This document shows, piece after piece, positions 1 through 64,000 of a stretch of 64,000 nucleotides of DNA (its first letter is position 1; every line of letters starts with the position of its first letter). The position numbers were made by a program, and so were the translations under genes. The stretch spans positions 1 to 64,000 of the forward strand of contig CALDYP010000011.1 in the NCBI GenBank assembly GCA_937944445.1, in the 5' to 3' direction. This stretch comes from an uncultured Anaerolineae bacterium (lineage in GTDB: Bacteria; Chloroflexota; Anaerolineae; Aggregatilineales; Phototrophicaceae). The notes under the pieces are model-generated. The model was not told the DNA's origin, did no database searches, and saw nothing but the letters and a program-made list of their open reading frames with translations.

Positions 1-1077
1 CGTGCCATCAGGCCGCACTAACCCGAAGTGGCGCTCATGGGTGGCCCCGTGTGGGTCACAGGGTGGGCGATCCCATAACGATTCGTGATAGTCCGCGAAG
101 CACCACAGCATCGCGCCCGTGGCTCCCACCTGCTGCAAGCGCGGCAGCACAGCTTCAACGTACTCCGCAAGAGCGCGCTCGCTGGCCATGAACTGGGTAC
201 GCGGTTGGCCGCCATAGCTGACCCATTCCCACGTTTCGCTGTCGCGGCCAGCGGGCGCAGTGCAGCCGCCCCATTCTTCCGCAAGGCAAGGCTTGCCACA
301 CAAGGCGCTGACCAGCGCGCACGTGAACGGCACAAAGTCGGGGTCAAGGTTGTGGCGCGCCCACGGGATATACATCGGGTAGCCGTGCATGACGGCAACA
401 TCGGTTTCCGCGTAGACGTCATGCACGCGCAGGCCGTTGTCCTCGAGCAGGCTGGCGACGTGCAGGCCGCAGGTGATGGGATGCTCAGGGTCGATGCTGC
501 GGATGAGCGCGACCATCTCGCGCACCCACGCGCGGCCTGCTTCAGCCGTGTGAGGATGGGCGAACAAGTCCGGTTCGTTGCCGAGATTCCACATCCAGAT
601 CGCATCGTGGTTGTGATACTCGCGCACGACGGTTTTGAGCAGCAGGCGGCTGGCGGTCAGTGCCTGCGGATCGTGGAACATGTTGCGGTACAGGCTGGGC
701 ACGATCTGGCCGCTGCTGATCACTTGCCGTATGTGGGGCGAGGCGGGCGGTGCGGCATCGTCTAGCAGCCAGCGGGGCGACCAGTTCGGGCCGCTCATGT
801 GGCCGGTGAAGAACGTGACATCCAGCCCCAACCCATACGACGCGGCGACATCGCACACCTGCCCAAAGTGGCGCAAGCAGTCCGCGCTGACGGCGTCTGG
901 TGTTGGTTGCCAGTCGTCCCACAGCAGAAAAATCCGAACGACGTTCAGCCCCAAATCGGCAACGAGCCGAAACTCTTCCTGTACTTCAGCGAGGTCAAAG
1001 TTTGACCACCAGTACATCGCTTTGCGGCGCGGCCAGTAGTTCACGCCGAGGACGAATTGATCAGATGGAAAGCGCAT
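1..1077 (-). CDS. Glycoside hydrolase, GH5/cellulase-like (3' end outside window)
   Basis: The frame is open from an ATG at 1077 down to base 1, giving 359 codons without a stop, so the C-terminus lies beyond the left edge. The N-terminus (GVNYWPRR, residues 11-18) and LGLNVVRIFLLWDDW match the first strands of a clan GH-A TIM barrel. The expected acid/base glutamate is in WNLGNEPD (E168) and the likely nucleophile in LAEEWG (E268). No signal peptide is visible, so the enzyme may act in the cytoplasm or leave by another route. It lies 45 bp downstream of the giant fibronectin-like protein on the same strand and is probably the end of that transcript. The clan assignment is firm; the family and the substrate (a beta-linked glycan) are inferred. 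A beta-galactosidase/mannanase-like member is also possible. Confidence 0.82.
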   Translation of the reverse strand, partial: MRFPSDQFVLGVNYWPRRKAMYWWSNFDLAEVQEEFRLVADLGLNVVRIFLLWDDWQPTPDAVSADCLRHFGQVCDVAASYGLGLDVTFFTGHMSGPNWSPRWLLDDAAPPASPHIRQVISSGQIVPSLYRNMFHDPQALTASRLLLKTVVREYHNHDAIWMWNLGNEPDLFAHPHTAEAGRAWVREMVALIRSIDPEHPITCGLHVASLLEDNGLRVHDVYAETDVAVMHGYPMYIPWARHNLDPDFVPFTCALVSALCGKPCLAEEWGGCTAPAGRDSETWEWVSYGGQPRTQFMASERALAEYVEAVLPRLQQVGATGAMLWCFADYHESLWDRPPCDPHGATHERHFGLVRPDGT

Positions 1078-1122
1078 GTCAGAGAGCCTTTTAGTTTTGT
1101 AAGGTAAGTATATAGCACTGCG

Positions 1123-4100
1123 TTAACTGGTGATGCGCACCCGCCGCGTCGCTGACAGAGGCGAGGTGTTGCCCACATTGTCATACGCCTGCACCCGCCA
1201 CAGATACGTGCCTGCTGGCAGCGGCGCGCTCGTTGGGACGCTCAGGCGCGGACTGGTGACGATGTAGCTGCGCACCAGCGATGCGCCGTCCTCAGTCAGG
1301 ATGTCCAGTCGAAAATAGGCTGAAGTGGGCGGGCTTGACCAGCTAAAAGATGGCTGTGCCCCAGTGAACACCCAATGGGCCAACGGGCTGATGAGCTGCG
1401 GGGCGCTGGGTGGACCCGCCCGGTCAATGAGGATCGTTCTAGGTGGGCTGACACGCTCAAAGTCGTAAGGATACAGCGCGCGCACTCGCCAAAAGTAAGT
1501 TCCATCCACGACGGCCAACGCGCTGGCGCTGAATGCTGGTGTGCTGCTAGTCGTGCGGTGCAGCACGCGGCTGAAGGTCGAACTGTTCGACAGTTCAAAC
1601 GTGTAGCTGACTGGCTGCCACGCTGCCCCTAGCGGGGCGTTCCACGTGAACGCCGCATCAGGGTACTCGGCGGCGTTGAGGCGGTCATCCCCGGCGACCG
1701 CGTTCAGCAGCGGGGCGGGCACGCCAGCCCGCGTTTGGGCGAACGTGAACGGCGTGAGCGAGCTAGGCAGCGGCTCATCACCTACGCCAACCCACCAGCG
1801 ATAGATGCCCTCTGGCAGATGTGGCAGCTGAACGCGGTTGGCGGTGGTAGTGATTGGCGTCAGCGGCTGCCCGTCGACGCTGTCGACGGTGGTGAAGTCA
1901 CCGTCGGTGTCTAGGTAGAGCGTGTAGCTGCCGCTGTAGCCAGTCGGCACAGCCCATGCGAACTCGATCGGCAGGGCGGCGCTCGTCTGCTGGCGCACTG
2001 CCCGATGACGTGGAAGCTGTGACAGGTTGATCGCCCATGTAGTTTGGCTGGCAGCGCTGACGTTGCCCGCCTGATCGACGGCGCGCAGTGTCAGCGCGTG
2101 TTGGCCTTGCGTCAGCGCTGCTGTGTAGTGTGTGTTGACCGTCGTGAACGGCACGTCGTCGAGCGTGCCCTCGTAAGCGGTTGCGCTTGGGCTGGGCCGC
2201 CACGTAAGGCGCGGCTGGGTGGTGGCCAGCGTGCCGCCGAGCGGGAAGGTGATCATCGGCGCGGCAGGCGGGGTGCGATCCAGCGTGAACGTCCCGACTG
2301 CGCTGTAAGGCGAGTGCCCGCCTCGGCTGAGCAGGGCGCGTACTCGCCAGAAGTACTTGCCATCTGGCCACGTGACCGGCAGCGCTGCGCTGGGCGCTGC
2401 GTCGGTCGTTTGGTGTGATGCAGTGAGGGGGTGAAAGGTGATGGATCGGCTGACTTGCAGCTCATAGCCCACCACCTGCACGCTGACCAGACCAGCAGGG
2501 GCTTGCCACGCAAACGTGAGGCCGTCGCTGGCCTGCGCCGCGTTCAGCAGTTGATCGGGGTCGCCCTCCACTAGTTCGAGCGTGGGCGCAGAGATCAAGT
2601 CCGCCTCAGCGAGCACGTAGAAATGAGCCGCTGCGCCGACCGCTGCTGAATCGAATGGCATGGCGCTGGGCCAGACGACCCAGTAGTAATCTGCCCCGCG
2701 GCTGAGCGCGCTGCCGCTCGGCAGCGTGAACCGACAAGGGTTGGAACTGCAAGCAATCTCGTGCTGACCGTGCAGCGTGCTGAAGGTCGAATCGCTCGCA
2801 ATGATGAGCTGATATGTGCCGTTGTGCCACGGATAGCGCTCAAAGATGAACAGCGGCAGGGTTGTGCTGAGATAGGCGTCATGGGCTGGGCTGCTGCCTA
2901 GATGCACGGTAAAAGCGCTGCGCGGGCTGGCGCTTTCGTTGCCGGCTTGGTCGACGGCAACAACGCGCCACTCGATGGGTGATTGTGGCAGCGGCGCGAA
3001 CGTCGACGCGGGCAGCCGACTTGTGACCAGTTCGGGCGCACTGGCAGACACGACGCGGAAAGGATCTGCATGAGTTGGCTCAAAGAACTCGACACGGTAG
3101 CCATCACGGGGGCGCACGCCGGCGCTGGCCTGCCATCGGAGAGTGGGCAGCGGCGTTGTGATGCGCAGGGCTGTGCTGGGCTGCAGCGGCACAGGCATAG
3201 AGGGCGGCGTCAAATCGACGGTGATGCGCTGCGCGGGGCTGATCAGAGTTAGCCCGTCATGATAGGTCGTGAGCACGCGTACAAATGGCCTGCTGACAAG
3301 CTCGTTCGCGGGTAACTGTGGATGGGGCAAGCCATCGCACACGACTGGCACGCGCTGCACGTTTTGGGTGAACGCCGCGTTTGCCGCCAGTTCAACCTGA
3401 TAGGGAGCAGTGTGCAGCATGGGCGCGTGTTCTGGTTGTGCGCCTTGACAGCTCAGCAACACGTCGCCTGCTGCGTGCTCTGTGATGTTCAAGGTGTTAT
3501 CTGAAGCGATGAGGCCGAGCGTCGCCCGTGAGAGCGGCGACGCGCTGACGTACAGCGCACGGGACGGCAGATCATCGCTGAGCGCGGCTCCAGTTGGGAA
3601 CACGCGCCAGTAGAACACGCCCGGCTGAAGCGTGACAGTGTGTGCGCTGCCGTTGATCGTCGTTGAGCTGGGATGCAGCTCGGTGAAAGTTGGATCGGTC
3701 GCAATTTGGAAGGTGTACTGTGTGTGGCTGGGTTGGTTCGCCCAACGGAAGGTAACAGGGCTGCGCACCGACGCGCTGGGGGTGGGCGATTGGGCGATGT
3801 CTACCAGAACCGTAAAAGTGGCATCAGCGCTGTTCCCCGCCGCATCAAATGCCCGCACGGTCAACACGTTTTGGCCGATTTGGAGGTCAGCAGTCGGCGT
3901 GAAGCGCGGCACAGTTAGCGGCGTGGGGCTGATGACAACCGGCGTGCTGCCCTGAAGTTGGCTCACAGTGTAGCGGACTGCGCCAGTCGCCGCAGGAAAG
4001 CTCAAAGCGGGACGCAGATTTTGTGCTCGAACAGTCGGAATGGGCACAAACACGGGTGGCTGTGTGTCATAAACAAAGCTGCGCGGCGCGCTGAAGGGGG

Positions 4101-6300
4101 ATGTAATCTCTCTAGAGGCCGTATGATAGATGAAACGCGCTCGCCAAAAGTACGTTGTGCCAGCAGAAGGGGCGAGGTCTTGATTCAACGGGATGGGATT
4201 CTCGTCATACAAACCAAGCGCGATCAGCGTCGCATTCGGAGGGAACTGCCGCGAGAGGCTGACCTGTATCTCCACGTCAACGCGCGAACTGGCGAGGGAC
4301 AACAAGGGCGATTCAACTAGAAACGACGGCGCTTGATTGAAGTGTGCTCTGTCGGCTGGGGTGTTGATGCGCGGCGCGGAGAGCGCCCCGTCAACGACAA
4401 AAAAGGCGCGCGGTGGCGTGTAACCACTCGGCTGATTGGGCAGGCGAACGCGCCAGAAGATGACTGCGCCGGGGCGCAGCACATCCCCCATGAGAGGATA
4501 CAAGGCCTCAACGTCGAAGCGGGTGATGGTGTAGTGATTGGCCTCAAGCGTATGGGTGATGCCTCCATCAAAGAAAGGGTTGCTGGCAAGGTCAAGGGAG
4601 TAGGTTGTCATGCCTATCACTGGCGTCCAGTCCAACCGCGGTCGGATGCCAGCAGGGAAGCTTAGCAGCAGCGCATCCGCTGCCGGGGATAGTCTAAAGT
4701 CTACATAGCTGTCACGTATGACGGCGCTGCCGACGTTGCCCGCTGCGTCAATCGGGTAAACTGCCCAAAAGAACTCACCTTGCAGCGGGGCAACATAGTT
4801 AGGATGGCCGAGCATGCCTGAGCCAGTGAAAGACAACCCGGAGATGATTCGGCTCTCGTAGCCTTCAACGGGGATGCTCAGATCGGGCAGATAGCTCACG
4901 AGCAAACGATAACGGACTGCGCCCGTTGCCGATGACCATGAGAAGGTAGGCCGCGTGTTCTGGCTCACCACTGGCGCAGCAGCCGGGAGCCGAAGGGTGA
5001 CCGCAGGCGGAGGCGTTCGGTCAATTTGAATGGTTTGGGGCGTGCTCCACGGGCTGCTGCCAGCCGCGTTGAGCGCTCTCACGCGCCAGTAGTAACGCCC
5101 ATCTGGGATGAGATTAGGCGCGATCGTGTTCAGGTCGAGCGCGCTGTCAGGCTGCATTGGCATCGGCTCAACCTCGGAGATGGTTTGAAAGGTGGGGTGG
5201 CTCGATAGTTCAAACAGGTATGATGCTGCGCTGCTGCCAGTGGGCATTGTCCAGTTGAAGATGACATTGCCCACCCATAAGGGCATCTCGATGTTGCCAC
5301 CGATCAACGTGCCGTTGGGTGGGTGGGTCAGGATGGGGGCAGGTGGCGCAGAGGCGGACAAGGGCTGCGCTGCACTGCTGACAATGGGGGGCAAAGTGGT
5401 GGGGGTTTCGACTGGGAGGATAGCAGTAGAGGGCGGCGCTGGCTCAACGGGTAGAGCGGAAGATGCTGGGCTGCCCACCGCGAGCTGCACGCGGCGAATG
5501 CGCAGCAGCCCGCCGTCAGCAGTTAGTTTTATCGCTTCAGCTTGGGCAAATTGCAGGTCGCACGGCTGGATAAGAGTGATGCCGCCAATTGAAGCGCTAA
5601 CGCTGTGCTCTGCCCACACAACGCGCAGCGTGTGCCAGCCCGTGAGTGAGACCGTCGCTTCTTCCAACGCGCAGCCCGCGAGAGACAGAATTTGCGGCGT
5701 CAACTTGACAAGTGGATGGTTCTCGTCGGTTTGGATCGTCACGCTTCCTGTTTGTAACCAGAGGTCAACCTCCACGTAGAACGGGTAGGGAAGCGCCGCA
5801 AACGACAGCATGCCACCGTTCAGGTCTGCTTGCAAGGCATGGCCGCTCTCGGTTTGTACCACCGTCCATAAGCCTGTGAACTGCCAATCGACAGGAATCA
5901 TGCCCCCCTCAAACGTCGTTTCAAAGCTGGTTGGCGCGATTGATGTTGGCGTGGGTGAGTTAGCTGCGGTGGCTGTTGGCTCGGCTGGTGGGGTAGGTTC
6001 CGTTGGGTTATCTGTGGGCGGGGGGCTTGTATCAGTGGGTGTAGGGCTGGGCGGCGGCGTTTCTGTGGGGGAAATTTCGGTGGGCGTTGTGTCGTAGGTG
6101 GCGGATGGTTCAGGGGGCGCATCTGTCGCGTCTGGGACATGAGGGATGGCTGTGGGCGTGGGTAGCTCTGTGGCCGTCTCCAACGCAGGGATTTCTGTTG
6201 TGACTGCTGCGTCCTCGGTCGGAGTTTTTGGCGGATGCGGTTCTTGGGCGATGACACGGACGATTAGCAGACAAAGAAGTGCTAAAACAACCCCTTTCAT
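1123..6300 (-). CDS. Giant secreted fibronectin III/Ig-like repeat protein
   Basis: 1725 residues. A signal peptide spans residues 1-19 (hydrophobic core, probable cut after VIA). A Pro/Thr-rich stalk follows to about residue 125. Residues about 125-265 look like a jelly-roll (concanavalin-like) domain. The rest is about a dozen degenerate fibronectin III/Ig-like modules, recognised by the recurrent strand YFWRVRAL or a close variant near the end of each unit and by IDRTPPPA linkers. No C-terminal membrane anchor or LPXTG motif is seen, so it is probably released or held non-covalently. The start is supported by AGGGGG a few bases upstream of the ATG. It sits between an ExoA-like glycosyltransferase and a glycoside hydrolase, suggesting a surface or polysaccharide-binding role. 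Function unknown; adhesin or carbohydrate-binding scaffold is inference. Confidence 0.85.
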   Translation of the reverse strand: MKGVVLALLCLLIVRVIAQEPHPPKTPTEDAAVTTEIPALETATELPTPTAIPHVPDATDAPPEPSATYDTTPTEISPTETPPPSPTPTDTSPPPTDNPTEPTPPAEPTATAANSPTPTSIAPTSFETTFEGGMIPVDWQFTGLWTVVQTESGHALQADLNGGMLSFAALPYPFYVEVDLWLQTGSVTIQTDENHPLVKLTPQILSLAGCALEEATVSLTGWHTLRVVWAEHSVSASIGGITLIQPCDLQFAQAEAIKLTADGGLLRIRRVQLAVGSPASSALPVEPAPPSTAILPVETPTTLPPIVSSAAQPLSASAPPAPILTHPPNGTLIGGNIEMPLWVGNVIFNWTMPTGSSAASYLFELSSHPTFQTISEVEPMPMQPDSALDLNTIAPNLIPDGRYYWRVRALNAAGSSPWSTPQTIQIDRTPPPAVTLRLPAAAPVVSQNTRPTFSWSSATGAVRYRLLVSYLPDLSIPVEGYESRIISGLSFTGSGMLGHPNYVAPLQGEFFWAVYPIDAAGNVGSAVIRDSYVDFRLSPAADALLLSFPAGIRPRLDWTPVIGMTTYSLDLASNPFFDGGITHTLEANHYTITRFDVEALYPLMGDVLRPGAVIFWRVRLPNQPSGYTPPRAFFVVDGALSAPRINTPADRAHFNQAPSFLVESPLLSLASSRVDVEIQVSLSRQFPPNATLIALGLYDENPIPLNQDLAPSAGTTYFWRARFIYHTASREITSPFSAPRSFVYDTQPPVFVPIPTVRAQNLRPALSFPAATGAVRYTVSQLQGSTPVVISPTPLTVPRFTPTADLQIGQNVLTVRAFDAAGNSADATFTVLVDIAQSPTPSASVRSPVTFRWANQPSHTQYTFQIATDPTFTELHPSSTTINGSAHTVTLQPGVFYWRVFPTGAALSDDLPSRALYVSASPLSRATLGLIASDNTLNITEHAAGDVLLSCQGAQPEHAPMLHTAPYQVELAANAAFTQNVQRVPVVCDGLPHPQLPANELVSRPFVRVLTTYHDGLTLISPAQRITVDLTPPSMPVPLQPSTALRITTPLPTLRWQASAGVRPRDGYRVEFFEPTHADPFRVVSASAPELVTSRLPASTFAPLPQSPIEWRVVAVDQAGNESASPRSAFTVHLGSSPAHDAYLSTTLPLFIFERYPWHNGTYQLIIASDSTFSTLHGQHEIACSSNPCRFTLPSGSALSRGADYYWVVWPSAMPFDSAAVGAAAHFYVLAEADLISAPTLELVEGDPDQLLNAAQASDGLTFAWQAPAGLVSVQVVGYELQVSRSITFHPLTASHQTTDAAPSAALPVTWPDGKYFWRVRALLSRGGHSPYSAVGTFTLDRTPPAAPMITFPLGGTLATTQPRLTWRPSPSATAYEGTLDDVPFTTVNTHYTAALTQGQHALTLRAVDQAGNVSAASQTTWAINLSQLPRHRAVRQQTSAALPIEFAWAVPTGYSGSYTLYLDTDGDFTTVDSVDGQPLTPITTTANRVQLPHLPEGIYRWWVGVGDEPLPSSLTPFTFAQTRAGVPAPLLNAVAGDDRLNAAEYPDAAFTWNAPLGAAWQPVSYTFELSNSSTFSRVLHRTTSSTPAFSASALAVVDGTYFWRVRALYPYDFERVSPPRTILIDRAGPPSAPQLISPLAHWVFTGAQPSFSWSSPPTSAYFRLDILTEDGASLVRSYIVTSPRLSVPTSAPLPAGTYLWRVQAYDNVGNTSPLSATRRVRITS

Positions 6301-6390
6301 ACCGTACCCCCTGTTGCTCTAAAGGTATGAACTTGTGCATCAAATGAGCGCTGAAAAGCTGTCTGGACGATGAACCGCGCTCGCCGTGCG

Positions 6391-7380
6391 TCATAATTTA
6401 ACGCCGTCGAGCAATTCAGGCAACAACAGTTCACGCCAGAAACCAAGCCCCCATGCGAGGTGAATCGTGAGGAATACGATAGGCAGCTGCGGCAGCAAAT
6501 CCCAGCCGTTCTGGCTGGCTTGACGCACAGAAAAGGCCAAGTTAGCGACAAGGTATGCCGCGATGCCTGCCAGATACAGGACAGCCAACGCGGGGATGAA
6601 CAGGCTGACAATCGGCCCCAGAATTAACCCTGCGACGAACAGCGGCGCGACGATCTGACGCGGGCGCAGTGAGCGCGGATGCAAGCGCAAAGTCTTCACT
6701 TTGGAGCGACCATAGCGGTAGTACTGTTTCCACAAAGCAGGCAGCGTCTGCCGACCGTAGTAAAGCGATTGAAGCGTGGGCGAAAAGTAGATGCGACCGC
6801 CAGCTTGCCGAATGCGCACGTTGAGTTCGTAATCTTCGTTGGCGCGCATGGGTTTGTAGCCGCCTAACGCGGTGATCACCTTGCGCGGCCATGCACCCAT
6901 GTAGACAGTGTCCGTGTACTGCGCGCGACTGCTGACGTGAAAAGCGCTTGGGACGGCAAATGGGCTGCGCCCCGCGGCAGCAATCGCGCGCCCCATGCGC
7001 GTTTCACCTACGGGGTTCATCGGCCCGCCCACGTTGGCTGCGCTCGTCTCTCGTAGCAGGCGGACACACTCGCTAACGTAGTTCGGGGCGATGATCGTGT
7101 GCCCATCCACGCGGATGAGGTACTCGCCCTGTGCGTGTTCAATGAGGCGGTTTAGCCCGCTCGCTTGGATGATGTCTGGGTTGTCGATCACGCGGACGCG
7201 GCCTGCTGTGTCAATGCGCTGGATGATCGCCACGGTATCATCGTCACTGCGCCCATCTGCGATGAGGATTTCCATTTGGTCAGGTGGGTAATCCTGCGCG
7301 AGGATGGCCCCTAAGCTGCGCTCAATGAAGGCAGCTTCATTGCGCACGGGCATCATGATGGTGACAAATGGCAGTGTCAT
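6391..7380 (-). CDS. Family 2 glycosyltransferase, ExoA-like, membrane anchored
   Basis: The GT-A fold begins with FVTIMMPVRNEAAFIERSL, followed by the DGRSDD nucleotide-binding region and VDGH in place of the DXD. This is the pattern of the succinoglycan ExoA branch of family GT2. The C-terminal 100 residues hold two to three hydrophobic segments (around LFVAGLILGPIVSLFIPALA and LPIVFLTIHLAWGLGF), so the enzyme is membrane bound, with its active site probably on the cytoplasmic face. An in-frame upstream extension exists to 7431, but GGAGAG five bases before the ATG at 7380 fixes the start there. It follows cobU by about 60 bp and precedes the giant repeat protein, for which it may make or decorate a surface polysaccharide. 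The sugar donor cannot be told. Confidence 0.85.
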   Translation of the reverse strand: MTLPFVTIMMPVRNEAAFIERSLGAILAQDYPPDQMEILIADGRSDDDTVAIIQRIDTAGRVRVIDNPDIIQASGLNRLIEHAQGEYLIRVDGHTIIAPNYVSECVRLLRETSAANVGGPMNPVGETRMGRAIAAAGRSPFAVPSAFHVSSRAQYTDTVYMGAWPRKVITALGGYKPMRANEDYELNVRIRQAGGRIYFSPTLQSLYYGRQTLPALWKQYYRYGRSKVKTLRLHPRSLRPRQIVAPLFVAGLILGPIVSLFIPALAVLYLAGIAAYLVANLAFSVRQASQNGWDLLPQLPIVFLTIHLAWGLGFWRELLLPELLDGVKL

Positions 7381-7437
7381 ACCGACTCTCCACAGGGCTA
7401 CCATTGATAGTTGTGTTGATCGAGCGCCCAACCGAGG

Positions 7438-7974
7438 CTATTTTAGCCGCCACGGGATGCCTGCAACAAGCAAGTACACTTCATCCGCGTGTGTGGCCAG
7501 CTGCTGATTGGCGCTGCCGAGTGCATCGCGGTAGAGGCGACCAAGCCGATAGGGCGGGACGATCCCCATGCCCACCTCGTTGCTGATGAGCAGCCACGTC
7601 GCCTGCGACTGAGAGGCCACCCGCAGCAGCGCGTCGATCTCAACCATCACAGCGGCGTTGGCCTCTGCTTGGGTGCAGTCCTCTGGCAGCGCTAGCAGCG
7701 CATTCGACGCCAGCAGCGTGATGCAATCTACGATGATGACGTCATAGCCCAGCGTGGCGGGCAGCGCTGACATGTGCAGCGGCTGCTCAAGTGTGTCCCA
7801 GTTGGGCGGTCGCTCGGCGCGGTGTTGAGCGATACGCTCGCGCATCTCATCGTCGAAAGCCTGCGCAGTGGCGATGAACAGCACGCGCCCGCCGCGCGCT
7901 TTCGCCCATTGTTCGGCGGTTCGGCTCTTGCCGCTGCGTGCGCCGCCCAGCAGCAGGATCACGCGGCCAGCCAC
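7438..7974 (-). CDS. cobU: Adenosylcobinamide kinase / adenosylcobinamide-phosphate guanylyltransferase
   Basis: 178 residues, normal for CobU/CobP. The P-loop GGARSGKS lies near the N-terminus. VDCITLLASN and SNEVGMGIVP are conserved signatures of the family. The enzyme phosphorylates adenosylcobinamide and then attaches GMP, making the GDP-cobinamide used by CobS in late adenosylcobalamin assembly or salvage. The start is a GTG that overlaps the last 16 bp of cobS, which implies translational coupling. cobC, cobT and corrinoid-ring genes are absent from the window, so only this salvage pair is present. It is unusual that the pair is placed directly behind a complete liv-type ABC transporter. 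Confidence 0.95.
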   Translation of the reverse strand: MAGRVILLLGGARSGKSRTAEQWAKARGGRVLFIATAQAFDDEMRERIAQHRAERPPNWDTLEQPLHMSALPATLGYDVIIVDCITLLASNALLALPEDCTQAEANAAVMVEIDALLRVASQSQATWLLISNEVGMGIVPPYRLGRLYRDALGSANQQLATHADEVYLLVAGIPWRLK

Positions 7975-8672
7975 GCAGCCCCCAGCAGGAACAAGACTTC
8001 CGTCAGCTCACAAGTTGCGCCGTAGACATCGCCAGTGAGGCCACCGCCCAGCCGCTGCGCCGCCCAGCCGCCGAACATGAGCGCCAACAACGGCACTCCG
8101 ACCATCAGTAGCGAGTGATACTGTGTGGCTTCGGCTGCGACAGCGACCACCCCCAGCGCGAACAGGCTCGCGTGGGCAAGCTGCCAGCGCGTCAAGCCTT
8201 GCCGAAAATACGCCCCCAGCCCGTCACCGCCGACGTAGGGGAGGGCCACCGCTGCCACCACCATTGCCCAACGCCCCGCCACGGGCGCAAGCAGCAGCAT
8301 GATCGGCGCTGTTTGTGGGATCAAATAGAGCTTGGCAATCAAAAGCAGCGCGACCCCCACCACCGCCCACGTGCCGGTGCGTGGGTCTTTCATAATCTCG
8401 CGGCGGCGCTCGGGTGTGGTGGTGGCTAGCAGCCCATCACAGGTATCAGCGAACCCGTCGAGGTGCAGCCCACCTGTCAAGATGACCCACGCAGCCAAGA
8501 TGAGAAGTGGAGCAAGCGCCGGCGGCACAAGGACTTGAATGCTCATCAGCACTGTGCCGACCAGCAGGCCAACGAGTGGGAACCAGCCAAAAGAACGACC
8601 GGCCGCAGCATGCTTACGGCTGGTCGTGGGCAGCACAGTTAGGAATGAAAGAGCGGCCAGTAAGTCGCGCAT
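7959..8672 (-). CDS. cobS: Adenosylcobinamide-GDP ribazoletransferase (cobalamin synthase)
   Basis: 237 residues, polytopic membrane protein. The N-terminus LLAALSFLTVLPT and the motif GGLHLDGFADTCDGL (acidic metal-binding loop) are diagnostic of CobS. It joins GDP-cobinamide with alpha-ribazole to complete adenosylcobalamin at the cytoplasmic membrane. It lies 31 bp after livF and overlaps cobU by 16 bp, so liv and cob genes are probably co-transcribed. No cobalamin riboswitch can be fitted in the 31-bp gap; if B12 control exists it would have to act further upstream. Confidence 0.95.
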   Translation of the reverse strand: MRDLLAALSFLTVLPTTSRKHAAAGRSFGWFPLVGLLVGTVLMSIQVLVPPALAPLLILAAWVILTGGLHLDGFADTCDGLLATTTPERRREIMKDPRTGTWAVVGVALLLIAKLYLIPQTAPIMLLLAPVAGRWAMVVAAVALPYVGGDGLGAYFRQGLTRWQLAHASLFALGVVAVAAEATQYHSLLMVGVPLLALMFGGWAAQRLGGGLTGDVYGATCELTEVLFLLGAAWLAA

Positions 8673-8703
8673 GGTCAGGGGCGCTAACGCTGCGGCTCGG
8701 GGG

Positions 8704-9435
8704 CTACTCCTCGCCGAGGTAGGCCTTGCGCACGCTGTCGTTGTTGGCGAGGTTCTGGGCGCTGTCGCTGAGGGTGATCTCGCCGGTTTGCAGCACGTAC
8801 CCGCGACTGGCCACTTCCAGCGCCATCAAAGCGTTCTGCTCCACCAGCAAGATCGTCGTCCCCTGTTTGTTCAGTTGGAGGATGATGTCGAAGATCACCT
8901 CCACCAACACAGGGGCCAGCCCCATGCTCGGCTCATCTAACAGCAAGATGTCCGGGTCAACCATTAGCGCGCGGCCAATGGCCAACATTTGCTGCTCACC
9001 GCCAGAGAGCGTGCCGCCTTTCTGGAAGATGCGCTCCTTCATCCGTGGGAACAGCTCAAAGACGCGCTGCTTGCGCTTCTCGATTTCTTTCGACTCTTTG
9101 ACGTTCCACGCGCCCATGTCGAGGTTTTCCATCACAGTGAGCTGTGGGAAGATGCGCCGCCCTTCAGGCACATGGCTCATGCCCATCGCTTGGATTTCGT
9201 GGCTTTTCATGCCAGTGATGTCCTTGCCTTTGAAGGTCACCTTGCCAGTGCGTGGGCGCACCACCCCGCTGATCGTGCGCAGGGTGGTGCTTTTGCCCGC
9301 GCCGTTCGTGCCGATGAGCGTCACAATTTCCCCTTGGCGCACGTCCAGCGAGATCCCCTTCAGGGCGTGAATGTGGCCGTAGTAGGTGTTGATGTTGTCG
9401 ATCTTGAGGACAATCTCTCCCTGTGGAGCGCTCAT
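8704..9435 (-). CDS. livF: Branched-chain amino acid-type ABC transporter ATPase
   Basis: 243 residues. It has Walker A GTNGAGKST, signature LSGGEQQMLAIGRALM, Walker B ILLLDEPSMGLAP, and the LivF-typical N-terminus with YYGHIHALKGIS. It is one of two ATPases that drive a LivHM permease, importing leucine/isoleucine/valine or a related small amide or amino acid. Its ATG overlaps the livG stop by 4 bp (ATGA), so the two subunits are translated together in equal amounts. The substrate cannot be read from the ATPase. Confidence 0.95.
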   Translation of the reverse strand: MSAPQGEIVLKIDNINTYYGHIHALKGISLDVRQGEIVTLIGTNGAGKSTTLRTISGVVRPRTGKVTFKGKDITGMKSHEIQAMGMSHVPEGRRIFPQLTVMENLDMGAWNVKESKEIEKRKQRVFELFPRMKERIFQKGGTLSGGEQQMLAIGRALMVDPDILLLDEPSMGLAPVLVEVIFDIILQLNKQGTTILLVEQNALMALEVASRGYVLQTGEITLSDSAQNLANNDSVRKAYLGEE

Positions 9436-10220
9436 GCTCTCTCTCCGATTGTGGATGCCCGCCGACCTAGATAGGCCTCGATCACGCGTGGGTTGCTGCG
9501 CACGTCATCGGGCGTTCCTTCGGCGATCTTTTGACCATAGTCTAGCACAGCGATGTGCTCGCTGATGCCCATCACCACGCGCATATCGTGCTCGATCAAC
9601 ACGATGGTGATGCCCAACTCGTCGCGCACGCGGCGGAACAAGTTCATCGCGGCGGCGCTTTCCTGTGGGTTCATGCCTGCCGTCGGCTCGTCGAGCAGGA
9701 TCAACTGTGGCTCTGAGACGAGCGCACGGGCGATCTCAATGCGCCGTTGGTCGCCGTAGGGTAGGTTGCGGCTGACTTCGTTGGCTTTGTCTGCGATCCC
9801 CACAAACTTGAGCATTTCCATCGATTTTTTCAACACGTGCTGCTCTTGAGCGCGCATGCTTGGCGTGCGCAGCAGCGTTTCAACGATCGACAAGCGCAGG
9901 CGCGAGTGCATGCCCACCATGACATTTTCGACGACGGTCATGCTGGGGAACAAGCGGATGTTCTGGAAAGTGCGGCTGATCCCGGCTTTGTGAACTTGGT
10001 CAGGGCGTAAGCCGATCAGGGATTTGCCTGCGAAGGTGATGCTGCCGCTGTCAGGCTTGTAGATGCCCGTCAGCAGGTTGAACAAGGTGGTTTTGCCCGC
10101 GCCGTTGGGGCCGATGATCGCGCTGATGCTCCCTGCCTCGATGCTCGTTGTGACGTCGCGCACCGCGGCAATCCCACCAAACGATTTGACAAGCCCTTTG
10201 ACTTCAAGCAGTGCAGTCAT
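9432..10220 (-). CDS. livG: Branched-chain amino acid-type ABC transporter ATPase
   Basis: 262 residues, the larger ATPase of a liv system. Walker A GPNGAGKTT, the LivG-specific stretch GISRTFQNIRLFPSMTVVENVMVG, Walker B LILLDEPTAGMNPQE, and the C-terminal IAEGTPDDVRSNPRVIEAYLG are all present. AAGGAGC seven bases before the ATG supports the start. It lies 11 bp behind livM and overlaps livF. It works with LivF on the cytoplasmic face of the LivHM pore. Confidence 0.95.
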   Translation of the reverse strand: MTALLEVKGLVKSFGGIAAVRDVTTSIEAGSISAIIGPNGAGKTTLFNLLTGIYKPDSGSITFAGKSLIGLRPDQVHKAGISRTFQNIRLFPSMTVVENVMVGMHSRLRLSIVETLLRTPSMRAQEQHVLKKSMEMLKFVGIADKANEVSRNLPYGDQRRIEIARALVSEPQLILLDEPTAGMNPQESAAAMNLFRRVRDELGITIVLIEHDMRVVMGISEHIAVLDYGQKIAEGTPDDVRSNPRVIEAYLGRRASTIGERA

Positions 10221-10231
10221 GAATCAGCTCC

Positions 10232-11605
10232 TTAGGTGGCCGCCGCATTGGGTTCGCGGGATTCTTGTATTTCCATGCGGCGACGCTGTGCGGGCAGCAA
10301 GCCTTCCGGTCGGAAGATCATCATCAGCACCAGAATGAGACCGAAAATGAGCGGCTTGAAGCGCGTCGGCTCTAGTTCGGCGCTCAGGTTGGCCATGTTG
10401 AAGCCGAGAACTTCCGTGCCGGTGTTGCGCATCTGGTTGATTTGCAGGCCGATGTTCGTCAAGATGTGCAGCTCTAGCAGCTTGACGATGACAGCGCCGA
10501 CGACTACACCCTTTACGCCGCCCATCCCGCCGAGGATGACCATCGCAAGGATACTGATCGAAGCCAGCAGCAAGAAGCTGTTCGGGTCGATGAAGGACTG
10601 CTTGCCGCTGAACAGCACCCCCACCGCGCCGCCGAATGCCGCACCCAACGCAAAGGCGCGCAGCTTCATCCCCAGCAGCGGCACGCCCATCGCTTCTGCA
10701 GCAATCTCATCCTCGCGGATAGCCGTCCACGCGCGCCCGATCATCGAGTCTTCCAGCGTGCGACTGATATAGACGAAGAGCATCAGCAGCGCAATCGACA
10801 TGAGATAAACCATCAAGTTGTTTGAAACAACGTCAACACGATCTACTCTGAGTGATCGCACGTTGACGTCGAGGAAGGCAATCGTGTTGGCGGCAGTGGG
10901 GGTGAGCCATTGAGAGGGCACGGGGGCGATGTTGTTCAAACCCAGTGCGCCGTTCGTCCAGTTTACGGGGCGGTCAAGGCTGCGCGCCACCACGCGGATG
11001 ATCTCCCCGAAGCCCAGCGTCACGATGGCGAGGTAGTCCCCGCGCAAACGCAGCACGGGCACGCCCAGCACAATTGCCGCCAACCCCGCAACACCTGCCC
11101 CCAAGATCATCACAGGGATGATCTCGTTTGACGTGAGAATCAGGCCGTTTTGACGAAAAACGGTGTTGGCAGTGGACGTCAACATCCCCCACAGATACGC
11201 CCCAACTGCAAAGAACGCTGCGTAGCCGAGGTTAAGCAAACCGGCATAGCCTACGACCATATTGAGGCCAAGCGCGAGGCTCGCAAAAATGCAGATCTGG
11301 ATGACCACTTCCAGATACTCAGGGAAGTAGATGCCGATAATCGGCATAATCACCAGCAGCGCGATGCCAATCAGGATGCCGCGGTACAGCGCTTTGATCG
11401 GCAAAGACAGGAAGATCACAGGCGTGATCACAAATGCTGAGAATGTCACCATGCTGACGAGGTTGAACAAGGGATCGGTGCGCGGCACGACGAACAGCGA
11501 AAGTGTCACCAGTACGCCGTAGATGATTGCCATGATCGTTAAAACCACTGGGGATGTTAACGGTTCATACCACGGCCGAGATGAGGTCTGTGTGAGGGTC
11601 GTCAT
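10232..11605 (-). CDS. livM: Branched-chain amino acid-type ABC transporter permease LivM
   Basis: About 457 residues, polytopic. The core from residue about 110 carries the LivM signature VGYAGLLNLGYAAFFAVGAYLWG and the cytoplasmic coupling loop near MIGRAWTAIREDEIAAEAMG. The N-terminus is about 100 residues longer than in E. coli LivM and contains extra hydrophobic segments. The frame continues upstream to a TTG at 11611, but the ATG at 11605 with AAGGTG about nine bases before it is the better start; the livH stop lies directly before that TTG. Forms the permease with LivH. Confidence 0.93.
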   Translation of the reverse strand: MTTLTQTSSRPWYEPLTSPVVLTIMAIIYGVLVTLSLFVVPRTDPLFNLVSMVTFSAFVITPVIFLSLPIKALYRGILIGIALLVIMPIIGIYFPEYLEVVIQICIFASLALGLNMVVGYAGLLNLGYAAFFAVGAYLWGMLTSTANTVFRQNGLILTSNEIIPVMILGAGVAGLAAIVLGVPVLRLRGDYLAIVTLGFGEIIRVVARSLDRPVNWTNGALGLNNIAPVPSQWLTPTAANTIAFLDVNVRSLRVDRVDVVSNNLMVYLMSIALLMLFVYISRTLEDSMIGRAWTAIREDEIAAEAMGVPLLGMKLRAFALGAAFGGAVGVLFSGKQSFIDPNSFLLLASISILAMVILGGMGGVKGVVVGAVIVKLLELHILTNIGLQINQMRNTGTEVLGFNMANLSAELEPTRFKPLIFGLILVLMMIFRPEGLLPAQRRRMEIQESREPNAAAT

Positions 11606-11611
11606 GATCAA

Positions 11612-12796
11612 TTACACCTTCTCGTCGACTTTTTCGCCCAAAATGCCAGATGGGCGGAACAGCAGCATCAAAATCAGCACAAGAAACACGAACACATCCG
11701 TCCAGCGGAAGCCGAGGCCGATGCTATCGTAGAAGAACAAGAAGCCATTCAAGTAGGACTCGATCAGCCCGATGGTCAAGCCGCCGAGCAGCGCGCCGGT
11801 CAGGTTGCCGATGCCGCCCAGCACCGCAGCAATGAAAGCCTTCAACCCCGGGGTTACGCCCATGTAAGCGTTGACTGAGCCGGTGTTTAAACCGAACAGC
11901 GCCCCAGCCGCGCCGCCCAACGCGCCACCGATGAAGAACGTCAGCGCGATGAGCTGGTTGACGTTGACGCCGAGCAGGCCGGACATGGTCTGATCTTGCG
12001 ACACTGCGCGGATGGCACGCCCCCACTTTGTGCCGTTCACAAAGTAGTTGAGAGCCACCAGCATGATGATCGCGGCGATGATGATCAGCACAAAGGTAGG
12101 CCGCACCGACACGGGGTTCTCGCCGATGGTGAATCGAATGGGCGTGGTGTAAACCGCAATGTTCTTAGTCGGATAGACCAGATCGAACTGGGCACGGGTG
12201 ATCTGCATCGTTGCGCGCACCACGTCCTGTAGGATGAACGAGAGGCCAATGGCTGTAATCAGTGGGACGAGGCGCGGCGCGCGGCGCAGAGGGCGGTAGG
12301 CCACCCGTTCGACGATCACTGCCAACGTGCCGCTGATCAACATGGCGGTGAGAACCATGAAGGTGACCATCAGCGCGGGGTTCATATCTGCGAGGATGCC
12401 TGCTTCGTTTAAACGCATCGTCACCTCATAGCCGACGATCCCACCGACCATGAAGATTTCAGCATGCGCAAAGTTGATAAATTTAAGAACGCCGTACACC
12501 ATCGTGTAGCCCAGCGCGATCATCGCGTACAGAAAGCCGATGCTCACGCCGTTGATGATCCAACTGGCGAGCTGTCGACCGATGGCATCTGGGACGAACA
12601 CGCGGGAGTTGGGTGGGGGCAGGATGTAGGCGATCAAGTACACCGCAATCGTCAAAACGACGGTGGCCCCTAGGATAAACAGCAAAATTTGCCCAAGCGG
12701 GAACAAGATAAATCGGTAAAACCATGACTGGCGAAACTGCATCAGCGCAGAAATTTTGACTGGCTGTGGCTCGGTAATCACGCCCGGTGCGTTCAT
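11612..12796 (-). CDS. livH: Branched-chain amino acid-type ABC transporter permease LivH
   Basis: About 394 residues, polytopic. The family signature IALGYTMVYGVLKFINFAHAEIFMVGG is followed by the usual membrane segments and by GLKAFIAAVLGGIGNLTGALLGG. The first about 80 residues, with one extra hydrophobic segment and the periplasmic-looking stretch before SWIINGVSIGF, exceed the usual LivH length of about 300. A GTG at 12808 is in frame, but the ATG at 12796 has GTGGAG seven bases upstream and is preferred. A hairpin with a T-run lies between this gene and the binding-protein gene, so permease expression is probably lower than that of the binding protein. Confidence 0.93.
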   Translation of the reverse strand: MNAPGVITEPQPVKISALMQFRQSWFYRFILFPLGQILLFILGATVVLTIAVYLIAYILPPPNSRVFVPDAIGRQLASWIINGVSIGFLYAMIALGYTMVYGVLKFINFAHAEIFMVGGIVGYEVTMRLNEAGILADMNPALMVTFMVLTAMLISGTLAVIVERVAYRPLRRAPRLVPLITAIGLSFILQDVVRATMQITRAQFDLVYPTKNIAVYTTPIRFTIGENPVSVRPTFVLIIIAAIIMLVALNYFVNGTKWGRAIRAVSQDQTMSGLLGVNVNQLIALTFFIGGALGGAAGALFGLNTGSVNAYMGVTPGLKAFIAAVLGGIGNLTGALLGGLTIGLIESYLNGFLFFYDSIGLGFRWTDVFVFLVLILMLLFRPSGILGEKVDEKV

Positions 12797-12816
12797 GTAT
12801 GGCTCCACTTGTTCAG

Positions 12817-12851
12817 AAAAAACTGGCGGATGGGCAAGCCCGATCCGCCAG
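12817..12851 (-). terminator. Attenuator-like intrinsic terminator after the binding-protein gene
   Basis: Read on the minus strand, CTGGCGGAT pairs with ATCCGCCAG (perfect 9-bp stem, with a further GGGC/GCCC inner pairing) and six T follow. It lies 17 bp after the stop of the binding-protein gene and 20 bp before livH. In this position it would end most transcripts after the binding protein, with read-through supplying the permease and ATPases. Confidence 0.8.
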
Positions 12852-12868
12852 TGGTGAACCTGTTGCGA

Positions 12869-14500
12869 TTATTCAGTGGGTGGCAGCAGCACAGCGTCAA
12901 TCACGTGAATTACGCCGTTGGAAGCCTCAACGTCGGCTAGGATGACGTTCGCGCCGTTGACCGTCACACCCGACTCGCTGACGACGATGCTCAGCTCTGG
13001 CCCAAGCAGGGTCGGAACCATCATCGTGCTGAGGTCGCTGGAGAAAACTGAGCCTTCCACGACGTGGTACAGCAGGACGTTGGTCAACAGCTCGGTGTCG
13101 GCCAGCAGGGCGGCAGCGTCGCCACCGAGGGCCTCAATCGCGGCCAAGAAGGCCTCATCAGTGGGGGCGAAAACGGTGATGTTGCTGTCGGGGTCGGCCA
13201 GCGCTTCCAAAATGGCCGGATCGGCCGCCGCGACGACCGTCAGCAGCAGGGTGAACTCAGGCTCGTCGCCTGAGGCGAGGTCAGAGACGATGCTGGCGAT
13301 GCTGCTCAGCGCTGGCTCAACGGTGGTGAGCGGTGAGGGCAGTTCGACGATGCCGATGACCTCTTTCGTCTCATCGTAGGTGGCGGGGTCACCGCTGCGG
13401 ACTTCCAACACGTAGTAGGTGGCGAAGGTGCGGTCACCGTTGGCGTCGAAGCTGATCGGGCCGGTGAGGCCTTCATATTCGACCTCGCGCACGGCAGCAG
13501 CGACCGCAGCGCGGGTGGGCATCATGCCGCCAGCGTCTTGGATAGCCTTTTCGATGGCCAACAGCAGAACAGCCGTCGCGTCGTAGGCTTCCGTGGCGTA
13601 GGTGATCGGCGGGCCGCCGAAGGCTTCGGTGTAATCAGCGATGAACTGGGCCGCGTTCGGGAAGAGGCTGGCCGGGCCAGCGGTCGAGGTCAGCAGCGTG
13701 CCGATGCCGGCTTCACCCGCGAGGGCGGCGAATTCAGTGCTGTCGGAGCCGTCACCGCTGAGGTAGATGCCGTCGAAGCCGGCTGCGCGCGCCTGATTGA
13801 TGAACACGCCCGTCTGGTTGAAGATGCCGCCGAAGAAGATCGCATCGGGGTTGAGCGAGACGATCGGGGTGATAATGCTGTCGAAGTTGGCGGTTTCAGC
13901 CGTGCCTTGACGCCCCAACACCTCAATGCCAAGCTCGAGCGCTTTTTGCTCGAAGAAGTCCGCTAGACCGACGCCGTAGGCCGTCGTGTCGTCGAGGATG
14001 AACACGCTCGTTACGCCACGGTCGAAGGCGAACTGGGCGGCCGTCGGGCCTTGGAAGTCGTCACGACCGCAGATGCGGTTGACGTTGGGCAGGCCGCGAT
14101 CAGTCACGACGGGGTTCGTGTTGGAGGGCGAGACCATCACCAAGTCAGCAGTGGCGTAGACTTCGCTAGAAGGGATGGCGACGCCGCTGTTGAGGTGGCC
14201 AATTACGCCGAGGATAGCCGCGTCTGCGATGATCTGCTGAGCGTTGGAGACGCCGATGTCAGGCAGCGCTTGATCGTCGAACGGAACGTACTGGATGGTG
14301 AAGCCGAGGGCTTCAATCGGGCCGCTGAGCTGACGGATGGCCAGCTCTGTGCCGTTGCGGATGCCGATGCCGAGCGCCGACTGCGGGCCAGACAGCGGGC
14401 TTTGCGATGCAATCTTGATGACATTGTCTTGGGCACTCGCAGCCGAGAACCCAAGCGCGCCCATAGCAAGTGCAGCAAACAACAAACCTATTTTTCGCAT
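12869..14500 (-). CDS. LivK-type substrate-binding protein fused to a C-terminal fasciclin (FAS1) domain
   Basis: 543 residues. A signal peptide covers residues 1-23 (cut after ASA). Residues about 27-375 form a type I periplasmic-binding fold with IKIASQSPLSGPQSALGIGI, the ligand-contact SPSNTNP and RICGRDDFQGP. A FAS1 domain fills residues about 395-541: its H1 box is NITVFAPTDEAFLAA, the YH motif is LLYHVVEG, and the H2-like end is ANGVIHVIDAVLLP with N instead of the usual D. No lipobox is seen, which is odd for a monoderm binding protein; the FAS1 domain, a known adhesion fold, may hold it at the surface (inference). AGGAG precedes the ATG by eight bases. It is the first gene of the liv operon and should set the ligand, most likely branched-chain amino acids or related amides. 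Confidence 0.9.
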   Translation of the reverse strand: MRKIGLLFAALAMGALGFSAASAQDNVIKIASQSPLSGPQSALGIGIRNGTELAIRQLSGPIEALGFTIQYVPFDDQALPDIGVSNAQQIIADAAILGVIGHLNSGVAIPSSEVYATADLVMVSPSNTNPVVTDRGLPNVNRICGRDDFQGPTAAQFAFDRGVTSVFILDDTTAYGVGLADFFEQKALELGIEVLGRQGTAETANFDSIITPIVSLNPDAIFFGGIFNQTGVFINQARAAGFDGIYLSGDGSDSTEFAALAGEAGIGTLLTSTAGPASLFPNAAQFIADYTEAFGGPPITYATEAYDATAVLLLAIEKAIQDAGGMMPTRAAVAAAVREVEYEGLTGPISFDANGDRTFATYYVLEVRSGDPATYDETKEVIGIVELPSPLTTVEPALSSIASIVSDLASGDEPEFTLLLTVVAAADPAILEALADPDSNITVFAPTDEAFLAAIEALGGDAAALLADTELLTNVLLYHVVEGSVFSSDLSTMMVPTLLGPELSIVVSESGVTVNGANVILADVEASNGVIHVIDAVLLPPTE

Positions 14501-14534
14501 TTTTTCATCTCCTAACTAAACTGTGACATGAGTG

Positions 14535-14562
14535 AGCATACCCAAGCCGTGCTATGATTGAA
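14535..14562 (-). promoter_or_regulatory. Possible promoter of the liv operon
   Basis: On the minus strand, TTCAAT (14557-14562) and TATGCT (14535-14540) are 16 bp apart, about 35 bp before the binding-protein ATG. The match to sigma-70 boxes is moderate. On the other strand TTGAGT (14576-14581), 18 bp, TATATC (14600-14605) could serve the EamA gene. Both are weak calls in the 175-bp divergent gap. Confidence 0.3.
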
Positions 14563-14675
14563 CAGCTAGCAACCCTTGAGTGCCACTAATATTCGTGAGT
14601 ATATCGTGTCGCTAAATGTTCGCAAGCATTACAAGATGAAAAGTTGCACATAAAATTCAGGAGTTTTGCACAAAA

Positions 14676-15599
14676 ATGATGCTTCGCGGAGCGATTTATG
14701 GCATCACAGCGAGCGCTATTTGGGGTGGGATGTATGTGGTATCGGATGTCGTGTTGGAGACGATCCCCCCTTTCACGCTGCTCACCATTCGCCTGATCTT
14801 AGGCTGTTTGGCGCTGCTGCCATTTGTTGTGCTCTCTCAGAAAATGCCACGCCTCACACCGCGCGACTGGCTGCGCTTGATGGGCGTAGGAGTGATCGGC
14901 TTCGGTGTGAGCCTCGGCGCGCAGTTTGTCGGCACAGATATTTCTACTGCAATGAATGGAACTCTCATCACCAGTGCATCCCCCGCTTTTATCGTGTTGT
15001 TCGGCGTGGCGCTGCTGCGGGAGCCGCTAACTGCTGCGCGTTTTGCAGCGGTCAGCTTGGCCACGTTAGGCGTGATCGTCATCGTGAATCCTGCATCAGT
15101 CTCGCTGGGCGTAGACACGGCGCTGGGTGATTTGGCGTTGGCGGTGGCTGCGCTCACGTGGGGGTTGTACAGCGTCTTGGTGCGCATGGTGAGCCGTCAA
15201 GTGGACACGTTGGTCGTCACACTCGTGGCGTTCGTCGGTGGGTTGTGTTTCACTGTGCCGGCGAGTTGGGTAGAGCTGCAAACGCGCTCAATCGGTGAGA
15301 TCACAATGGTCACGGTCTTGGGGGTGTTGTATCTAGGCGTGGTGTCCACTGCGGCGGCCATGTGGCTGTGGAACCGGTCGTTTGCGCTCGTCCCGGCGGC
15401 TACGGCGTCCCTGTTTTTTTTCGCGCAGCCCTTAGTTGGCGCGCTGCTGAGCGTGATCTTGCTGGGGCAAGCCATGACCCCTGCGTTGTGGTTGGGGGCG
15501 TTGTTGATCGTGCTAGGGGTGCTGTTGGCGATCGTCGGCGTTCCCGGCGAGGTATCACGTAGGTTTATGAACGTTTTGCGTTACAATGCGGACAAATAG
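14676..15599 (+). CDS. EamA-family drug/metabolite transporter
   Basis: 307 residues with about ten hydrophobic segments arranged as two EamA repeats (residues about 5-135 and 150-290). Typical repeat signatures are SAIWGGMYVVSDVVLE, PAFIVLFGVALLREPLT and AQPLVGALLSVILLGQAMT. The family moves small molecules such as amino acids, nucleotide sugars or metabolites across the cytoplasmic membrane; the substrate cannot be predicted. AGGAG lies 12 bases before the first ATG. The gene is divergent from the liv operon and 49 bp before rpe, so it may be the first gene of that plus-strand run. Confidence 0.9.
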   Translation: MMLRGAIYGITASAIWGGMYVVSDVVLETIPPFTLLTIRLILGCLALLPFVVLSQKMPRLTPRDWLRLMGVGVIGFGVSLGAQFVGTDISTAMNGTLITSASPAFIVLFGVALLREPLTAARFAAVSLATLGVIVIVNPASVSLGVDTALGDLALAVAALTWGLYSVLVRMVSRQVDTLVVTLVAFVGGLCFTVPASWVELQTRSIGEITMVTVLGVLYLGVVSTAAAMWLWNRSFALVPAATASLFFFAQPLVGALLSVILLGQAMTPALWLGALLIVLGVLLAIVGVPGEVSRRFMNVLRYNADK

Positions 15600-15648
15600 T
15601 TGTTACTAAACGTATCTGCGCAATAATTCTTGGGGAAGGAAGCTAGAG

Positions 15649-16329
15649 GTGGGGATTCAGAACATTCAGATCGCGCCGTCGCTGCTGGCAGCAGACTTTG
15701 CGCGCTTGCAAGAGGAAATTCAGACAGTCGAAGCGGGCGGCGCTAACCTGCTTCATATTGACGTGATGGATGGTCGCTTCGTCCCCAATATTTCGATGGG
15801 GGTTGTCGTCGTAGAGGCGGTGCGCCGTGTGACCAAGCTGCCGCTGGATGTACACCTCATGATCGTCGAGCCAGAACGGTATGTGCAGGCGTTTGCAGCG
15901 GCCGGCGCGAACATGATCAGCGTGCATTACGAGGCTAGCCCGAACCTGCACCGCACGCTGCAGATGATCGGTGATGCTGGCGCACGAGTCGGCTTAGCCT
16001 TGAACCCGCACACCTCCGCAGAGATGGCACGTGAAGTGATCGATCTAGTGGATTACGTCAACGTGATGACCGTCAACCCCGGGTTTGGTGGGCAGCAGTT
16101 CCTGCCGACGATGCTGCCGAAGATGGCCCGCCTGCTGGCGATGTCCAATGAGCAGGGGCGTCAGATCGACATCGAGGTAGATGGCGGCATCACTGAAGAG
16201 ACGATTGTCGCCGCAGTGGAGGCGGGCGCTAATATCATTGTGGCGGGAACGGTGATCTTTCAGCACCCCCATGGGGCAGCCGCTGGGGTTGCTGCGCTGC
16301 GCACTCGGTTGCAGCTTGAAATGGACTAG
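15649..16329 (+). CDS. rpe: Ribulose-phosphate 3-epimerase
   Basis: 226 residues, full length. The TIM-barrel motifs of Rpe are complete: IAPSLLAADF, LHIDVMDGRFVPN (metal-binding H and catalytic D), DVHLMI, VNPGFGGQ, and EVDGGI (second catalytic D). It interconverts ribulose 5-phosphate and xylulose 5-phosphate in the pentose phosphate pathway. The start is a GTG preceded by GGAAGG. The next gene is fakA; rpe upstream of a fakA/recG block resembles the Firmicutes order. Confidence 0.96.
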   Translation: MGIQNIQIAPSLLAADFARLQEEIQTVEAGGANLLHIDVMDGRFVPNISMGVVVVEAVRRVTKLPLDVHLMIVEPERYVQAFAAAGANMISVHYEASPNLHRTLQMIGDAGARVGLALNPHTSAEMAREVIDLVDYVNVMTVNPGFGGQQFLPTMLPKMARLLAMSNEQGRQIDIEVDGGITEETIVAAVEAGANIIVAGTVIFQHPHGAAAGVAALRTRLQLEMD

Positions 16330-16372
16330 TTCGGCGTTGAGCCGCAGCTAAGCTTAAGGAGAGTAAGAAGCG

Positions 16373-18001
16373 ATGATTGCTTCCACCGCGCGAGTCTGTG
16401 ATGGACTGTTGTTCACTATTTGCATTCGTGCAGCGCTTATGTGGCTAGAACAGCACCGCGACGCCGTCAACGCCATGAACGTATTCCCCGTCCCAGATGG
16501 CGACACGGGCACGAACATGTGGCACACGTTGGAGAGCGCCGCGGCTGCCATCCAGCAGTTAGACACACGTCACATCGGGCAGGTGAGCGATGCGCTGGCA
16601 CGTGGGGCGCTGCGCGGGGCGCGCGGCAACAGCGGCACGATCTTGTCGATGCTGCTGCGCGGATTCGCCGACGGGCTGAACGGTGTGGAGGTCATGGATG
16701 CGGAGGGGTTTCTGCGCGCGTGTCAGTCGGCTGTGAACTACGCTTACGAGACGGTGCGCGCGGTGATGCCGCCTGTTGAGGGCACGATCCTGACGGTGGC
16801 GTATGCAGCAGCAGAGGCGATCGCTCGACACACTGACCTTGACTTGTATGACTTGTACGCTTTATTCGTGCGTGAGGCACGCCAAGCTTTGATGACGACC
16901 CCTGACCTGCTGCCAGTGCTGCGCCAAGCAGGTGTCGTTGACTCTGGGGGGTATGGTCTGGTGCTCATCTTGGAGGGGGTGCTGCGCTTTCTAGATGGCG
17001 AACCGTTAAGGCAAGCCGATCTCGCAGGGCTGCCTGCCCTTACGATCCTTTCCGCCCCTGAACAATCAGAAGAATACGGTTACGACGTGCAGTTCTTGAT
17101 GATTGGGGACAATCTGCCGCTGGAGCAAATTCGGCGTGACATCAGCGCGATGGGTTGGTCACCGTTGGTGGATGGGGATGGGTCGCTGATCAAGGTGCAC
17201 GTGCACGTCGAGAACCCGGCTGTGCCGTTGGACTATGCGGTGCGTTTGGGCGCGCAGCTAGATGATGTTGTGGTCGAAAACATGCAGCGCCAAGCGCTGG
17301 CTTATCAGAATCGCTCGCGGTCGCAAGAACTGACAGTGATTGAAGGGGTCGGCGTGGTGGCGGTTGCGGCAGGCGAGGGCTTGCGACAGGTCATGCTGGA
17401 ATACGGCGCGGATGAAGTGATCGCAGGCGGCCAGACGATGAACCCGCCCGTTGCGGATTTCGTGGCGGCAGCACGGCGCATTCGGTATCGCAATGTGATC
17501 TTTTTGCCCAACAATCGCAATTTGATTTTGACCGCGGAGCAAGCTGCCGCGCTGCTGCCCGATCAGCAGGTTCACGTTGTGCAAACCAAGTCCATCCCGC
17601 AGGGGATGGCAGCGCTGCTGGCCTATCTAGACGTGCGAGAGCAGCCTGTAGTAAATATGTTGGAGCGGATGACGTCTGCCGTTCATGTGGTGACGACGCT
17701 AGAGGTTACCACTGCATCGCGCGATGTGGCGCAGAGCGGCATCCAAAAAGGGGAGTGGCTGGGCTTGAAGAACGGCACGCCAGTCGCTCATGGCGCGGAT
17801 CTCGCGTCGGTGACGCTGGCGCTGCTGGCCGATGCCGAAGCTGACCAGCATGAGCTGCTCACAGTGTTCGTTGGCAGCGAGCTGGCCGATGAACAGGCGG
17901 ATGCCCTGCGCGCACAGATGGCCAAGCAGTACCCTCATCTCACGATTGAATGGTTGAACGGCGGCCAGCCGCTTTATCCACTGCTGATGAGTCTAGAATA
18001 G
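16373..18001 (+). CDS. fakA: Fatty acid kinase ATP-binding subunit FakA (DhaL + DegV-like, YloV family)
   Basis: 542 residues, normal for FakA. The N-terminal DhaL domain has NVFPVPDGDTGTNM, whose aspartates bind Mg-ATP, and RGARGNSGTILSMLL. The middle and C-terminal parts include FLPNNRNLILTAEQA and LTVFVGSELADEQAD. In Firmicutes, FakA phosphorylates a fatty acid held by a FakB partner, making acyl-phosphate for phospholipid synthesis by PlsX/PlsY. Two DegV/FakB genes follow directly (3 bp gap and then an overlap), which makes the assignment strong. AAGGAG lies 11 bases before the ATG. Confidence 0.92.
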   Translation: MIASTARVCDGLLFTICIRAALMWLEQHRDAVNAMNVFPVPDGDTGTNMWHTLESAAAAIQQLDTRHIGQVSDALARGALRGARGNSGTILSMLLRGFADGLNGVEVMDAEGFLRACQSAVNYAYETVRAVMPPVEGTILTVAYAAAEAIARHTDLDLYDLYALFVREARQALMTTPDLLPVLRQAGVVDSGGYGLVLILEGVLRFLDGEPLRQADLAGLPALTILSAPEQSEEYGYDVQFLMIGDNLPLEQIRRDISAMGWSPLVDGDGSLIKVHVHVENPAVPLDYAVRLGAQLDDVVVENMQRQALAYQNRSRSQELTVIEGVGVVAVAAGEGLRQVMLEYGADEVIAGGQTMNPPVADFVAAARRIRYRNVIFLPNNRNLILTAEQAAALLPDQQVHVVQTKSIPQGMAALLAYLDVREQPVVNMLERMTSAVHVVTTLEVTTASRDVAQSGIQKGEWLGLKNGTPVAHGADLASVTLALLADAEADQHELLTVFVGSELADEQADALRAQMAKQYPHLTIEWLNGGQPLYPLLMSLE

Positions 18002-18004
18002 TTC

Positions 18005-18886
18005 ATGTCGATTGCAATTGTCACCGACAGCAGCGCCCGCTTTGCTCGGCGTAACATAGCGCAGCAGTACACTGTGCACGTGCTGCCCAACACGATAGAG
18101 ATCGGTCCGCATCGGCTTCAAGAGGGGCCGGATTTTGTGCTGGATGACCTGCTGCGGCTGATGGCTGACCCGCACCTTGTGCCACGTGTCGTGCCGCCGT
18201 CGATGGAGGCATACGCTGGTCTGTATCGCCAACTGGTGCGCTCACACACGGCCATCGTGTCGATTCATCCCTCACGGGAACTCAGCAAGAGCTTTGATCA
18301 TGCGCGTGGTGCTGCTGTGCAGGTGCAAGCCAGCACCTGCCCGATCGTTGTGCTGGACTCGCGGACGATCTGCGCGGCACAGGGGATTGTTGTGCAGCTT
18401 GCGGCGCAGCTAGCACAAGAGGGAGCACCTCTTGCTGAGTTATTAGACACCGTTCGCTCAGCGTTAGAACGGGTGTATAGTATGTACTATGTCGAAACGC
18501 TTGAATATTTGCGCCGCAACAAGATTATGGCAGACTCGCGTGCCGTGCTAGGCAGTCTACTAGGGATTAAGCCGCTGCTGACCATCGAGGACGGGCAGTT
18601 CAAAGTCACTGAAAAGGTGCGCACACGTGGCCAAGCGATTGATCAACTGGTAGAGTTCTTGACTGAATTCGACGACATTGAAGAGACGGTGATCCTGCAA
18701 GCGCGAACTGGCATGACGGAGCAAGTGCGCATGACCCAAGAGCGCCTGAGCGCTGAGTGGGGCGAATACCCTGTGAACTTCACGACCTACTGTGCGGCTG
18801 TAGCTGCGTTGTTGGGGGCCGAAGCAGCTGGAGTCGTGATCCTTGAAAGCGAGTACGAGTACGACGATGACTTTTCAGAAGATTAG
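18005..18886 (+). CDS. DegV/FakB-family lipid-binding protein, divergent
   Basis: 293 residues with the DegV fold: IVTDSSARF at the N-terminus and VETLEYLRRNKIMADSRAVL in the centre. Several ligand positions of canonical FakB are altered: the usual TSQPS region reads VVPPS, the LSGTY/LSSTY loop reads LSKSF, the GRI after LRR is NKI, and the C-terminal THxGxG motif is replaced by TTYCAAV. The C-terminus is strongly acidic (EYEYDDDFSED). It follows fakA by 3 bp. It may present a different fatty acid, or no longer bind the carboxylate in the standard way. The family call is strong; the change in specificity is inference. Confidence 0.87.
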   Translation: MSIAIVTDSSARFARRNIAQQYTVHVLPNTIEIGPHRLQEGPDFVLDDLLRLMADPHLVPRVVPPSMEAYAGLYRQLVRSHTAIVSIHPSRELSKSFDHARGAAVQVQASTCPIVVLDSRTICAAQGIVVQLAAQLAQEGAPLAELLDTVRSALERVYSMYYVETLEYLRRNKIMADSRAVLGSLLGIKPLLTIEDGQFKVTEKVRTRGQAIDQLVEFLTEFDDIEETVILQARTGMTEQVRMTQERLSAEWGEYPVNFTTYCAAVAALLGAEAAGVVILESEYEYDDDFSED

Positions 18887-19721
18887 GATTGTTACGGATA
18901 GCGTGTGTGACATCAGCCCGGAGCTGTTGGCGCAGTGGAAGATTGTAGTCATTCCCTGTTATGTCAGCTATCACAATCAAAGCTTTGCCGACGACGGTGT
19001 GCAGCTTGATCGGCAGGCGTTCTACCGTGCCCTGCCGACGATTAACCCCTACCCGACGACAGCCGCCCCCTCGCCGGATTTTGCCGCGGACTTCTTGCGC
19101 CGAGCGCTGGAAGGCTACGATCATGTCATCGGCGTGCATGTGCCGGCGGCGCTCAGCAGCACGTTTGCCAACATTCGCGCGGCGGCGGCTCAGATCGACG
19201 CGAGCCGCTTCACCCTGATCGACAGCCAGACGCTGACGATGGGGTTGGGGATGCAGGTGTTGATTGCCGCGGAGGTGGCCACCGCGACGGGCAGTGTGCA
19301 GGCGGTCGTTGAGACGCTGGAGAAAGTGCGCAAGCACCAGAAGCTGTACGCGGCGCTCTACTCGCTGGATGCGCTGCGCCGCAGCGGTCGGGTGAACAGC
19401 TTCATCAGCAGCGTCGGCGCGCTGCTTCAAATCAAGCCGATCATCGAAGTGCGCGACAGCCAAGTGCACCCCATCAAACGCATTCGCACCTTCAGCAAGG
19501 CGATTGATCATCTGTACGAGTTGGTGGCGGCGCAAGCCCCGCTTGATCGCTTGGTGGTGCTGCACATCCAGAATCTGGACGGGGCGCGCGCCTTTCTTGA
19601 CCGTCTAGGAGACATTGCGCCCCCAGACACCCCGATTGTGGAGGTCGGGCCAACGCTCGGCACGCATATCGGGATCGGGTCACTGGGCGCTACAACCTTA
19701 TCGCGCAATTGGAAAGTGTAG
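18867..19721 (+). CDS. DegV/FakB-family fatty acid-binding protein
   Basis: About 284 residues. It keeps the usual FakB landmarks: RIVTDSVCDIS, PTTAAPSP, AALSSTFANIR, LDALRRSGRVNSF, LLQIKPII, and GTHIGIGSLG near the C-terminus. FakB binds the fatty acid that FakA phosphorylates. The frame extends to a TTG at 18843, but the ATG at 18867 gives the normal N-terminus; this start overlaps the previous gene by 20 bp, so the two FakB proteins are probably translationally coupled. It is much closer to canonical FakB than its upstream neighbour. Confidence 0.88.
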   Translation: MTFQKIRIVTDSVCDISPELLAQWKIVVIPCYVSYHNQSFADDGVQLDRQAFYRALPTINPYPTTAAPSPDFAADFLRRALEGYDHVIGVHVPAALSSTFANIRAAAAQIDASRFTLIDSQTLTMGLGMQVLIAAEVATATGSVQAVVETLEKVRKHQKLYAALYSLDALRRSGRVNSFISSVGALLQIKPIIEVRDSQVHPIKRIRTFSKAIDHLYELVAAQAPLDRLVVLHIQNLDGARAFLDRLGDIAPPDTPIVEVGPTLGTHIGIGSLGATTLSRNWKV

Positions 19722-19727
19722 AGGACT

Positions 19728-22595
19728 ATGCCGTCAGCGCTGGAAACACTCGTCAAAGTCTTGAAGCAAGAGCGTGAAAACGGATGCAACAATCAAACGA
19801 TCATCGGTGGCCTCGGAGCCTACTCAGAGCAGTGGTCGGCAGACGTGCGCAGCGAGGCGCGCCGCGCTGAGCACCTTATTTTGGCCGAGGAACTGCCCGC
19901 CATCATGCGAGCGTATGACAGCACCGACGACAAACGCGAGCGCATCAAACGCATCAACTACATGTTGGATCGCATCACGGGGCGCGCGCCTGTGCCGTCG
20001 CAGTTTCGGCAGCAGCTAGAGGCGTTGAAGGCGCAGTTCAGCGCGCAGAATGCCACCCCTACGAAAGAGGCACGCGAGAAGCGTGAGCCGGGCGAAGAGC
20101 GCTCCCCACGCGAGGAGCCGCGACGCGAGCGCCCCCCACGCGGCGAGCTGCGCCCGCAGCGGGGGGGCGAACGCTCTGCCGTAGAGCCGCCGCGCACGCC
20201 GACCCCTGATCAAGCTCCCCGCCCGGAGCGCCCCGCACGGGGTGAGAAATCGCGCCCAGAGCGCGGCACGAAATCCGCACGCGAGGGCGACCGGCGCACA
20301 GCGCCTGCGCGCACTGAGCCGCAGCAGCCCCGCATGACGGACAGCCCGCGCGAGGTGTTTGAATTCGAATACAAGTTCATCAACCCGCAAGGGTCTGACC
20401 TTAAGCCCCTGCCGCGCATGGAGCGCCCCCCACGCCAAGCGCGCCCCGATTTGAGCCTTGAGGAGGCCATGCAGCGGCTTCAGCAGCTTCGCCAGCCGGT
20501 AACTGTCATCAAGGGGGTGGGGCAGAAGATCGCCGACACGCTGGCCCCGCTCGGCATTCGGACGGTCGAAAACCTGATCTACTATCTGCCGCGGCGCTAC
20601 GATGACTACACGCGGCTCAACACGATCAATCACCTAGAACTTGACCTCGTGAACACAGTCGTCGGGAAGGTAACGAAACCGCACCTGCGCGTGAGCAGCA
20701 GCGGTCGGCGCGACTTTGCGCTGACGCTCGAAGATGGCACAGGCCGCATGGACATCACCTTCTTCGGCGGCCACTACCTGCGCAACGTGTTACGAGAGGG
20801 GATGCAGATTGTCGTCAGCGGCAAGGTGACGCTCTTCGGCAATCGCTTTCAGATGACCAACCCAGAGTGGGAGCAGCTCGAAAAAGAAAACCTCCATACG
20901 GTTGGAATTGTGCCAGTGTATCGGCTCAAGGAGGGGATCAAGCCGCGCAGCTTCCGCCGAATGATGAAGCAAGCCGTTGACACGTGGTCAACGTTTGTGC
21001 CGGATTATATGCCAGTTGGAACGCTAGAGCGGGCTGATCTGGCTGATCTAGGCTGGACGATTCGCAATCTGCACTTTCCTGAGGGGTGGGATCACCTCGA
21101 ACACGCGCGGCGGCGGCGGGTCTTCGACGAGCTGCTGCTGCTGCAATTGGCGATCCTCGGCAATCGGCGTGACTGGCAGGCCGTGCCGGGCATCCCGCTG
21201 AAAGTGGAGGCGGGCTTCCTCGACAGCTTCTTGGCGGCTGCCTTCCCGTATGAGATGACCAGCGCTCAGATGCGCGCCATTCACGACATCCTCGACGATG
21301 TGCAGCGCCCAGTGCCGATGAACCGATTGGTGCAAGGCGACGTAGGCGCGGGCAAAACAGCGGTGGCGATCACCGCGATGGCGCTGGCCGTCCACAACGG
21401 GATGCAGGCTGCGTTGATGGCCCCGACGAGCATCCTCGCGGAGCAGCACTATCGCGGGGTGAGCAGCGCCTTTGCCAACTTCCCCGGCGAGCGCCCCCCA
21501 ACTGTGCGGCTGCTGACGGGCGCGCTGAGTGCCAGCGAACGCGAAGCGGTCTACCGTGGGCTGGCTGATGGGCAGATTGATGTGGTGGTGGGCACGCACG
21601 CGCTGATTCAAGAGGGCGTTGAGTTCAAGCAGCTGGCCGTTGCGGTGGTCGATGAGCAGCACCGCTTTGGCGTGGAGCAGCGCGCACGGCTGCGCGGCAA
21701 AGGCACGCACCCGCATTTGCTCGTGATGACGGCTACGCCGATCCCGCGTACGCTGGCGCTCACGATGTACGCTGACCTCGATTTGAGCGTGATCGACGAG
21801 AAGCCCAAAGGTCGCCGCCCGATCAAGACCCAGATCAACTTGCCATCGGAGCGCGAGCGCGTCTATGACTTTATCGAGTCGCAGCTTAATCAGGGACGGC
21901 AGGCGTTCATCATTCACCCGTTGGTGGAGGCCAGCGAGGACGAAACATCTGAGGCGCGCAGCGCGGTTGAAGCGTATGAAGAGCTGAAGCGCGTGTTCTT
22001 CCATCACCGCGTCTGTTTGCTGCACGGGCGCATGTCCCCGCGCGAGAAAGACGAGATCATGGCGGCGTTCAGTCGGCATGAGTACGACATTATGGTGACG
22101 ACGAGCGTCGCTGAGGTGGGGGTGGACATCCCGAATGCGAGCGTCATCATGATCGAGAGCGCGAATCGCTTCGGTCTGGCGCAGCTCCATCAGTTTCGTG
22201 GGCGCGTGGGGCGCGGCGAGCATGAGTCGTTCTGCATCTTGATGGTGGAGTCGGGCATTTTTGAGCCTTATGATTTGGCGGACAACGATCAAGGCGCTGA
22301 ACGCGAGTGGACGCCTGCTCAGCAGCGCTTGCTCAAGATGCGCGAAACGGACGATGGCTTTGCGCTGGCCGAGTTGGATTGGCGGCTGCGCGGGGCGGGT
22401 GATCTGTTGGGGGCGCGGCAGAGCGGGGTGTCATCCTTGCAGTTGACCGAGCTGATGATGCCCGATCTGGTGGCGCTGGCGCAGCAAGAGGCCCGCACCA
22501 TCTACGAGCAAGACCCGAACCTAGAACGGCCAGAGCATCAACTGCTGCGCCAACTCGTGCTCATGCAGACGCAAGACGTAGGCGATGTATCCTGA
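19728..22595 (+). CDS. recG: ATP-dependent DNA helicase RecG with long N-terminal extension
   Basis: 955 residues; RecG is usually 680-820. The wedge/OB domain starts near residue 255 (VIKGVGQKIADTLAPLGI and YYLPRRYDDYT). Helicase motifs are complete: I QGDVGAGKTAVA, Ia MAPTSILAEQHY, II VDEQHRFGV, III MTATPIPRT, V EVGVDIPNAS, VI HQFRGRVGRG. Residues 1-105 form a helical domain of unknown kind, and about 106-205 are a low-complexity Arg/Glu/Pro-rich linker. RecG remodels stalled forks and Holliday junctions. It begins 6 bp after the DegV gene. Confidence 0.95.
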   Translation: MPSALETLVKVLKQERENGCNNQTIIGGLGAYSEQWSADVRSEARRAEHLILAEELPAIMRAYDSTDDKRERIKRINYMLDRITGRAPVPSQFRQQLEALKAQFSAQNATPTKEAREKREPGEERSPREEPRRERPPRGELRPQRGGERSAVEPPRTPTPDQAPRPERPARGEKSRPERGTKSAREGDRRTAPARTEPQQPRMTDSPREVFEFEYKFINPQGSDLKPLPRMERPPRQARPDLSLEEAMQRLQQLRQPVTVIKGVGQKIADTLAPLGIRTVENLIYYLPRRYDDYTRLNTINHLELDLVNTVVGKVTKPHLRVSSSGRRDFALTLEDGTGRMDITFFGGHYLRNVLREGMQIVVSGKVTLFGNRFQMTNPEWEQLEKENLHTVGIVPVYRLKEGIKPRSFRRMMKQAVDTWSTFVPDYMPVGTLERADLADLGWTIRNLHFPEGWDHLEHARRRRVFDELLLLQLAILGNRRDWQAVPGIPLKVEAGFLDSFLAAAFPYEMTSAQMRAIHDILDDVQRPVPMNRLVQGDVGAGKTAVAITAMALAVHNGMQAALMAPTSILAEQHYRGVSSAFANFPGERPPTVRLLTGALSASEREAVYRGLADGQIDVVVGTHALIQEGVEFKQLAVAVVDEQHRFGVEQRARLRGKGTHPHLLVMTATPIPRTLALTMYADLDLSVIDEKPKGRRPIKTQINLPSERERVYDFIESQLNQGRQAFIIHPLVEASEDETSEARSAVEAYEELKRVFFHHRVCLLHGRMSPREKDEIMAAFSRHEYDIMVTTSVAEVGVDIPNASVIMIESANRFGLAQLHQFRGRVGRGEHESFCILMVESGIFEPYDLADNDQGAEREWTPAQQRLLKMRETDDGFALAELDWRLRGAGDLLGARQSGVSSLQLTELMMPDLVALAQQEARTIYEQDPNLERPEHQLLRQLVLMQTQDVGDVS

Positions 22596-22637
22596 AAACG
22601 GCGTTGTGAAATCAAACGCGCTGCTGGGGATATTTGG

Positions 22638-22667
22638 TTGGCGTGTTTGTGATATTCACTATATAGT
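22638..22667 (+). promoter_or_regulatory. Possible coaD promoter
   Basis: TTGGCG (22638-22643), 18 bp, TATAGT (22662-22667), in a locally AT-rich 100-bp gap and about 25 bp before the GGGAG site of coaD. A -10 match of 5 of 6 and a -35 match of 4 of 6. Confidence 0.45.
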
Positions 22668-22697
22668 TATTGATAGCTCTACTGGTTGGGAGATCAC

Positions 22698-23195
22698 ATG
22701 GGGCGTATTGCGGTGTATCCAGCGTCGCTGGATCCGATTCACTTTGGGCATATCGACATCGCGCTGCGAGCATCCAAGATCTTCGATCAGGTGATTGTTG
22801 CGATCTACGCGAACCCCAAGAAGAACGTGCTGTTCCCGCTTGAACAGCGCGTCGCGTTGGCGCAGCAGTGCTTCACCGAGGAAAAGCGGATCACCGTTGT
22901 TTCATACAGCGGGTTGACTGTTAATTTTGCTCGGGAGGTCGGAGCGCTGGCGCTGATCCGTGGGCTGCGCGTCTTTGGCGATTTTGAGTTTGAGTTCCGC
23001 ATGGGGATGGCGAACAAGAAACTCGCGCCGGACGTGGAGACGGTGGCGATTTTGGCGGATGAGAAGTATATGTACATCAGCAGCAGCACCGTTCGCGAAG
23101 TGGGCGAGCTTGGCGGGGACGTCTCGAAGATGGTTCCGCCGCATGTGGCGCAAGCGATCATCGAACGCTACGAGTTTTTGAGACAATCTTCTTAG
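22698..23195 (+). CDS. coaD: Phosphopantetheine adenylyltransferase
   Basis: About 165 residues, normal for CoaD. It has the nucleotidyltransferase motif DPIHFGHIDIA (HXGH) near the N-terminus, GLRVFGDFEFEFRMGMANK and the C-terminal YMYISSSTVRE (ISSS/TXXR). It makes dephospho-CoA from phosphopantetheine and ATP. A TTG at 22686 is in frame, but GGGAG five bases before the ATG at 22698 decides the start. The usual GSFDP is ASLDP here, a mild change outside the catalytic histidines. Confidence 0.96.
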   Translation: MGRIAVYPASLDPIHFGHIDIALRASKIFDQVIVAIYANPKKNVLFPLEQRVALAQQCFTEEKRITVVSYSGLTVNFAREVGALALIRGLRVFGDFEFEFRMGMANKKLAPDVETVAILADEKYMYISSSTVREVGELGGDVSKMVPPHVAQAIIERYEFLRQSS

Positions 23196-23218
23196 CAGGA
23201 TGTGCGGGAGGGATAAAC

Positions 23219-23782
23219 GTGGACATTCAACATCTGGTTGACCGGCTTGAAGATCTGATCGACGATGGTCGTCATATTTTCGGCACGAAATATACGCTGA
23301 TCGACGAGGAGCGCGCGCTGGAAATTATCGACCAGATGCGCATCTCAATCCCTGATGAGATTGAGAAAGCCTCACGGATCATCGCGCAGCGTGACCGCGT
23401 GTTGGCAGAAGCCCATGAGGAAGCTGCGCGCATCGTGCAGCAGCATCGTGACCGCGCTGAGCAGCGCATCAATGAGGATGAAATCGTCAAAGCTGCACAG
23501 GAACGCGCGAAAGCTATCCGTGAGACGGCGCTGCAAGAGGCCAACCGCATCACCGCCGAAGCTGACCAATACGCGCTGCAAGTGTTGACGCGGCTGGAGC
23601 AACTGCTAGTGAGCAACATTACGCAAGTGCGCAACGGCATCAGCGTCCTCAACGAGCAGCAGCAGGACGCTGGGGTAGTGCGTTCAGAGCCGTATCAACC
23701 GGTGCATATTCCACGTCCCGTTGACTCGCATGAGCAGCTCGTCGATGCCGACATGGGCGATAACAAGCGGTATTCTTCGTAG
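23219..23782 (+). CDS. Coiled-coil protein of unknown function
   Basis: 187 residues, GTG start preceded by a GGAGGG-like site. Residues about 45-140 are a long charged helix (EIEKASRIIAQRDRVLAEAH and onward), with heptad-like spacing and similarity in composition to F-type ATPase subunit b or DivIVA-like proteins. No membrane segment is seen. It lies between coaD and comEC. In actinobacteria a DivIVA-like septation protein lies in the coaD-rnc region, so a cell-division or envelope role is possible (inference only). It should not be taken as a true ATP synthase subunit. Confidence 0.75.
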   Translation: MDIQHLVDRLEDLIDDGRHIFGTKYTLIDEERALEIIDQMRISIPDEIEKASRIIAQRDRVLAEAHEEAARIVQQHRDRAEQRINEDEIVKAAQERAKAIRETALQEANRITAEADQYALQVLTRLEQLLVSNITQVRNGISVLNEQQQDAGVVRSEPYQPVHIPRPVDSHEQLVDADMGDNKRYSS

Positions 23783-23800
23783 TCATCCCCTACAGGCCTG

Positions 23801-26119
23801 ATGCGGCTGGGTATCATCGCGCTGACATGGCTGAGCGGCATGGTCGCCGCGGCCCAGTGGCCAGCGCTCACAGCGCGCTTTTGGGTCGGCATCGCGGTCG
23901 CTTCAGCTGTCACTGCGTGGCTGCTGCGGCAGCATGCGACGAGACGGACTGTCGCCTTGTTGGTGATGGTTGGCTGTTTGGGTGGGCTGCGGCTCACTTT
24001 CTCTCTCACTGCTTCCTCTCTCGTTGAGTTTCACGGTCGTTCTGTTGGGCTGACGGGTGTCGTCAGCGCGCCCCCGGACTTGCGCGATGATCGCGCGCTG
24101 CTGCGCGTTCAAGCCCTGCATGTCTTTGACGGGGCGCTGACTCATCCAGTGAGCGGCGCGGCGCTTGTCACTGTGCCGCGAGAGGACGCCGCCAGCTATG
24201 GGGATGAGGTGTCGGTGGCTGGGGTGCTGCTGCCGCCGGGCGAGTTTGACAGCTTCTCTTATACGGACTACCTAGCGCGGCAGGGCGTTCACAGCGTCAT
24301 GCGTCAAGGGACGCTCACGCTGGTACAGGCGCGGCCATACGACGACGTCACGTCTGTGTTGATCGCGCTGCGCGAGGCGGCGCGCGTCATCATTCTGTCG
24401 GCGCTGCCACAGCCGCAAAGCGGCCTGCTCGTCGGGATTTTGCTCGGCAGTGAGCGCGACATCAGTGCCCCCGTGGACGAAGCGTTCCGCCTCACAGGGC
24501 TTTCGCACATTATCGCCATCAGCGGCTTCAACATGGCCGTGTTGAGCGGGGCGGTGCTGGCGCTGCTGCGACCCCTCAACGAGCGTCGCCCGCTGCTAGC
24601 AGTGCTGATAACGGTCGGCGTGCTTGGGGTGTACACGGTGTTCGTGGGGGCGGGGGCATCGGTCTTGCGGGCGGCGGTCATGTGCGCGTTGCTTCTGGGC
24701 GCGCCGCTCGTGCGGCGCAAGGCCTACTTGCCGGCGTCTTTGGCGGCGGCAGCGATCTTCCTAACGCTGCTCAACCCGTTCGCGCTGTGGGATGTGGGCT
24801 TTCAGCTGAGCTTTGCCGCAGTGTTGGGCTTGGCGTTGTGGCTGCCGCCCCTCCAGCGTTGGAGTGAACGCTGGGCAGGCGAACGCCTGCATTGGCCGCC
24901 TGCCCAGCAGCTCGCCCGCCTGCTAAGCGATCTGCTGTTGGTGACGCTCGTCGCACAGGCGGCGACGCTGCCGCTGCTCATGCTGCACTTTCAGCAGGTG
25001 TCGGGGGTGTCGCTGGTGGTCAACCTGTTGGTGCTGCCTGTGCAGGCGGCTGTGTTGGTGGTGGGGCTGCCGGCGGTGCTGCTGAGCGCTCTGCTGCCTG
25101 CGGCGGGGGAGGTGCTGTTCGCGTTGGTGTATGTGCTGCTGGCGTGGACGACAGGGATCGTTCGCGCGTTTGCGGCGCTGCCTATGGCTGCTCAGACGGT
25201 TTACCTCAGCCCAGTATGGGTGGCGCTCTTCTACGGTGGCATGATAGGAGGCCACATGCTCAGTCATTTTGATCCGTCATGGTGGGCGCGCCTGCGTCGG
25301 ATGCCGCTGCGGCGGGTGGCTGCGGGGCTGGCGGTCTGCTTTCTAGGGCTGATAGGCTTGGTGCTGGCGCAGCGGCCTGACGGGCGGCTGCACGTGTACT
25401 GGCTGGACGCTGGCCGCAGCAGCGCGGTGCTGATTCAAACGCCGCAGGGCGCGCAGGTCTTGATCGACGGTGGACGCTTCCCCACGCGCTTGATGACCGC
25501 GCTCGGCGAGGTAATGCCCTACAATGATCGTCAGATCGACATGCTCATCTTGACGCAGCCCGACGACGCAGACAACGCCGCGCTGCTAGAGGCGCTGCGC
25601 TTCTATGACGTCGGCGTTGTCGTCAGCACCGGCCAACCCAGCGCGAGCGACACACAAGCCGCCTTGTGGGAGCGGCTGCGCGACGTGCCGCAAGCGGTCG
25701 TCTCGCGCGGGTCGCGGATTATGCTAAGTGATGGGCTGTCTTTCGACGTGCTGCACCCGCCTGAGCGGCCCAACTTGGCAACGTCGCTGGCCGAGAGCGC
25801 GCTCGTGCTGCGCTTAACTTACGGCGAGCGCAGCGTGCTGTTTGCTGGGAACACACACTACCCACTGTCTGATCAACTTTTGTACAGCGACGTCCTGCAC
25901 TTGGCTGCGCCGCGGCGCGCGCACCAGTCTGAGCTGTGGTATGTCGAGGCTGCGCAGCCGAGCGTGATCGTCATGCAGCTTGACCGCGGCGGCAGCAGCC
26001 GCTACCTGCTGGATGAGCTGGCGCTGCAATTCCCGCTGCCGCCCGTGCTGCGCACAGATCGAGATGGGACGATCCACCTCTTCAGCGATGGCCTGCGCTG
26101 GTGGGTGCAGCCGCGCTAG
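23801..26119 (+). CDS. comEC: ComEC/Rec2-family DNA uptake channel with a degenerate beta-lactamase-like domain
   Basis: 772 residues. An N-terminal two-helix region and OB-like part (DUF4131) cover about 1-165. The Competence domain (about 200-480) carries GLSHIIAISGFNMAVLSGAV and many membrane segments. The C-terminal metallo-beta-lactamase-like domain begins at about 525 (VYWLDAGRSSAVLIQ, VLIDGG). In place of the metal-binding HXXXDH it has LTQPDDADNA; in place of TGD it has AGN; and HHG reads APR. It should move single-stranded DNA into the cell, but the nuclease domain looks dead. The last 4 bp overlap the convergent membrane-protein gene. Confidence 0.9.
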   Translation: MRLGIIALTWLSGMVAAAQWPALTARFWVGIAVASAVTAWLLRQHATRRTVALLVMVGCLGGLRLTFSLTASSLVEFHGRSVGLTGVVSAPPDLRDDRALLRVQALHVFDGALTHPVSGAALVTVPREDAASYGDEVSVAGVLLPPGEFDSFSYTDYLARQGVHSVMRQGTLTLVQARPYDDVTSVLIALREAARVIILSALPQPQSGLLVGILLGSERDISAPVDEAFRLTGLSHIIAISGFNMAVLSGAVLALLRPLNERRPLLAVLITVGVLGVYTVFVGAGASVLRAAVMCALLLGAPLVRRKAYLPASLAAAAIFLTLLNPFALWDVGFQLSFAAVLGLALWLPPLQRWSERWAGERLHWPPAQQLARLLSDLLLVTLVAQAATLPLLMLHFQQVSGVSLVVNLLVLPVQAAVLVVGLPAVLLSALLPAAGEVLFALVYVLLAWTTGIVRAFAALPMAAQTVYLSPVWVALFYGGMIGGHMLSHFDPSWWARLRRMPLRRVAAGLAVCFLGLIGLVLAQRPDGRLHVYWLDAGRSSAVLIQTPQGAQVLIDGGRFPTRLMTALGEVMPYNDRQIDMLILTQPDDADNAALLEALRFYDVGVVVSTGQPSASDTQAALWERLRDVPQAVVSRGSRIMLSDGLSFDVLHPPERPNLATSLAESALVLRLTYGERSVLFAGNTHYPLSDQLLYSDVLHLAAPRRAHQSELWYVEAAQPSVIVMQLDRGGSSRYLLDELALQFPLPPVLRTDRDGTIHLFSDGLRWWVQPR

Positions 26120-26562
26120 AAAATCTTGGCGTAGACCGCGTTCGGCAGGAAGAACGCCCCGATGACGTACATGCCGGCTACGATCCCAGCGGAGAGGCCC
26201 AACGGCAGCGCGAGGCCGCCCTTGCGACCGTGTTTGCGCGTCATTGCGCCGGCGATCATCGGGAACAGACACATGATGATGTGCATCATGAACGTGAGGA
26301 AGCCGCGGTTGCTCAGCAGGTTTTCGCCGCCGATTTCGAAACGGTTCAAGAACGGGACGGTGTTCCCGCCAGCCCCGCGCACAAGGTCAAGGACGCAGCA
26401 GAACATCGCCACGTAAATCAGGTAGGGCGGCACGACGTTCTTCTCAGGGATAGCTGCCAGCGTCAGGATACACAAAATCAACACCGTGTAGACCATCAGA
26501 TCCGACAGCGAGTCGGGTCGCAGAACAGTAACTAGATCTTGTCCAAGTTTTGCTAAATCCAT
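26116..26562 (-). CDS. Small polytopic membrane protein of unknown function
   Basis: About 148 residues with four hydrophobic segments (around LMVYTVLILCILTLAAI, YLIYVAMFCCVLDLV, LTFMMHIIMCLFPMIAG and LPLGLSAGIVAGMYVIGAFF). A basic loop TRKHGRKGG lies between segments three and four. I do not recognise the family. An in-frame TTG exists at 26577, but GGAGG about nine bases before the ATG at 26562 gives the better start. It overlaps the comEC stop by 4 bp, tail to tail. Confidence 0.75.
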   Translation of the reverse strand: MDLAKLGQDLVTVLRPDSLSDLMVYTVLILCILTLAAIPEKNVVPPYLIYVAMFCCVLDLVRGAGGNTVPFLNRFEIGGENLLSNRGFLTFMMHIIMCLFPMIAGAMTRKHGRKGGLALPLGLSAGIVAGMYVIGAFFLPNAVYAKIF

Positions 26563-26602
26563 GAGGGTTTCCTCCAACGGATGAGTACAATCTATGTGTT
26601 TG

Positions 26603-26608
26603 ATTATA
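26603..26608 (-). promoter_or_regulatory. Possible -10 box for the membrane-protein gene
   Basis: A perfect TATAAT on the minus strand, about 40 bp before the ATG at 26562, within an AT-rich divergent gap. No good -35 box is seen at the right distance, so the call is tentative. Confidence 0.35.
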
Positions 26609-26700
26609 ACGCGAATTCATCTCACGTGTTTTTTGTTTACAATCATAACAATTCGCTTTGAGGCAATGCGGACTTGAATTGAGCGATTGAGGAGCAGGTT

Positions 26701-27711
26701 ATGTTAAAGCAGATCGTACAGCAGTGGCAGTCTTGGCGTGGCCAGATCGAAAGCTGGTGGCTCACGATGCCACACGCGACTCAGACGCTGCCCGTTTATC
26801 TGCTGCGCGCGGTGCGCAACTTCATCACCGTGGGGTCGCTCCATGCCACGTCACTGGCCTACTTTGCGGTGTTCAGCATCTTCCCGCTCGTGCTGCTGTT
26901 GGCGATTGCCATCGGGGCAGTAGTCGGCCCGGCGGTTGCGCAGGAGCAGATCATCAACGGTTTGGCGCTCTTTCTGCCGGCTGAGACCGCGCAAACGCTG
27001 CAAGAGACGGTGTTCACGGTGGTCGATCAAGGGACGCAGTTCGGCGTGGTGGCGCTGGTGGGGCTGCTGTGGTCGGCAACGGGTTTATTTTCAGGGGTGA
27101 CGCGCTTTCTGGATGAGATCTTCGTTGTGCCCGCGCTGCGCAGCATGTGGCGGATGCGGCTGCTGGCGTTGGTGATGGGCGTGATTTTGGTGGGGCTGGT
27201 GATCGCGTCTTTTTTGACTTCAGGCATTTTGCGGCTGTTCAGCGCGCTGGCGCTGGAGTTGAACATCTGGTTCACCGTGGGGACAGTGTTCTTACCGCTA
27301 GGGCTGAACCTCGTAATCTTCGCGTTGTTGTTTCGCTTCGTCCCAACGCGCTATGTGCACTGGGATGCCATCTGGCCAGCGGCGATGTTCGGCGCGGTGG
27401 GGTGGGAACTGGCAAAGTCGGCCTTCCAGTGGTATCTGGCGAATTTGGCCAATTACAGCATCATCTACGGCAGCATCGCCACAGGCATCGTGCTGCTGTT
27501 TTGGGCGTATTTGCTCGCCTCGATCTTCTTGCTGAGCGCAGAAATCTGCGCGCGGTTGAACGAATGGCTGATTGCGGAGGATGAATGGAGCCGCAGCCAG
27601 CCGCCCGCGCGCGTCGAGATGTACTACCCTGAGTTGAGCGCGCTGCGCGGCCTGTCGCCCGATTTGCGCCCGGACGTGAGACAAGAGACACAGCGCGAGC
27701 TGACGCGATAA
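26701..27711 (+). CDS. YihY/BrkB-family inner-membrane protein
   Basis: 336 residues with six hydrophobic segments. Family landmarks are TSLAYFAVFSIFPLVLLLAIA, SATGLFSGVTRFLDEIF, FRFVPTRYVHWDAIWPAAMFG and YGSIATGIVLLFWAYLLASIFLLSAEI. The family was once annotated as RNase BN; it is now regarded as a membrane protein of uncertain function, perhaps a transporter. GAGGAG seven bases before the ATG supports the start. The basic and acidic tail after residue 300 is cytoplasmic. Confidence 0.92.
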   Translation: MLKQIVQQWQSWRGQIESWWLTMPHATQTLPVYLLRAVRNFITVGSLHATSLAYFAVFSIFPLVLLLAIAIGAVVGPAVAQEQIINGLALFLPAETAQTLQETVFTVVDQGTQFGVVALVGLLWSATGLFSGVTRFLDEIFVVPALRSMWRMRLLALVMGVILVGLVIASFLTSGILRLFSALALELNIWFTVGTVFLPLGLNLVIFALLFRFVPTRYVHWDAIWPAAMFGAVGWELAKSAFQWYLANLANYSIIYGSIATGIVLLFWAYLLASIFLLSAEICARLNEWLIAEDEWSRSQPPARVEMYYPELSALRGLSPDLRPDVRQETQRELTR

Positions 27712-27824
27712 GAAAGCCGCTCCAACAAGGTTCACATCATTAGTTAGGTTCGCAATAGCGCGGTCGTGCGCTCTTAGGTAAACTAGCGGCCTGTTAACAT
27801 CAGCCCACTGCAAAGACCGTGCCT

Positions 27825-28502
27825 ATGTACGATTTTCCCTTTCAAGATGTGGACTTCGAGCCGGAGGATATCGAGTCGGTTGAAGTCTTGCCGCATGAAC
27901 GCCCAATGACTGGGCGCAGCCTCGCGCGTCGCCTTGCGCTGCAAGCCCTCTACGAAGTAGACACCACAGGCCACCCGGTAGAGGCGGTGATCGCCCACTT
28001 CTTGGCACGGGGCAGCGACACGCTCAACATTGACGTTGTTGTCGCTTCGACAGAGGGTGAACAGCCCACCAACCTCATCAATTTGATCCAAGAGACGCGC
28101 ACGCTGGAAGACGAAGAGACGCGCATCCTGCAATACTTTCAGCGCTTGGTGTTCGGCATCGTGCAGGTGCGAACGGTGTTGGATGAGCTGTTAGGCGCGT
28201 ATGCCCCGGACTTTCCAATTGATCAAGTGGCAGTCGTAGATCGAAACATCCTGCGGATTGCCTTGTGGGAGATCGGGGTGGATCGGCGTGTGCCGATTGG
28301 GGTGGCCATCGACGAGGCGATTGAACTGGCGAAGCTGTTTGGCAGCGAGGCAACGCCGCGCTTTGTGAACGGGGTGCTTGGCACGATTGCGCAGAACATC
28401 AAACAGGTGCGCGAGCTGCTGCGGGCGAGCATTGAGGAATATTTAGCGACGCAAGGGCGCACACTCAGCGGCTTGCTAGCGGATTCTGAGCCGACTGAAT
28501 AA
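27825..28502 (+). CDS. nusB: Transcription antitermination factor NusB, long form
   Basis: About 225 residues; NusB is usually 130-160. The N-terminal helix ARRLALQALYEVD and the C-terminal core from RNILRIALWEI through VAIDEAIELAKLFGSEATPRFVNGVLG are typical. Additions are an acidic 30-residue N-terminus, an insertion of about 35 residues after the first helices, and a 20-residue tail. NusB pairs with NusE (S10) on boxA RNA in rRNA antitermination. A GTG start at 27819 is also possible; neither has a clear ribosome-binding site. The next gene starts 4 bp after the stop. Confidence 0.92.
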   Translation: MYDFPFQDVDFEPEDIESVEVLPHERPMTGRSLARRLALQALYEVDTTGHPVEAVIAHFLARGSDTLNIDVVVASTEGEQPTNLINLIQETRTLEDEETRILQYFQRLVFGIVQVRTVLDELLGAYAPDFPIDQVAVVDRNILRIALWEIGVDRRVPIGVAIDEAIELAKLFGSEATPRFVNGVLGTIAQNIKQVRELLRASIEEYLATQGRTLSGLLADSEPTE

Positions 28503-28506
28503 GCTG

Positions 28507-29916
28507 ATGCTCAAGTGGAGACGCCGCCCACGCCCGCGTGTGCTCGTGATTGGGCTGGATTGCGCCAGCCCTGAACTCGTGTTTGACACCTTTCAAGCGG
28601 ATTTGCCACATCTGCGCCAGCTCATGGCGGCGGGGCGTTGGGGGGTACTGCGCTCATCTGTGCCGTGTATCACTGTTCCAGCGTGGTCAAGCATGTTCAC
28701 CAGCCGTGATCCGGGCGTGTTGGGCGTTTACGGCTTTCGCAATCGTGCCAATTACAGTTATGCTCAGCTTGCTAGCGCCGACAGCCGCGCCGTGCGGCAT
28801 CCGCGTGTATGGGAGCATGTAAACGCTGCGCAGCAGAGCGTTGTCGTCGCCAATGTGCCGCAGACCTATCCCGTGACGCCGGTGCAAGGGGCGCTCATTA
28901 GCGATTTCACCACCCCCAGCCCAGACCATCAATTCACCTATCCGCCGACGCTGCGCGCCGAAGTGCTGCGTCAGCAGCCGACCTACCACTTTGACATCAG
29001 CGACTTTCGCACCGACGACAAAGCCTCCCTTGAGGCACGCCTTTACGACGTGATGGAGGCGCAGTATCAGGTGTTTGATCATCTGCTGGCGAGCATCGAC
29101 TGGCGCTTGGCGATCCACGTCAACATTGGCGTGGATCGCGCGCAACATGGATTCTGGCGCTTTCACGATCCCCAGCATCGACGCCATGAGCAGAACCGCT
29201 TCAGCGCAGTCATCCGCGACTACTACCGTTGGGTGGATGAGTGGATCGGGCGGCTGATGCGGCATGTGGACGGGGAAACCAGCGTCTTGGTGGTGAGCGA
29301 CCACGGCGTGAAGCGGATGGATGGGGCGGTCGCGCTCAACGAGTGGCTGCGCTTGAATGGCTGGCTGTGCGTGAGAGAACCGCTGCCGAGCGGCATTAGC
29401 CGCTTTGACGTGGCGTGCGTCGATTGGGGGCGCACGCGCGCATGGTCAACTGGCGGCTACTATGGGCGGATTTTCCTCAACGTGCGAGGCCGTGAGCCAC
29501 AGGGCATCGTGCCGCCGGAAGCGGTTGATGACACGCTGCATGAACTGGTGACAGGGCTTCACACCCTGCGCGACGATCGCGGACAGCTGCTGACTGTGCG
29601 CGCGATGCGCCCTGCTGACATCTACCAAGAGGTGAACGGCGTCGCGCCCGATCTGATCGTCTACTTCGGCGACTTGCATTGGCGCACGGTCGGCGGGCTG
29701 GGCTACGGCCAGCCGATCACGCTCGACAACGACACCGGCCCAGACGACGCCAACCACGCGGAAGAAGGCTTATACGTGTGGGTTCCTGCGGCGGGCGCTG
29801 GGGGCAGGCCGAGCGAGGAACGCCACCTGATGGACATCGCGCCAACGATCCTTGAGGCGCTGCGTCTGCCGGCTGATCCAGCGCATCAAGGCCGCAGCTT
29901 GTTCACACTGCTGTAG
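28507..29916 (+). CDS. Alkaline-phosphatase-superfamily phosphodiesterase/nucleotide pyrophosphatase
   Basis: 469 residues. LVIGLDCASPEL supplies the first metal-binding aspartate. CITVPAWSSMFTS carries the nucleophile threonine, VVSDHGVKRMDG the second metal site, and NHAEEGLYVW the late metal-binding histidine. The order matches type I phosphodiesterases. No signal peptide or membrane segment is visible, so it is probably cytoplasmic, unlike many relatives. The substrate is unknown: nucleotide sugars, phosphodiesters or lipid-linked phosphates are possible. It is cotranscribed with nusB by spacing. Confidence 0.87.
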   Translation: MLKWRRRPRPRVLVIGLDCASPELVFDTFQADLPHLRQLMAAGRWGVLRSSVPCITVPAWSSMFTSRDPGVLGVYGFRNRANYSYAQLASADSRAVRHPRVWEHVNAAQQSVVVANVPQTYPVTPVQGALISDFTTPSPDHQFTYPPTLRAEVLRQQPTYHFDISDFRTDDKASLEARLYDVMEAQYQVFDHLLASIDWRLAIHVNIGVDRAQHGFWRFHDPQHRRHEQNRFSAVIRDYYRWVDEWIGRLMRHVDGETSVLVVSDHGVKRMDGAVALNEWLRLNGWLCVREPLPSGISRFDVACVDWGRTRAWSTGGYYGRIFLNVRGREPQGIVPPEAVDDTLHELVTGLHTLRDDRGQLLTVRAMRPADIYQEVNGVAPDLIVYFGDLHWRTVGGLGYGQPITLDNDTGPDDANHAEEGLYVWVPAAGAGGRPSEERHLMDIAPTILEALRLPADPAHQGRSLFTLL

Positions 29917-29940
29917 CGACGCCCTCTGAACATGCGAACA

Positions 29941-29970
29941 AAACAGGGAGCCAAACTTGGCCCCCTGTTT
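29941..29970. terminator. Bidirectional intrinsic terminator between the phosphodiesterase gene and acnA
   Basis: AAACAGGGAGCCAA pairs with TTGGCCCCCTGTTT (one mismatch on the plus strand, a G-U pair on the minus strand) with a very short loop. T-rich sequence follows on the plus side. It sits between two convergent stop codons. Confidence 0.75.
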
Positions 29971-29980
29971 GTTTGTGGTC

Positions 29981-32689
29981 TTAGGCGCGCTGCTGCTTAA
30001 GGAAGTTGATCAACACCGTCTGCAAGATGCCGCCGTTGCGGTAGTAGTCTACGTCAACAAGCGTATCAAGGCGCACGAGGCAGGTGAACTTCTTTTGCTG
30101 GCCGTCTTTGGCGGTGGCGGTCACTTCGATCTTGGTCTTGGGCTGGATGTCGTCCGTCAGCGGGATGTCGAAGGTCTCCTCCCCCGTTAGGCCGAGGGTT
30201 GACCAGCCTTGCCCGCTCTCAAACTCCAGCGGCAGCACGCCCATCATGACGAGGTTGCTGCGGTGGATGCGTTCGAAGTTCTCAGCGATGACGGCCTTCA
30301 CGCCCAGCAGGAATGTGCCTTTGGCGGCCCAGTCGCGGCTGCTGCCCATGCCGTAATCGTGCCCGGCGAGGATCACCAGCGGCTGATTGTCGGCTTGGTA
30401 GCGCATGGCAGCATCGTAGATCGTCATGACTTCACCGGTAGGGTGATACTTGGTGACGCCGCCCTCACTTCCGGGGACGAGCAGGTTACGCAGGCGGATG
30501 TTGGCGAAGGTTCCGCGCGTCATTACGCGGTCGTTGCCGCGCCGCGCGCCATAGCTGTTGAAGTCTTTCTTCTCTACGCCCTTGCTGAGGAGGTACTTGC
30601 CGGCTGGGCTGTCGGCAGCGATGCTGCCCGCAGGCGAGATATGATCGGTCGTGATGCTGTCACCGAACATGGCGAGCACCCGCGCGCCCACAATCGGCTG
30701 GATTGTGCTGCCTTCCAACGAGATATTCTTGAAGAAGGGCGGCTCTTGGATGTAGGTGCTGTTCTCGTCCCAGTTGTAAACGTCACCCTCCGCGCTGGGG
30801 ATTTCGTTCCAGCGTTCGTTGCCGGTGTAGACGTTGGCGTACTGCTGCTTGAACAGGTCAGCGCTGAGCGAGTTTTGGATGGTGTCCATGATTTCTTGCT
30901 GGCTCGGCCACAGCTCACGCAGGTAGACGGGGCGATCTTGACTGTCGTAGCCGATGGGGTCGTTCACGAGGTCGATGTCCACTGTGCCAGCCAGCGCATA
31001 GGCGACCACCAGCGGCGGCGAGGCCAGATAGTTGGCTTTCACATCGGGGCTGATGCGCCCGCTGAAGTTGCGGTTGCCGCTCAAAACCGCCGCTGCCACG
31101 AGATCCCCTTCTTTGATGGCCGCGCTGACTTCTTCAGGCAGCGGGCCGCTGTTGCCGATGCAGGTCGTGCAGCCGTAGCCCACCGTGTAGAAGCCAAGCT
31201 GCTCAAGGTAGGTGTCGAGGCCGGCTTTCTTGAGGTATTCCGTCACCACTTTAGACCCGGGGGCGAGGCTGGTCTTGACGTAGGGCTTGCGCGTCAGGCC
31301 GCGTTCGACGGCTTTCTTGGCAAGCAGGCCCGCCGCCAGCATCACGCTGGGGTTGCTGGTGTTGGTGCAGCTGGTGATGGCAGCGATCACAACCGCGCCG
31401 TGGCTAATCTCGCTGACGTAGCCATTTTGGACGCGCCCGGTGGCGTTCAAGCGCTCATCCGAGAGTTCATAGCCGCGCTCAGTGACTGGGCTTTTGAGCG
31501 ACTTCTGGAAGGCTTGGCGCACTTCGCGCAGCACGACGCGATCTTGTGGGCGGGCGGGGCCGGCCATGCTCGGCTCAACGGTGCTGAGGTCAAGCGAGAG
31601 GGTGTCCGTGAAGATCGGGTCGGGGGTGTCGTCGGTGCGGAAGAGGCCTTGTTCCTGCATATAGCGGCGCACCGTTTCGATCAGCGCTTCATCGCGCCCG
31701 GTGCGGCGCAGGTAAGAGAGCGTTTCCTCATCGACGGGGAAGAAGCCCATTGTTGCGCCGTATTCAGGGGCCATGTTGGCGATCGTCGCGCGATCTGGCA
31801 GCGACATCGAGCTGAGGCCTGTGCCGTAGAACTCAACGAACTTGTCAACGACGCCCTTCTTGCGCAGCATCTGAGTGATGACCAACACGAGGTCAGTCGC
31901 GGTTGCGCCTTCGGGCAAGCTGCCCGTCAGTTTGAAACCGATCACTTCTGGCATAGTCATGTAGATCGGCTGGCCGAGCATGGCCGCCTCGGCTTCGATG
32001 CCGCCAACGCCCCAGCCCAGCACGCCGAGGCCGTTGATCATCGTCGTGTGGCTATCTGTGCCGACGAGCGTATCCAACAGCGCCACGGGGCTGCCGTCTT
32101 TGTCGGGCTGCACCTGTACAACTTTGGCCAAGTACTCAAGGTTGACTTGGTGCACAATGCCAGTCGCGGGGGGAACAACTTTGAAGTTGTTGAAGGCCTT
32201 CTGCCCCCAGTGCAAGAACTCATAGCGCTCACGGTTGCGCTCGAACTCAACTTCCATATTTTGAATGAGCGCCATCTCCGAGCCGAAGAAATCGACCTGT
32301 ACGGAGTGGTCGATCACAAGGTCAACCGGCACAACGGGGTTGATCTTCTTGGGGTCGCCACCCATGCGCACCATCGCGCTGCGCAGCGCGGCTAGATCCA
32401 CCACGCAGGGCACGCCTGTGAAGTCCTGCAAGATCACACGGGCGGGTTTGAATGGGATGTCAACAGGGCTGTAAGTGGACGGGTTCCAACTGGCGAGGTT
32501 GACGATGTCCTGTTCTTGGACTTCGCGACCATCAAAATTGCGAAGGGCGTTCTCAAGCAGGATTTTGATTGAGAAGGGCAGTTGATCGACGTTGCCGATG
32601 TTCTGTTCAGTCAAAGCGTTAAGGCGATACAGCGTCACCGTACCGCTGCCTGTGTCAAAAGTGCTGCGTGCGCCAAATGGGTTGTTCAT
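29981..32689 (-). CDS. acnA: Aconitate hydratase A
   Basis: 902 residues, the normal size of the AcnA/IRP1 type. Three cysteines for the 4Fe-4S cluster are in SCTNTSNP and [10 protein letters not shown]. Other signatures are [26 protein letters not shown] and the swivel-domain motif [16 protein letters not shown]. It isomerises citrate and isocitrate in the TCA cycle, and enzymes of this type lose the cluster under oxidative stress. An unusually clear promoter and phased repeats lie upstream. A 728-codon frame on the opposite strand is a shadow of its codon bias. Confidence 0.97.
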
Positions 32690-32736
32690 AGACGAGTCCT
32701 GTAATCAGTGATCTTTAAGAACGGACGATTTTTAAA

Positions 32737-32766
32737 ATTTTAACTTTGTCATAGGATGACTGTCAA
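32737..32766 (-). promoter_or_regulatory. acnA promoter
   Basis: On the minus strand, a perfect -35 box TTGACA (32761-32766), 18 bp, and -10 box TAAAAT (32737-32742). This predicts a start near 32730 and a leader of about 40 nt. It is the best sigma-70 match in the window. Confidence 0.7.
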
Positions 32767-32815
32767 TACTATTAGTTGATTAGTCAATATATGTTGATGA
32801 GGCAATCAATATATG
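32763..32815. repeat. Phased TCAATA repeats upstream of acnA
   Basis: TCAATA occurs at 32763, 32784 and 32806 (steps 21 and 22 bp); the last two copies extend to TCAATATATG. The first overlaps the acnA -35 box. Between them lie partial dyads TTGATTAGTCAA (32776-32787) and TTGAT-N6-ATCAA (32794-32809). The two-turn spacing suggests a regulator bound to one face of the DNA, serving acnA, the divergent peptidase gene, or both. Confidence 0.5.
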
Positions 32816-32863
32816 GGCTTGCAGTGGTGCAGTACAATGAGATAAACATCAAGGAGGCGAGTG

Positions 32864-34627
32864 ATGAACGAACACGACGAAAGCCAAGCTCATCATGGCT
32901 TGTCGCGGCTCCATGAGCGGCTGCGGCGGATGCAGCGTGGCCAAGCAGCGCCGCCTGAAGCGCCGCTGACGCTTACGATGCTGGAGGGCACAGCGCCGAT
33001 TGCTGCGCAGCAGACGGTGAGCTTGCTGGTCTATCCGCAAGATCCCTTATACAGCGGCCCCGAAATTCGCACGCTGCCCGCCAACGAAGTTGAGCGCGGG
33101 CTGCACAACGAGCGCGTGCGCATCGTGGATGATGTGGCCACAGCCGTCCCTGACCAGCACGGCAGCTATCTGTATTGGCCGGGCACGCGCGAGTTTGACC
33201 AAGTGAACGCTTTTTACTACGTGACGTTTACCCTGCGCATGTTGGAGCGCTACGCCGGGCGCATGCTGCCGTGGTCGTTTGCGGATCCGCGGTTGAAGGT
33301 GCGCCCGAACGTGGGCAGCCGCGCCAACGCCTTCTACAACGAGCAAACGCAAACGTTGGGCTTTCACACCTATCGGGCAAACGGCGCGACAGTGTCAACA
33401 GCCCAAAGCGCGGACATCGTGGCACACGAGACCGGCCACGCTGTGCTAGACGGCATCCGTGACTTGTGGAACGAGTCGTTCGGGTTGGGGTCGCGCGCGC
33501 TTCATGAGAGCGTTGGCGACATGGTCGCGCTGTTGGTTGCGCTGCACGACAACGACCTTGTCAAGCACGTGTTGGAGTGGACAGACGGGAACTTGCGCGT
33601 GAGCAACGTCATCACTGAACTGGCGGAGCATCTGGCACAAGTGGACAGCAGCGAGCTTGACCTGCCGCGCCAGTCGATCTACCTGCGGAACGCGATCAAT
33701 CCGTTTGTGGATATGCCGTTCGACGAGATGCCCGCGCAGACCTCCGACCCGCTGACGACGCTGGCGCGGCAGGAACACAACTACAGCCGCGTGTTCACGG
33801 GGGCGTTTTGGGATCTATTCGCCATGATCTACGAGCGCCTGTGCGCGACGGAAGCGCCGTTCATCGCGGTGACGCGCGCCCGCCGCTACGTCGGACGCCT
33901 GTTGATGTGGGCGCTGGACGTGTCGCCAGTGGGAGAATTGAACTTTGACGATCTGGCGAGGGCGTTCCTCACCGCCGATCAACTGCTGCTGGAGGGCCAG
34001 TTTGCCGAGGAACTCGTGACGTGCTTCGACGCGCGGCGGGTGCTGCGCGCGGCAGACGCACGGGAGCACCTACGTTCGCTGCGTGAACTGCCCTTGATCG
34101 AGGCTCCAGATGAGATCTCACATATGCTGTCGGCTACGTCGTTTTATGAGCGCCACGTGGCGGATCGGTTCGGTTGGCCGGGCGTCGGACAGATGACCCC
34201 CCTCAGCTTGGTGCGCAACTCGGCAGGCTGGATGTTCATGACGCTGTTTCAGATGCGCCGTGAGGCGCTGATCGGGAGCGCGTTTCGTTCAGTGGAAGGG
34301 GCGACGGTTGACCTCTTCGGCGGTGTGACGTTGGCCTTTGATGAGCGCCGTCGCTTGAAGTCGGCGATATATCGCCCGGCGACAGATGAGGACGCGCGGC
34401 GGATGCGCGTGTGCGTGGCGGACATGCTGACGCAGGGCCGTGTCGTCAACCGTTTTTCTGACGTGGGCCAAACGCCAACCCCTGCGCCGCAAGCCCTTCA
34501 CCTGCCCGATGATGAGGCGTCGCGCTTGGTGCGCTATCCGGTTCTGGCGGATGAGGTGGCTGAGCCGCCGCGCAGCCTTGCTTACTACATGAAAGTCTGG
34601 CGAGATCGTCTGGCCAAGCGCGCCTAA
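32864..34627 (+). CDS. Zinc metallopeptidase-like protein (gluzincin, M4/M36-like), no signal peptide
   Basis: About 587 residues. The zinc motif is IVAHETGHAVLDG (H188, E189, H192), and the third ligand is the glutamate in HESVGDM (E215), 23 residues on, as in thermolysin/fungalysin-type enzymes where NEXXSD occupies this place. The first 30 residues are polar and charged, with no export signal, and there is no propeptide-like domain of the usual kind. GGAGG six bases before the ATG at 32864 fixes the start over a GTG at 32861. The C-terminal 350 residues are not recognised. It is divergent from acnA. Peptidase activity is inferred from the motif. Confidence 0.78.
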   Translation: MNEHDESQAHHGLSRLHERLRRMQRGQAAPPEAPLTLTMLEGTAPIAAQQTVSLLVYPQDPLYSGPEIRTLPANEVERGLHNERVRIVDDVATAVPDQHGSYLYWPGTREFDQVNAFYYVTFTLRMLERYAGRMLPWSFADPRLKVRPNVGSRANAFYNEQTQTLGFHTYRANGATVSTAQSADIVAHETGHAVLDGIRDLWNESFGLGSRALHESVGDMVALLVALHDNDLVKHVLEWTDGNLRVSNVITELAEHLAQVDSSELDLPRQSIYLRNAINPFVDMPFDEMPAQTSDPLTTLARQEHNYSRVFTGAFWDLFAMIYERLCATEAPFIAVTRARRYVGRLLMWALDVSPVGELNFDDLARAFLTADQLLLEGQFAEELVTCFDARRVLRAADAREHLRSLRELPLIEAPDEISHMLSATSFYERHVADRFGWPGVGQMTPLSLVRNSAGWMFMTLFQMRREALIGSAFRSVEGATVDLFGGVTLAFDERRRLKSAIYRPATDEDARRMRVCVADMLTQGRVVNRFSDVGQTPTPAPQALHLPDDEASRLVRYPVLADEVAEPPRSLAYYMKVWRDRLAKRA

Positions 34628-34694
34628 CTGTGTGAGCCGTGTCGGGCTTCTGGTAAACTGAACTACGTTGAGATCAAACAAGGACGAGGAATCG

Positions 34695-35558
34695 ATGTCA
34701 AACAGACCTGATGCACGCATTGCCGAGCGCGCCAAAGAGCGCGCCGAGGAGCGTAAACGCCAACAGCGGCGGCGGCGCACGATCACCACGATTGTGGCTG
34801 TGGCTGTGATTGGGGTGATCTTGCTGGCGCTTTACCTTGTGGCGAACGCTCCGTCTGAAGCGCCCATCCCTTCCGAGGCGGTCTCGCGCTATGAAGGGCT
34901 GCTTGTAACGACCAACGATGATGGCTTCCCAATGTTGGGGCGGCGCAACGCTCGGGTGAACGTGGTAGCTTACGCAGCCTTTACCGAGCCGCAAGGCTAT
35001 GAATTCTTCCGCGAGATCTTCCCGGCGCTGCTAGAGCGCGTGCGCGCGGATGAAATCTCGTTTGCGTTTGCGCCAGTGGGGGTGGGGGTTGGGCGCAACC
35101 CTGAGGGGGCTGCGCGCGCTGCCCTGTGCGCTGGTGAGCAGGGTCGCTTCTGGCCAGCCTTTGACACGTTCTTCACGTGGGCGAACGAGTTCGGCAACAG
35201 CGCCTTCAACACGAACCGCCTGCGCGAGGGGGTCGCGGCGTTGGGCGTGCAGGCCGATCGATTTAACGACTGTTTCGGTCAAGGCCGCATCGGCGATCTG
35301 CTGGTGGTGGCGCGCCAATCGCTGACCGCGCCGGTGACGGTGCGCGTGAACGGCGCGGTGGTGGACACCAACCTTGACGCCATCAACGAGGCGATCGACG
35401 CCTTCGGCCCGTTCACGCCACAGCCAGAATCAACTGCTGCACCAGAAGCGACGCCCGAAGCTGCGCTCGAAGTGACCCCCGAAGCGACGCCTGAGGTTGA
35501 ATCTACGCCAGACCCTGAACCCGAGACGACCCCCGAAGCCACACCGGACGGCAGCTAG
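34695..35558 (+). CDS. Membrane-anchored DsbA/thioredoxin-like protein without CXXC
   Basis: About 287 residues. A basic cytoplasmic start (ERKRQQRRRRT) leads into one membrane helix at about 31-52. A Thioredoxin_4/DsbA-like domain follows. NVVAYAAFTEPQGYEFFREI aligns with the family pattern where CPXC should stand, but reads TEPQ. The helical part with ARAALCAGEQGRFWPAFDTF and FNDCFGQGRI is recognisable. The last 45 residues are an acidic Pro/Thr/Glu repeat stalk. It should face outward and lack thiol-disulfide chemistry, so it may be a binding or scaffold protein. A GAGGA site before the ATG at 34695 argues against the longer TTG frame at 34668. Confidence 0.8.
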   Translation: MSNRPDARIAERAKERAEERKRQQRRRRTITTIVAVAVIGVILLALYLVANAPSEAPIPSEAVSRYEGLLVTTNDDGFPMLGRRNARVNVVAYAAFTEPQGYEFFREIFPALLERVRADEISFAFAPVGVGVGRNPEGAARAALCAGEQGRFWPAFDTFFTWANEFGNSAFNTNRLREGVAALGVQADRFNDCFGQGRIGDLLVVARQSLTAPVTVRVNGAVVDTNLDAINEAIDAFGPFTPQPESTAAPEATPEAALEVTPEATPEVESTPDPEPETTPEATPDGS

Positions 35559-35579
35559 CAGCGTCGCGTCACACAACAG

Positions 35580-35609
35580 ACAGTCCGCCCACGGCGGGCT
35601 GTTTTATTT
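35580..35609 (+). terminator. Intrinsic terminator after the DsbA-like gene
   Basis: ACAGTCCGCC pairs with GGCGGGCTGT (10-bp stem with one G-U, loop CAC), followed by a T-rich run. The T-run contains the stop codon of the convergent HIT gene. It may also work in the other direction, less well. Confidence 0.8.
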
Positions 35610-35954
35610 GGAGCGAACGCGGATCGGCCCGATGCGTTCGCCGCCGAGCAGGTGCATGTGGACGTGAAACACCTCTTGGCCGCCGTCTTTGTTGCAGTTC
35701 ACGATGAGGCGGTAGCCGCTTTCGGCGATGTTGTGTTCCCGGGCGATGCGCGCCGCCACGGTGAACAGCCGGCCCAGCGCCAGCTCATCGGCCTCGGTCA
35801 CGTCGTTTACAGTGGGGATCTCTTTCTTGGGGACGATCAAGATGTGCACTGGCGCGACGGGGTCGATGTCGTGAAAGGCGATCACAAGGTCATCCTCGTA
35901 GACGATCTTAGAAGGAATTTCACGGTTGATGATCTTGGTAAAGACGCTGGCCAT
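35604..35954 (-). CDS. HIT-family nucleotide-binding hydrolase
   Basis: 116 residues. The signature HVHMHLLGG (HXHXHXX) is at the C-terminus, with [18 protein letters not shown] and [11 protein letters not shown] upstream, typical of the HinT/PKCI branch. Such enzymes cut nucleoside phosphoramidates and related AMP-linked compounds. The frame runs open to 36119 through the crotonase gene, but AAGGAG seven bases before the ATG at 35954 fixes the real start, 1 bp after the crotonase stop, so the two are coupled. Confidence 0.94.
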
Positions 35955-35955
35955 G

Positions 35956-36759
35956 CTATTCTCCTTTGAAGTTGGGGGCGCGTTTTTCGATGAAAGCCTG
36001 CACGCCCTCGTGAAAGTCGTGCGTGGTGAACAAGTAGGCTTGTATTTGCGCCTCATAGTCGAGCGCCTCGTCAAACGTGCGCTCAGCGGCGCGGTAGATG
36101 GCGCGTTTGGTGCGGCCAATCGCCAGCGTGGGCAGCGCCGCCAGCCGTGATGCCAGCGCTCCTGCCTCCTGCATGAACGTCTCAGAGGCCACTACGCGGC
36201 TCACGATGTTCAGGCGCAGCGCTTCCTCAGCACTGACGCGGTGCTGCGCGTCCGCCAGCAGCGCTAGCTCGAGCGCTTTGCCCGCGCCTACCAACCGCTG
36301 AAGCAGCAGTGTTCCGCCGCCATCGGGGATGATGCCCACGTTGACGAAGGACGCGAATACAAAGCTCGCCTCTGCGCTAGCGATGCGGATGTCTGTAGCC
36401 AGCGCGAGCGACGCGCCCGCGCCTGCCGCCACGCCGTTGATCGCGCCGATGATGGGCTTCTCGAGGCGGCGCATCGTGAGGATCATCTGGTTGAGGCCTT
36501 CGCGCAGCAGGTCGGCCTTGTAGCCGGGGCCGCTGATGGCTGGCCCCAACTCGGCGAGGTCTTGGCCGCTGCAAAAGCCCTTGCCCGCCCCCGTGAGGAT
36601 GACCGCCCGCACGGCGCGGTCGCGCTCCACGCTGCGGAAGGCCTGCGCCAGCTCACGGTACATGGTGGTAGTTAGGGCGTTGCGCATCTCAGGGCGGTTG
36701 AGCGTGATCGTGGCCACGCCTGCATCAACTGTGTACTGGATCGTCTCGTAGGATGACAT
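35956..36759 (-). CDS. Enoyl-CoA hydratase/isomerase family protein, PaaG-like
   Basis: 267 residues, crotonase fold: [25 protein letters not shown], the oxyanion-hole stretch [20 protein letters not shown], and [18 protein letters not shown]. The two catalytic glutamates of classical hydratases are missing, and the aspartate in IPDGGG matches the PaaG isomerase type. This suggests an isomerase acting on an acyl-CoA rather than simple hydration; no other paa genes are in the window, so the substrate is open. AAGGAAG precedes the ATG. It lies between fabG and the HIT gene in one minus-strand run. Confidence 0.88.
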
Positions 36760-36809
36760 CGCGCAGCTTCCTTAGTGCCGTGGTGATTTTTAGCTACCAG
36801 TATAGCGCG

Positions 36810-37556
36810 CTACATCACCATCCCACCATCAACGACCAGAACTTGGCCGGTGATGTAAGCGGCGTCGTCGCTGGCGAGAAAGGCGACCGCCTTAGCGACG
36901 TCCTCGGGCGCGCCTTGCCGCCCTAACGGGATAGCCTCGATGGCCTTCTTCAGGATGTCCTCGCTGAGGGCTGCTGTCATGTCGCTAGCGATGAAGCCGG
37001 GCGCGACGGCGTTCACTGTGACGCCGCGTGAGGCGATCTCTTTGGCGAGCGCCTTCGTGAGGCCGATCATGCCCGCTTTGCTCGCGGCGTAGTTCGTCTG
37101 CCCGCCGTTGCCGGCGATGCCGACGACGCTCGTGATGTTGATGATGCGCCCGCTGCGCTGCTTCATCATGCCGCGGCTGGCGGCCTTGCTGCACAGCCAC
37201 GCGCTGCGCAGGTTGGTGTCGATCACCACGTCGAAATCGTCTGGCTTCAGCATCATGATCACGTTGTCGCGCGTGATGCCAGCGTTGTTGACGAGAATAT
37301 CGACCTTGCCGAAGGCGTCGGTGACGGCTTTGAAGAGGGCGTTCACCTGTTCGGGGTCGCTCACGTCGGCTTGAACGGCCAGCGCGTCGCTGCCCGCGGC
37401 GCGAATGGCGGCGACGACTTCTTCAGCAGCGGCGGCGCTCGCGTGGTAGTTCACCGCGACTTTCGCGCCGTGGCTGCCTAACTCAAGCGCGATGGCGCGG
37501 CCAATGCCGCGGCTGCCGCCGGTTACGATGGCCACTTTTCCGTCAAATTTGCCCAT
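36810..37556 (-). CDS. fabG: 3-oxoacyl-ACP reductase, FabG-like SDR
   Basis: 248 residues, full-length short-chain dehydrogenase. The cofactor motif is TGGSRGIGRAIA, NNAG is present, the active-site serine is in ITSVVG, and YAASKAG supplies Tyr and Lys. The tail GQVLVVDGGMVM is typical of FabG. It reduces 3-oxoacyl-ACP with NADPH in fatty acid elongation. The frame continues upstream to 37640, but the ATG at 37556 with AAGGACGAG before it is the true start. No other fab genes are next to it, so a role on acyl-CoA rather than acyl-ACP is possible. Confidence 0.92.
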   Translation of the reverse strand: MGKFDGKVAIVTGGSRGIGRAIALELGSHGAKVAVNYHASAAAAEEVVAAIRAAGSDALAVQADVSDPEQVNALFKAVTDAFGKVDILVNNAGITRDNVIMMLKPDDFDVVIDTNLRSAWLCSKAASRGMMKQRSGRIINITSVVGIAGNGGQTNYAASKAGMIGLTKALAKEIASRGVTVNAVAPGFIASDMTAALSEDILKKAIEAIPLGRQGAPEDVAKAVAFLASDDAAYITGQVLVVDGGMVM

Positions 37557-37615
37557 GTTGTCTCGTCCTTGTGTAGTCTTTGTCCTGATGTGATAACCCG
37601 TGCGTGATGTATGGG

Positions 37616-39166
37616 CTACGGGCTGCTTCCGCCGACCCAACCGAGGAAGATGATCTGCCCGCGTAGGTCAGAGGTGAGGTTGACAGCGTCAAAACCGCTG
37701 GGTGATGCGCTGTAAAGGTCAACGCGCCCATCCACACGCGGGTTGACCCCTGTAAACGCGACAAAGCGCCCGTTAGGGGCGTACTGTGGGTTGCACATGC
37801 TGGGGGGCGGGTTGCCACGCGCGATGAAGTCGAAATTGGTATCCACAACGCGCACGCCGTAGGGGCAGACGCCCCCCACACCGCCAATGGCCAGCCGCGT
37901 TCCGTCCGGTGACCATGCCGCACTCATGCCAAACCGTGGGAACACAAGGTCATCGCGTCGTTCGCGGACGATCGTGCCGTTGACCGTCATCAGGACGAGA
38001 TCCGTCGTGTTGGTGGTGGCGCGCTGGAAGAAGACAAGGCTGCCGTCGCGCGTCCATGCATCGGCAAGGTAGAGGCTGTCCTCATCGCCTGCGGCTACTA
38101 CTCGTCGTGGGATGAAGCGGTCAACGTCGGCGAGGTAGAGCTGCCGCTGGGGGTTGAGCAGGTCGAGTTGGTCGCCACCGGCGATCACAAACTGACGGTT
38201 GTTGATCCAGCGCACTGGCTCGGTCGTGTAGACATCGCCCACTTGGTTCAGCGTGTCGCGCTGGAAGTCGTAGACGAACACTGTGCCGCCCTCTGGCTGC
38301 GGGTCGATGAGGGCGTCGCAGGCGTCCGCCTCACCGGGCGTCCACGTGGGGCAGGTCAAACGGTCGGAGACGAACGCGATGTAACGACCGTTGGGCGACC
38401 AGACGGGGTAGAAGTCGTAAGCGCCGCTGTTCGACAGGTTGACCCGCCCGCTGCCTTGACTGTCGTAGAGGAAGATGTCGAGCGCGTAGCCGGTGTCGAG
38501 CGTAACGGCGATCTGCGAGGCGTCCGGCGACCACGCGGGCAGGCTGTTGATGCCGCGTTGAGCGAGCGAAGGCATGGCGGCGATCCGTCCCCCCAACCCA
38601 ACCCGCAGGTTGAGCATGTAAAGGCCATCCAAGCGCATATAAGCCAGCCCCGAGCCGTTGGGCGCGGGGAAGATCTGGCTGCCAGTGCTGGAGTCTAGGG
38701 TGATGATTGGGGTGCGGCTGTTGGGCTGGCCGGGCGTGACGTAGTAGACGATGAGCTGATTGTTCTCAGGGCTGGGGGTGGAGATGTTGGTGATGGTGGT
38801 ACGATCGTTGCTGTTGGCGAACACGATCAACGGCGTGGTGATGTCGCCGCGCAAGCTGGCGGGAACCTCGACGCGCTGCCAGTTGTCAAAGGTGAACCCG
38901 ACGGTTGGCTGAGGCGTAATCGACGGGGTAGGGGTGACGCTGGGCGTCCACGTTGCGGTCGGCGTGAGCGTGGCCGTTGGGGTCAGGGTAGGCGTCGGCG
39001 TGAGCGTGGCTGTGGGGGTGACGGTCGGCGACGGCGTGATAGTGGCTGTCGGCGTAACAGTGGCCGTGGCCGTAGGGGTGGCTGTTGGCTCGGCGGCTGG
39101 GCTGCACGCCGAGGCTGCTGCCATGATAACCACGATGAACGCCCAATAGAGGCGACGTTTTGTCAT
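37616..39166 (-). CDS. Lipoprotein with Pro/Thr stalk and TolB/WD40-like beta-propeller
   Basis: 516 residues. A lipoprotein signal ends at C21 (AAASAC). Residues 27-88 are a PTATxTPT-type repeat stalk. The remainder has propeller blades marked by LPAWSPDASQIAVTL, YPVWSPNGRYIAFVSD, AAWSPDGTRLAIGG and QYAPNGRFVAFTG, as in TolB-type repeats. It should be anchored outside the cytoplasmic membrane and bind a protein or glycan. It follows the AlbA-type regulator gene by about 40 bp and precedes fabG by about 60 bp. No ligand can be named. Confidence 0.85.
   Translation of the reverse strand: MTKRRLYWAFIVVIMAAASACSPAAEPTATPTATATVTPTATITPSPTVTPTATLTPTPTLTPTATLTPTATWTPSVTPTPSITPQPTVGFTFDNWQRVEVPASLRGDITTPLIVFANSNDRTTITNISTPSPENNQLIVYYVTPGQPNSRTPIITLDSSTGSQIFPAPNGSGLAYMRLDGLYMLNLRVGLGGRIAAMPSLAQRGINSLPAWSPDASQIAVTLDTGYALDIFLYDSQGSGRVNLSNSGAYDFYPVWSPNGRYIAFVSDRLTCPTWTPGEADACDALIDPQPEGGTVFVYDFQRDTLNQVGDVYTTEPVRWINNRQFVIAGGDQLDLLNPQRQLYLADVDRFIPRRVVAAGDEDSLYLADAWTRDGSLVFFQRATTNTTDLVLMTVNGTIVRERRDDLVFPRFGMSAAWSPDGTRLAIGGVGGVCPYGVRVVDTNFDFIARGNPPPSMCNPQYAPNGRFVAFTGVNPRVDGRVDLYSASPSGFDAVNLTSDLRGQIIFLGWVGGSSP
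38903..39088 (-). repeat. Degenerate tandem repeat coding the PTATxTPT stalk
   Basis: About ten imperfect units of roughly 18 bp inside the lipoprotein gene, made of alternating Pro/Thr and hydrophobic codons. Their reverse reading gives a GVxVAVGV shadow frame on the plus strand. Such arrays can change length by slippage. Confidence 0.7.
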
Positions 39167-39207
39167 AATCCCTGTCTCGATTCGATTACAGTTGTTCAGC
39201 GCGGCGG

Positions 39208-40587
39208 TCAGGCTTGTTCAGGGGCTGCCCGCCTGAGCACGTAGTACGACCCACGCTTCTGCCCCATTTTCAATAGGATGCCCTTCTTGACAAGGTCTAC
39301 CAGATCGCGGCGGATCGTTTCGCTGTGGATTTCTTGGAACTGGGCTTGCAAATCGCTGTTGGTCAGCCGCCCGGAGGGACTTTCTAGCAGCAGGGTCAGG
39401 GCGCGCTCTTGACGCGGGTTGAGGTCATGACCAGCGATCAGCTCGGTCAAGGAAACGGTTGAGGCAGGCGAGGGCACGGCTGCTTCTTCGCGCGAGTTGT
39501 ACAGCACCACTTGGAACCCCCCCGCGCGCTCGATGAACTCCGGCGCGCGCAGCCCATGAGACTGCATCAGCTCGATCACGCGATCCACCCCATAGCCCAA
39601 CCGCTCGATGTAGAGCATGTCCGATAAGACCTGCACGATGATCGGGTTGCGGCTGAAGCGCTCGTCTTTGAGGTTTTCGAGCGTCATATACCCCGGTAGG
39701 CCGCCGGGGCTGTGCACCTCAAAGCGGTTGGTGAACACCAGCACACGGATGTAATCGCCTTGAATGCTGTAATCCCGATGGGCTAGCGCGTTGATGATCA
39801 ACTCGCGGGCGGCTTCCATCGGGTATTCGTACTGTTCTTCGCGCGCCATCGTGTCTCCTAAGCGAACCTCGCGCCGCAGGTGCGCGCGCAGGAAGGGTTC
39901 GATGTGACGAATTTGATCGATCAGCGTGCCGGAGAGGTCTTGACGGGTGTGGGTATCGGTCATGACCGTGCCATCGAAATGCACCGCGGAGATGGTTGCG
40001 CCGCGCACAAAACGCTGTGGGTCTTTGCCGAAAAGCAGGATGCCGGCGTAAGTGGGACGGAGCGTGCCGCCGACGTCCACCAAACAGCCGCGTTGCAGCA
40101 AGAGCGATTCAGCCGTGGCGGCGCTGTACCCTGCGAGGCTGGCCGCGTACTCGTTGACCTTGTGCCAGTCAAGATCGCTGCGGTTTGCGCCTTCGGCGGG
40201 GGTGCTCTCGAACGACAAAGCCCCACGCAGCATCATCAAGCGGCGCAGTTCACGGCTTGGCAGGTTGGTGATCTGCGAGGTGTGGTAGACGACGTAGCGC
40301 CCGGCGCTGGTAGCGTAGACGTGCGGCATGCCCGCTGGCACGTGGACGATCACCTTGTGATCGACGATGCGGGGCAGGGGCAGGATGAGCGGCGGATCGA
40401 GCGTCAAGGCTGCCTCTAACACGCGATCGATGATCGTCTCCCCATCGGCAGAGTCGTCCAAATGCACGTGGAGCATTCCACCTTGATAATTGGCAAGCCC
40501 CGCTAGTGCTTCTTCGATGTCGGTGTTAGACGCCTGTGCCGCCAGTGTGTAAGGCACCAGCGCAGAGGTGGTGGTTGGGGTAGTCAT
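39208..40587 (-). CDS. AlbA/Schlafen-type ATP-binding transcriptional regulator
   Basis: 459 residues. An AlbA_2-like N-terminal half (GGMLHVHLDDS, RYVVYHTSQITNLPSRELRRLM) is followed by the HATPase_c_4-like part with AARELIINALAHRDYSIQG and VHSPGGLPGYMTLENL. A winged-helix domain of about 70 residues ends the protein (LNPRQERALTLLLE, SETIRRDLVDLVKKGILLK). Proteins of this build are putative DNA-binding regulators. It starts 5 bp after the lon stop, so it is cotranscribed with lon; a regulator tied to the protease is an inference. Confidence 0.85.
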   Translation of the reverse strand: MTTPTTTSALVPYTLAAQASNTDIEEALAGLANYQGGMLHVHLDDSADGETIIDRVLEAALTLDPPLILPLPRIVDHKVIVHVPAGMPHVYATSAGRYVVYHTSQITNLPSRELRRLMMLRGALSFESTPAEGANRSDLDWHKVNEYAASLAGYSAATAESLLLQRGCLVDVGGTLRPTYAGILLFGKDPQRFVRGATISAVHFDGTVMTDTHTRQDLSGTLIDQIRHIEPFLRAHLRREVRLGDTMAREEQYEYPMEAARELIINALAHRDYSIQGDYIRVLVFTNRFEVHSPGGLPGYMTLENLKDERFSRNPIIVQVLSDMLYIERLGYGVDRVIELMQSHGLRAPEFIERAGGFQVVLYNSREEAAVPSPASTVSLTELIAGHDLNPRQERALTLLLESPSGRLTNSDLQAQFQEIHSETIRRDLVDLVKKGILLKMGQKRGSYYVLRRAAPEQA

Positions 40588-40592
40588 TGCAC

Positions 40593-42971
40593 TTAACTTT
40601 CGTCGCCCGCCTCGCGTTCTGCTGCTTGGAGGTCACGTTGGCGCTGTTCAGGCGCGGAGTGCAGCATGATCTCCATGACTTCGTCCATGTGCTTCACGAA
40701 CGTGATGTTGACATCGCGCAGGGCAGACCTCGGTATATCGACTAGGTCTTTGCTATTATCCGCTGGGAGGATGATATTGGCAATTTGGCGGCGGCGGGCG
40801 GCCAGCACCTTCTCTTTGATGCCGCCAACGGGCAGGACGTAACCGCGCAGCGTGATCTCACCGGTCATCGCATAGTCAGCGCGGACTTTTTGCTCAGTGA
40901 ACGCGCTGATGATGCCGGTGGCCAGCGCAATTCCCGCCGAGGGGCCATCTTTGGGCACGCCCCCTTCCGGCAGGTGCACGTGAATGTCGTAGTTCTCGAA
41001 GTCATCAACGGGCACGTCGAGATCAATTGCTTTGGAGCGCATGAACGAAAGTGCAGTCTGAGCGGACTCTTGCAGCACGTCGCCGAGCTGCCCTGTGAGC
41101 GTGAGCGTGCCTTTGCCCGGCAGCAGCGTCACCTCGATGATCTGGGTGTCGCCCCCGCTGGGTGACCACACTAGCCCCGTTACCAGCCCCACACTGTCCT
41201 CGCGGTTGACACGCGATTCAATGACGTAGGGAGCGCCGAGATACTTCTCAACCAGCTTAGGCGTAATCCGATGAGGATAGGGGCGCTTGGCGGCCACCAA
41301 CCGCGCCAGCTTGCGGCAGATGTTGGCGATTTCGCGCTCAAGGCCGCGCACGCCCGCCTCTAGCGTATACTGGCGAATGAGCAGTTGGATGGCGTCGGTT
41401 TGGAAGGTGATCTTGCGCCGCGCCAGACCGTGCGCGCTGAGCGCTTTGGGGATGAGGAAGCGGCGGGCGATCTCTACTTTCTCTTCCTCGGTGTAGGGTC
41501 GGAACTCGATCACCTCCATGCGATCTTCTAGCGCGGCAGGTAGCGGATCAAGGTCGTTGGCGGTGGCGATGAACAGCACCTGCGATAGGTCGTAGGGCAC
41601 TTCGAGATAATGATCCGAGAAGGCGGTATTTTGTTCAGGGTCGAGCACTTCCAGCAGTGCAGCGGCGGGGTCTCCGCGGTAGTCTTCGCTCATCTTGTCG
41701 ATCTCATCAAGCAGCAGCACTGGGTTCACCGTGCCCGCTTGTTTCATCGTCTCGATGATGCGCCCCGGCAGCGCGCCAACGTAGGTGCGTCGATGGCCGC
41801 GGATTTCGGCCTCATCGCGGACGCCGCCTAAGCTCACGCGGACGAACTCGCGCCCGAGCGCTTTGGCGATGGTCTTGCCGAGCGAGGTTTTGCCGACGCC
41901 GGGCGGCCCCACAAAGCACAGGATGGGCGTGCGCATCTTCTTCCCCGCCAGCTTGCGCACAGCGATATGCTCCAGCACGCGCTCTTTGACCTTCGGCAGG
42001 CCGTAATGCGCCTGCTCCAATACTTTCTCAGCGTGGCGCAGGTTCAAGTTGTCGTGGCTGGCTTTGCTCCACGGCACGTCAATCAGCCACTGGATGTAGG
42101 TGCGGATGACGCCCGCCTCAGGCGACATGTAGGGCATCTGCTGCAAGCGGCTCAGCTCAGTCATGGCGCGCGCTTCAATCGCTGGGGGCATCCCCGCTGC
42201 TTGGATGCTGGCGCGCAGTTGGACCATCTCGGCGGCGAAGGGATCCGCCTCGCCGAGTTCGCCTTGAATGATGCGAAGCTGCTCGCGCAGGTACGCTTCG
42301 CGCTGATTGTTGGACATGTCGCTCTGCACGCGGATGTTGAGTTCGTTGTGCGCTTCGAGGGTCGCCAACCGACTGACCAACTCGCGCAGCAGCAGCGCGA
42401 TGCGCTGGTCAACCTCCAGCGTGTTCAACAGTGTAAGCTGCTGATCGGTTGGCAGGTTGAGCGTCGCGGCGATCATGTCGGTGAGAGCAGATGCGTCGTC
42501 CGTCTCGATGATGACCTCAGCGGCGCTGGCTGGGATGTTTTCATCTAGCAGCACTATCTGACGATACAGGGCGACCAACTCGCGCAGTTTGCCTTTGACG
42601 ATGGGCAGCTCAGTCACCTCGCACACATAGGCGCTGGGGATGGCCGTGTCGTGTTGGACTTGCGTCAGCTGCACGCGCCGCAGCACGTGCAGCAGCAGGT
42701 AGGTCTCTGAACTGCCGCGTTGGATGTTCATCACTTGGGCTTCCACTGCAATGCTTTGCCCCGCAAGAGCAGCGCTAGGGGCCGCAATGAGCCGGTCGCG
42801 TGGGCTAAGCTGCGCAATCAGGGCAGACTGATACGCGCTGTCCAACCGCAGCGTGACGATCTGATGAGGCAGCAAAACACGGTCAGTAACCGTGAGGATG
42901 GGTAGTTGATCCACCTTCAGTCTGCTGGGTTGTTCCAGCCGCTGACGGGGCTTGTTGCTCGGCTTCGTCAA
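40593..42971 (-). CDS. lon: ATP-dependent Lon protease
   Basis: 792 residues. Walker A is GPPGVGKTSLGKTIA; LLDEIDKM follows. The proteolytic serine is in KDGPSAGIALATG, and the lysine is in PVGGIKEKVLAARR. The N-terminal substrate domain starts with LPILTVTDRVLLPHQIV, shorter and more divergent than in E. coli. It degrades misfolded and regulatory proteins in the cytoplasm. The start is a rare TTG at 42971, chosen because GAGGAG lies about six bases upstream and no ATG is available near the normal N-terminus. Confidence 0.95.
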   Translation of the reverse strand: MTKPSNKPRQRLEQPSRLKVDQLPILTVTDRVLLPHQIVTLRLDSAYQSALIAQLSPRDRLIAAPSAALAGQSIAVEAQVMNIQRGSSETYLLLHVLRRVQLTQVQHDTAIPSAYVCEVTELPIVKGKLRELVALYRQIVLLDENIPASAAEVIIETDDASALTDMIAATLNLPTDQQLTLLNTLEVDQRIALLLRELVSRLATLEAHNELNIRVQSDMSNNQREAYLREQLRIIQGELGEADPFAAEMVQLRASIQAAGMPPAIEARAMTELSRLQQMPYMSPEAGVIRTYIQWLIDVPWSKASHDNLNLRHAEKVLEQAHYGLPKVKERVLEHIAVRKLAGKKMRTPILCFVGPPGVGKTSLGKTIAKALGREFVRVSLGGVRDEAEIRGHRRTYVGALPGRIIETMKQAGTVNPVLLLDEIDKMSEDYRGDPAAALLEVLDPEQNTAFSDHYLEVPYDLSQVLFIATANDLDPLPAALEDRMEVIEFRPYTEEEKVEIARRFLIPKALSAHGLARRKITFQTDAIQLLIRQYTLEAGVRGLEREIANICRKLARLVAAKRPYPHRITPKLVEKYLGAPYVIESRVNREDSVGLVTGLVWSPSGGDTQIIEVTLLPGKGTLTLTGQLGDVLQESAQTALSFMRSKAIDLDVPVDDFENYDIHVHLPEGGVPKDGPSAGIALATGIISAFTEQKVRADYAMTGEITLRGYVLPVGGIKEKVLAARRRQIANIILPADNSKDLVDIPRSALRDVNITFVKHMDEVMEIMLHSAPEQRQRDLQAAEREAGDES

Positions 42972-43272
42972 GGAAGCTCCTCAATCGCTGTTTAGTAGGT
43001 TTGATCTGCGCTGTTAGTGTAGAGCATCCGTCGGTGATGTACAGTCCGATTTACAGCAGAAGGGGGAGTGTCTAAATTCGAACAGAGGACTCATCTAGCC
43101 CCCTTCAAGGGGCGCGCCCTAGCTGAGTGCTTCAGCGCTCGGCGCGACGGTGAAGGCCGATGACTGTCTGTTTATCTTTAGACACTCCCGCAGAAGGTTG
43201 CCTCTGGGAAGCGCTGGGGCGATCCGATACACTGACAGGCGCGCAACAGTGCTGCAAGCGATGGAGTTGTCT
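42972..43272. other. Non-coding gap holding the miniature element
   Basis: This 301-bp divergent gap holds the lon leader, the MITE-like element with its flanking duplications, and the ribosome-binding site of the next gene. A weak minus-strand promoter for lon (TGTACA, 16 bp, TACACT, around 43020-43045) is possible. No other gene is seen. Confidence 0.6.
43064..43189. mobile_element. MITE-like miniature inverted-repeat element with 8-bp target duplication
   Basis: The 126-bp element begins GGGAGTGTCTAAA (43064-43076) and ends with the exact inverse TTTAGACACTCCC (43177-43189). The match resumes inward after a 4-bp break as AACAGA on both sides. GCAGAAGG stands directly outside both ends (43056-43063 and 43190-43197), as expected for an 8-bp target-site duplication. 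No transposase frame fits inside. The 8-bp duplication is typical of IS256/Mutator-type transposases, so the parent family is a guess. Inside is a CCCCTT/AAGGGG hairpin. Confidence 0.8.
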
Positions 43273-44679
43273 ATGAAATTGTCGATTGGGCTAACGCTTC
43301 TGGCCGCTTTGGTCGGGTTTGGGTTGGTGGCTGCTGCGGGGCGTTTTCTGCTCGTGCCCACTGGCGAGACCATCGTCATGGCTGAGTTCGCCCACGCGCG
43401 CATCACCCCCAACGCCGACGGCGAGGACGACATCACGACGTTCCGTTATGAGCTGCGGCGCAACGCCGAGGTGACCCTCACGTTCACCAGCGTCGATGGA
43501 CAAGTTTTTACGTTCCGCGAACGTCAGCCGCGCATCGCCGGGGAGTACAGCGTGCCGTTCAGCGGGGTAGTGGGCGGCTTCGTCTTACCCGGCGAGCGGT
43601 TCATCAACACCGTCGAGCGTCGTCTGATGCCCAACGGCGTTTACACGTGGACGCTGCGAGCCGTGGACGAGGCTGGCACGCTCAGCGAGCGCAGCGGCAC
43701 GCTGGAGATTGCCGATGCCGACACCGCGCTGCCGCTCATCTCGTCGTTCAGCGTCGGGCCGTCCACTTTCAGCCCGAACCAAGACGGCATCGCCGATCGC
43801 GTCAACATTGAGGTGTACCTAGAAAAAGAGGCGACGCTGCGCGTGTACCTGCTGGACGCGAACGGCGTCGAGATCCCAATTGCGGCGCGGCGCGGCGGGC
43901 GTCTGCCCGGCGAGGCAGGGCGTCACATCTTCGACTATGAGGGCGGCGTAGACCTCGGTGCTGATCCGCCGCCTGACGGCACGTACACGGTGATCGCTGA
44001 GGCGCAAGACGCCGTGGGGCAGCGCGTCACGGCCAGCGCCAGCCTGACGATTGAGCTGGGCGGCAAGCCGCGCGCGGAGATCGTGCCGCAAGTGCAGGGC
44101 GTGGACGTCGTCTTCGTGTCGATGCCCTATGAAGAGCGCTTCGCTAGCGATTTTGACGTGCTGGGGGACCTTGTTCCACCGCCAGATGACCCGCAGAGCC
44201 TCGCGTTCAGCAGCATCACCATGCCGCTGGGGCACATGCTGGTGTTTATGTTGACGGTGGAAAATTACAACAACGTGCCGATCCGCACGACGTATCCGCC
44301 GCCCGGAACGGTCTATCAGCAGTCGCAGTCAGCGGCCTCGCTGGGCGCGTTTGAGTCGTCCGGCGCGTGGCGGGTGGGCATTCAGTGCGAGACATCTAGG
44401 ATGTCCTTCCCTTACCGCTGGGCGCTGGGCAGCCCTGAAACGCTTATGGCGATCCCGGACCCGCGCGATGGCACGGTGCACTACTACGTCCCGCCGAACT
44501 CGCGCGTAGTGGTGTGGGGCGGCATTCGCTTCACGGACGTCGAGCGCCGCCAAAACCCGCAGCGCTGTTGGGCTGGCCTCATCCAAGAGGACGTGGAGGT
44601 GAGCTTGCGCAACAGCTATGTGGGCGCGCGCGAGATCGAACTGGTTGACCCGGATGCGAATAATCCCGCAGAGCGCTAA
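43273..44679 (+). CDS. Membrane-anchored protein with FlgD-Ig-like domains
   Basis: About 468 residues. A single N-terminal hydrophobic segment (about 4-28) serves as signal or anchor. Two motifs, ITPNADGEDDITTFRYEL and FSPNQDGIADRVNIEVYL, are the SPNxDG calcium-loop-like openings of FlgD_ig/CHU_C-type Ig domains. The C-terminal about 180 residues are not recognised. The frame extends to 43150 inside the MITE, but GGAG six bases before the ATG at 43273 is the better start. It lies 38 bp before a PhnD-like lipoprotein gene and two glycosyltransferase genes. Extracellular role assumed. Confidence 0.78.
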   Translation: MKLSIGLTLLAALVGFGLVAAAGRFLLVPTGETIVMAEFAHARITPNADGEDDITTFRYELRRNAEVTLTFTSVDGQVFTFRERQPRIAGEYSVPFSGVVGGFVLPGERFINTVERRLMPNGVYTWTLRAVDEAGTLSERSGTLEIADADTALPLISSFSVGPSTFSPNQDGIADRVNIEVYLEKEATLRVYLLDANGVEIPIAARRGGRLPGEAGRHIFDYEGGVDLGADPPPDGTYTVIAEAQDAVGQRVTASASLTIELGGKPRAEIVPQVQGVDVVFVSMPYEERFASDFDVLGDLVPPPDDPQSLAFSSITMPLGHMLVFMLTVENYNNVPIRTTYPPPGTVYQQSQSAASLGAFESSGAWRVGIQCETSRMSFPYRWALGSPETLMAIPDPRDGTVHYYVPPNSRVVVWGGIRFTDVERRQNPQRCWAGLIQEDVEVSLRNSYVGAREIELVDPDANNPAER

Positions 44680-44717
44680 ACTTAGGAGGGTATGACGGTC
44701 TATCGGGGGATGCGCAC

Positions 44718-45773
44718 ATGAATCGCTGGCCGCTGTTTTCACTGCTGCTGATGATCTTGACGGGCTGCGGCGCGCTAGCTAGTCAGTCAGCCGGGCCGAC
44801 GCCGCGCCCGACTGTTACCGTGACGCCAATCTCTACCCCGCTGGCTTACCCCGCGACGCCGCAGCCTGTTGGCAGCCGCGAGAACCCGCTGCGCTGGGTA
44901 ATGGTTCCCGCTGACCCGCAAGCCGCGCAGCTGCTGCGCGCTGCCTTTAGCGAGCTGCTCAGCGATGCGCTGGATGTGACCGTTGAGGTCGAGTTAGCCG
45001 CCACGATGGGCGAGGTGATCGAACAAGTGTGCACGCCCTCGCTTGAGCAGGTGACGATGGGCACGGTGGACGCGCTGGGCTACGCAATTGTGCGCGCGCG
45101 CGGCTGTGCGAACGCGGCCATGCGGTTGGTGAGCGGCTCAAGCGTTGGCGATGAGGTCCTAATCGTGACGCGCCAAGCCGAGTCGCTGGAGGCGGCGCGC
45201 TCTCTGAACCTGCCGTTCTGCCGCTTGAACAGCGCTGACCTTGAGAGCTGGGTGTTGCCGACGCTGCTGCTGCGCACGTTACGTCAAGATGAAAGTGTGC
45301 TGGGGCAGCCGCTGGATCGCCGCAGCTATGCCGAATCGCTCCGCACGATTGGCGGAGGGGGGTGCTGGGGCGCTGCTGTGCCCGCGCGAGTCTACAACCC
45401 GCTGCGAACGGCAGAAGATCCGCTGGTGGAGAGAATGCGCGTGCTGGAACGCACACCGCGGCTGCCATACGGCGTGGTGATGATTCCCTCAAACGTGCCG
45501 CTGGAACTGCAAGCGAGCCTCATTGCGCTGTTGGAGTTGGAAACACAGGCGGCTGATGACTCGGCAGCAGAGGCAACCCCTGATCCTGACGCTGATGGCA
45601 CGCCTGATAACGATTCAGAGGCTGCGCCGGATGTGACGGCACGCTCGATAGGCGAGCTAGTTGATGCGTTCTTCGGCGATTTTCGGCTGGCTGCAGTGGA
45701 TGAGAACGATCTGGCGGCGGTGGATCGCTTCTTCACCCAGACGCAGCTAGACTTTGCACGGTTGGGGCGCTGA
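44718..45773 (+). CDS. PhnD/SsuA-like substrate-binding lipoprotein
   Basis: 351 residues. The lipobox is LILTGC at about residue 17. A short Pro/Thr stalk leads to a type II periplasmic-binding fold: LRWVMVPADPQAAQLLRAAF, a DALGYAIVRARGC region, and VLIVTRQAESLEAA, as in PhnD-type proteins. A Ser/Asp/Glu/Pro-rich insertion (about 275-305) precedes the final helices. No ABC permease or ATPase gene is nearby, so it may sense or deliver a ligand to something else. The stop overlaps the ATG of the next gene by one base (TGATG). Confidence 0.78.
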   Translation: MNRWPLFSLLLMILTGCGALASQSAGPTPRPTVTVTPISTPLAYPATPQPVGSRENPLRWVMVPADPQAAQLLRAAFSELLSDALDVTVEVELAATMGEVIEQVCTPSLEQVTMGTVDALGYAIVRARGCANAAMRLVSGSSVGDEVLIVTRQAESLEAARSLNLPFCRLNSADLESWVLPTLLLRTLRQDESVLGQPLDRRSYAESLRTIGGGGCWGAAVPARVYNPLRTAEDPLVERMRVLERTPRLPYGVVMIPSNVPLELQASLIALLELETQAADDSAAEATPDPDADGTPDNDSEAAPDVTARSIGELVDAFFGDFRLAAVDENDLAAVDRFFTQTQLDFARLGR

Positions 45774-46705
45774 TGCCGACGCTGGCAGTAATCGTCGTCA
45801 CGTGGAACTCGGCGCATGAGATTGAGGCGGCGCTGCGTAGCTTGCTTGACGATCTAGAGCGCGAGCGCATCGATCATCACGTGTTGGTAGTGGACAGCGC
45901 CTCAAGCGACGACACGGCGGCCTTCGTGCGCGAGCGCTTCCCCAGCGTGGAGGTGCTGGCGTTGGCAGTCAATGTCGGTTTTGCGCGCGCGAACAACATC
46001 GGCATGCGCCACCTCGGCCTTGACCGTAGTGAGCCGCTGGCCCCATTTGTGCTGCTGCTCAACCCTGACACGGTTGTGCTGCCGGGGGCGATTCGCCAGC
46101 TTCTCACAGCGATGGAGGTCAACGAGCGCGTGGGCGTGGTGGGGGCGAATTTGCAGTTCGGGGATGGTTCGTTTCAGCATGGGGCGTTTGGCTTCCCCGG
46201 CTTGCGGCAGCTCTACGCCGAATTTTTCTGGCTCCCCGGTCGTTGGCGAGAAGGACGCTTTAACGGTCGCTACGCGCAGGCGCAGTACGCAGGCACAGAA
46301 CCGTTCCGCGTTGACTTCGTGCTGGGCGCATGTATGCTGCTGCGCTCAGAGGTGATCGCAGCGGTGGGTTTGTTCGACGAAGCGTTCTTCATGTACTGTG
46401 AAGAAGTCGACTGGCAGTGGCGCATCCGCCGCGCGGGCTATGAAATCGTCTGCGCGCCAGCCGCGCACATCGTGCATCTGGGTGGGCAGAGCACGTCTCA
46501 GGTCAAGGCGCGCAGCGTGCGCAACCTATGGGACAGCCGACTGCTGTTGTATCGCAAGCATTACCCGTTCTGGAAGTGGCAGGCGGCGCGGCTGCTCGTG
46601 TGGATCGGCATGGCGCGGCTGCGAGCGCGCTGGAAGCGACAAGGTGGGGCGGGCGATGTCCTCGCTGCGTATGACTACGTGATGGAGGCAGCGCGTTCAG
46701 GATGA
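45773..46705 (+). CDS. Family 2 glycosyltransferase, rhamnosyltransferase-like
   Basis: 310 residues. LAVIVVTWNSAHEIEAALRSL starts the GT-A fold; VDSASSDDT and LLLNPDTVVLPGA supply the nucleotide and DXD-like region; MYCEEVDWQWRIRRAGYEI is the ED-type catalytic motif of the WbbL/RfbF-like group. The C-terminal part has no membrane helix. It is coupled to the lipoprotein gene before it and overlaps the next glycosyltransferase by 4 bp. Likely works on a cell-surface glycan; donor and acceptor unknown. Confidence 0.88.
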   Translation: MPTLAVIVVTWNSAHEIEAALRSLLDDLERERIDHHVLVVDSASSDDTAAFVRERFPSVEVLALAVNVGFARANNIGMRHLGLDRSEPLAPFVLLLNPDTVVLPGAIRQLLTAMEVNERVGVVGANLQFGDGSFQHGAFGFPGLRQLYAEFFWLPGRWREGRFNGRYAQAQYAGTEPFRVDFVLGACMLLRSEVIAAVGLFDEAFFMYCEEVDWQWRIRRAGYEIVCAPAAHIVHLGGQSTSQVKARSVRNLWDSRLLLYRKHYPFWKWQAARLLVWIGMARLRARWKRQGGAGDVLAAYDYVMEAARSG

Positions 46706-47484
46706 AGCGGCTGTGTGGCATTGTCATCGCTCAGAACGAAGCGGCGCACATCACCGACTGCTTGAAGAGCCTCGCGTTCTGCGATGGGCAGTTGGTGGTG
46801 GACGCCTTCAGCACAGATGAGACGGTCACGCTGGCGCGCGCAGTCGGCGCAGAGGTGATCCAACGGGAATTTGACCACTTTGCCGGTCAGCGCAACGCAG
46901 CGCTGGACGCGGTGCGGGGCCAGTACGAGTGGGTGCTGTTCCTAGACGCGGACGAGCGCATCCCGCCCGACCTTGCAGAAGAAATCGCGCAGGTGTTGAA
47001 AGAGACATCCTACACAGGATATCGCATCCCGCGGCACAACTATCTGTTCGGACGGTTGACGCGCGGGGCAGGGTGGTATCCTGATTATCAGACGCGGCTG
47101 CTGCGGGTGGATGCGGCGCACTATGATCCTGAGCGCAAGGTGCACGAGGTCGTCGTGCTCAACGGTGCGCTTGGCACGCTCTCGGCCCCGCTTGTCCACT
47201 ACAACTACGCCGATGTGGCTCACTTTCATCGCAAGCAGCGCCGATACACGCGCTACGAGGCACAGATGCTGTATGAGGCCGGCGTCCGACCGAAACCACA
47301 CAACTATCTCTTGCAGCCGCTGCGTCAATTTCGCTGGCGCTTCTGGACGTTGCGGGGCTACCAAGACGGGCTGCATGGGCTGCGCCTGTCGCTGCTCATG
47401 GCGTGGTATGAGTGGCGGAAGTATGTGCTCTTGGGGCAGATGTGGCGCAGTGGGGGCGCTGCTGCCAGCGCCCCAGAGCATTGA
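46702..47484 (+). CDS. Family 2 glycosyltransferase, WaaE/KdtX-like
   Basis: 260 residues. CGIVIAQNEAAHITDCLKSL, VVDAFSTDETV, FAGQRNAALD and VLFLDADERIPPDL are the signatures of the WaaE/KdtX-type branch (beta-1,4-glucosyltransferase-like). HKV-type LRVDAAHYDPERKVHEVV follows. In a monoderm this would not act on LPS core; a wall polymer or glycolipid is more likely (inference). It overlaps the previous gene by ATGA. Its stop lies 4 bp from the convergent hpf stop, with no terminator visible between. Confidence 0.88.
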   Translation: MKRLCGIVIAQNEAAHITDCLKSLAFCDGQLVVDAFSTDETVTLARAVGAEVIQREFDHFAGQRNAALDAVRGQYEWVLFLDADERIPPDLAEEIAQVLKETSYTGYRIPRHNYLFGRLTRGAGWYPDYQTRLLRVDAAHYDPERKVHEVVVLNGALGTLSAPLVHYNYADVAHFHRKQRRYTRYEAQMLYEAGVRPKPHNYLLQPLRQFRWRFWTLRGYQDGLHGLRLSLLMAWYEWRKYVLLGQMWRSGGAAASAPEH

Positions 47485-47488
47485 TCAC

Positions 47489-48109
47489 CTAGTCAATCTG
47501 TGGATCGATCACCCCATAGCCACCGTTGCTGCGCTTGTAAAGAACGTTGATGCGATTGCGTTCGGCGTGGTGGAACACGAAGAAAGAGTGCCCCAGCAGC
47601 TCCATCTGTTCGATGGCTTCGTCCTCGGTCATCGGTGAGACAGGCACGACTTTACGCCGATAGATGCGCGGCTCAAGCTGGTCAGCGTCGGGGGCGTTGG
47701 CGATTTCTGCTTCCAACTCCTCGGGCGCGTCCTCTGCAAGGGTGAGTTCCTCAAGAGTGGCCATGAAGCGGCCGGCGCGTTCGCGGCGGTCTCTGCGCTT
47801 ACCTTTAAAGCGGCTGATCCGCCGATACATGTTATCTGAGGCTTCATTGACCGCGGCTTTGACATCTGTCAGCAGGTTGTCGCCTGCGTCGAGGTGTTTC
47901 TCAGCGCGCAGAATCGCGCCGCGGGCGTGGCGCACGGTGATTTCAGCGCTGATCTGATCCGGCCCGCGGTGGGTTTTTTGCTGCTTCAGGTCAACAGTAA
48001 CGCTGTTGATGTTGGGCAAGTAACGGTTTAGTTTAGATAACTTTTCATGGATATACTTTTCCATCGCGCCGGATATGTTTACATTCGTGGCGTTTATCTT
48101 CACATCCAT
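47489..48109 (-). CDS. hpf: Ribosome hibernation promoting factor, long form
   Basis: 206 residues, with both domains: the N-terminal S30AE fold (INATNVNISGAMEKYIHEKL) and the C-terminal dimerisation domain (SPMTEDEAIEQMELLGHSFF and VLYKRSNGGYGVIDPQ). Long HPF binds the 30S decoding site and joins two ribosomes into inactive 100S dimers in stationary phase. AAGGAG precedes the ATG by eight bases. It lies 11 bp after comF on the same strand. Confidence 0.96.
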   Translation of the reverse strand: MDVKINATNVNISGAMEKYIHEKLSKLNRYLPNINSVTVDLKQQKTHRGPDQISAEITVRHARGAILRAEKHLDAGDNLLTDVKAAVNEASDNMYRRISRFKGKRRDRRERAGRFMATLEELTLAEDAPEELEAEIANAPDADQLEPRIYRRKVVPVSPMTEDEAIEQMELLGHSFFVFHHAERNRINVLYKRSNGGYGVIDPQID

Positions 48110-48120
48110 GATCTTACTCC

Positions 48121-48813
48121 TTACGTAGATGAACTAATCACTGCCGCGGTAACTGTTACCGCGTAGAGCTGGCCGCTCCCGGCTTGCACAAGCGCTTCCG
48201 CACACGCCGCGAGGGTTGCGCCGGTGGTGCACACGTCGTCAATGAGCAGCAAGGTTTCACCGTGGAAGCGGGTGGTGCATCGAAAGGCGTCTGCAACATT
48301 TCGCATCCTTTCTGTGCTGGATAGCCCCACCTGTGGCTGCGTGTCGCGCTCGCGTTGGAGTGCTTGTGTTAGGCAGGGGATCGTCAACAAAGCCGATACC
48401 TCCTGTGCTAGCAGCTCACTTTGATTATAACGCCTTTTTCGCTGGCGTTCAGGGTGGATTGGCACGGGGAGGCAGGCGGTGGGCTGCCAGCCAAGCGTTG
48501 TGATCAACGCTGCGAGGCGTGCGCCGAGTTGGCTCGCAATGGCTGGGTTGCCGCTGTACTTGAGGCTGTGCACGGCATCGCGCAAGATGCCGCGGTGGGG
48601 CGATGTTGAAGCGATGCTATTGAAGGGTATAACGTCGCGCTGCACGATGTCAAGCGGCAGGCTGGCGAGTTCTGCGGCACAGCGCGCACACCACAGCGTG
48701 TCAACTCGTCCACAGTGTTCACAACACGGCGGATAAAGTAGATCGAGCGCCTGATCAAACAGCCGGCGTAGATAAAAAAACCCGGCCTCGGGCCGGGCTG
48801 ATGAATTGCTCAA
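48121..48813 (-). CDS. comF: ComF-family phosphoribosyltransferase-like competence protein (start uncertain)
   Basis: Up to 230 residues. A zinc-binding pair of CXXC motifs (CCEHCG, CARC) opens the protein; RKRRYNQSELLA and the PRPP-loop LLIDDVCTTGATL are the ComF signatures. It is linked to natural transformation in other bacteria. The only standard start is a TTG at 48813, without a ribosome-binding site, and the intrinsic terminator of the tad operon lies inside codons about 6-13. The true start may therefore be a non-standard codon such as CTG at 48762, or translation may depend on read-through. Confidence 0.82.
   Translation of the reverse strand: MSNSSARPEAGFFYLRRLFDQALDLLYPPCCEHCGRVDTLWCARCAAELASLPLDIVQRDVIPFNSIASTSPHRGILRDAVHSLKYSGNPAIASQLGARLAALITTLGWQPTACLPVPIHPERQRKRRYNQSELLAQEVSALLTIPCLTQALQRERDTQPQVGLSSTERMRNVADAFRCTTRFHGETLLLIDDVCTTGATLAACAEALVQAGSGQLYAVTVTAAVISSST
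48774..48797 (-). terminator. Intrinsic terminator of the tad operon, inside the comF frame
   Basis: On the minus strand, CCCGGCC pairs with GGCCGGG (7-bp all-GC stem, loop CGA) and is followed by seven T. It lies 20 bp after the tadC stop. Canonical strength. Confidence 0.88.
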
Positions 48814-48817
48814 GGGG

Positions 48818-49762
48818 CTACCACGCGCCTCCGCTGGGGGTGTTCATGATGCGCAAGACGGCAGGCCCTAGCAGCACCACCCAAATCGACGGGAAGATGA
48901 GCAGCACCATCGGAATCATCATCTTGACGGGCGCTTGCTGGGCTTTTTCCTGTGCGCGCTGGCGGCGTTTGACGCGCATCTGATCGGACTGCACGCGCAG
49001 AATCTTCGACATGCTCACGCCTAGCTGCTCGGCTTGGATGATGGCCGCAGTGAAGCTGTTCACGTCGGGCACGTCCATACGCAGCGCCATATCTTTGAGG
49101 GCGTCACGCCGCAGCTTCCCTAGCTGGATTTCGCGCAGCACGCGGCCAAACGCCAGCGCCAGCTCGTTGTCCCATTTTTCGTAGACTTTGCCCATAGCCG
49201 CATCGAAACCTAAACCGGCTTCAACGCAGATGACGAGCAGATCGAGCGCGTCAGGCAGGGCTTTGACGATGGACTCTTGACGCTTGCGGATTTTGCTGTT
49301 GAGCGAGATCATCGGGAAGTAGTAGCCCATCAAGACGCCGCCACCGGTGAACGCGATCAACTCAGTGAAGCCAGACTGGCGCACGATGGCCAACAGCAGG
49401 CCTAAACCACCCAGCATGACTGTCCAGACGATGCGCTGGAGCATGAACGTCGCCGGATCAGTCGTCTGGCCAGCGAGTTCAAGCTTGCGGCGAGCTTGCT
49501 CAAGCTGTTCCTGCGGCGTGAGGTTGTTCACTAGGCGCGAGAGAGCCGCCACGATTGGGATGATCACACGATCGCGGAAAGAGAGCTGCTCTTCGATGTC
49601 TCGCAGCGATTCCACCGTTTCATTGCGTTCGGCGTAGATTGCGAGGCGCTCTTCCAATGGGTCTACCTCGCGGCGTTCGCGCAGGCCGTTGTAGACCATC
49701 AGCCCGATGACCACCACGATCAGACCAACAACCCCGATGACAAGCAGTGTTGAAGTTTCCAT
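48818..49762 (-). CDS. tadC: Tad pilus assembly platform protein TadC
   Basis: About 314 residues. A first membrane helix (LLVIGVVGLIVVVIGLMVY) leads to a cytoplasmic T2SSF domain with LPDALDLLVICVEAGLGFDAAM and FTAAIIQAEQLGVSMSKILR, then two C-terminal membrane helices. It forms the inner-membrane platform with TadB. An upstream in-frame extension to 49870 overlaps tadB, but GGGAAGG before the ATG at 49762 fixes the start. Confidence 0.93.
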   Translation of the reverse strand: METSTLLVIGVVGLIVVVIGLMVYNGLRERREVDPLEERLAIYAERNETVESLRDIEEQLSFRDRVIIPIVAALSRLVNNLTPQEQLEQARRKLELAGQTTDPATFMLQRIVWTVMLGGLGLLLAIVRQSGFTELIAFTGGGVLMGYYFPMISLNSKIRKRQESIVKALPDALDLLVICVEAGLGFDAAMGKVYEKWDNELALAFGRVLREIQLGKLRRDALKDMALRMDVPDVNSFTAAIIQAEQLGVSMSKILRVQSDQMRVKRRQRAQEKAQQAPVKMMIPMVLLIFPSIWVVLLGPAVLRIMNTPSGGAW

Positions 49763-49782
49763 AAAGCCTTCCCTGACAATAC

Positions 49783-50790
49783 TTAGATTTCGATGTCGAC
49801 GATCTTCTGGATGATGGCAGTCCCGATGCCGATCAAGGCAAGGCCTGTGCCCAACATCGGCCAGCCGCACGCGCGGTTAGCGAACATGTCCCCCATGTAG
49901 CCCGGGCTGGCAAGGTTCAAAAAGAGCGCCAGCCCGATCGGCAGGAAGCTGATGAGGTAGCCGGTGATGCGCCCTTGTGAGGTCAGCACGCGAATCTCAC
50001 CTTTGAGCTTGATGCGCTCGCGGATTGTGGAGCCAATCACCTCTAGAATCTCGGCAAGGTTGCCGCCCACTTCGCGCTGGATGTTGACCGCAGTGATGAC
50101 GAGGTCAAGGTCTGGGCTTTCGACGCGCTCCAGCAAGTGGTCAAGGGCATCTGGGACGTCAATGCCGATTTGGACTTCTTTCACCACGCGGGCGAACTCG
50201 GTCTGAGTTGGTTCGGGGGCGTCTTTGGCGATGGCTTCCATTGCTTGCAGCACGCTGTAACCTGAGCGCAAGGCGTTCACCCACAAGCCGAGTGTATCTG
50301 GCAGTTGGGTCTCAAACGCGATCATACGCTGGCTGATGAGCCGCCCGACGTAGAGGCGCGGGGCAAAAAAGCCGATCGCGCCGGCGATGGTGGCCCCCAT
50401 GATGTCCGGAGAGAGCAGGTAGAAGATGCCGAAGCCGCCCACCGCGCCTACCACGTGCGCCAATGCGAACTCCGCTACTGTCAGCTTCAGGTTGGCGCGT
50501 GCCAGCTTGATACGCCACGACTTACCAAAACGCCCACGCCCCAGCGCGTCGTTGAGGGGTTTTAGCAAGCTGGCGCGCGCTGAGTCTAGGTTCCTTGACC
50601 GTTGGTTGGTCTCGGTGCTGCTGTTGATGAACTCAGACAGCTCGGTGCTGCTGCTGCTCTCTGTCAGATCTTCGATACGTCTGTCGAGATCTGAACTTTC
50701 GCGGCGCGTCAGCACTAAGCCAAAGACGATGATGATCAAGGCGAGCAGGCCGCCAATTGCGATAACGATAACAGAAGGATTCTCTAGCAT
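49783..50790 (-). CDS. tadB: Tad pilus assembly platform protein TadB
   Basis: 335 residues. An N-terminal membrane helix, then a Ser-rich linker (LTESSSSTELSEF), then the T2SSF domain with LPDTLGLWVNALRSGYSVLQAM and NIQREVGGNLAEILEVIGST, and two C-terminal helices. It pairs with TadC. It lies 53 bp after tadA and 20 bp before tadC. Confidence 0.93.
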   Translation of the reverse strand: MLENPSVIVIAIGGLLALIIIVFGLVLTRRESSDLDRRIEDLTESSSSTELSEFINSSTETNQRSRNLDSARASLLKPLNDALGRGRFGKSWRIKLARANLKLTVAEFALAHVVGAVGGFGIFYLLSPDIMGATIAGAIGFFAPRLYVGRLISQRMIAFETQLPDTLGLWVNALRSGYSVLQAMEAIAKDAPEPTQTEFARVVKEVQIGIDVPDALDHLLERVESPDLDLVITAVNIQREVGGNLAEILEVIGSTIRERIKLKGEIRVLTSQGRITGYLISFLPIGLALFLNLASPGYMGDMFANRACGWPMLGTGLALIGIGTAIIQKIVDIEI

Positions 50791-50843
50791 ACCTTAGTCT
50801 CACACTTGTACGACATCGTAAAGAAGTTGGCGCGTCACCCTTG

Positions 50844-52265
50844 TTAGCGGCGTTGTCCGATCCCGAAGGTAGACGGCGGCAGAGAGATACCGGCGTCTTC
50901 GATGCGCTCGATGAACTTAGGACGGATGCCGGTTGCGCGAATACGACCGATGATCTTCCCTTTTTCGTAGCCCGTCTGCTCGAACTCAAAAATGTCGGTC
51001 ATGGTGATCATCTCACCTTCCATGCCCTGCACCTCAGTCACATTCATGACTTTGCGCGAGCCGTCGCGCAGGCGGCTTTGCTGGATGATGCAGTCAACCG
51101 CGCTGGCGATCTGCTCACGGATGGCGCGCACGGGCAGGTCCATCCCTGCCATCAAGCACATCGTCTCCAAGCGTGAAATGGCGTCGCGCGGGGAGTTGGC
51201 ATGCAGGGTAGTCAACGATCCATCATGGCCCGTGTTCATCGCTTGGAGCATGTCGAGCGCTTCACCGCCGCGGCACTCCCCAACGACGATTCGTTCAGGG
51301 CGCATACGCAGGCAGGCGATCACTAGGTCTTGAATGGTGACCTCGCCCTTGCCTTCGATGTTCGGCGGGCGGCTTTCGAGCGGCACGACGTGCTCTTGCT
51401 GGAGCTGAAGCTCGGCGGCGTTCTCGACGGTGATGATGCGCTCGTCGTTGGGGATGAAGCCAGACAGCACATTGAGCAAGGTTGTTTTACCAGAGCCTGT
51501 GCCGCCGGACACTACCATGTTGAGCCGAGAAACCACGCAAGCGCGCAGGAAGTCGGCTGTTTCTTGAGACATCGAGCCGAAACGAATGAGGTCGGCGATA
51601 GTGAGCGGAACTTTGCTGAATTTGCGGATGGTGATGGTCGGGCCGCACAGCGCAATCGGGCGAATCACGACGTGCACACGTGAACCATCGGGCAGACGTG
51701 CGTCCACCAGCGGCGAGCTTTCGTCCACACGGCGGCCCAGCGGCGACACAATGCGGTCGATGATGCGCAGCACGTGTTCATCGTTCTCAAATGTGATCCC
51801 CGACAGGGTGACTTGCCCCTTTTGCTCGATGAAGATGTTCTTGGGGCCGTTCACCATGATTTCTGAGATGTTGTCGTTGGCCAGCAGCATCTCGAGCGGC
51901 CCAAAGCCGGTGATGTCTGCCACGATCATCTCGAAGAGCTTTTCACGCTCCATCTTGGCGAGCAAGATGTTTTCCTCGGCGATCAAGCTGTTGAACAGCT
52001 CCTGAATTTGACGGCGGATCTCGTCTTTGTTGCGCATGTCAAAATCAGGCGGAATTTCTTGCATGAGCTTGTGCTGGATGCGGGCTTTCATCCCTGCGGT
52101 GTCACCGGGTTGAGCTGGCCGCTGAGCGCCGGCAGGCATGGGTTGCCGCTGGGGCGGTTGTGGCTGTGCTGGGCGCGGCGGTTGGCCTTGCGCTGGGCGC
52201 TGAGGTTGGTTGGGGTTGTTGCCTTGTCCCCCGCTGTTCCCGCCTAAATTTCTCAGTAATGACAT
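50844..52265 (-). CDS. tadA: Tad pilus ATPase TadA/CpaF
   Basis: 473 residues. The first 55 residues are a Gln/Pro-rich low-complexity tail. Walker A is [13 protein letters not shown]. The Asp box is near [15 protein letters not shown], and Walker B is [25 protein letters not shown] and a His box with [14 protein letters not shown] follow. It is the hexameric motor of the Flp/Tad pilus, acting on the cytoplasmic face of TadB/TadC. GAGGAG precedes the ATG. Confidence 0.95.
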
Positions 52266-52299
52266 GTGCGCTCCTCTACGGACACACTAGAACAACAGG

Positions 52300-53631
52300 T
52301 CATGAATTGAAAAGGCCAAAGAAACCGGACTTCTTGGGCGTACCTTCTGTGATAGAGCTTACTGCATTTATGCCCATTAATTCATTAAAAAGTTGATCAG
52401 ATAACTTGATCAATTGAGCGATGGGCGCGCGCGAGGTGTTGCGATCACTGGCGATGACAGGCACACCGCTGTTGATCGCCATCAAGATGATATTCTCATC
52501 GACAACTGGGATGACCCCACTCAGCGGGCGCTTCAAGTAAGCAGCGATTTTATCAGGCGCAGGGAGCACTTTCGTCGCTTTTTCGACGGCTTTGTTGAGC
52601 ACGATAGCGGTTTTGGACTGCTCATAGCCGGCACTGTCGAAGACGTTCAGCATGAGGCGTGCGTTCTTGATCCCGTGCAAAGTCGGCGTTGTCACCAGAA
52701 CGATCTTAGTGGCCATCTCAAGTAGGGGGATGGTGTTCGGATCGAGCGTGTTGCTGGTGTCGACGACGATGAAGTCGTAGTAGTCGCGCACTTGGCGGAT
52801 GATCTGCGCGACGACGTCAGGCACGCGCTCGCGCACTTCCGCCGCAATGTTGGGGTTAGATGGGGCTAACAGGACTTTCAAGCCGCTGTTGTGAGTCATC
52901 ACGATGTTGTCGAAGTACTCCGCGTCAAGGTCATTGACCTTACTTGAAATTTCAACGAGGGTGTTTTGTGATTTCAAGTTGAGGAACGCGCCGCAATCGC
53001 CAAACTCAAGTGAAGCGTCGATCAACAGCGACTTGATCCCCTCTTTCATCAACCCTGAGGCAAGGCTGGTGGCGATGGTCGTTTTGCCGCTGCCGCCCTG
53101 CCCGCTGAACACAACGATGACGTTGCCCGCGCGATCTCCGCCTGTTTTGCTAATCTCTGAGACATCAATGGGAGTGCGCCCGATGCCTTGTTTGGCCTGC
53201 TCCCATTGAATGCGGAAGCCAGCGTACTGCTCGTAGACGCTGCGAATTGTGGAGTAGAGCTTGTCCATGTTGACGGGCTTTTCCAAGAAGAAGCGCGCGC
53301 CCGCCAACATGGCTTTTTGAATGTAGTCAGGGTCGTTCTGCACCGACATCATGATCACGCCGGTCTTGTAGATAGCCGTCGTGATGCGTTTGGCTGCTTC
53401 GAGGCCGTCCATGTCGGGCATGTTGATGTCCATGATGACGATGTCTGGCTCAAGCTCTTTGACGATTTCGATCCCTTCGCGGCCATTAGAGGCCGTGCCG
53501 ACGACTTTGAAATCTGGCTCGAAGCCGAGGATCTTCTTGACTGCCTCGCGCGTTTCGGCAATATCATCAACCAGCACGATGCGGATTTCACGTTTAGCTG
53601 ATGAGTCTGGTGTTTTCCCTGCCCCTGACAT
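52300..53631 (-). CDS. cpaE: CpaE-like protein: receiver domain + MinD/ParA-type ATPase
   Basis: 443 residues. The receiver domain (about 15-135) has all phosphorylation residues: D22/D23, D68 in VIMDINMPD, a serine in MMSVQN, and the lysine in LEKPV. A deviant Walker ATPase follows (FSGQGGSGKTTIATSLASG, VVDTSNTLDPNTIP). CpaE/TadZ proteins place the Tad machine in the cell. In Caulobacter the receiver is degenerate; here it is intact and could be phosphorylated by the nearby kinase. TAGGAGC lies about ten bases before the ATG. Confidence 0.92.
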   Translation of the reverse strand: MSGAGKTPDSSAKREIRIVLVDDIAETREAVKKILGFEPDFKVVGTASNGREGIEIVKELEPDIVIMDINMPDMDGLEAAKRITTAIYKTGVIMMSVQNDPDYIQKAMLAGARFFLEKPVNMDKLYSTIRSVYEQYAGFRIQWEQAKQGIGRTPIDVSEISKTGGDRAGNVIVVFSGQGGSGKTTIATSLASGLMKEGIKSLLIDASLEFGDCGAFLNLKSQNTLVEISSKVNDLDAEYFDNIVMTHNSGLKVLLAPSNPNIAAEVRERVPDVVAQIIRQVRDYYDFIVVDTSNTLDPNTIPLLEMATKIVLVTTPTLHGIKNARLMLNVFDSAGYEQSKTAIVLNKAVEKATKVLPAPDKIAAYLKRPLSGVIPVVDENIILMAINSGVPVIASDRNTSRAPIAQLIKLSDQLFNELMGINAVSSITEGTPKKSGFFGLFNS

Positions 53632-53658
53632 TCAGATAGCTCCTAAGGCCTCGTCAAG

Positions 53659-54816
53659 TTACTGGTTGATGGAAATTTCACTGCCGACTTCAAGGCGGCG
53701 AATGCTGCGGATGGCCGGTTCAATCGAGTAGTTGAACTTCTCTGGCACGAGGATGTTGAAGCGGCTCATGATGTAATCCAGTGTAACGGGGTCAGTTTGC
53801 GGCAGGGCAGTTGCCACCGCAGAGCGCAGCACGAACGTGAACGGGATGCGCGCCTCAATATACCACGCCAGCACGACCGCGTCTTGTGGAGAGACAGCCA
53901 CCGTCACAATGTCCAGCGGCGGAATGGGTGTTGGTGGAACGGCCTCTTGACCTTCGGGAGTGGGGGGGGGATTCAGCGGCGTCGGTGTGGGGGCTGGTCT
54001 GAACAGGCGACCATCTGCCGGGAAATCGCCGAGCCAGATGACCTGCGCGTCGGTGATGGTGCGTTGGACAGAGAGGCGCGGGCGCGGATTTTCGGACGGC
54101 TGCACGAACACCGGCCATGAGCCGACTGTCGGAATGAGGCGTGTGTCAAACGCGCCGCGCAGCGAGGATGCGCCAAAATTCACCGAAACAGATCCACCTT
54201 GACCTGTTGCGGTGTTACCGCCTTCTTGCGCCACACTGATGAAGCTGAATTGATTCGGCTCAGCCGATTGGAAGGTTTGATCGACGTCAACGAAGAGGAA
54301 CGACGCGACGATGTCGACGCGGTCACCGGGTTGAAGGGCGAAGGCGACGCTGGTGAGGCGATTCACTGGGACAGAGATCAAAACGCGGTTGGGCGGGGTG
54401 ATCAAGGCTGCGTCTGAGCCGATGCCGGCGAGGTTCTGGAAATCTTCGACGATTAAGTTGCCGAGGATGGGCTGCTCGCGGAAGATGTCGGTGCGAGCGA
54501 CTTTGTCGATCACGTCTTCAGGGTTGCTGACAGCGTTCACCAGCACCGCATCGGCCGGCCACGGGTAAATCTGCACTGTGTCGGGGCGAATAATTGTGCC
54601 GCGCGGGATGTCTTGAATGGCGACGACGATCTCGACCATTGGGACAGGCGTGATGGTGGGTAGAGGCGTGGCTTGCGCGATCGGTTGTTGTTGCTGCTGT
54701 TGTTGTGGTTGCTGGGCCGTCTGCTGAGTGCCACCTTGACCCGTATTTAGAAAGACTAGGACCAAGACAACGGCTGCAACGCCTAAAAGAAGCAATAAGA
54801 TAAGACCTCTGTTCAT
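53659..54816 (-). CDS. cpaB: CpaB/RcpC-like Tad protein with SAF domain
   Basis: About 385 residues. A membrane helix spans about 4-25; a Gln-rich tract of seven Q lies in the linker after it. The SAF domain starts at VEIVVAIQDIPRGTIIRPD, and RVLISVPVNRLTSVAFALQPGDRVDIVASF is the CpaB signature. In diderms the partner is a secretin; none is found here, so the protein probably acts on the outer face of the single membrane. The frame is open upstream to 54972, but GGAGGGG before the ATG at 54816 sets the start. Confidence 0.9.
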   Translation of the reverse strand: MNRGLILLLLLGVAAVVLVLVFLNTGQGGTQQTAQQPQQQQQQQPIAQATPLPTITPVPMVEIVVAIQDIPRGTIIRPDTVQIYPWPADAVLVNAVSNPEDVIDKVARTDIFREQPILGNLIVEDFQNLAGIGSDAALITPPNRVLISVPVNRLTSVAFALQPGDRVDIVASFLFVDVDQTFQSAEPNQFSFISVAQEGGNTATGQGGSVSVNFGASSLRGAFDTRLIPTVGSWPVFVQPSENPRPRLSVQRTITDAQVIWLGDFPADGRLFRPAPTPTPLNPPPTPEGQEAVPPTPIPPLDIVTVAVSPQDAVVLAWYIEARIPFTFVLRSAVATALPQTDPVTLDYIMSRFNILVPEKFNYSIEPAIRSIRRLEVGSEISINQ

Positions 54817-54922
54817 GATGCCCCTCCGGTTGACCTGCCACAGCAGGTGAGACTCATAGTAAGTTGATTGTTCCTCTTCAGCGGTTGGTATACGCCAAAA
54901 TCGCTTGTCCCACTCAATGAGC

Positions 54923-54950
54923 AGTATACGACAACTGCTGAATTTGTCAC
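54923..54950 (-). promoter_or_regulatory. Promoter of the tad operon (cpaB-tadC)
   Basis: On the minus strand, GTGACA (54945-54950), 16 bp, TATACT (54923-54928); each box matches 5 of 6. It predicts a leader of about 100 nt before cpaB. Confidence 0.6.
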
Positions 54951-54972
54951 ATGCGAATGTCGCTTGTGACAA
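54944..54972. promoter_or_regulatory. Dyad operator overlapping the tad -35 box
   Basis: TTGTCACA (54944-54951) and TGTGACAA (54965-54972) form a perfect inverted repeat with a 13-bp spacer, arms 21 bp apart centre to centre. The left arm covers the -35 box. The NarL/LuxR-type regulator encoded just upstream is the obvious candidate to bind it (inference). Confidence 0.6.
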
Positions 54973-55005
54973 TCATACTGTGAATGCCTATATTGTGCGA
55001 CTAGG

Positions 55006-56082
55006 TTACTCGCCAGATGGTATCTCCAAACGAATGCTGCTGCCCTCGTTATCGCTGCTGTTTAACTGCATCGACCCACCGATGAGTTCAAGCTTGCTTT
55101 TGAGCATGCGCAAAGTTTGGACGCGGGCATCGTTTGTGTCGTTTTCGCGGGCGGTGACCTTGGACGTGTCGAACGCTCGTCCGTCGTCTTCAACGGTTAC
55201 TTTGATACGATTGCCGGTCAAATCGAGCGTGACGTTCACTGCTGTCGGCGAGGCGTAATCACGGGCAGAGATGAGCAGGTCTTGGATGCTGCGGAAGATC
55301 AGCACCTCGCGGTAGTTTTCGAGGCGACGTTCTTCGCCGAGGATCGTCACTTGGGTTTCGATGTCGTTTTTGTCTCGATAGTTGTCGAGGTACTTCCGTA
55401 CAGTTGGGGCCACGCCGAGGTCGTCGAGCATCATCGGGCGCAGGTCAAAGATGAACTCGCGCACCTTCTGAAACGTGTTATTGGCGTTTAGCTTTAAGTT
55501 GTTGAGTTCTTCAGCGGCACGTTCTGGGTTGCGATCGAACAGCCGCTGACAGATTTCTGATTGTAGGATGAAATTCGTCAGCGCTTGGGCGATGCTGTCG
55601 TGGATAGCGCGAGACAAGCGCATGCGCTCGTCTTCTTGGGCGTTGATGATCCCTACTACGTCTAGGTTGCCGCTGACGCCGTTATCACCGATAGAGGCTG
55701 GCAAACTTTCCGCGCCTTGCAGCTTGCTGATGACGAGGTTCATCAGGCTTTGACGGCTCTCAAGTTCGTTGTAGATCGATTCGATTTTTTCGAGCTGTCC
55801 ACGCATAGTAGCGAGGCGAAAACGAGCTTCGAGTGCCTCATCGTATTTGTCGCGGATGTCCTCACGCGGGACGGTATCAAGATTCTCTTTGATGTTGCGA
55901 ATTTCGGCAGCGATGCCTGAGTAGCGCATCTGCTCACGATCGACTTGCAACTGCATCTGATCGAGCTGCGATTTCACCTCGGTCAGCCGACGGCGCGTGG
56001 TGGCCATTTCAGCGCTGATTGCTGTGGTCAACTCCTCAACTGGGTTGCTGCCTGTGTTGGTTAAGTCATCCTGAAATGCCAT
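55006..56082 (-). CDS. DegS-like sensor histidine kinase, cytoplasmic, with altered N-box
   Basis: About 358 residues, no membrane helix. Residues about 20-120 are a coiled-coil sensor region as in DegS. The HisKA_3 motif is DERMRLSRAIHDSIAQALTN with the phospho-acceptor H161. The ATPase part has VEDDGRAFD (G1 box), but the usual EXXXN of the N-box reads QDLLISA, replacing the Mg-binding Asn by Ser, and the GLXGM box is poor. It may be a weak kinase, a phosphatase-only protein, or a divergent but active form. The ATG at 56082 has GAGGAGC nine bases upstream. It follows the regulator gene by 16 bp. Confidence 0.87.
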   Translation of the reverse strand: MAFQDDLTNTGSNPVEELTTAISAEMATTRRRLTEVKSQLDQMQLQVDREQMRYSGIAAEIRNIKENLDTVPREDIRDKYDEALEARFRLATMRGQLEKIESIYNELESRQSLMNLVISKLQGAESLPASIGDNGVSGNLDVVGIINAQEDERMRLSRAIHDSIAQALTNFILQSEICQRLFDRNPERAAEELNNLKLNANNTFQKVREFIFDLRPMMLDDLGVAPTVRKYLDNYRDKNDIETQVTILGEERRLENYREVLIFRSIQDLLISARDYASPTAVNVTLDLTGNRIKVTVEDDGRAFDTSKVTARENDTNDARVQTLRMLKSKLELIGGSMQLNSSDNEGSSIRLEIPSGE

Positions 56083-56098
56083 GATCTCTGCTCCTCGG

Positions 56099-56794
56099 TC
56101 AATTATTCCTGAAACGAACCCATCCACGACGGATGGCGGTGACCGCAGCTTGGGTGCGATCTTTGACGTTGAGCTTGCGCAGGATGGATGTCACGTGATT
56201 TTTGACAGTTTGTTCGCTCAAGCCAAGCTCGTGAGCAATTTCTTTATTCAGCATCCCATCGACCAAGTAGCGCAGGATCTCCATCTCTCGATAAGTGAGC
56301 ACAGGGCCGATGTCATTTGTGGTGGCTTGACCGTGGAGGCGCGTCAATCGATTCTGGAACCATGTTGCGAATTCATCGGGTGACATGAGCTGCCCCTCCA
56401 CCACGTGATAGCCACGCGCTGCGCCGCGAACGAAGTGCACGAGCATATCAGGGTGAACTGTCTTGTCTGTGAACCCGATTGCGCCGCTGCCGAACACCTG
56501 CAACAACTGCTCATCGTCATGATGTGCTGTTAAGATGATGACCGCAGGGGCCTTGTGCATCTCACGCCTGAGGTGGCGCATGGCCAAAATGCCATTCTGG
56601 CCGGGTAAATTGACATCTACGAGCATGATGTCAGGCTGAAGCTGCTGCGCCATGATTACAGCCTTGATTCCATCTTCACAAGTGCCAACGATCTCGATGT
56701 CTTCATGCCCTTGCAATGCATTACACAAACCATCCCGGAAGAGCGGGTGGTCTTCAACAATCATCACGCGTATGCGCTCAGCGGCTCCTGTCAT
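56099..56794 (-). CDS. NarL/FixJ-family response regulator
   Basis: 231 residues. The receiver has acidic pocket VEDH, phospho-acceptor D60 in LVDVNLPG, T in ILTAHH and K in DKTV. The LuxR helix-turn-helix is ILRYLVDGMLNKEIAHELGL with SEQTVKNHVTSILRKLNV. It forms a pair with the DegS-like kinase downstream and probably controls the tad operon, whose promoter carries a dyad. A TATACT -10 box lies about 45 bp upstream. Confidence 0.94.
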   Translation of the reverse strand: MTGAAERIRVMIVEDHPLFRDGLCNALQGHEDIEIVGTCEDGIKAVIMAQQLQPDIMLVDVNLPGQNGILAMRHLRREMHKAPAVIILTAHHDDEQLLQVFGSGAIGFTDKTVHPDMLVHFVRGAARGYHVVEGQLMSPDEFATWFQNRLTRLHGQATTNDIGPVLTYREMEILRYLVDGMLNKEIAHELGLSEQTVKNHVTSILRKLNVKDRTQAAVTAIRRGWVRFRNN

Positions 56795-56838
56795 AACTGA
56801 TGGCCGTGCTTTGGTGGTTAAGGCAACTTATATTTGCC

Positions 56839-56844
56839 AGTATA
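56839..56844 (-). promoter_or_regulatory. Possible -10 box of the regulator gene
   Basis: TATACT on the minus strand, about 45 bp before the ATG. The same hexamer marks the tad promoter and, on the plus strand at 56995-57000, pgeF. No clear -35 box. Confidence 0.4.
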
Positions 56845-56994
56845 ACATGCTTTCATGGCGCATCATATAACGAACACCTCTGGGGTGTGCCCAAAGATAA
56901 ACAGACAGCCAGAGGCCCCACCTCTGCATACGAAGCACACTTACAAGGTATTTTGAGTGGGGTGAATATCTGAGAAAGTGGCAAGGGAGTTTGG

Positions 56995-57000
56995 TATACT
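56995..57000 (+). promoter_or_regulatory. Possible -10 box of pgeF
   Basis: TTGGTATACT ends about 22 bp before the GTG start of pgeF, so the leader would be very short. A -35 box is not evident. Confidence 0.4.
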
Positions 57001-57021
57001 TTTGTGTGATAAATCTGTGGA

Positions 57022-57804
57022 GTGGCAAAAGCTTTGGAACTGATTGAGTGGCAGGGGCTGCGATACTACAAGACTTGTCTGGACGTGACGCATGGCATTT
57101 TTACACGGGCGGGCGGCGTCAGCCCTGCGCCGTTTGAAGGGTTAAACGTTGGCGGCACAGTGGGGGACAGCGTTGAAAATGTGCGAGCCAACCATGCGTT
57201 GATGTATGATGCGCTGAAAGTATCTCATCAGGCAGCGGTGACGACGTGGCAGGTGCACGGCGCGGACGTGGTGGCGGCGCACGCGCCGCTGCTACATCGC
57301 AAATGGCAAGCGCGCGCCGACGCTATCATTACTGACCGGCCTAACTTGCCGCTGGTGATGCGCTTTGCGGACTGTACGCCGCTGCTCTACTATGATCCGG
57401 TTCATCGCGCTATTGGGTTGGCGCATGCCGGGTGGCGTGGAACGGTAGAAGGGATTGCTAGCGCCGTCGTTCATGCGATGCGCGCTTGTTACGGATCGCG
57501 CTCGGAGGATTTGCAAGTGGTGATCGGCCCGAGCATCTCTCAGCAGCATTTTCAAGTGGGGGAAGAGGTAGTGGCTGCAGTAGATCGGCGGTTCGGTGAG
57601 GACGCGGGATTGGTGCGTCGTGATCCAGTCGATGGATCGGCCTACGTTGACCTGTGGCAGGCGAACAAGCTGGAACTGGAATCAGTCGGCGTGCGCAGCA
57701 TCTATGTGATGGGCTTATGTACGTATGCGCAATCTGACGTGTTCTTCAGCCATCGTGCGCACCGTGGCCGCACAGGACGCTTTGGAGTGGTGATGTCTTT
57801 ATGA
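57022..57804 (+). CDS. pgeF: Peptidoglycan editing factor / multicopper laccase-fold purine nucleosidase-like protein
   Basis: 260 residues, YfiH/PgeF family. THGIFTRAGGVSPAPFEGLNVG is the family opening; the metal-binding residues are the His of WQVHGADVV, the Cys of FADCTPLL and the His of LAHAGWRGT. Known members act on purine nucleosides or remove misplaced amino acids from peptidoglycan precursors. The start is a GTG at 57022 with a weak ribosome-binding site. The stop overlaps the yggS ATG (ATGA), so the two are coupled, as in many bacteria. Confidence 0.93.
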   Translation: MAKALELIEWQGLRYYKTCLDVTHGIFTRAGGVSPAPFEGLNVGGTVGDSVENVRANHALMYDALKVSHQAAVTTWQVHGADVVAAHAPLLHRKWQARADAIITDRPNLPLVMRFADCTPLLYYDPVHRAIGLAHAGWRGTVEGIASAVVHAMRACYGSRSEDLQVVIGPSISQQHFQVGEEVVAAVDRRFGEDAGLVRRDPVDGSAYVDLWQANKLELESVGVRSIYVMGLCTYAQSDVFFSHRAHRGRTGRFGVVMSL

Positions 57805-58520
57805 GCGCGATCCAGTCACAGGTAGCCGAGGTGAAAGCGCGTGTGTGTGCGGCGTGCCAGCGAGTCGGTCGCTCCTGCGACGAGGTAACGATCATTGCCA
57901 TCAGCAAGACGAAGCCCCCAGAGGCTGTTGCTGAGGCGGTTGCAGCAGGCCTGCGCCACTTTGGGGAAAACCGCGTAGAGGAGGCCACCGTCAAGATACC
58001 GCTGGTGAGTGAGATCGTCACGGAGCCACTGACGTGGCATATGGTTGGGCATCTTCAGAGCCGCAAAGCGCGCGATGTAGGCATCTTCTCCTTCGTCCAT
58101 AGTGTGGACAGCGTCAAGCTGGCGTCGAAGCTCGATGAGATGTGTCGAAAACGTCAGCAGCGGCTCGGTATTTTTTTGGAAATTAACATTTCTGGGGAAG
58201 AATCAAAGCAGGGTATGTTGGCGGTCGGTTGGCGCGATGTGCCAGCCGTGAGAGAGCAGCTTTGGCTAAGCTGCGCAGCGATTGCCCGATTTGAGTGTTT
58301 AGATGTGCAAGGGCTGATGACCATGGCCCCGTTTTACGCTGATCCTGAACAGACGCGCCCGGTCTTCAGGGGGTTAGCCGAACTGCGCGACGCGCTGCGG
58401 TCAGACCTTGACCTTGCGCTGCCATCCCTGAGCATGGGGATGACAAACGATTATGAGGTAGCTATCGAAGAGGGCGCAACGCACGTCCGCATTGGGCGAG
58501 CGATCTTCGGTGAACGGTAA
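57801..58520 (+). CDS. yggS: PLP homeostasis protein YggS/PLPBP
   Basis: 239 residues. The cofactor lysine is in IAISKTKPPEAV, with FGENRVEEA, WHMVGHLQSRK, LSMGMTNDYEVAIEEGATHVRIGRAIFG as the expected family blocks. It binds pyridoxal phosphate and helps control B6 and amino-acid pools, without known catalysis. Followed by yggT after 21 bp. Confidence 0.95.
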   Translation: MSAIQSQVAEVKARVCAACQRVGRSCDEVTIIAISKTKPPEAVAEAVAAGLRHFGENRVEEATVKIPLVSEIVTEPLTWHMVGHLQSRKARDVGIFSFVHSVDSVKLASKLDEMCRKRQQRLGIFLEINISGEESKQGMLAVGWRDVPAVREQLWLSCAAIARFECLDVQGLMTMAPFYADPEQTRPVFRGLAELRDALRSDLDLALPSLSMGMTNDYEVAIEEGATHVRIGRAIFGER

Positions 58521-58541
58521 GCTGTTGTTGAGGAGGTTGAA

Positions 58542-58790
58542 ATGCTAGGTATGTTGTTGCTGCTGCTCATTCAAGGGTACATCTTGATCCTGTTTGCCCG
58601 CAGCATTCTGTCGTTTTTCCCAAATGTGAACAGGCGGCAGCCGATTGTGAAGTTGATCCACGATGTGACAGAGCCGGTCTTGAAGCCGATCAGGGAGCGG
58701 GTTGGCGTGCAGAACGGCATCGACTTCAGCCCGATCATTGTGTTCATCGGCCTGTACGTGCTGATGATGATCGTGCAGCGTGTATTCTAA
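58542..58790 (+). CDS. yggT: YggT-family membrane protein
   Basis: 82 residues with two membrane helices (LLLLLIQGYILILFARSILS and IIVFIGLYVLMMIVQRVF) around the amphipathic LIHDVTEPVLKPIRERVG. The family is linked to cell division/osmotic functions. GAGGAGG precedes the ATG. In Gram-positives this gene follows sepF; no sepF is present here. Confidence 0.92.
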   Translation: MLGMLLLLLIQGYILILFARSILSFFPNVNRRQPIVKLIHDVTEPVLKPIRERVGVQNGIDFSPIIVFIGLYVLMMIVQRVF

Positions 58791-58819
58791 GCAGTTTGTG
58801 TCGTACCTACTGACTTAAA

Positions 58820-58844
58820 GTGGGGGTGGAAAACCCAACCCCAC
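58820..58844 (+). terminator. Possible hairpin terminator after yggT
   Basis: GTGGGGGTGG can pair with CCCAACCCCAC (one mismatch) around an AAAA loop. The tail is A-rich rather than T-rich on the plus strand, so termination is uncertain. Confidence 0.35.
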
Positions 58845-58920
58845 AAAACGTTATTGTGCGTTAGAATATATAGCGTACGTAGGCAAAGAGCGGACTCTAC
58901 AGACAAGCAAGGACGTTGCT

Positions 58921-59223
58921 ATGATGGAACACAGCTTTACCAACGCCAAGGGTGGGTCAGCCATCGGTGTGAGGGTGATTTCACGCTGCGCCACACGCGA
59001 GATCGTGGGTAAAAACCGTGATGGTAGTATCGAAGTGAGGCTTACTGCAACGTCAGCCGGATCGCAGGATGCCAACGATGAGTTGATTCAGTTCATCGCA
59101 GAAAAACTAGGCGTTGATGCAGCCAAGCTTGAAGTGGTCGCTGGATCGGGCGAGCGCGAGAAGATCCTTAGCATCGAAGGCATGACCGCACAGCGAGTGG
59201 ATGAACTGCTCTTCCCAGCGTGA
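58921..59223 (+). CDS. DUF167 (YggU-family) protein
   Basis: 100 residues. GGSAIGVRVISRCATREIVG and the C-terminal ELIQFIAEKLGVDAAKLEVV with GEREKILSIEG are typical of the family. Function is unknown; it often accompanies yggS and yggT, as it does here. Its stop overlaps the GTG of the next gene by 4 bp (GTGA). Confidence 0.9.
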   Translation: MMEHSFTNAKGGSAIGVRVISRCATREIVGKNRDGSIEVRLTATSAGSQDANDELIQFIAEKLGVDAAKLEVVAGSGEREKILSIEGMTAQRVDELLFPA

Positions 59224-60059
59224 GGCTCGTGCCTGTTGTGAATCTCCTGAAGGGGCGCTTGTGGTGGGGCATTCTGCTGCTGGCGACGCTGACTGCATGT
59301 GCGCCAGCCTTGCCAGAGCCTGTGCCGACAGTGACTTTGGTTCCGCCCACAGAGACCCCAACCGCAACCCAGCCGCTGCCAACGCCTACGCGCTCTGACT
59401 TGCTCAACCCATCTGACCTTGTGCAGCGGGCAACCGCTGCGGCGGCTGAGGCACTCTTGCCCTCGGCAAGTGTTCCGCTTGATGATATTGAAGCGCTCAA
59501 GGCGCTGTTAGCTCAGGCTCTTGAACTGGACGCTGGCTTAGTGCGTTGGGTCAGCGCGGAGGTGGCGCGCTGGCCTTTTGCCTCAACGCGCTGCCACAGG
59601 CCGAACACAATCGGACGTGTGGATGGGCTGCGCGTCTTTTTCCTTGTCGGCACGACCGTTTATGAGTTCCAAAAGCAGGGCGATGCCCCGTATCGCTTCT
59701 GTCGTGAGACCAGCGAGGCGCGCGATGAGCTTTTGCTGGCGGTGGACCCAGTCGCTGCGGAACTAGTGCGGCTGGCACAGCAGCGTGTTGCCACTCAGCT
59801 TGACTTGCCAGTGCGACGAGTAGAATGGATAACCGTGGAAGCTTACCGTTGGTGGGATACCAGCCTCGGCTGCCCGCTGGCTGGTCAGGCATATGACGTC
59901 GCGGATGTGCCCGGATATCGCATCGTGCTTCAGGCTGGCGACACGCGCTATGCGTTTCACACCGACGCAGAGCGTTTGTTCCCATGTGCAGAGGGGGCAG
60001 AAGTGTTGAGGCCGCCAGCCCTGCCTGCCCCCACCGTGGAGACAACTCCCGCCCCTTGA
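59220..60059 (+). CDS. Lipoprotein with Pro/Thr stalk and two related WxxxSLGC-type domains
   Basis: 279 residues, GTG start overlapping the DUF167 stop. The lipobox is LATLTAC, with the Cys at about residue 27. A Pro/Thr-rich stretch follows to about 58. The remainder contains two copies of one domain: the first (about 106-160) with VARWPFASTRCHRPN and VGTTVYEFQKQ, the second (about 200-260) with EAYRWWDTSLGCPLAGQAY and GYRIVLQAGDTRYAFHTD. Each copy ends with a conserved Cys, so each probably has one disulfide. The second copy matches a small domain I have seen in secreted bacterial proteins; its function is unknown. Confidence 0.82.
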   Translation: MRLVPVVNLLKGRLWWGILLLATLTACAPALPEPVPTVTLVPPTETPTATQPLPTPTRSDLLNPSDLVQRATAAAAEALLPSASVPLDDIEALKALLAQALELDAGLVRWVSAEVARWPFASTRCHRPNTIGRVDGLRVFFLVGTTVYEFQKQGDAPYRFCRETSEARDELLLAVDPVAAELVRLAQQRVATQLDLPVRRVEWITVEAYRWWDTSLGCPLAGQAYDVADVPGYRIVLQAGDTRYAFHTDAERLFPCAEGAEVLRPPALPAPTVETTPAP

Positions 60060-60074
60060 GCGTTATGCCACGTG

Positions 60075-62570
60075 CTACATCGGCAGCGGCAGGCGCACCC
60101 CCCAACCCTGCGCTAGTTCACATAGGCTGCGGTAGGCGTAGTCGCGGATGGCCGGTTGTGGGTCGAAAAGCGCCTTGTAGAGCGCGTTGTTCGCCCACAA
60201 GAACCCCTGTTGACCTGCAAGGATGACGAAGAACACGCTGATTTGTGGGTCTTTGCGCTGCTGCATGGACGCCAAAACGAGCGGCTGTGTCTCGTATGTG
60301 TTGGGGATGATGTTGTTCGCAATAGCGCGGTGTGCCCACGCTTGAATCCACTCAATTTCAGGGACGATCGGATAATTGCGGATGCCCAGCGCCCCCACTT
60401 CATAGCGATCTGCATACACCTGATGCACCGCGAGGCGCACGTACTCTTCTTTGTCGTCCAGAAACACCTGATTGAGGGCGATGAGCGCCCAATCTGTGCC
60501 GATGCGCCCCAACCCCCAGACGACTGCGCGGCGCACGTAGTCATCTTTGGAGTGGATGGCGTCGTAGAGCACCGGATAACCCAGTTCGGGCAGCGCAGCC
60601 AAGCTCTCAGCGGCGGCACGTTTCACGTCCGAGCTGTAATGCTGGTTGAGGATAGCAATGAGCAGGTTCGCGGCGGCTTCTGTGCGCATTGCGCCCAACG
60701 CCAGCGTGGCCGCAATCTGTGTCTCTAATTCTTCGGTGTTGTTCTTGATGACTTCAGCGAGCGGCTTGATGGCCTCAACGTCCTTCAACGCGCCGAGCGC
60801 CAACGCAGCCACCTGACGACAGTCAGAGTTGGGGTTGCTCAACATACGCCGAAACACGAGGTTGACAGTCGGATCACCGCTCATGAGCAGCGCCGCGGCG
60901 ATGTTCTGGCGCGCATACAAGTACTGCTGAGGCTGCATGAGCCAGTGCGCCAGCAGCCGCAAGTAGGGCACGCGCCACTCTGATTGACCCGCGAACAACA
61001 ACCACTTTGCTGGGCGCAGCAAATGACGTAGGTCGATCCATGCCTCCGATTCGATAGCGACGGCAACCAGCTTTTCAGCGTCAAGGTAACCGGTCGCGTA
61101 GCAGATCACCAAGTCCCAATCGGGGTCATTCAGATGGGCGAGGGCCTGTTCAAGTGTGAGGGATGAGGCCGCAAGGGCAGCCATGATGGCAGGCTGGGCG
61201 AAGCGAAAGCTGCCGCTGCGGCCTTTGGTGAGAAGGTCGGCCTTGACCAGTTCGATCAGCTTGCTGCGCTGCTGGCTGATTGCTTGAATGCGCAGTTGAT
61301 TTTGCTTCTTCGTGTCAGGGCTGCCGACTTCTGCGGCGGCAGTGGTATCGGTCGCATCGACGAGATATTCAGGGCGAATGCTGCCGTAGCGAAGCTGCGT
61401 GCTGGCCAGATCCTTTAGATAGGACATATCGCTGATGTTGAGGGACTGCGTCAGATACGCCATGATGCGCTCACCCGGGGTGGCGGCGGTGGGGTGCAGC
61501 AGCGACAGCACAACCTCCCGTGGGATGAGCAGCCGCGCTTGTTTCAGCCAGCGCGCTTGAGTATCCGCGACAGGCAGGGCGATTCGCCCGGCTTTGGCGC
61601 TCACTTTTTGGTAGAACTGTTCACAATCAGCCTCGCTCCACGGGCGGAGGTGGATCGTGTGAAAACCAATGCTTTGCAATTCAAAGACGCCAGATGCGCC
61701 AGTCGTCAGCACCACGCGGTTTGCGCCGTATTGGCTGAGGAACGCTTTCAACCACGCCAATTTGTCTGCACGTGCTGCCTGCGGCACTTCATCCAGCCCA
61801 TCGAGCAAGACCAGCGCTTTGCCCTTGCCGAGCAGGTCATAGAGAGTTGGCGGCATCATTTGAGAGGTGACGTAGCTCACGCGGGCTTGCAGCGCACGGA
61901 TGAGCGGCTCTGCTGGGTCTAGCACGCTGCCATAGTCTGAGGCGCTCAAGATGATGTCTGCGAGGTGGACGTACATCGGCGCGAGTGAACGCAGGTCTTC
62001 TTGTGCGGCAGCAGCGGCCTCCTCAGTGTTCATGATGTCCACGTAATCCTTGCCCTGAAACGTTGCAAGGCCTTCGCGCGTCTTTTGCGCAAGCTGCACA
62101 TTGCGTTTGACTCGCTCAGCGCGCTCTTCTGGTTTTAGCTTTTTCTCCTCTGCGGCGAGGCGCTCCTGAATCGCGTCTGTCGGCGGCGGAAAGCTGAGAG
62201 CGCCCATGCTGTAAAGCGCTAACGCCATCAACGCGGTGGTACGACCACTGCCGGGTATGCCGTGAATAGCCACATGGCGCGCGCCGAGGCCGACTTCATC
62301 CAGACTGTGAGTTGTGATATTGTAAGATGCGTACAGGGCAGGGTATTCATGAGTGTGTGGTACCCTGAACATGACGCTCTTGGTCAGGTTCTCATCAATG
62401 GGCGCGATGAGTGGTGGCTTTTGCACGAAACGTGGTTCAATCAAAACATCAGTGAGCGGGGCAGCAAACCCCAACAAATGATGGCGTTGGCAGAACGCTC
62501 GCAGTTCAGCTGCGTAGCCGCGATGCTGGCGAGCAGGTGCAGCAGCACGGGGTCGTTTGGCCAGAGTCAT
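60075..62570 (-). CDS. NACHT-like NTPase with C-terminal HEAT repeats
   Basis: 831 residues. The P-loop is HGIPGSGRTTA (104-112), where the usual Lys of GKT is Arg. A charged coiled segment (about 132-170) follows; Walker B is ALVLLDGLDEVP (252-263), typical of NACHT. A helical winged region carries the middle, and from about residue 565 come at least five HEAT-like units (such as CRQVAALALGALKDVEAIKP, TQIAATLALGAMRTEAAANL). No effector domain is fused at either end. It is divergent from a membrane-protein gene. Related STAND proteins act in signalling or phage defence; here the role is unknown. Confidence 0.85.
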   Translation of the reverse strand: MTLAKRPRAAAPARQHRGYAAELRAFCQRHHLLGFAAPLTDVLIEPRFVQKPPLIAPIDENLTKSVMFRVPHTHEYPALYASYNITTHSLDEVGLGARHVAIHGIPGSGRTTALMALALYSMGALSFPPPTDAIQERLAAEEKKLKPEERAERVKRNVQLAQKTREGLATFQGKDYVDIMNTEEAAAAAQEDLRSLAPMYVHLADIILSASDYGSVLDPAEPLIRALQARVSYVTSQMMPPTLYDLLGKGKALVLLDGLDEVPQAARADKLAWLKAFLSQYGANRVVLTTGASGVFELQSIGFHTIHLRPWSEADCEQFYQKVSAKAGRIALPVADTQARWLKQARLLIPREVVLSLLHPTAATPGERIMAYLTQSLNISDMSYLKDLASTQLRYGSIRPEYLVDATDTTAAAEVGSPDTKKQNQLRIQAISQQRSKLIELVKADLLTKGRSGSFRFAQPAIMAALAASSLTLEQALAHLNDPDWDLVICYATGYLDAEKLVAVAIESEAWIDLRHLLRPAKWLLFAGQSEWRVPYLRLLAHWLMQPQQYLYARQNIAAALLMSGDPTVNLVFRRMLSNPNSDCRQVAALALGALKDVEAIKPLAEVIKNNTEELETQIAATLALGAMRTEAAANLLIAILNQHYSSDVKRAAAESLAALPELGYPVLYDAIHSKDDYVRRAVVWGLGRIGTDWALIALNQVFLDDKEEYVRLAVHQVYADRYEVGALGIRNYPIVPEIEWIQAWAHRAIANNIIPNTYETQPLVLASMQQRKDPQISVFFVILAGQQGFLWANNALYKALFDPQPAIRDYAYRSLCELAQGWGVRLPLPM

Positions 62571-62674
62571 AAGGTGTGCCTTTCAAAATGGATTTGATTT
62601 TAATAACTAAATGTGCGAACAAAATACGATAGTATTGTAAGGGGCTTTGTCGGTTTTAACACAAAGGTTGTGGC

Positions 62675-64000
62675 ATGCGCGTGTCGTACTCTAGTTATAT
62701 TGCCCGCAGTGAGTGGCACTGGTTGGTGGCTGTAGCCGCGTTGATCGTGACGCTGACGGCCCTGCCGGTGCTCATCACGTCGCTGCTGGTGACGACACAC
62801 CCAAACTTAGAGTTCATGGGGGCAGTGCACCATACGCCGCTGGTTGCCGCTGACCTCAGCCGCATGTTCCAAGGGGGCAGTGGGCAACTCCTAACCTTCT
62901 TTCGCCACACCGCTGAGCCGCATCTGCCTGTGTTTGTTCAGCCTATTTACGCTCTTTTAGGCAGTGTCGCAGCGTTTACAGGCATTCCGCATGCCGTGAT
63001 CTATCACGTGGGTCGTATCTTGGCCAGCTTGTTCACGGCAGTGGCGCTCTATCACTTAGGGGCGAACATCTGGGTGAAGGTGCGTGCACGCCGAGTCTTT
63101 TTTGTGGTGGCGTGGCTTGGCGGCGGGATCGGTCTCTTTTGGTTGCTGATTGATTCGTCGGCGCGGCCTGTTGACATCACTCTGCCGGCTGCTTATCCCT
63201 TCTACGCTGCGTTGGTCAGCATCGATCTTCCACTGTCGATCGGCTTTATTGCGTTGATTGTGTCGGTATTCATCAATGTGCTCAGGCCCGGGTTTCGTGA
63301 AGGGCCAACCATCAACAACGGCGGCGTGACGTTGATGCTGAGTTCTCTTGCGCTGGCGCTCCTGCATCCAGCGGCGTTGCTGCCGCTCATGGGCGCGTTC
63401 ATGCTTTGCGTCACACTAGATTGGATCTCACAACGTCAATTAGTGGTGAACGAATGGCGTTGGGTGCTGTGGAGTGTCGTGCCTGCGCTGCCGATTGCAG
63501 CCTATCTAGCAGCTACGTTCTCGGCTAATCCTGTAGTCAGCTTGTGGCTGTCCCAAGAGTATCAAGCACCCTACACACTCGGCGATATTCTCGGCAGTAA
63601 TGTTATCCTTCTGTTGGTGGCTGTTCCTGCGCTGTGGCGGGCCGTACGCAGTTTTGCGCGTGACACGGATCGGTTGATGCTGTTGTGGTTGCTGTCTGTT
63701 GTTTTACTTGGGGCATTTGCGCCGCGTTTTTCAATCAATTTCATGATGGCGCTCACGCTGCCGCTGGCGTATTTCGCAACACGAGCGATTGACTCCACTT
63801 GGTTGGAGCGTATTCAACGATCATGGCAGCGCTGGGTTTACGTTGCAGCTTCGCTGCTGCTGGCGTTGACGCCGTTGTTTATAGCCTTCAGCCCGCTAGT
63901 TCCCATCCTCGAAAATGTGCAGAACTCGACTGCAATCTTGCCAACTGCATACCGTGAAGCCCTCGGATGGATCGACGGCCAGACGTCAAGAAGCGTCGTC
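62675..64000 (+). CDS. Polytopic membrane protein, glycosyltransferase-39-like (3' end outside window)
   Basis: Open from an ATG at 62675 to the right edge, 442 codons, no stop. At least ten hydrophobic segments are seen, for example LVAVAALIVTLTALPVLITSL, VFFVVAWLGGGIGLFWLLI and VILLLVAVPALWRAV. A large first outer loop contains HTAEPHLPVFVQPIYALLG, reminiscent of the catalytic loop position in PMT/GT-C enzymes, but no clear DE or DD motif was found there. The 104-bp gap to the NACHT gene is AT-rich and probably holds both promoters. Identity is tentative. Confidence 0.68.
   Translation, partial: MRVSYSSYIARSEWHWLVAVAALIVTLTALPVLITSLLVTTHPNLEFMGAVHHTPLVAADLSRMFQGGSGQLLTFFRHTAEPHLPVFVQPIYALLGSVAAFTGIPHAVIYHVGRILASLFTAVALYHLGANIWVKVRARRVFFVVAWLGGGIGLFWLLIDSSARPVDITLPAAYPFYAALVSIDLPLSIGFIALIVSVFINVLRPGFREGPTINNGGVTLMLSSLALALLHPAALLPLMGAFMLCVTLDWISQRQLVVNEWRWVLWSVVPALPIAAYLAATFSANPVVSLWLSQEYQAPYTLGDILGSNVILLLVAVPALWRAVRSFARDTDRLMLLWLLSVVLLGAFAPRFSINFMMALTLPLAYFATRAIDSTWLERIQRSWQRWVYVAASLLLALTPLFIAFSPLVPILENVQNSTAILPTAYREALGWIDGQTSRSVV

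Follow-up and report, generated by a model that had tools for sequence, protein, structure and literature searches.

Loss of the metal site from the C-terminal domain of ComEC across an order of Anaerolineae: a probable pseudo-nuclease at the DNA-uptake channel

ComEC/Rec2 proteins commonly, though not universally, carry an OB fold (DUF4131) and a C-terminal beta-lactamase-like (MBL) fold. The C-terminal domain (CTD) of Moorella ComEC binds two Mn2+ ions and cuts DNA (PMC12455585, PMC8579336). In Moorella glycerini, H598, D600, D602, H603, D700, H725 and S728 have been mutated as metal ligands or DNA-binding residues; the H598A, D602A, H603A and D700A variants are virtually inactive in vitro, while D600A retains about a fifth of the activity (PMC12455585). 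With the exception of S728, the mutations with reduced activity made Legionella non-transformable, and an essential loop (loop 2) of ComEC has also been described in this organism (PMC12455585). Removal of these metal ligands cripples or abolishes transformation in Bacillus and Legionella. The ComEC of Streptococcus pneumoniae has a predicted inactive MBL CTD in which two of the seven metal positions are kept (PMC5031224) and which has been suggested as a possible DNA guide (PMC8579336), and ComECs without the MBL domain are common (PMC6299819). The fate of the second strand in bacteria lacking the ComEC nuclease has been posed as an open question (PMC8579336).

Both the predicted inactive CTD and the domain-less form are thus already known. 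A search of the open-access literature yielded no report of degenerate ComECs from Chloroflexota, and, as far as that literature shows, the new elements in the present study are fixation of the loss throughout an order, undiminished constraint on the domain, a derived signature, the lack of EndA and parallel losses within one class. The DNA analysed here, referred to as the window, is a stretch of 64,000 nucleotides from an uncultured Anaerolineae bacterium whose genome assembly comprises 3.2 Mb in 92 contigs and is 81% complete, with comEC on contig C11.

The ComEC gene and its C-terminal domain

The gene and its domains were located as follows.

23801..26119, + strand: comEC, DNA-uptake channel protein of 772 aa, a single unbroken ORF (Pfam Competence and DUF4131)
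23879..24301, + strand: OB-fold domain (DUF4131), residues 27-167 (Pfam E 2.5e-18)
24437..25246, + strand: Competence (channel) domain PF03772, residues 213-482 (Pfam E 5.6e-54)
25370..26116, + strand: C-terminal MBL-fold domain without the catalytic metal site, residues about 524-772 (profile, AlphaFold2 and 9ic4 match)

The channel domain, OB fold and C-terminal MBL fold of the ComEC/Rec2 proteins are therefore all present in the window protein. A Pfam scan of the 772 residues gave no match to Lactamase_B; a profile built from intact ComEC MBL domains of the same class recognises the CTD with E 5.3e-53, and by sequence the CTD matches the Moorella ComEC structures 9ic4 (E 2.2e-14) and 30bt (E 3.5e-14). 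The AlphaFold2 model of the CTD has a pLDDT of 91.5 and a pTM of 0.91 (mean pLDDT 87.1 for the full-length protein), and its best structural match is the crystal structure 9ic4, with Z 28.4 and an rmsd of 2.5 over 241 residues. According to this model the CTD still adopts the MBL fold despite the loss of its ligands. Domain and fold are thus the same as in the CTD of Moorella glycerini / M. thermoacetica ComEC, at 26% identity; unlike that Mn2+-dependent nuclease, however, the window protein retains only one of the six catalytic positions. The first-pass annotation of this DNA had described a metal-less MBL domain in which fold and channel persist, a description supported by Pfam, the alignment, the AlphaFold2 model and the match to 9ic4.

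In order to describe the site, the window residues were read against columns anchored on intact ComECs of the class.

25406..25423, + strand: motif I, DAGRSS against DVGQGD in intact relatives (alignment)
25553..25573, + strand: motif II, TQPDDAD against THPDxDH in intact relatives, with H598Q, D602A and H603D, D600 being kept (alignments)
25844..25852, + strand: motif IV, AGN against TGD in intact relatives, the bridging D700 being replaced by N (alignment)
25907..25915, + strand: motif V, APR against HHG in intact relatives, with H725A and H726P (alignment)
25982..26008, + strand: strand-guiding loop region, DRGGSSRYL against GADNRFGHP in intact relatives and DxANRxGDP in the family (alignment)

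Substitutions affect five of the six catalytic positions (H598Q, D602A, H603D, D700N and H725A) and D600 alone is kept; in the window numbering, Q586, D588, A590, D591, N684, A703 and P704 stand at H598, D600, D602, H603, D700, H725 and H726, respectively. Where an Mn2+-dependent MBL nuclease has H598, D602, H603, D700 and H725, the window thus reads Q, A, D, N and A, and nuclease activity of this CTD is predicted to be absent on the basis of the published alanine mutants. Further losses are the QGD of DVGQGD (which reads GRSS), S728, replaced by R, and the NRFGHP loop, where GGSSRYLL is found. The earlier claim that three ComEC metal motifs were lost together is borne out at motifs II, IV and V; the accompanying reading of HXXXDH as QPDDADN was right as to the loss but not as to the exact string, which is QPDDAD, with D591 opposite H603 and N592 one residue past.

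An alignment shift was rejected as the cause of the ligand loss, because the sites are flanked by conserved LIDGG, LHP and TDRDGTIHLFSDG; three alignments put the same residues at the same places, no metal ligand was found at a shifted position and the observation stands. The only conceivable shifted substitute is H707, four residues downstream of motif V, which would be insufficient because five positions are missing. Assembly error or a pseudogene was likewise rejected, the ORF being unbroken in the window and the loss being order-wide.

Spread of the loss and constraint on the domain

Relatives of comEC occur in 92 of the 98 genomes of the window's family and in 62 of its 63 high-quality ones. 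We aligned 134 ComECs from the class, nearly all of them full-length, the named relatives in the comparison being Anaerolineae bins, several labelled Aggregatilineales. The site is degenerate in all 66 aligned ComECs of the family, each of which keeps 0-3 of the six catalytic positions: no sequence has H at position 603, one has D at 602 and two have H at 725, while D600, D700 and H726 survive in most. At motif V most family members keep xHG, and the window, with APR, is eroded further. In the other families of the window's order, 14 of 14 ComECs are degenerate and keep 0-1 of the six positions. Confinement of the loss to this assembly was also checked; the loss instead extends to all 66 sequences of the family and all 14 from the other families of the order. 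Elsewhere in the class, all ligands are retained in many families, and several further losses occur. The intact members used for comparison (n=28, other families) keep 5-6 of the six positions, a uniformity that exists by construction, as they were chosen by their motifs.

When the motif loss was mapped on a tree of the class built on OB and channel columns alone, with the CTD left out, the window's order (49 rows) formed a single clade with an SH-aLRT of 98 in which every row is degenerate. The label intact or degenerate changes six times over the sampled class, at least three of these changes being forced by well-supported branches; we read them as repeated losses because the intact site is common to Bacillus, Moorella and Legionella. 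As part of the explanation preferred below, the CTD probably turned into a pseudo-nuclease in the ancestor of the window's order.

The analysis of pairwise identity gives no sign of relaxation family-wide, since the ratios of CTD to channel are alike: the mean identity in the window's family is 0.494 for the CTD and 0.484 for the channel (ratio 1.034), against 0.474 and 0.476 in the intact members (ratio 1.017). Judged in this way, the degenerate CTD of the family is constrained as strongly as a working one. Residues newly common to the family CTDs are H539, S540 and N541 (GHSN), A594, Q612, Q690, Q700, D728, D735 and H759, and the signature motifs are GHSN, [QH]PDExD, LPxHG and NRxGDP; DGG, LHP, R671 and the C-terminal RTD..GTIH..TDG are retained. 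The shared new residues point to a new role rather than to a dead stretch. Relative to its channel, the window CTD is the third lowest of 66 in conservation, 2.3 SD below the trend, and H539, N541, D684, Q690, Q700 and D735 of the family are missing from it. This extra erosion suggests a recent relaxation in its lineage, and a second round of CTD erosion may have begun in the window's own species. Within window 25349-26116 we also observed a 7-residue deletion before motif V together with the loss of the NRxGDP loop, the CTD being eroded beyond the family.

Competence genes and candidate nucleases

ComEA is present in 59 and DprA in all of the 61 family genomes tested, and the window genome matches both, its DprA lying below the curated cut-off; the retention of these two proteins indicates that the uptake machinery is retained in the family. 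Most family (f1) genomes carry two DprA-like genes, one above and one near the curated cut-off, and the window genome shows only the weaker, possibly through incompleteness.

The ComEC of S. pneumoniae resembles that of the window in keeping the MBL fold with the metal ligands mostly replaced. Unlike the window's family, however, S. pneumoniae has EndA for strand cutting: the EndA-type PF01223 was found in one of the 98 family genomes, leaving 97 without it, and neither in the window genome (81% complete) nor in its genus-mate. Only the degenerate CTD of that division of labour is therefore found here, without the EndA-type nuclease. The window case differs further in spanning a whole order, with a derived signature common to a family. 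The ComEC of Helicobacter pylori also works without a nuclease of its own and without EndA, but it has no CTD at all, whereas the window's family retains the CTD under constraint.

A free-standing intact ComEC-type MBL occurs in one of the 98 family genomes (locus L068), in a bin whose contamination is about 7%; nearly all candidates were scored in the family profile search, and in the class-wide search six candidates per genome were scored, so that copy numbers there are lower bounds. In the window genome no second ComEC-type MBL was found, the five other profile matches having E 0.0018 or worse. Four of these five are other MBL-fold proteins with an intact HxHxDH, and some of the four resemble RNase J and RNase Z, a likeness of motif and length alone. 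Among the conserved neighbours of the family loci there is no nuclease adjoining comEC. Upstream of comEC in the window (19728-23782) lie recG, coaD and a 187-aa gene without Pfam match, which stand beside comEC in 39, 34 and 26 of 59 family loci, respectively. SNase was considered as a replacement cutter. It is common in the family, with genes in 44 of 61 genomes, but not universal, and a search of the window's genome and of its single genus-mate found none. The first-pass suggestion of a nuclease step handed to another protein thus finds no support in the window's lineage, whose own genome is 81% complete: the searches for EndA, a free ComEC-type MBL and a linked nuclease were negative, and the sequences offer no specific candidate in the family.

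A real handover of the nuclease from ComEC does seem to exist in two other families of the class, f24 and f34, to judge from their gene content. There, a separate ORF with an intact ComEC-type MBL and one apparent membrane helix is found alongside a ComEC whose degenerate CTD reads TYPP in place of GHP. The separate ORF lies near tsaD in several of these genomes; in one it shares the strand of comEC and follows about 1 kb further downstream.

L268:3001-3873 and 4928-6805: f34/f24 locus
L267:2797-3807: f34/f24 locus
L269:1998-2981: f34/f24 locus
L270:2974-3924: f34/f24 locus
L271:2926-3801: f34/f24 locus
L266:2983-4008: f34/f24 locus

The class therefore forms a natural series, which runs from intact ComEC through a CTD that is degenerate yet constrained and has no visible replacement to a degenerate CTD accompanied by a split-off intact nuclease gene; this makes the second-strand question testable by comparing neighbours.

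A proposed non-catalytic role and its alternatives

We propose, with moderate confidence, that the ComEC of the order is an uptake channel whose CTD has become a pseudo-nuclease and now works non-catalytically as a wedge or guide. DNA uptake itself being assumed, the CTD would be a passive strand guide or wedge at the channel mouth, where it would help the OB fold to separate the strands of the arriving duplex and direct one of them into the channel, the other strand being displaced or cut by a nuclease neither EndA-like nor ComEC-type MBL. An unrelated secreted nuclease may do this cutting. Members of the order probably import one DNA strand without relying on the nuclease of ComEC itself. 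The guide role agrees with what has been suggested for the inactive CTD of S. pneumoniae (PMC8579336) and draws on one Legionella study of a loop, of which the family has a remodelled form (NRxGDP) and the window none; from the motif pattern we infer that window 25982..26008 corresponds to the essential loop 2 (PMC12455585). Of the two options offered by the first-pass annotation, the likelier would be that the domain now only binds DNA. It is a possible but doubtful extension that the whole order imports DNA by means of a CTD remade as a non-catalytic strand separator with its own conserved surface, needing neither ComEC- nor EndA-type cutting.

Cutting may instead have been handed to another nuclease, with the CTD as a leftover scaffold, an arrangement known with EndA in S. 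pneumoniae. The f24/f34 pairing of an intact, apparently membrane-anchored ComEC-type MBL with a degenerate ComEC, and the SNase genes of the family, speak for it; it is nevertheless unlikely, given the near absence of EndA-type PF01223 from the family, the restriction of the free-standing ComEC-type MBL to one contaminated bin, the failure to find SNase in the window's genome or genus-mate and the lack of any nuclease linked to comEC. The below-trend conservation of the window CTD and its missing signature residues would fit ComECs no longer serving transformation, the gene being kept for nutrient DNA uptake or slowly decaying. We consider this still less probable, as the family-wide conservation of the CTD equals that of intact ComECs, comEC is present in nearly all high-quality family genomes and the family retains ComEA and DprA.

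A metal site remodelled around different ligands, such as D at 603 with D600, D700 and H726, in a domain that is still a nuclease would accord with the D for H603 in 45 of the 66 family members, and with D700 in 57 and H726 in 54; D602, the general base, is however gone in 65 and H725 in 64, and in the window D600 and the D591 of motif II are all that remain, N684 and P704 occupying the other positions, which renders this reading very improbable. Given the surviving D600, D700 and H726, weak single-metal binding might conceivably persist in most family members. The pseudo-nuclease acting as wedge or guide is thus the reading that we prefer.

On the opposite strand of the window, a 153-aa ORF without Pfam match (26116-26577, - strand) runs convergently to comEC, directly adjoining its stop codon, and resembles a small membrane protein. 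In genome G298 (family f48; L275:407-2807), two overlapping ORFs of 474 and 335 aa make up ComEC, a split probably due to a frameshift.
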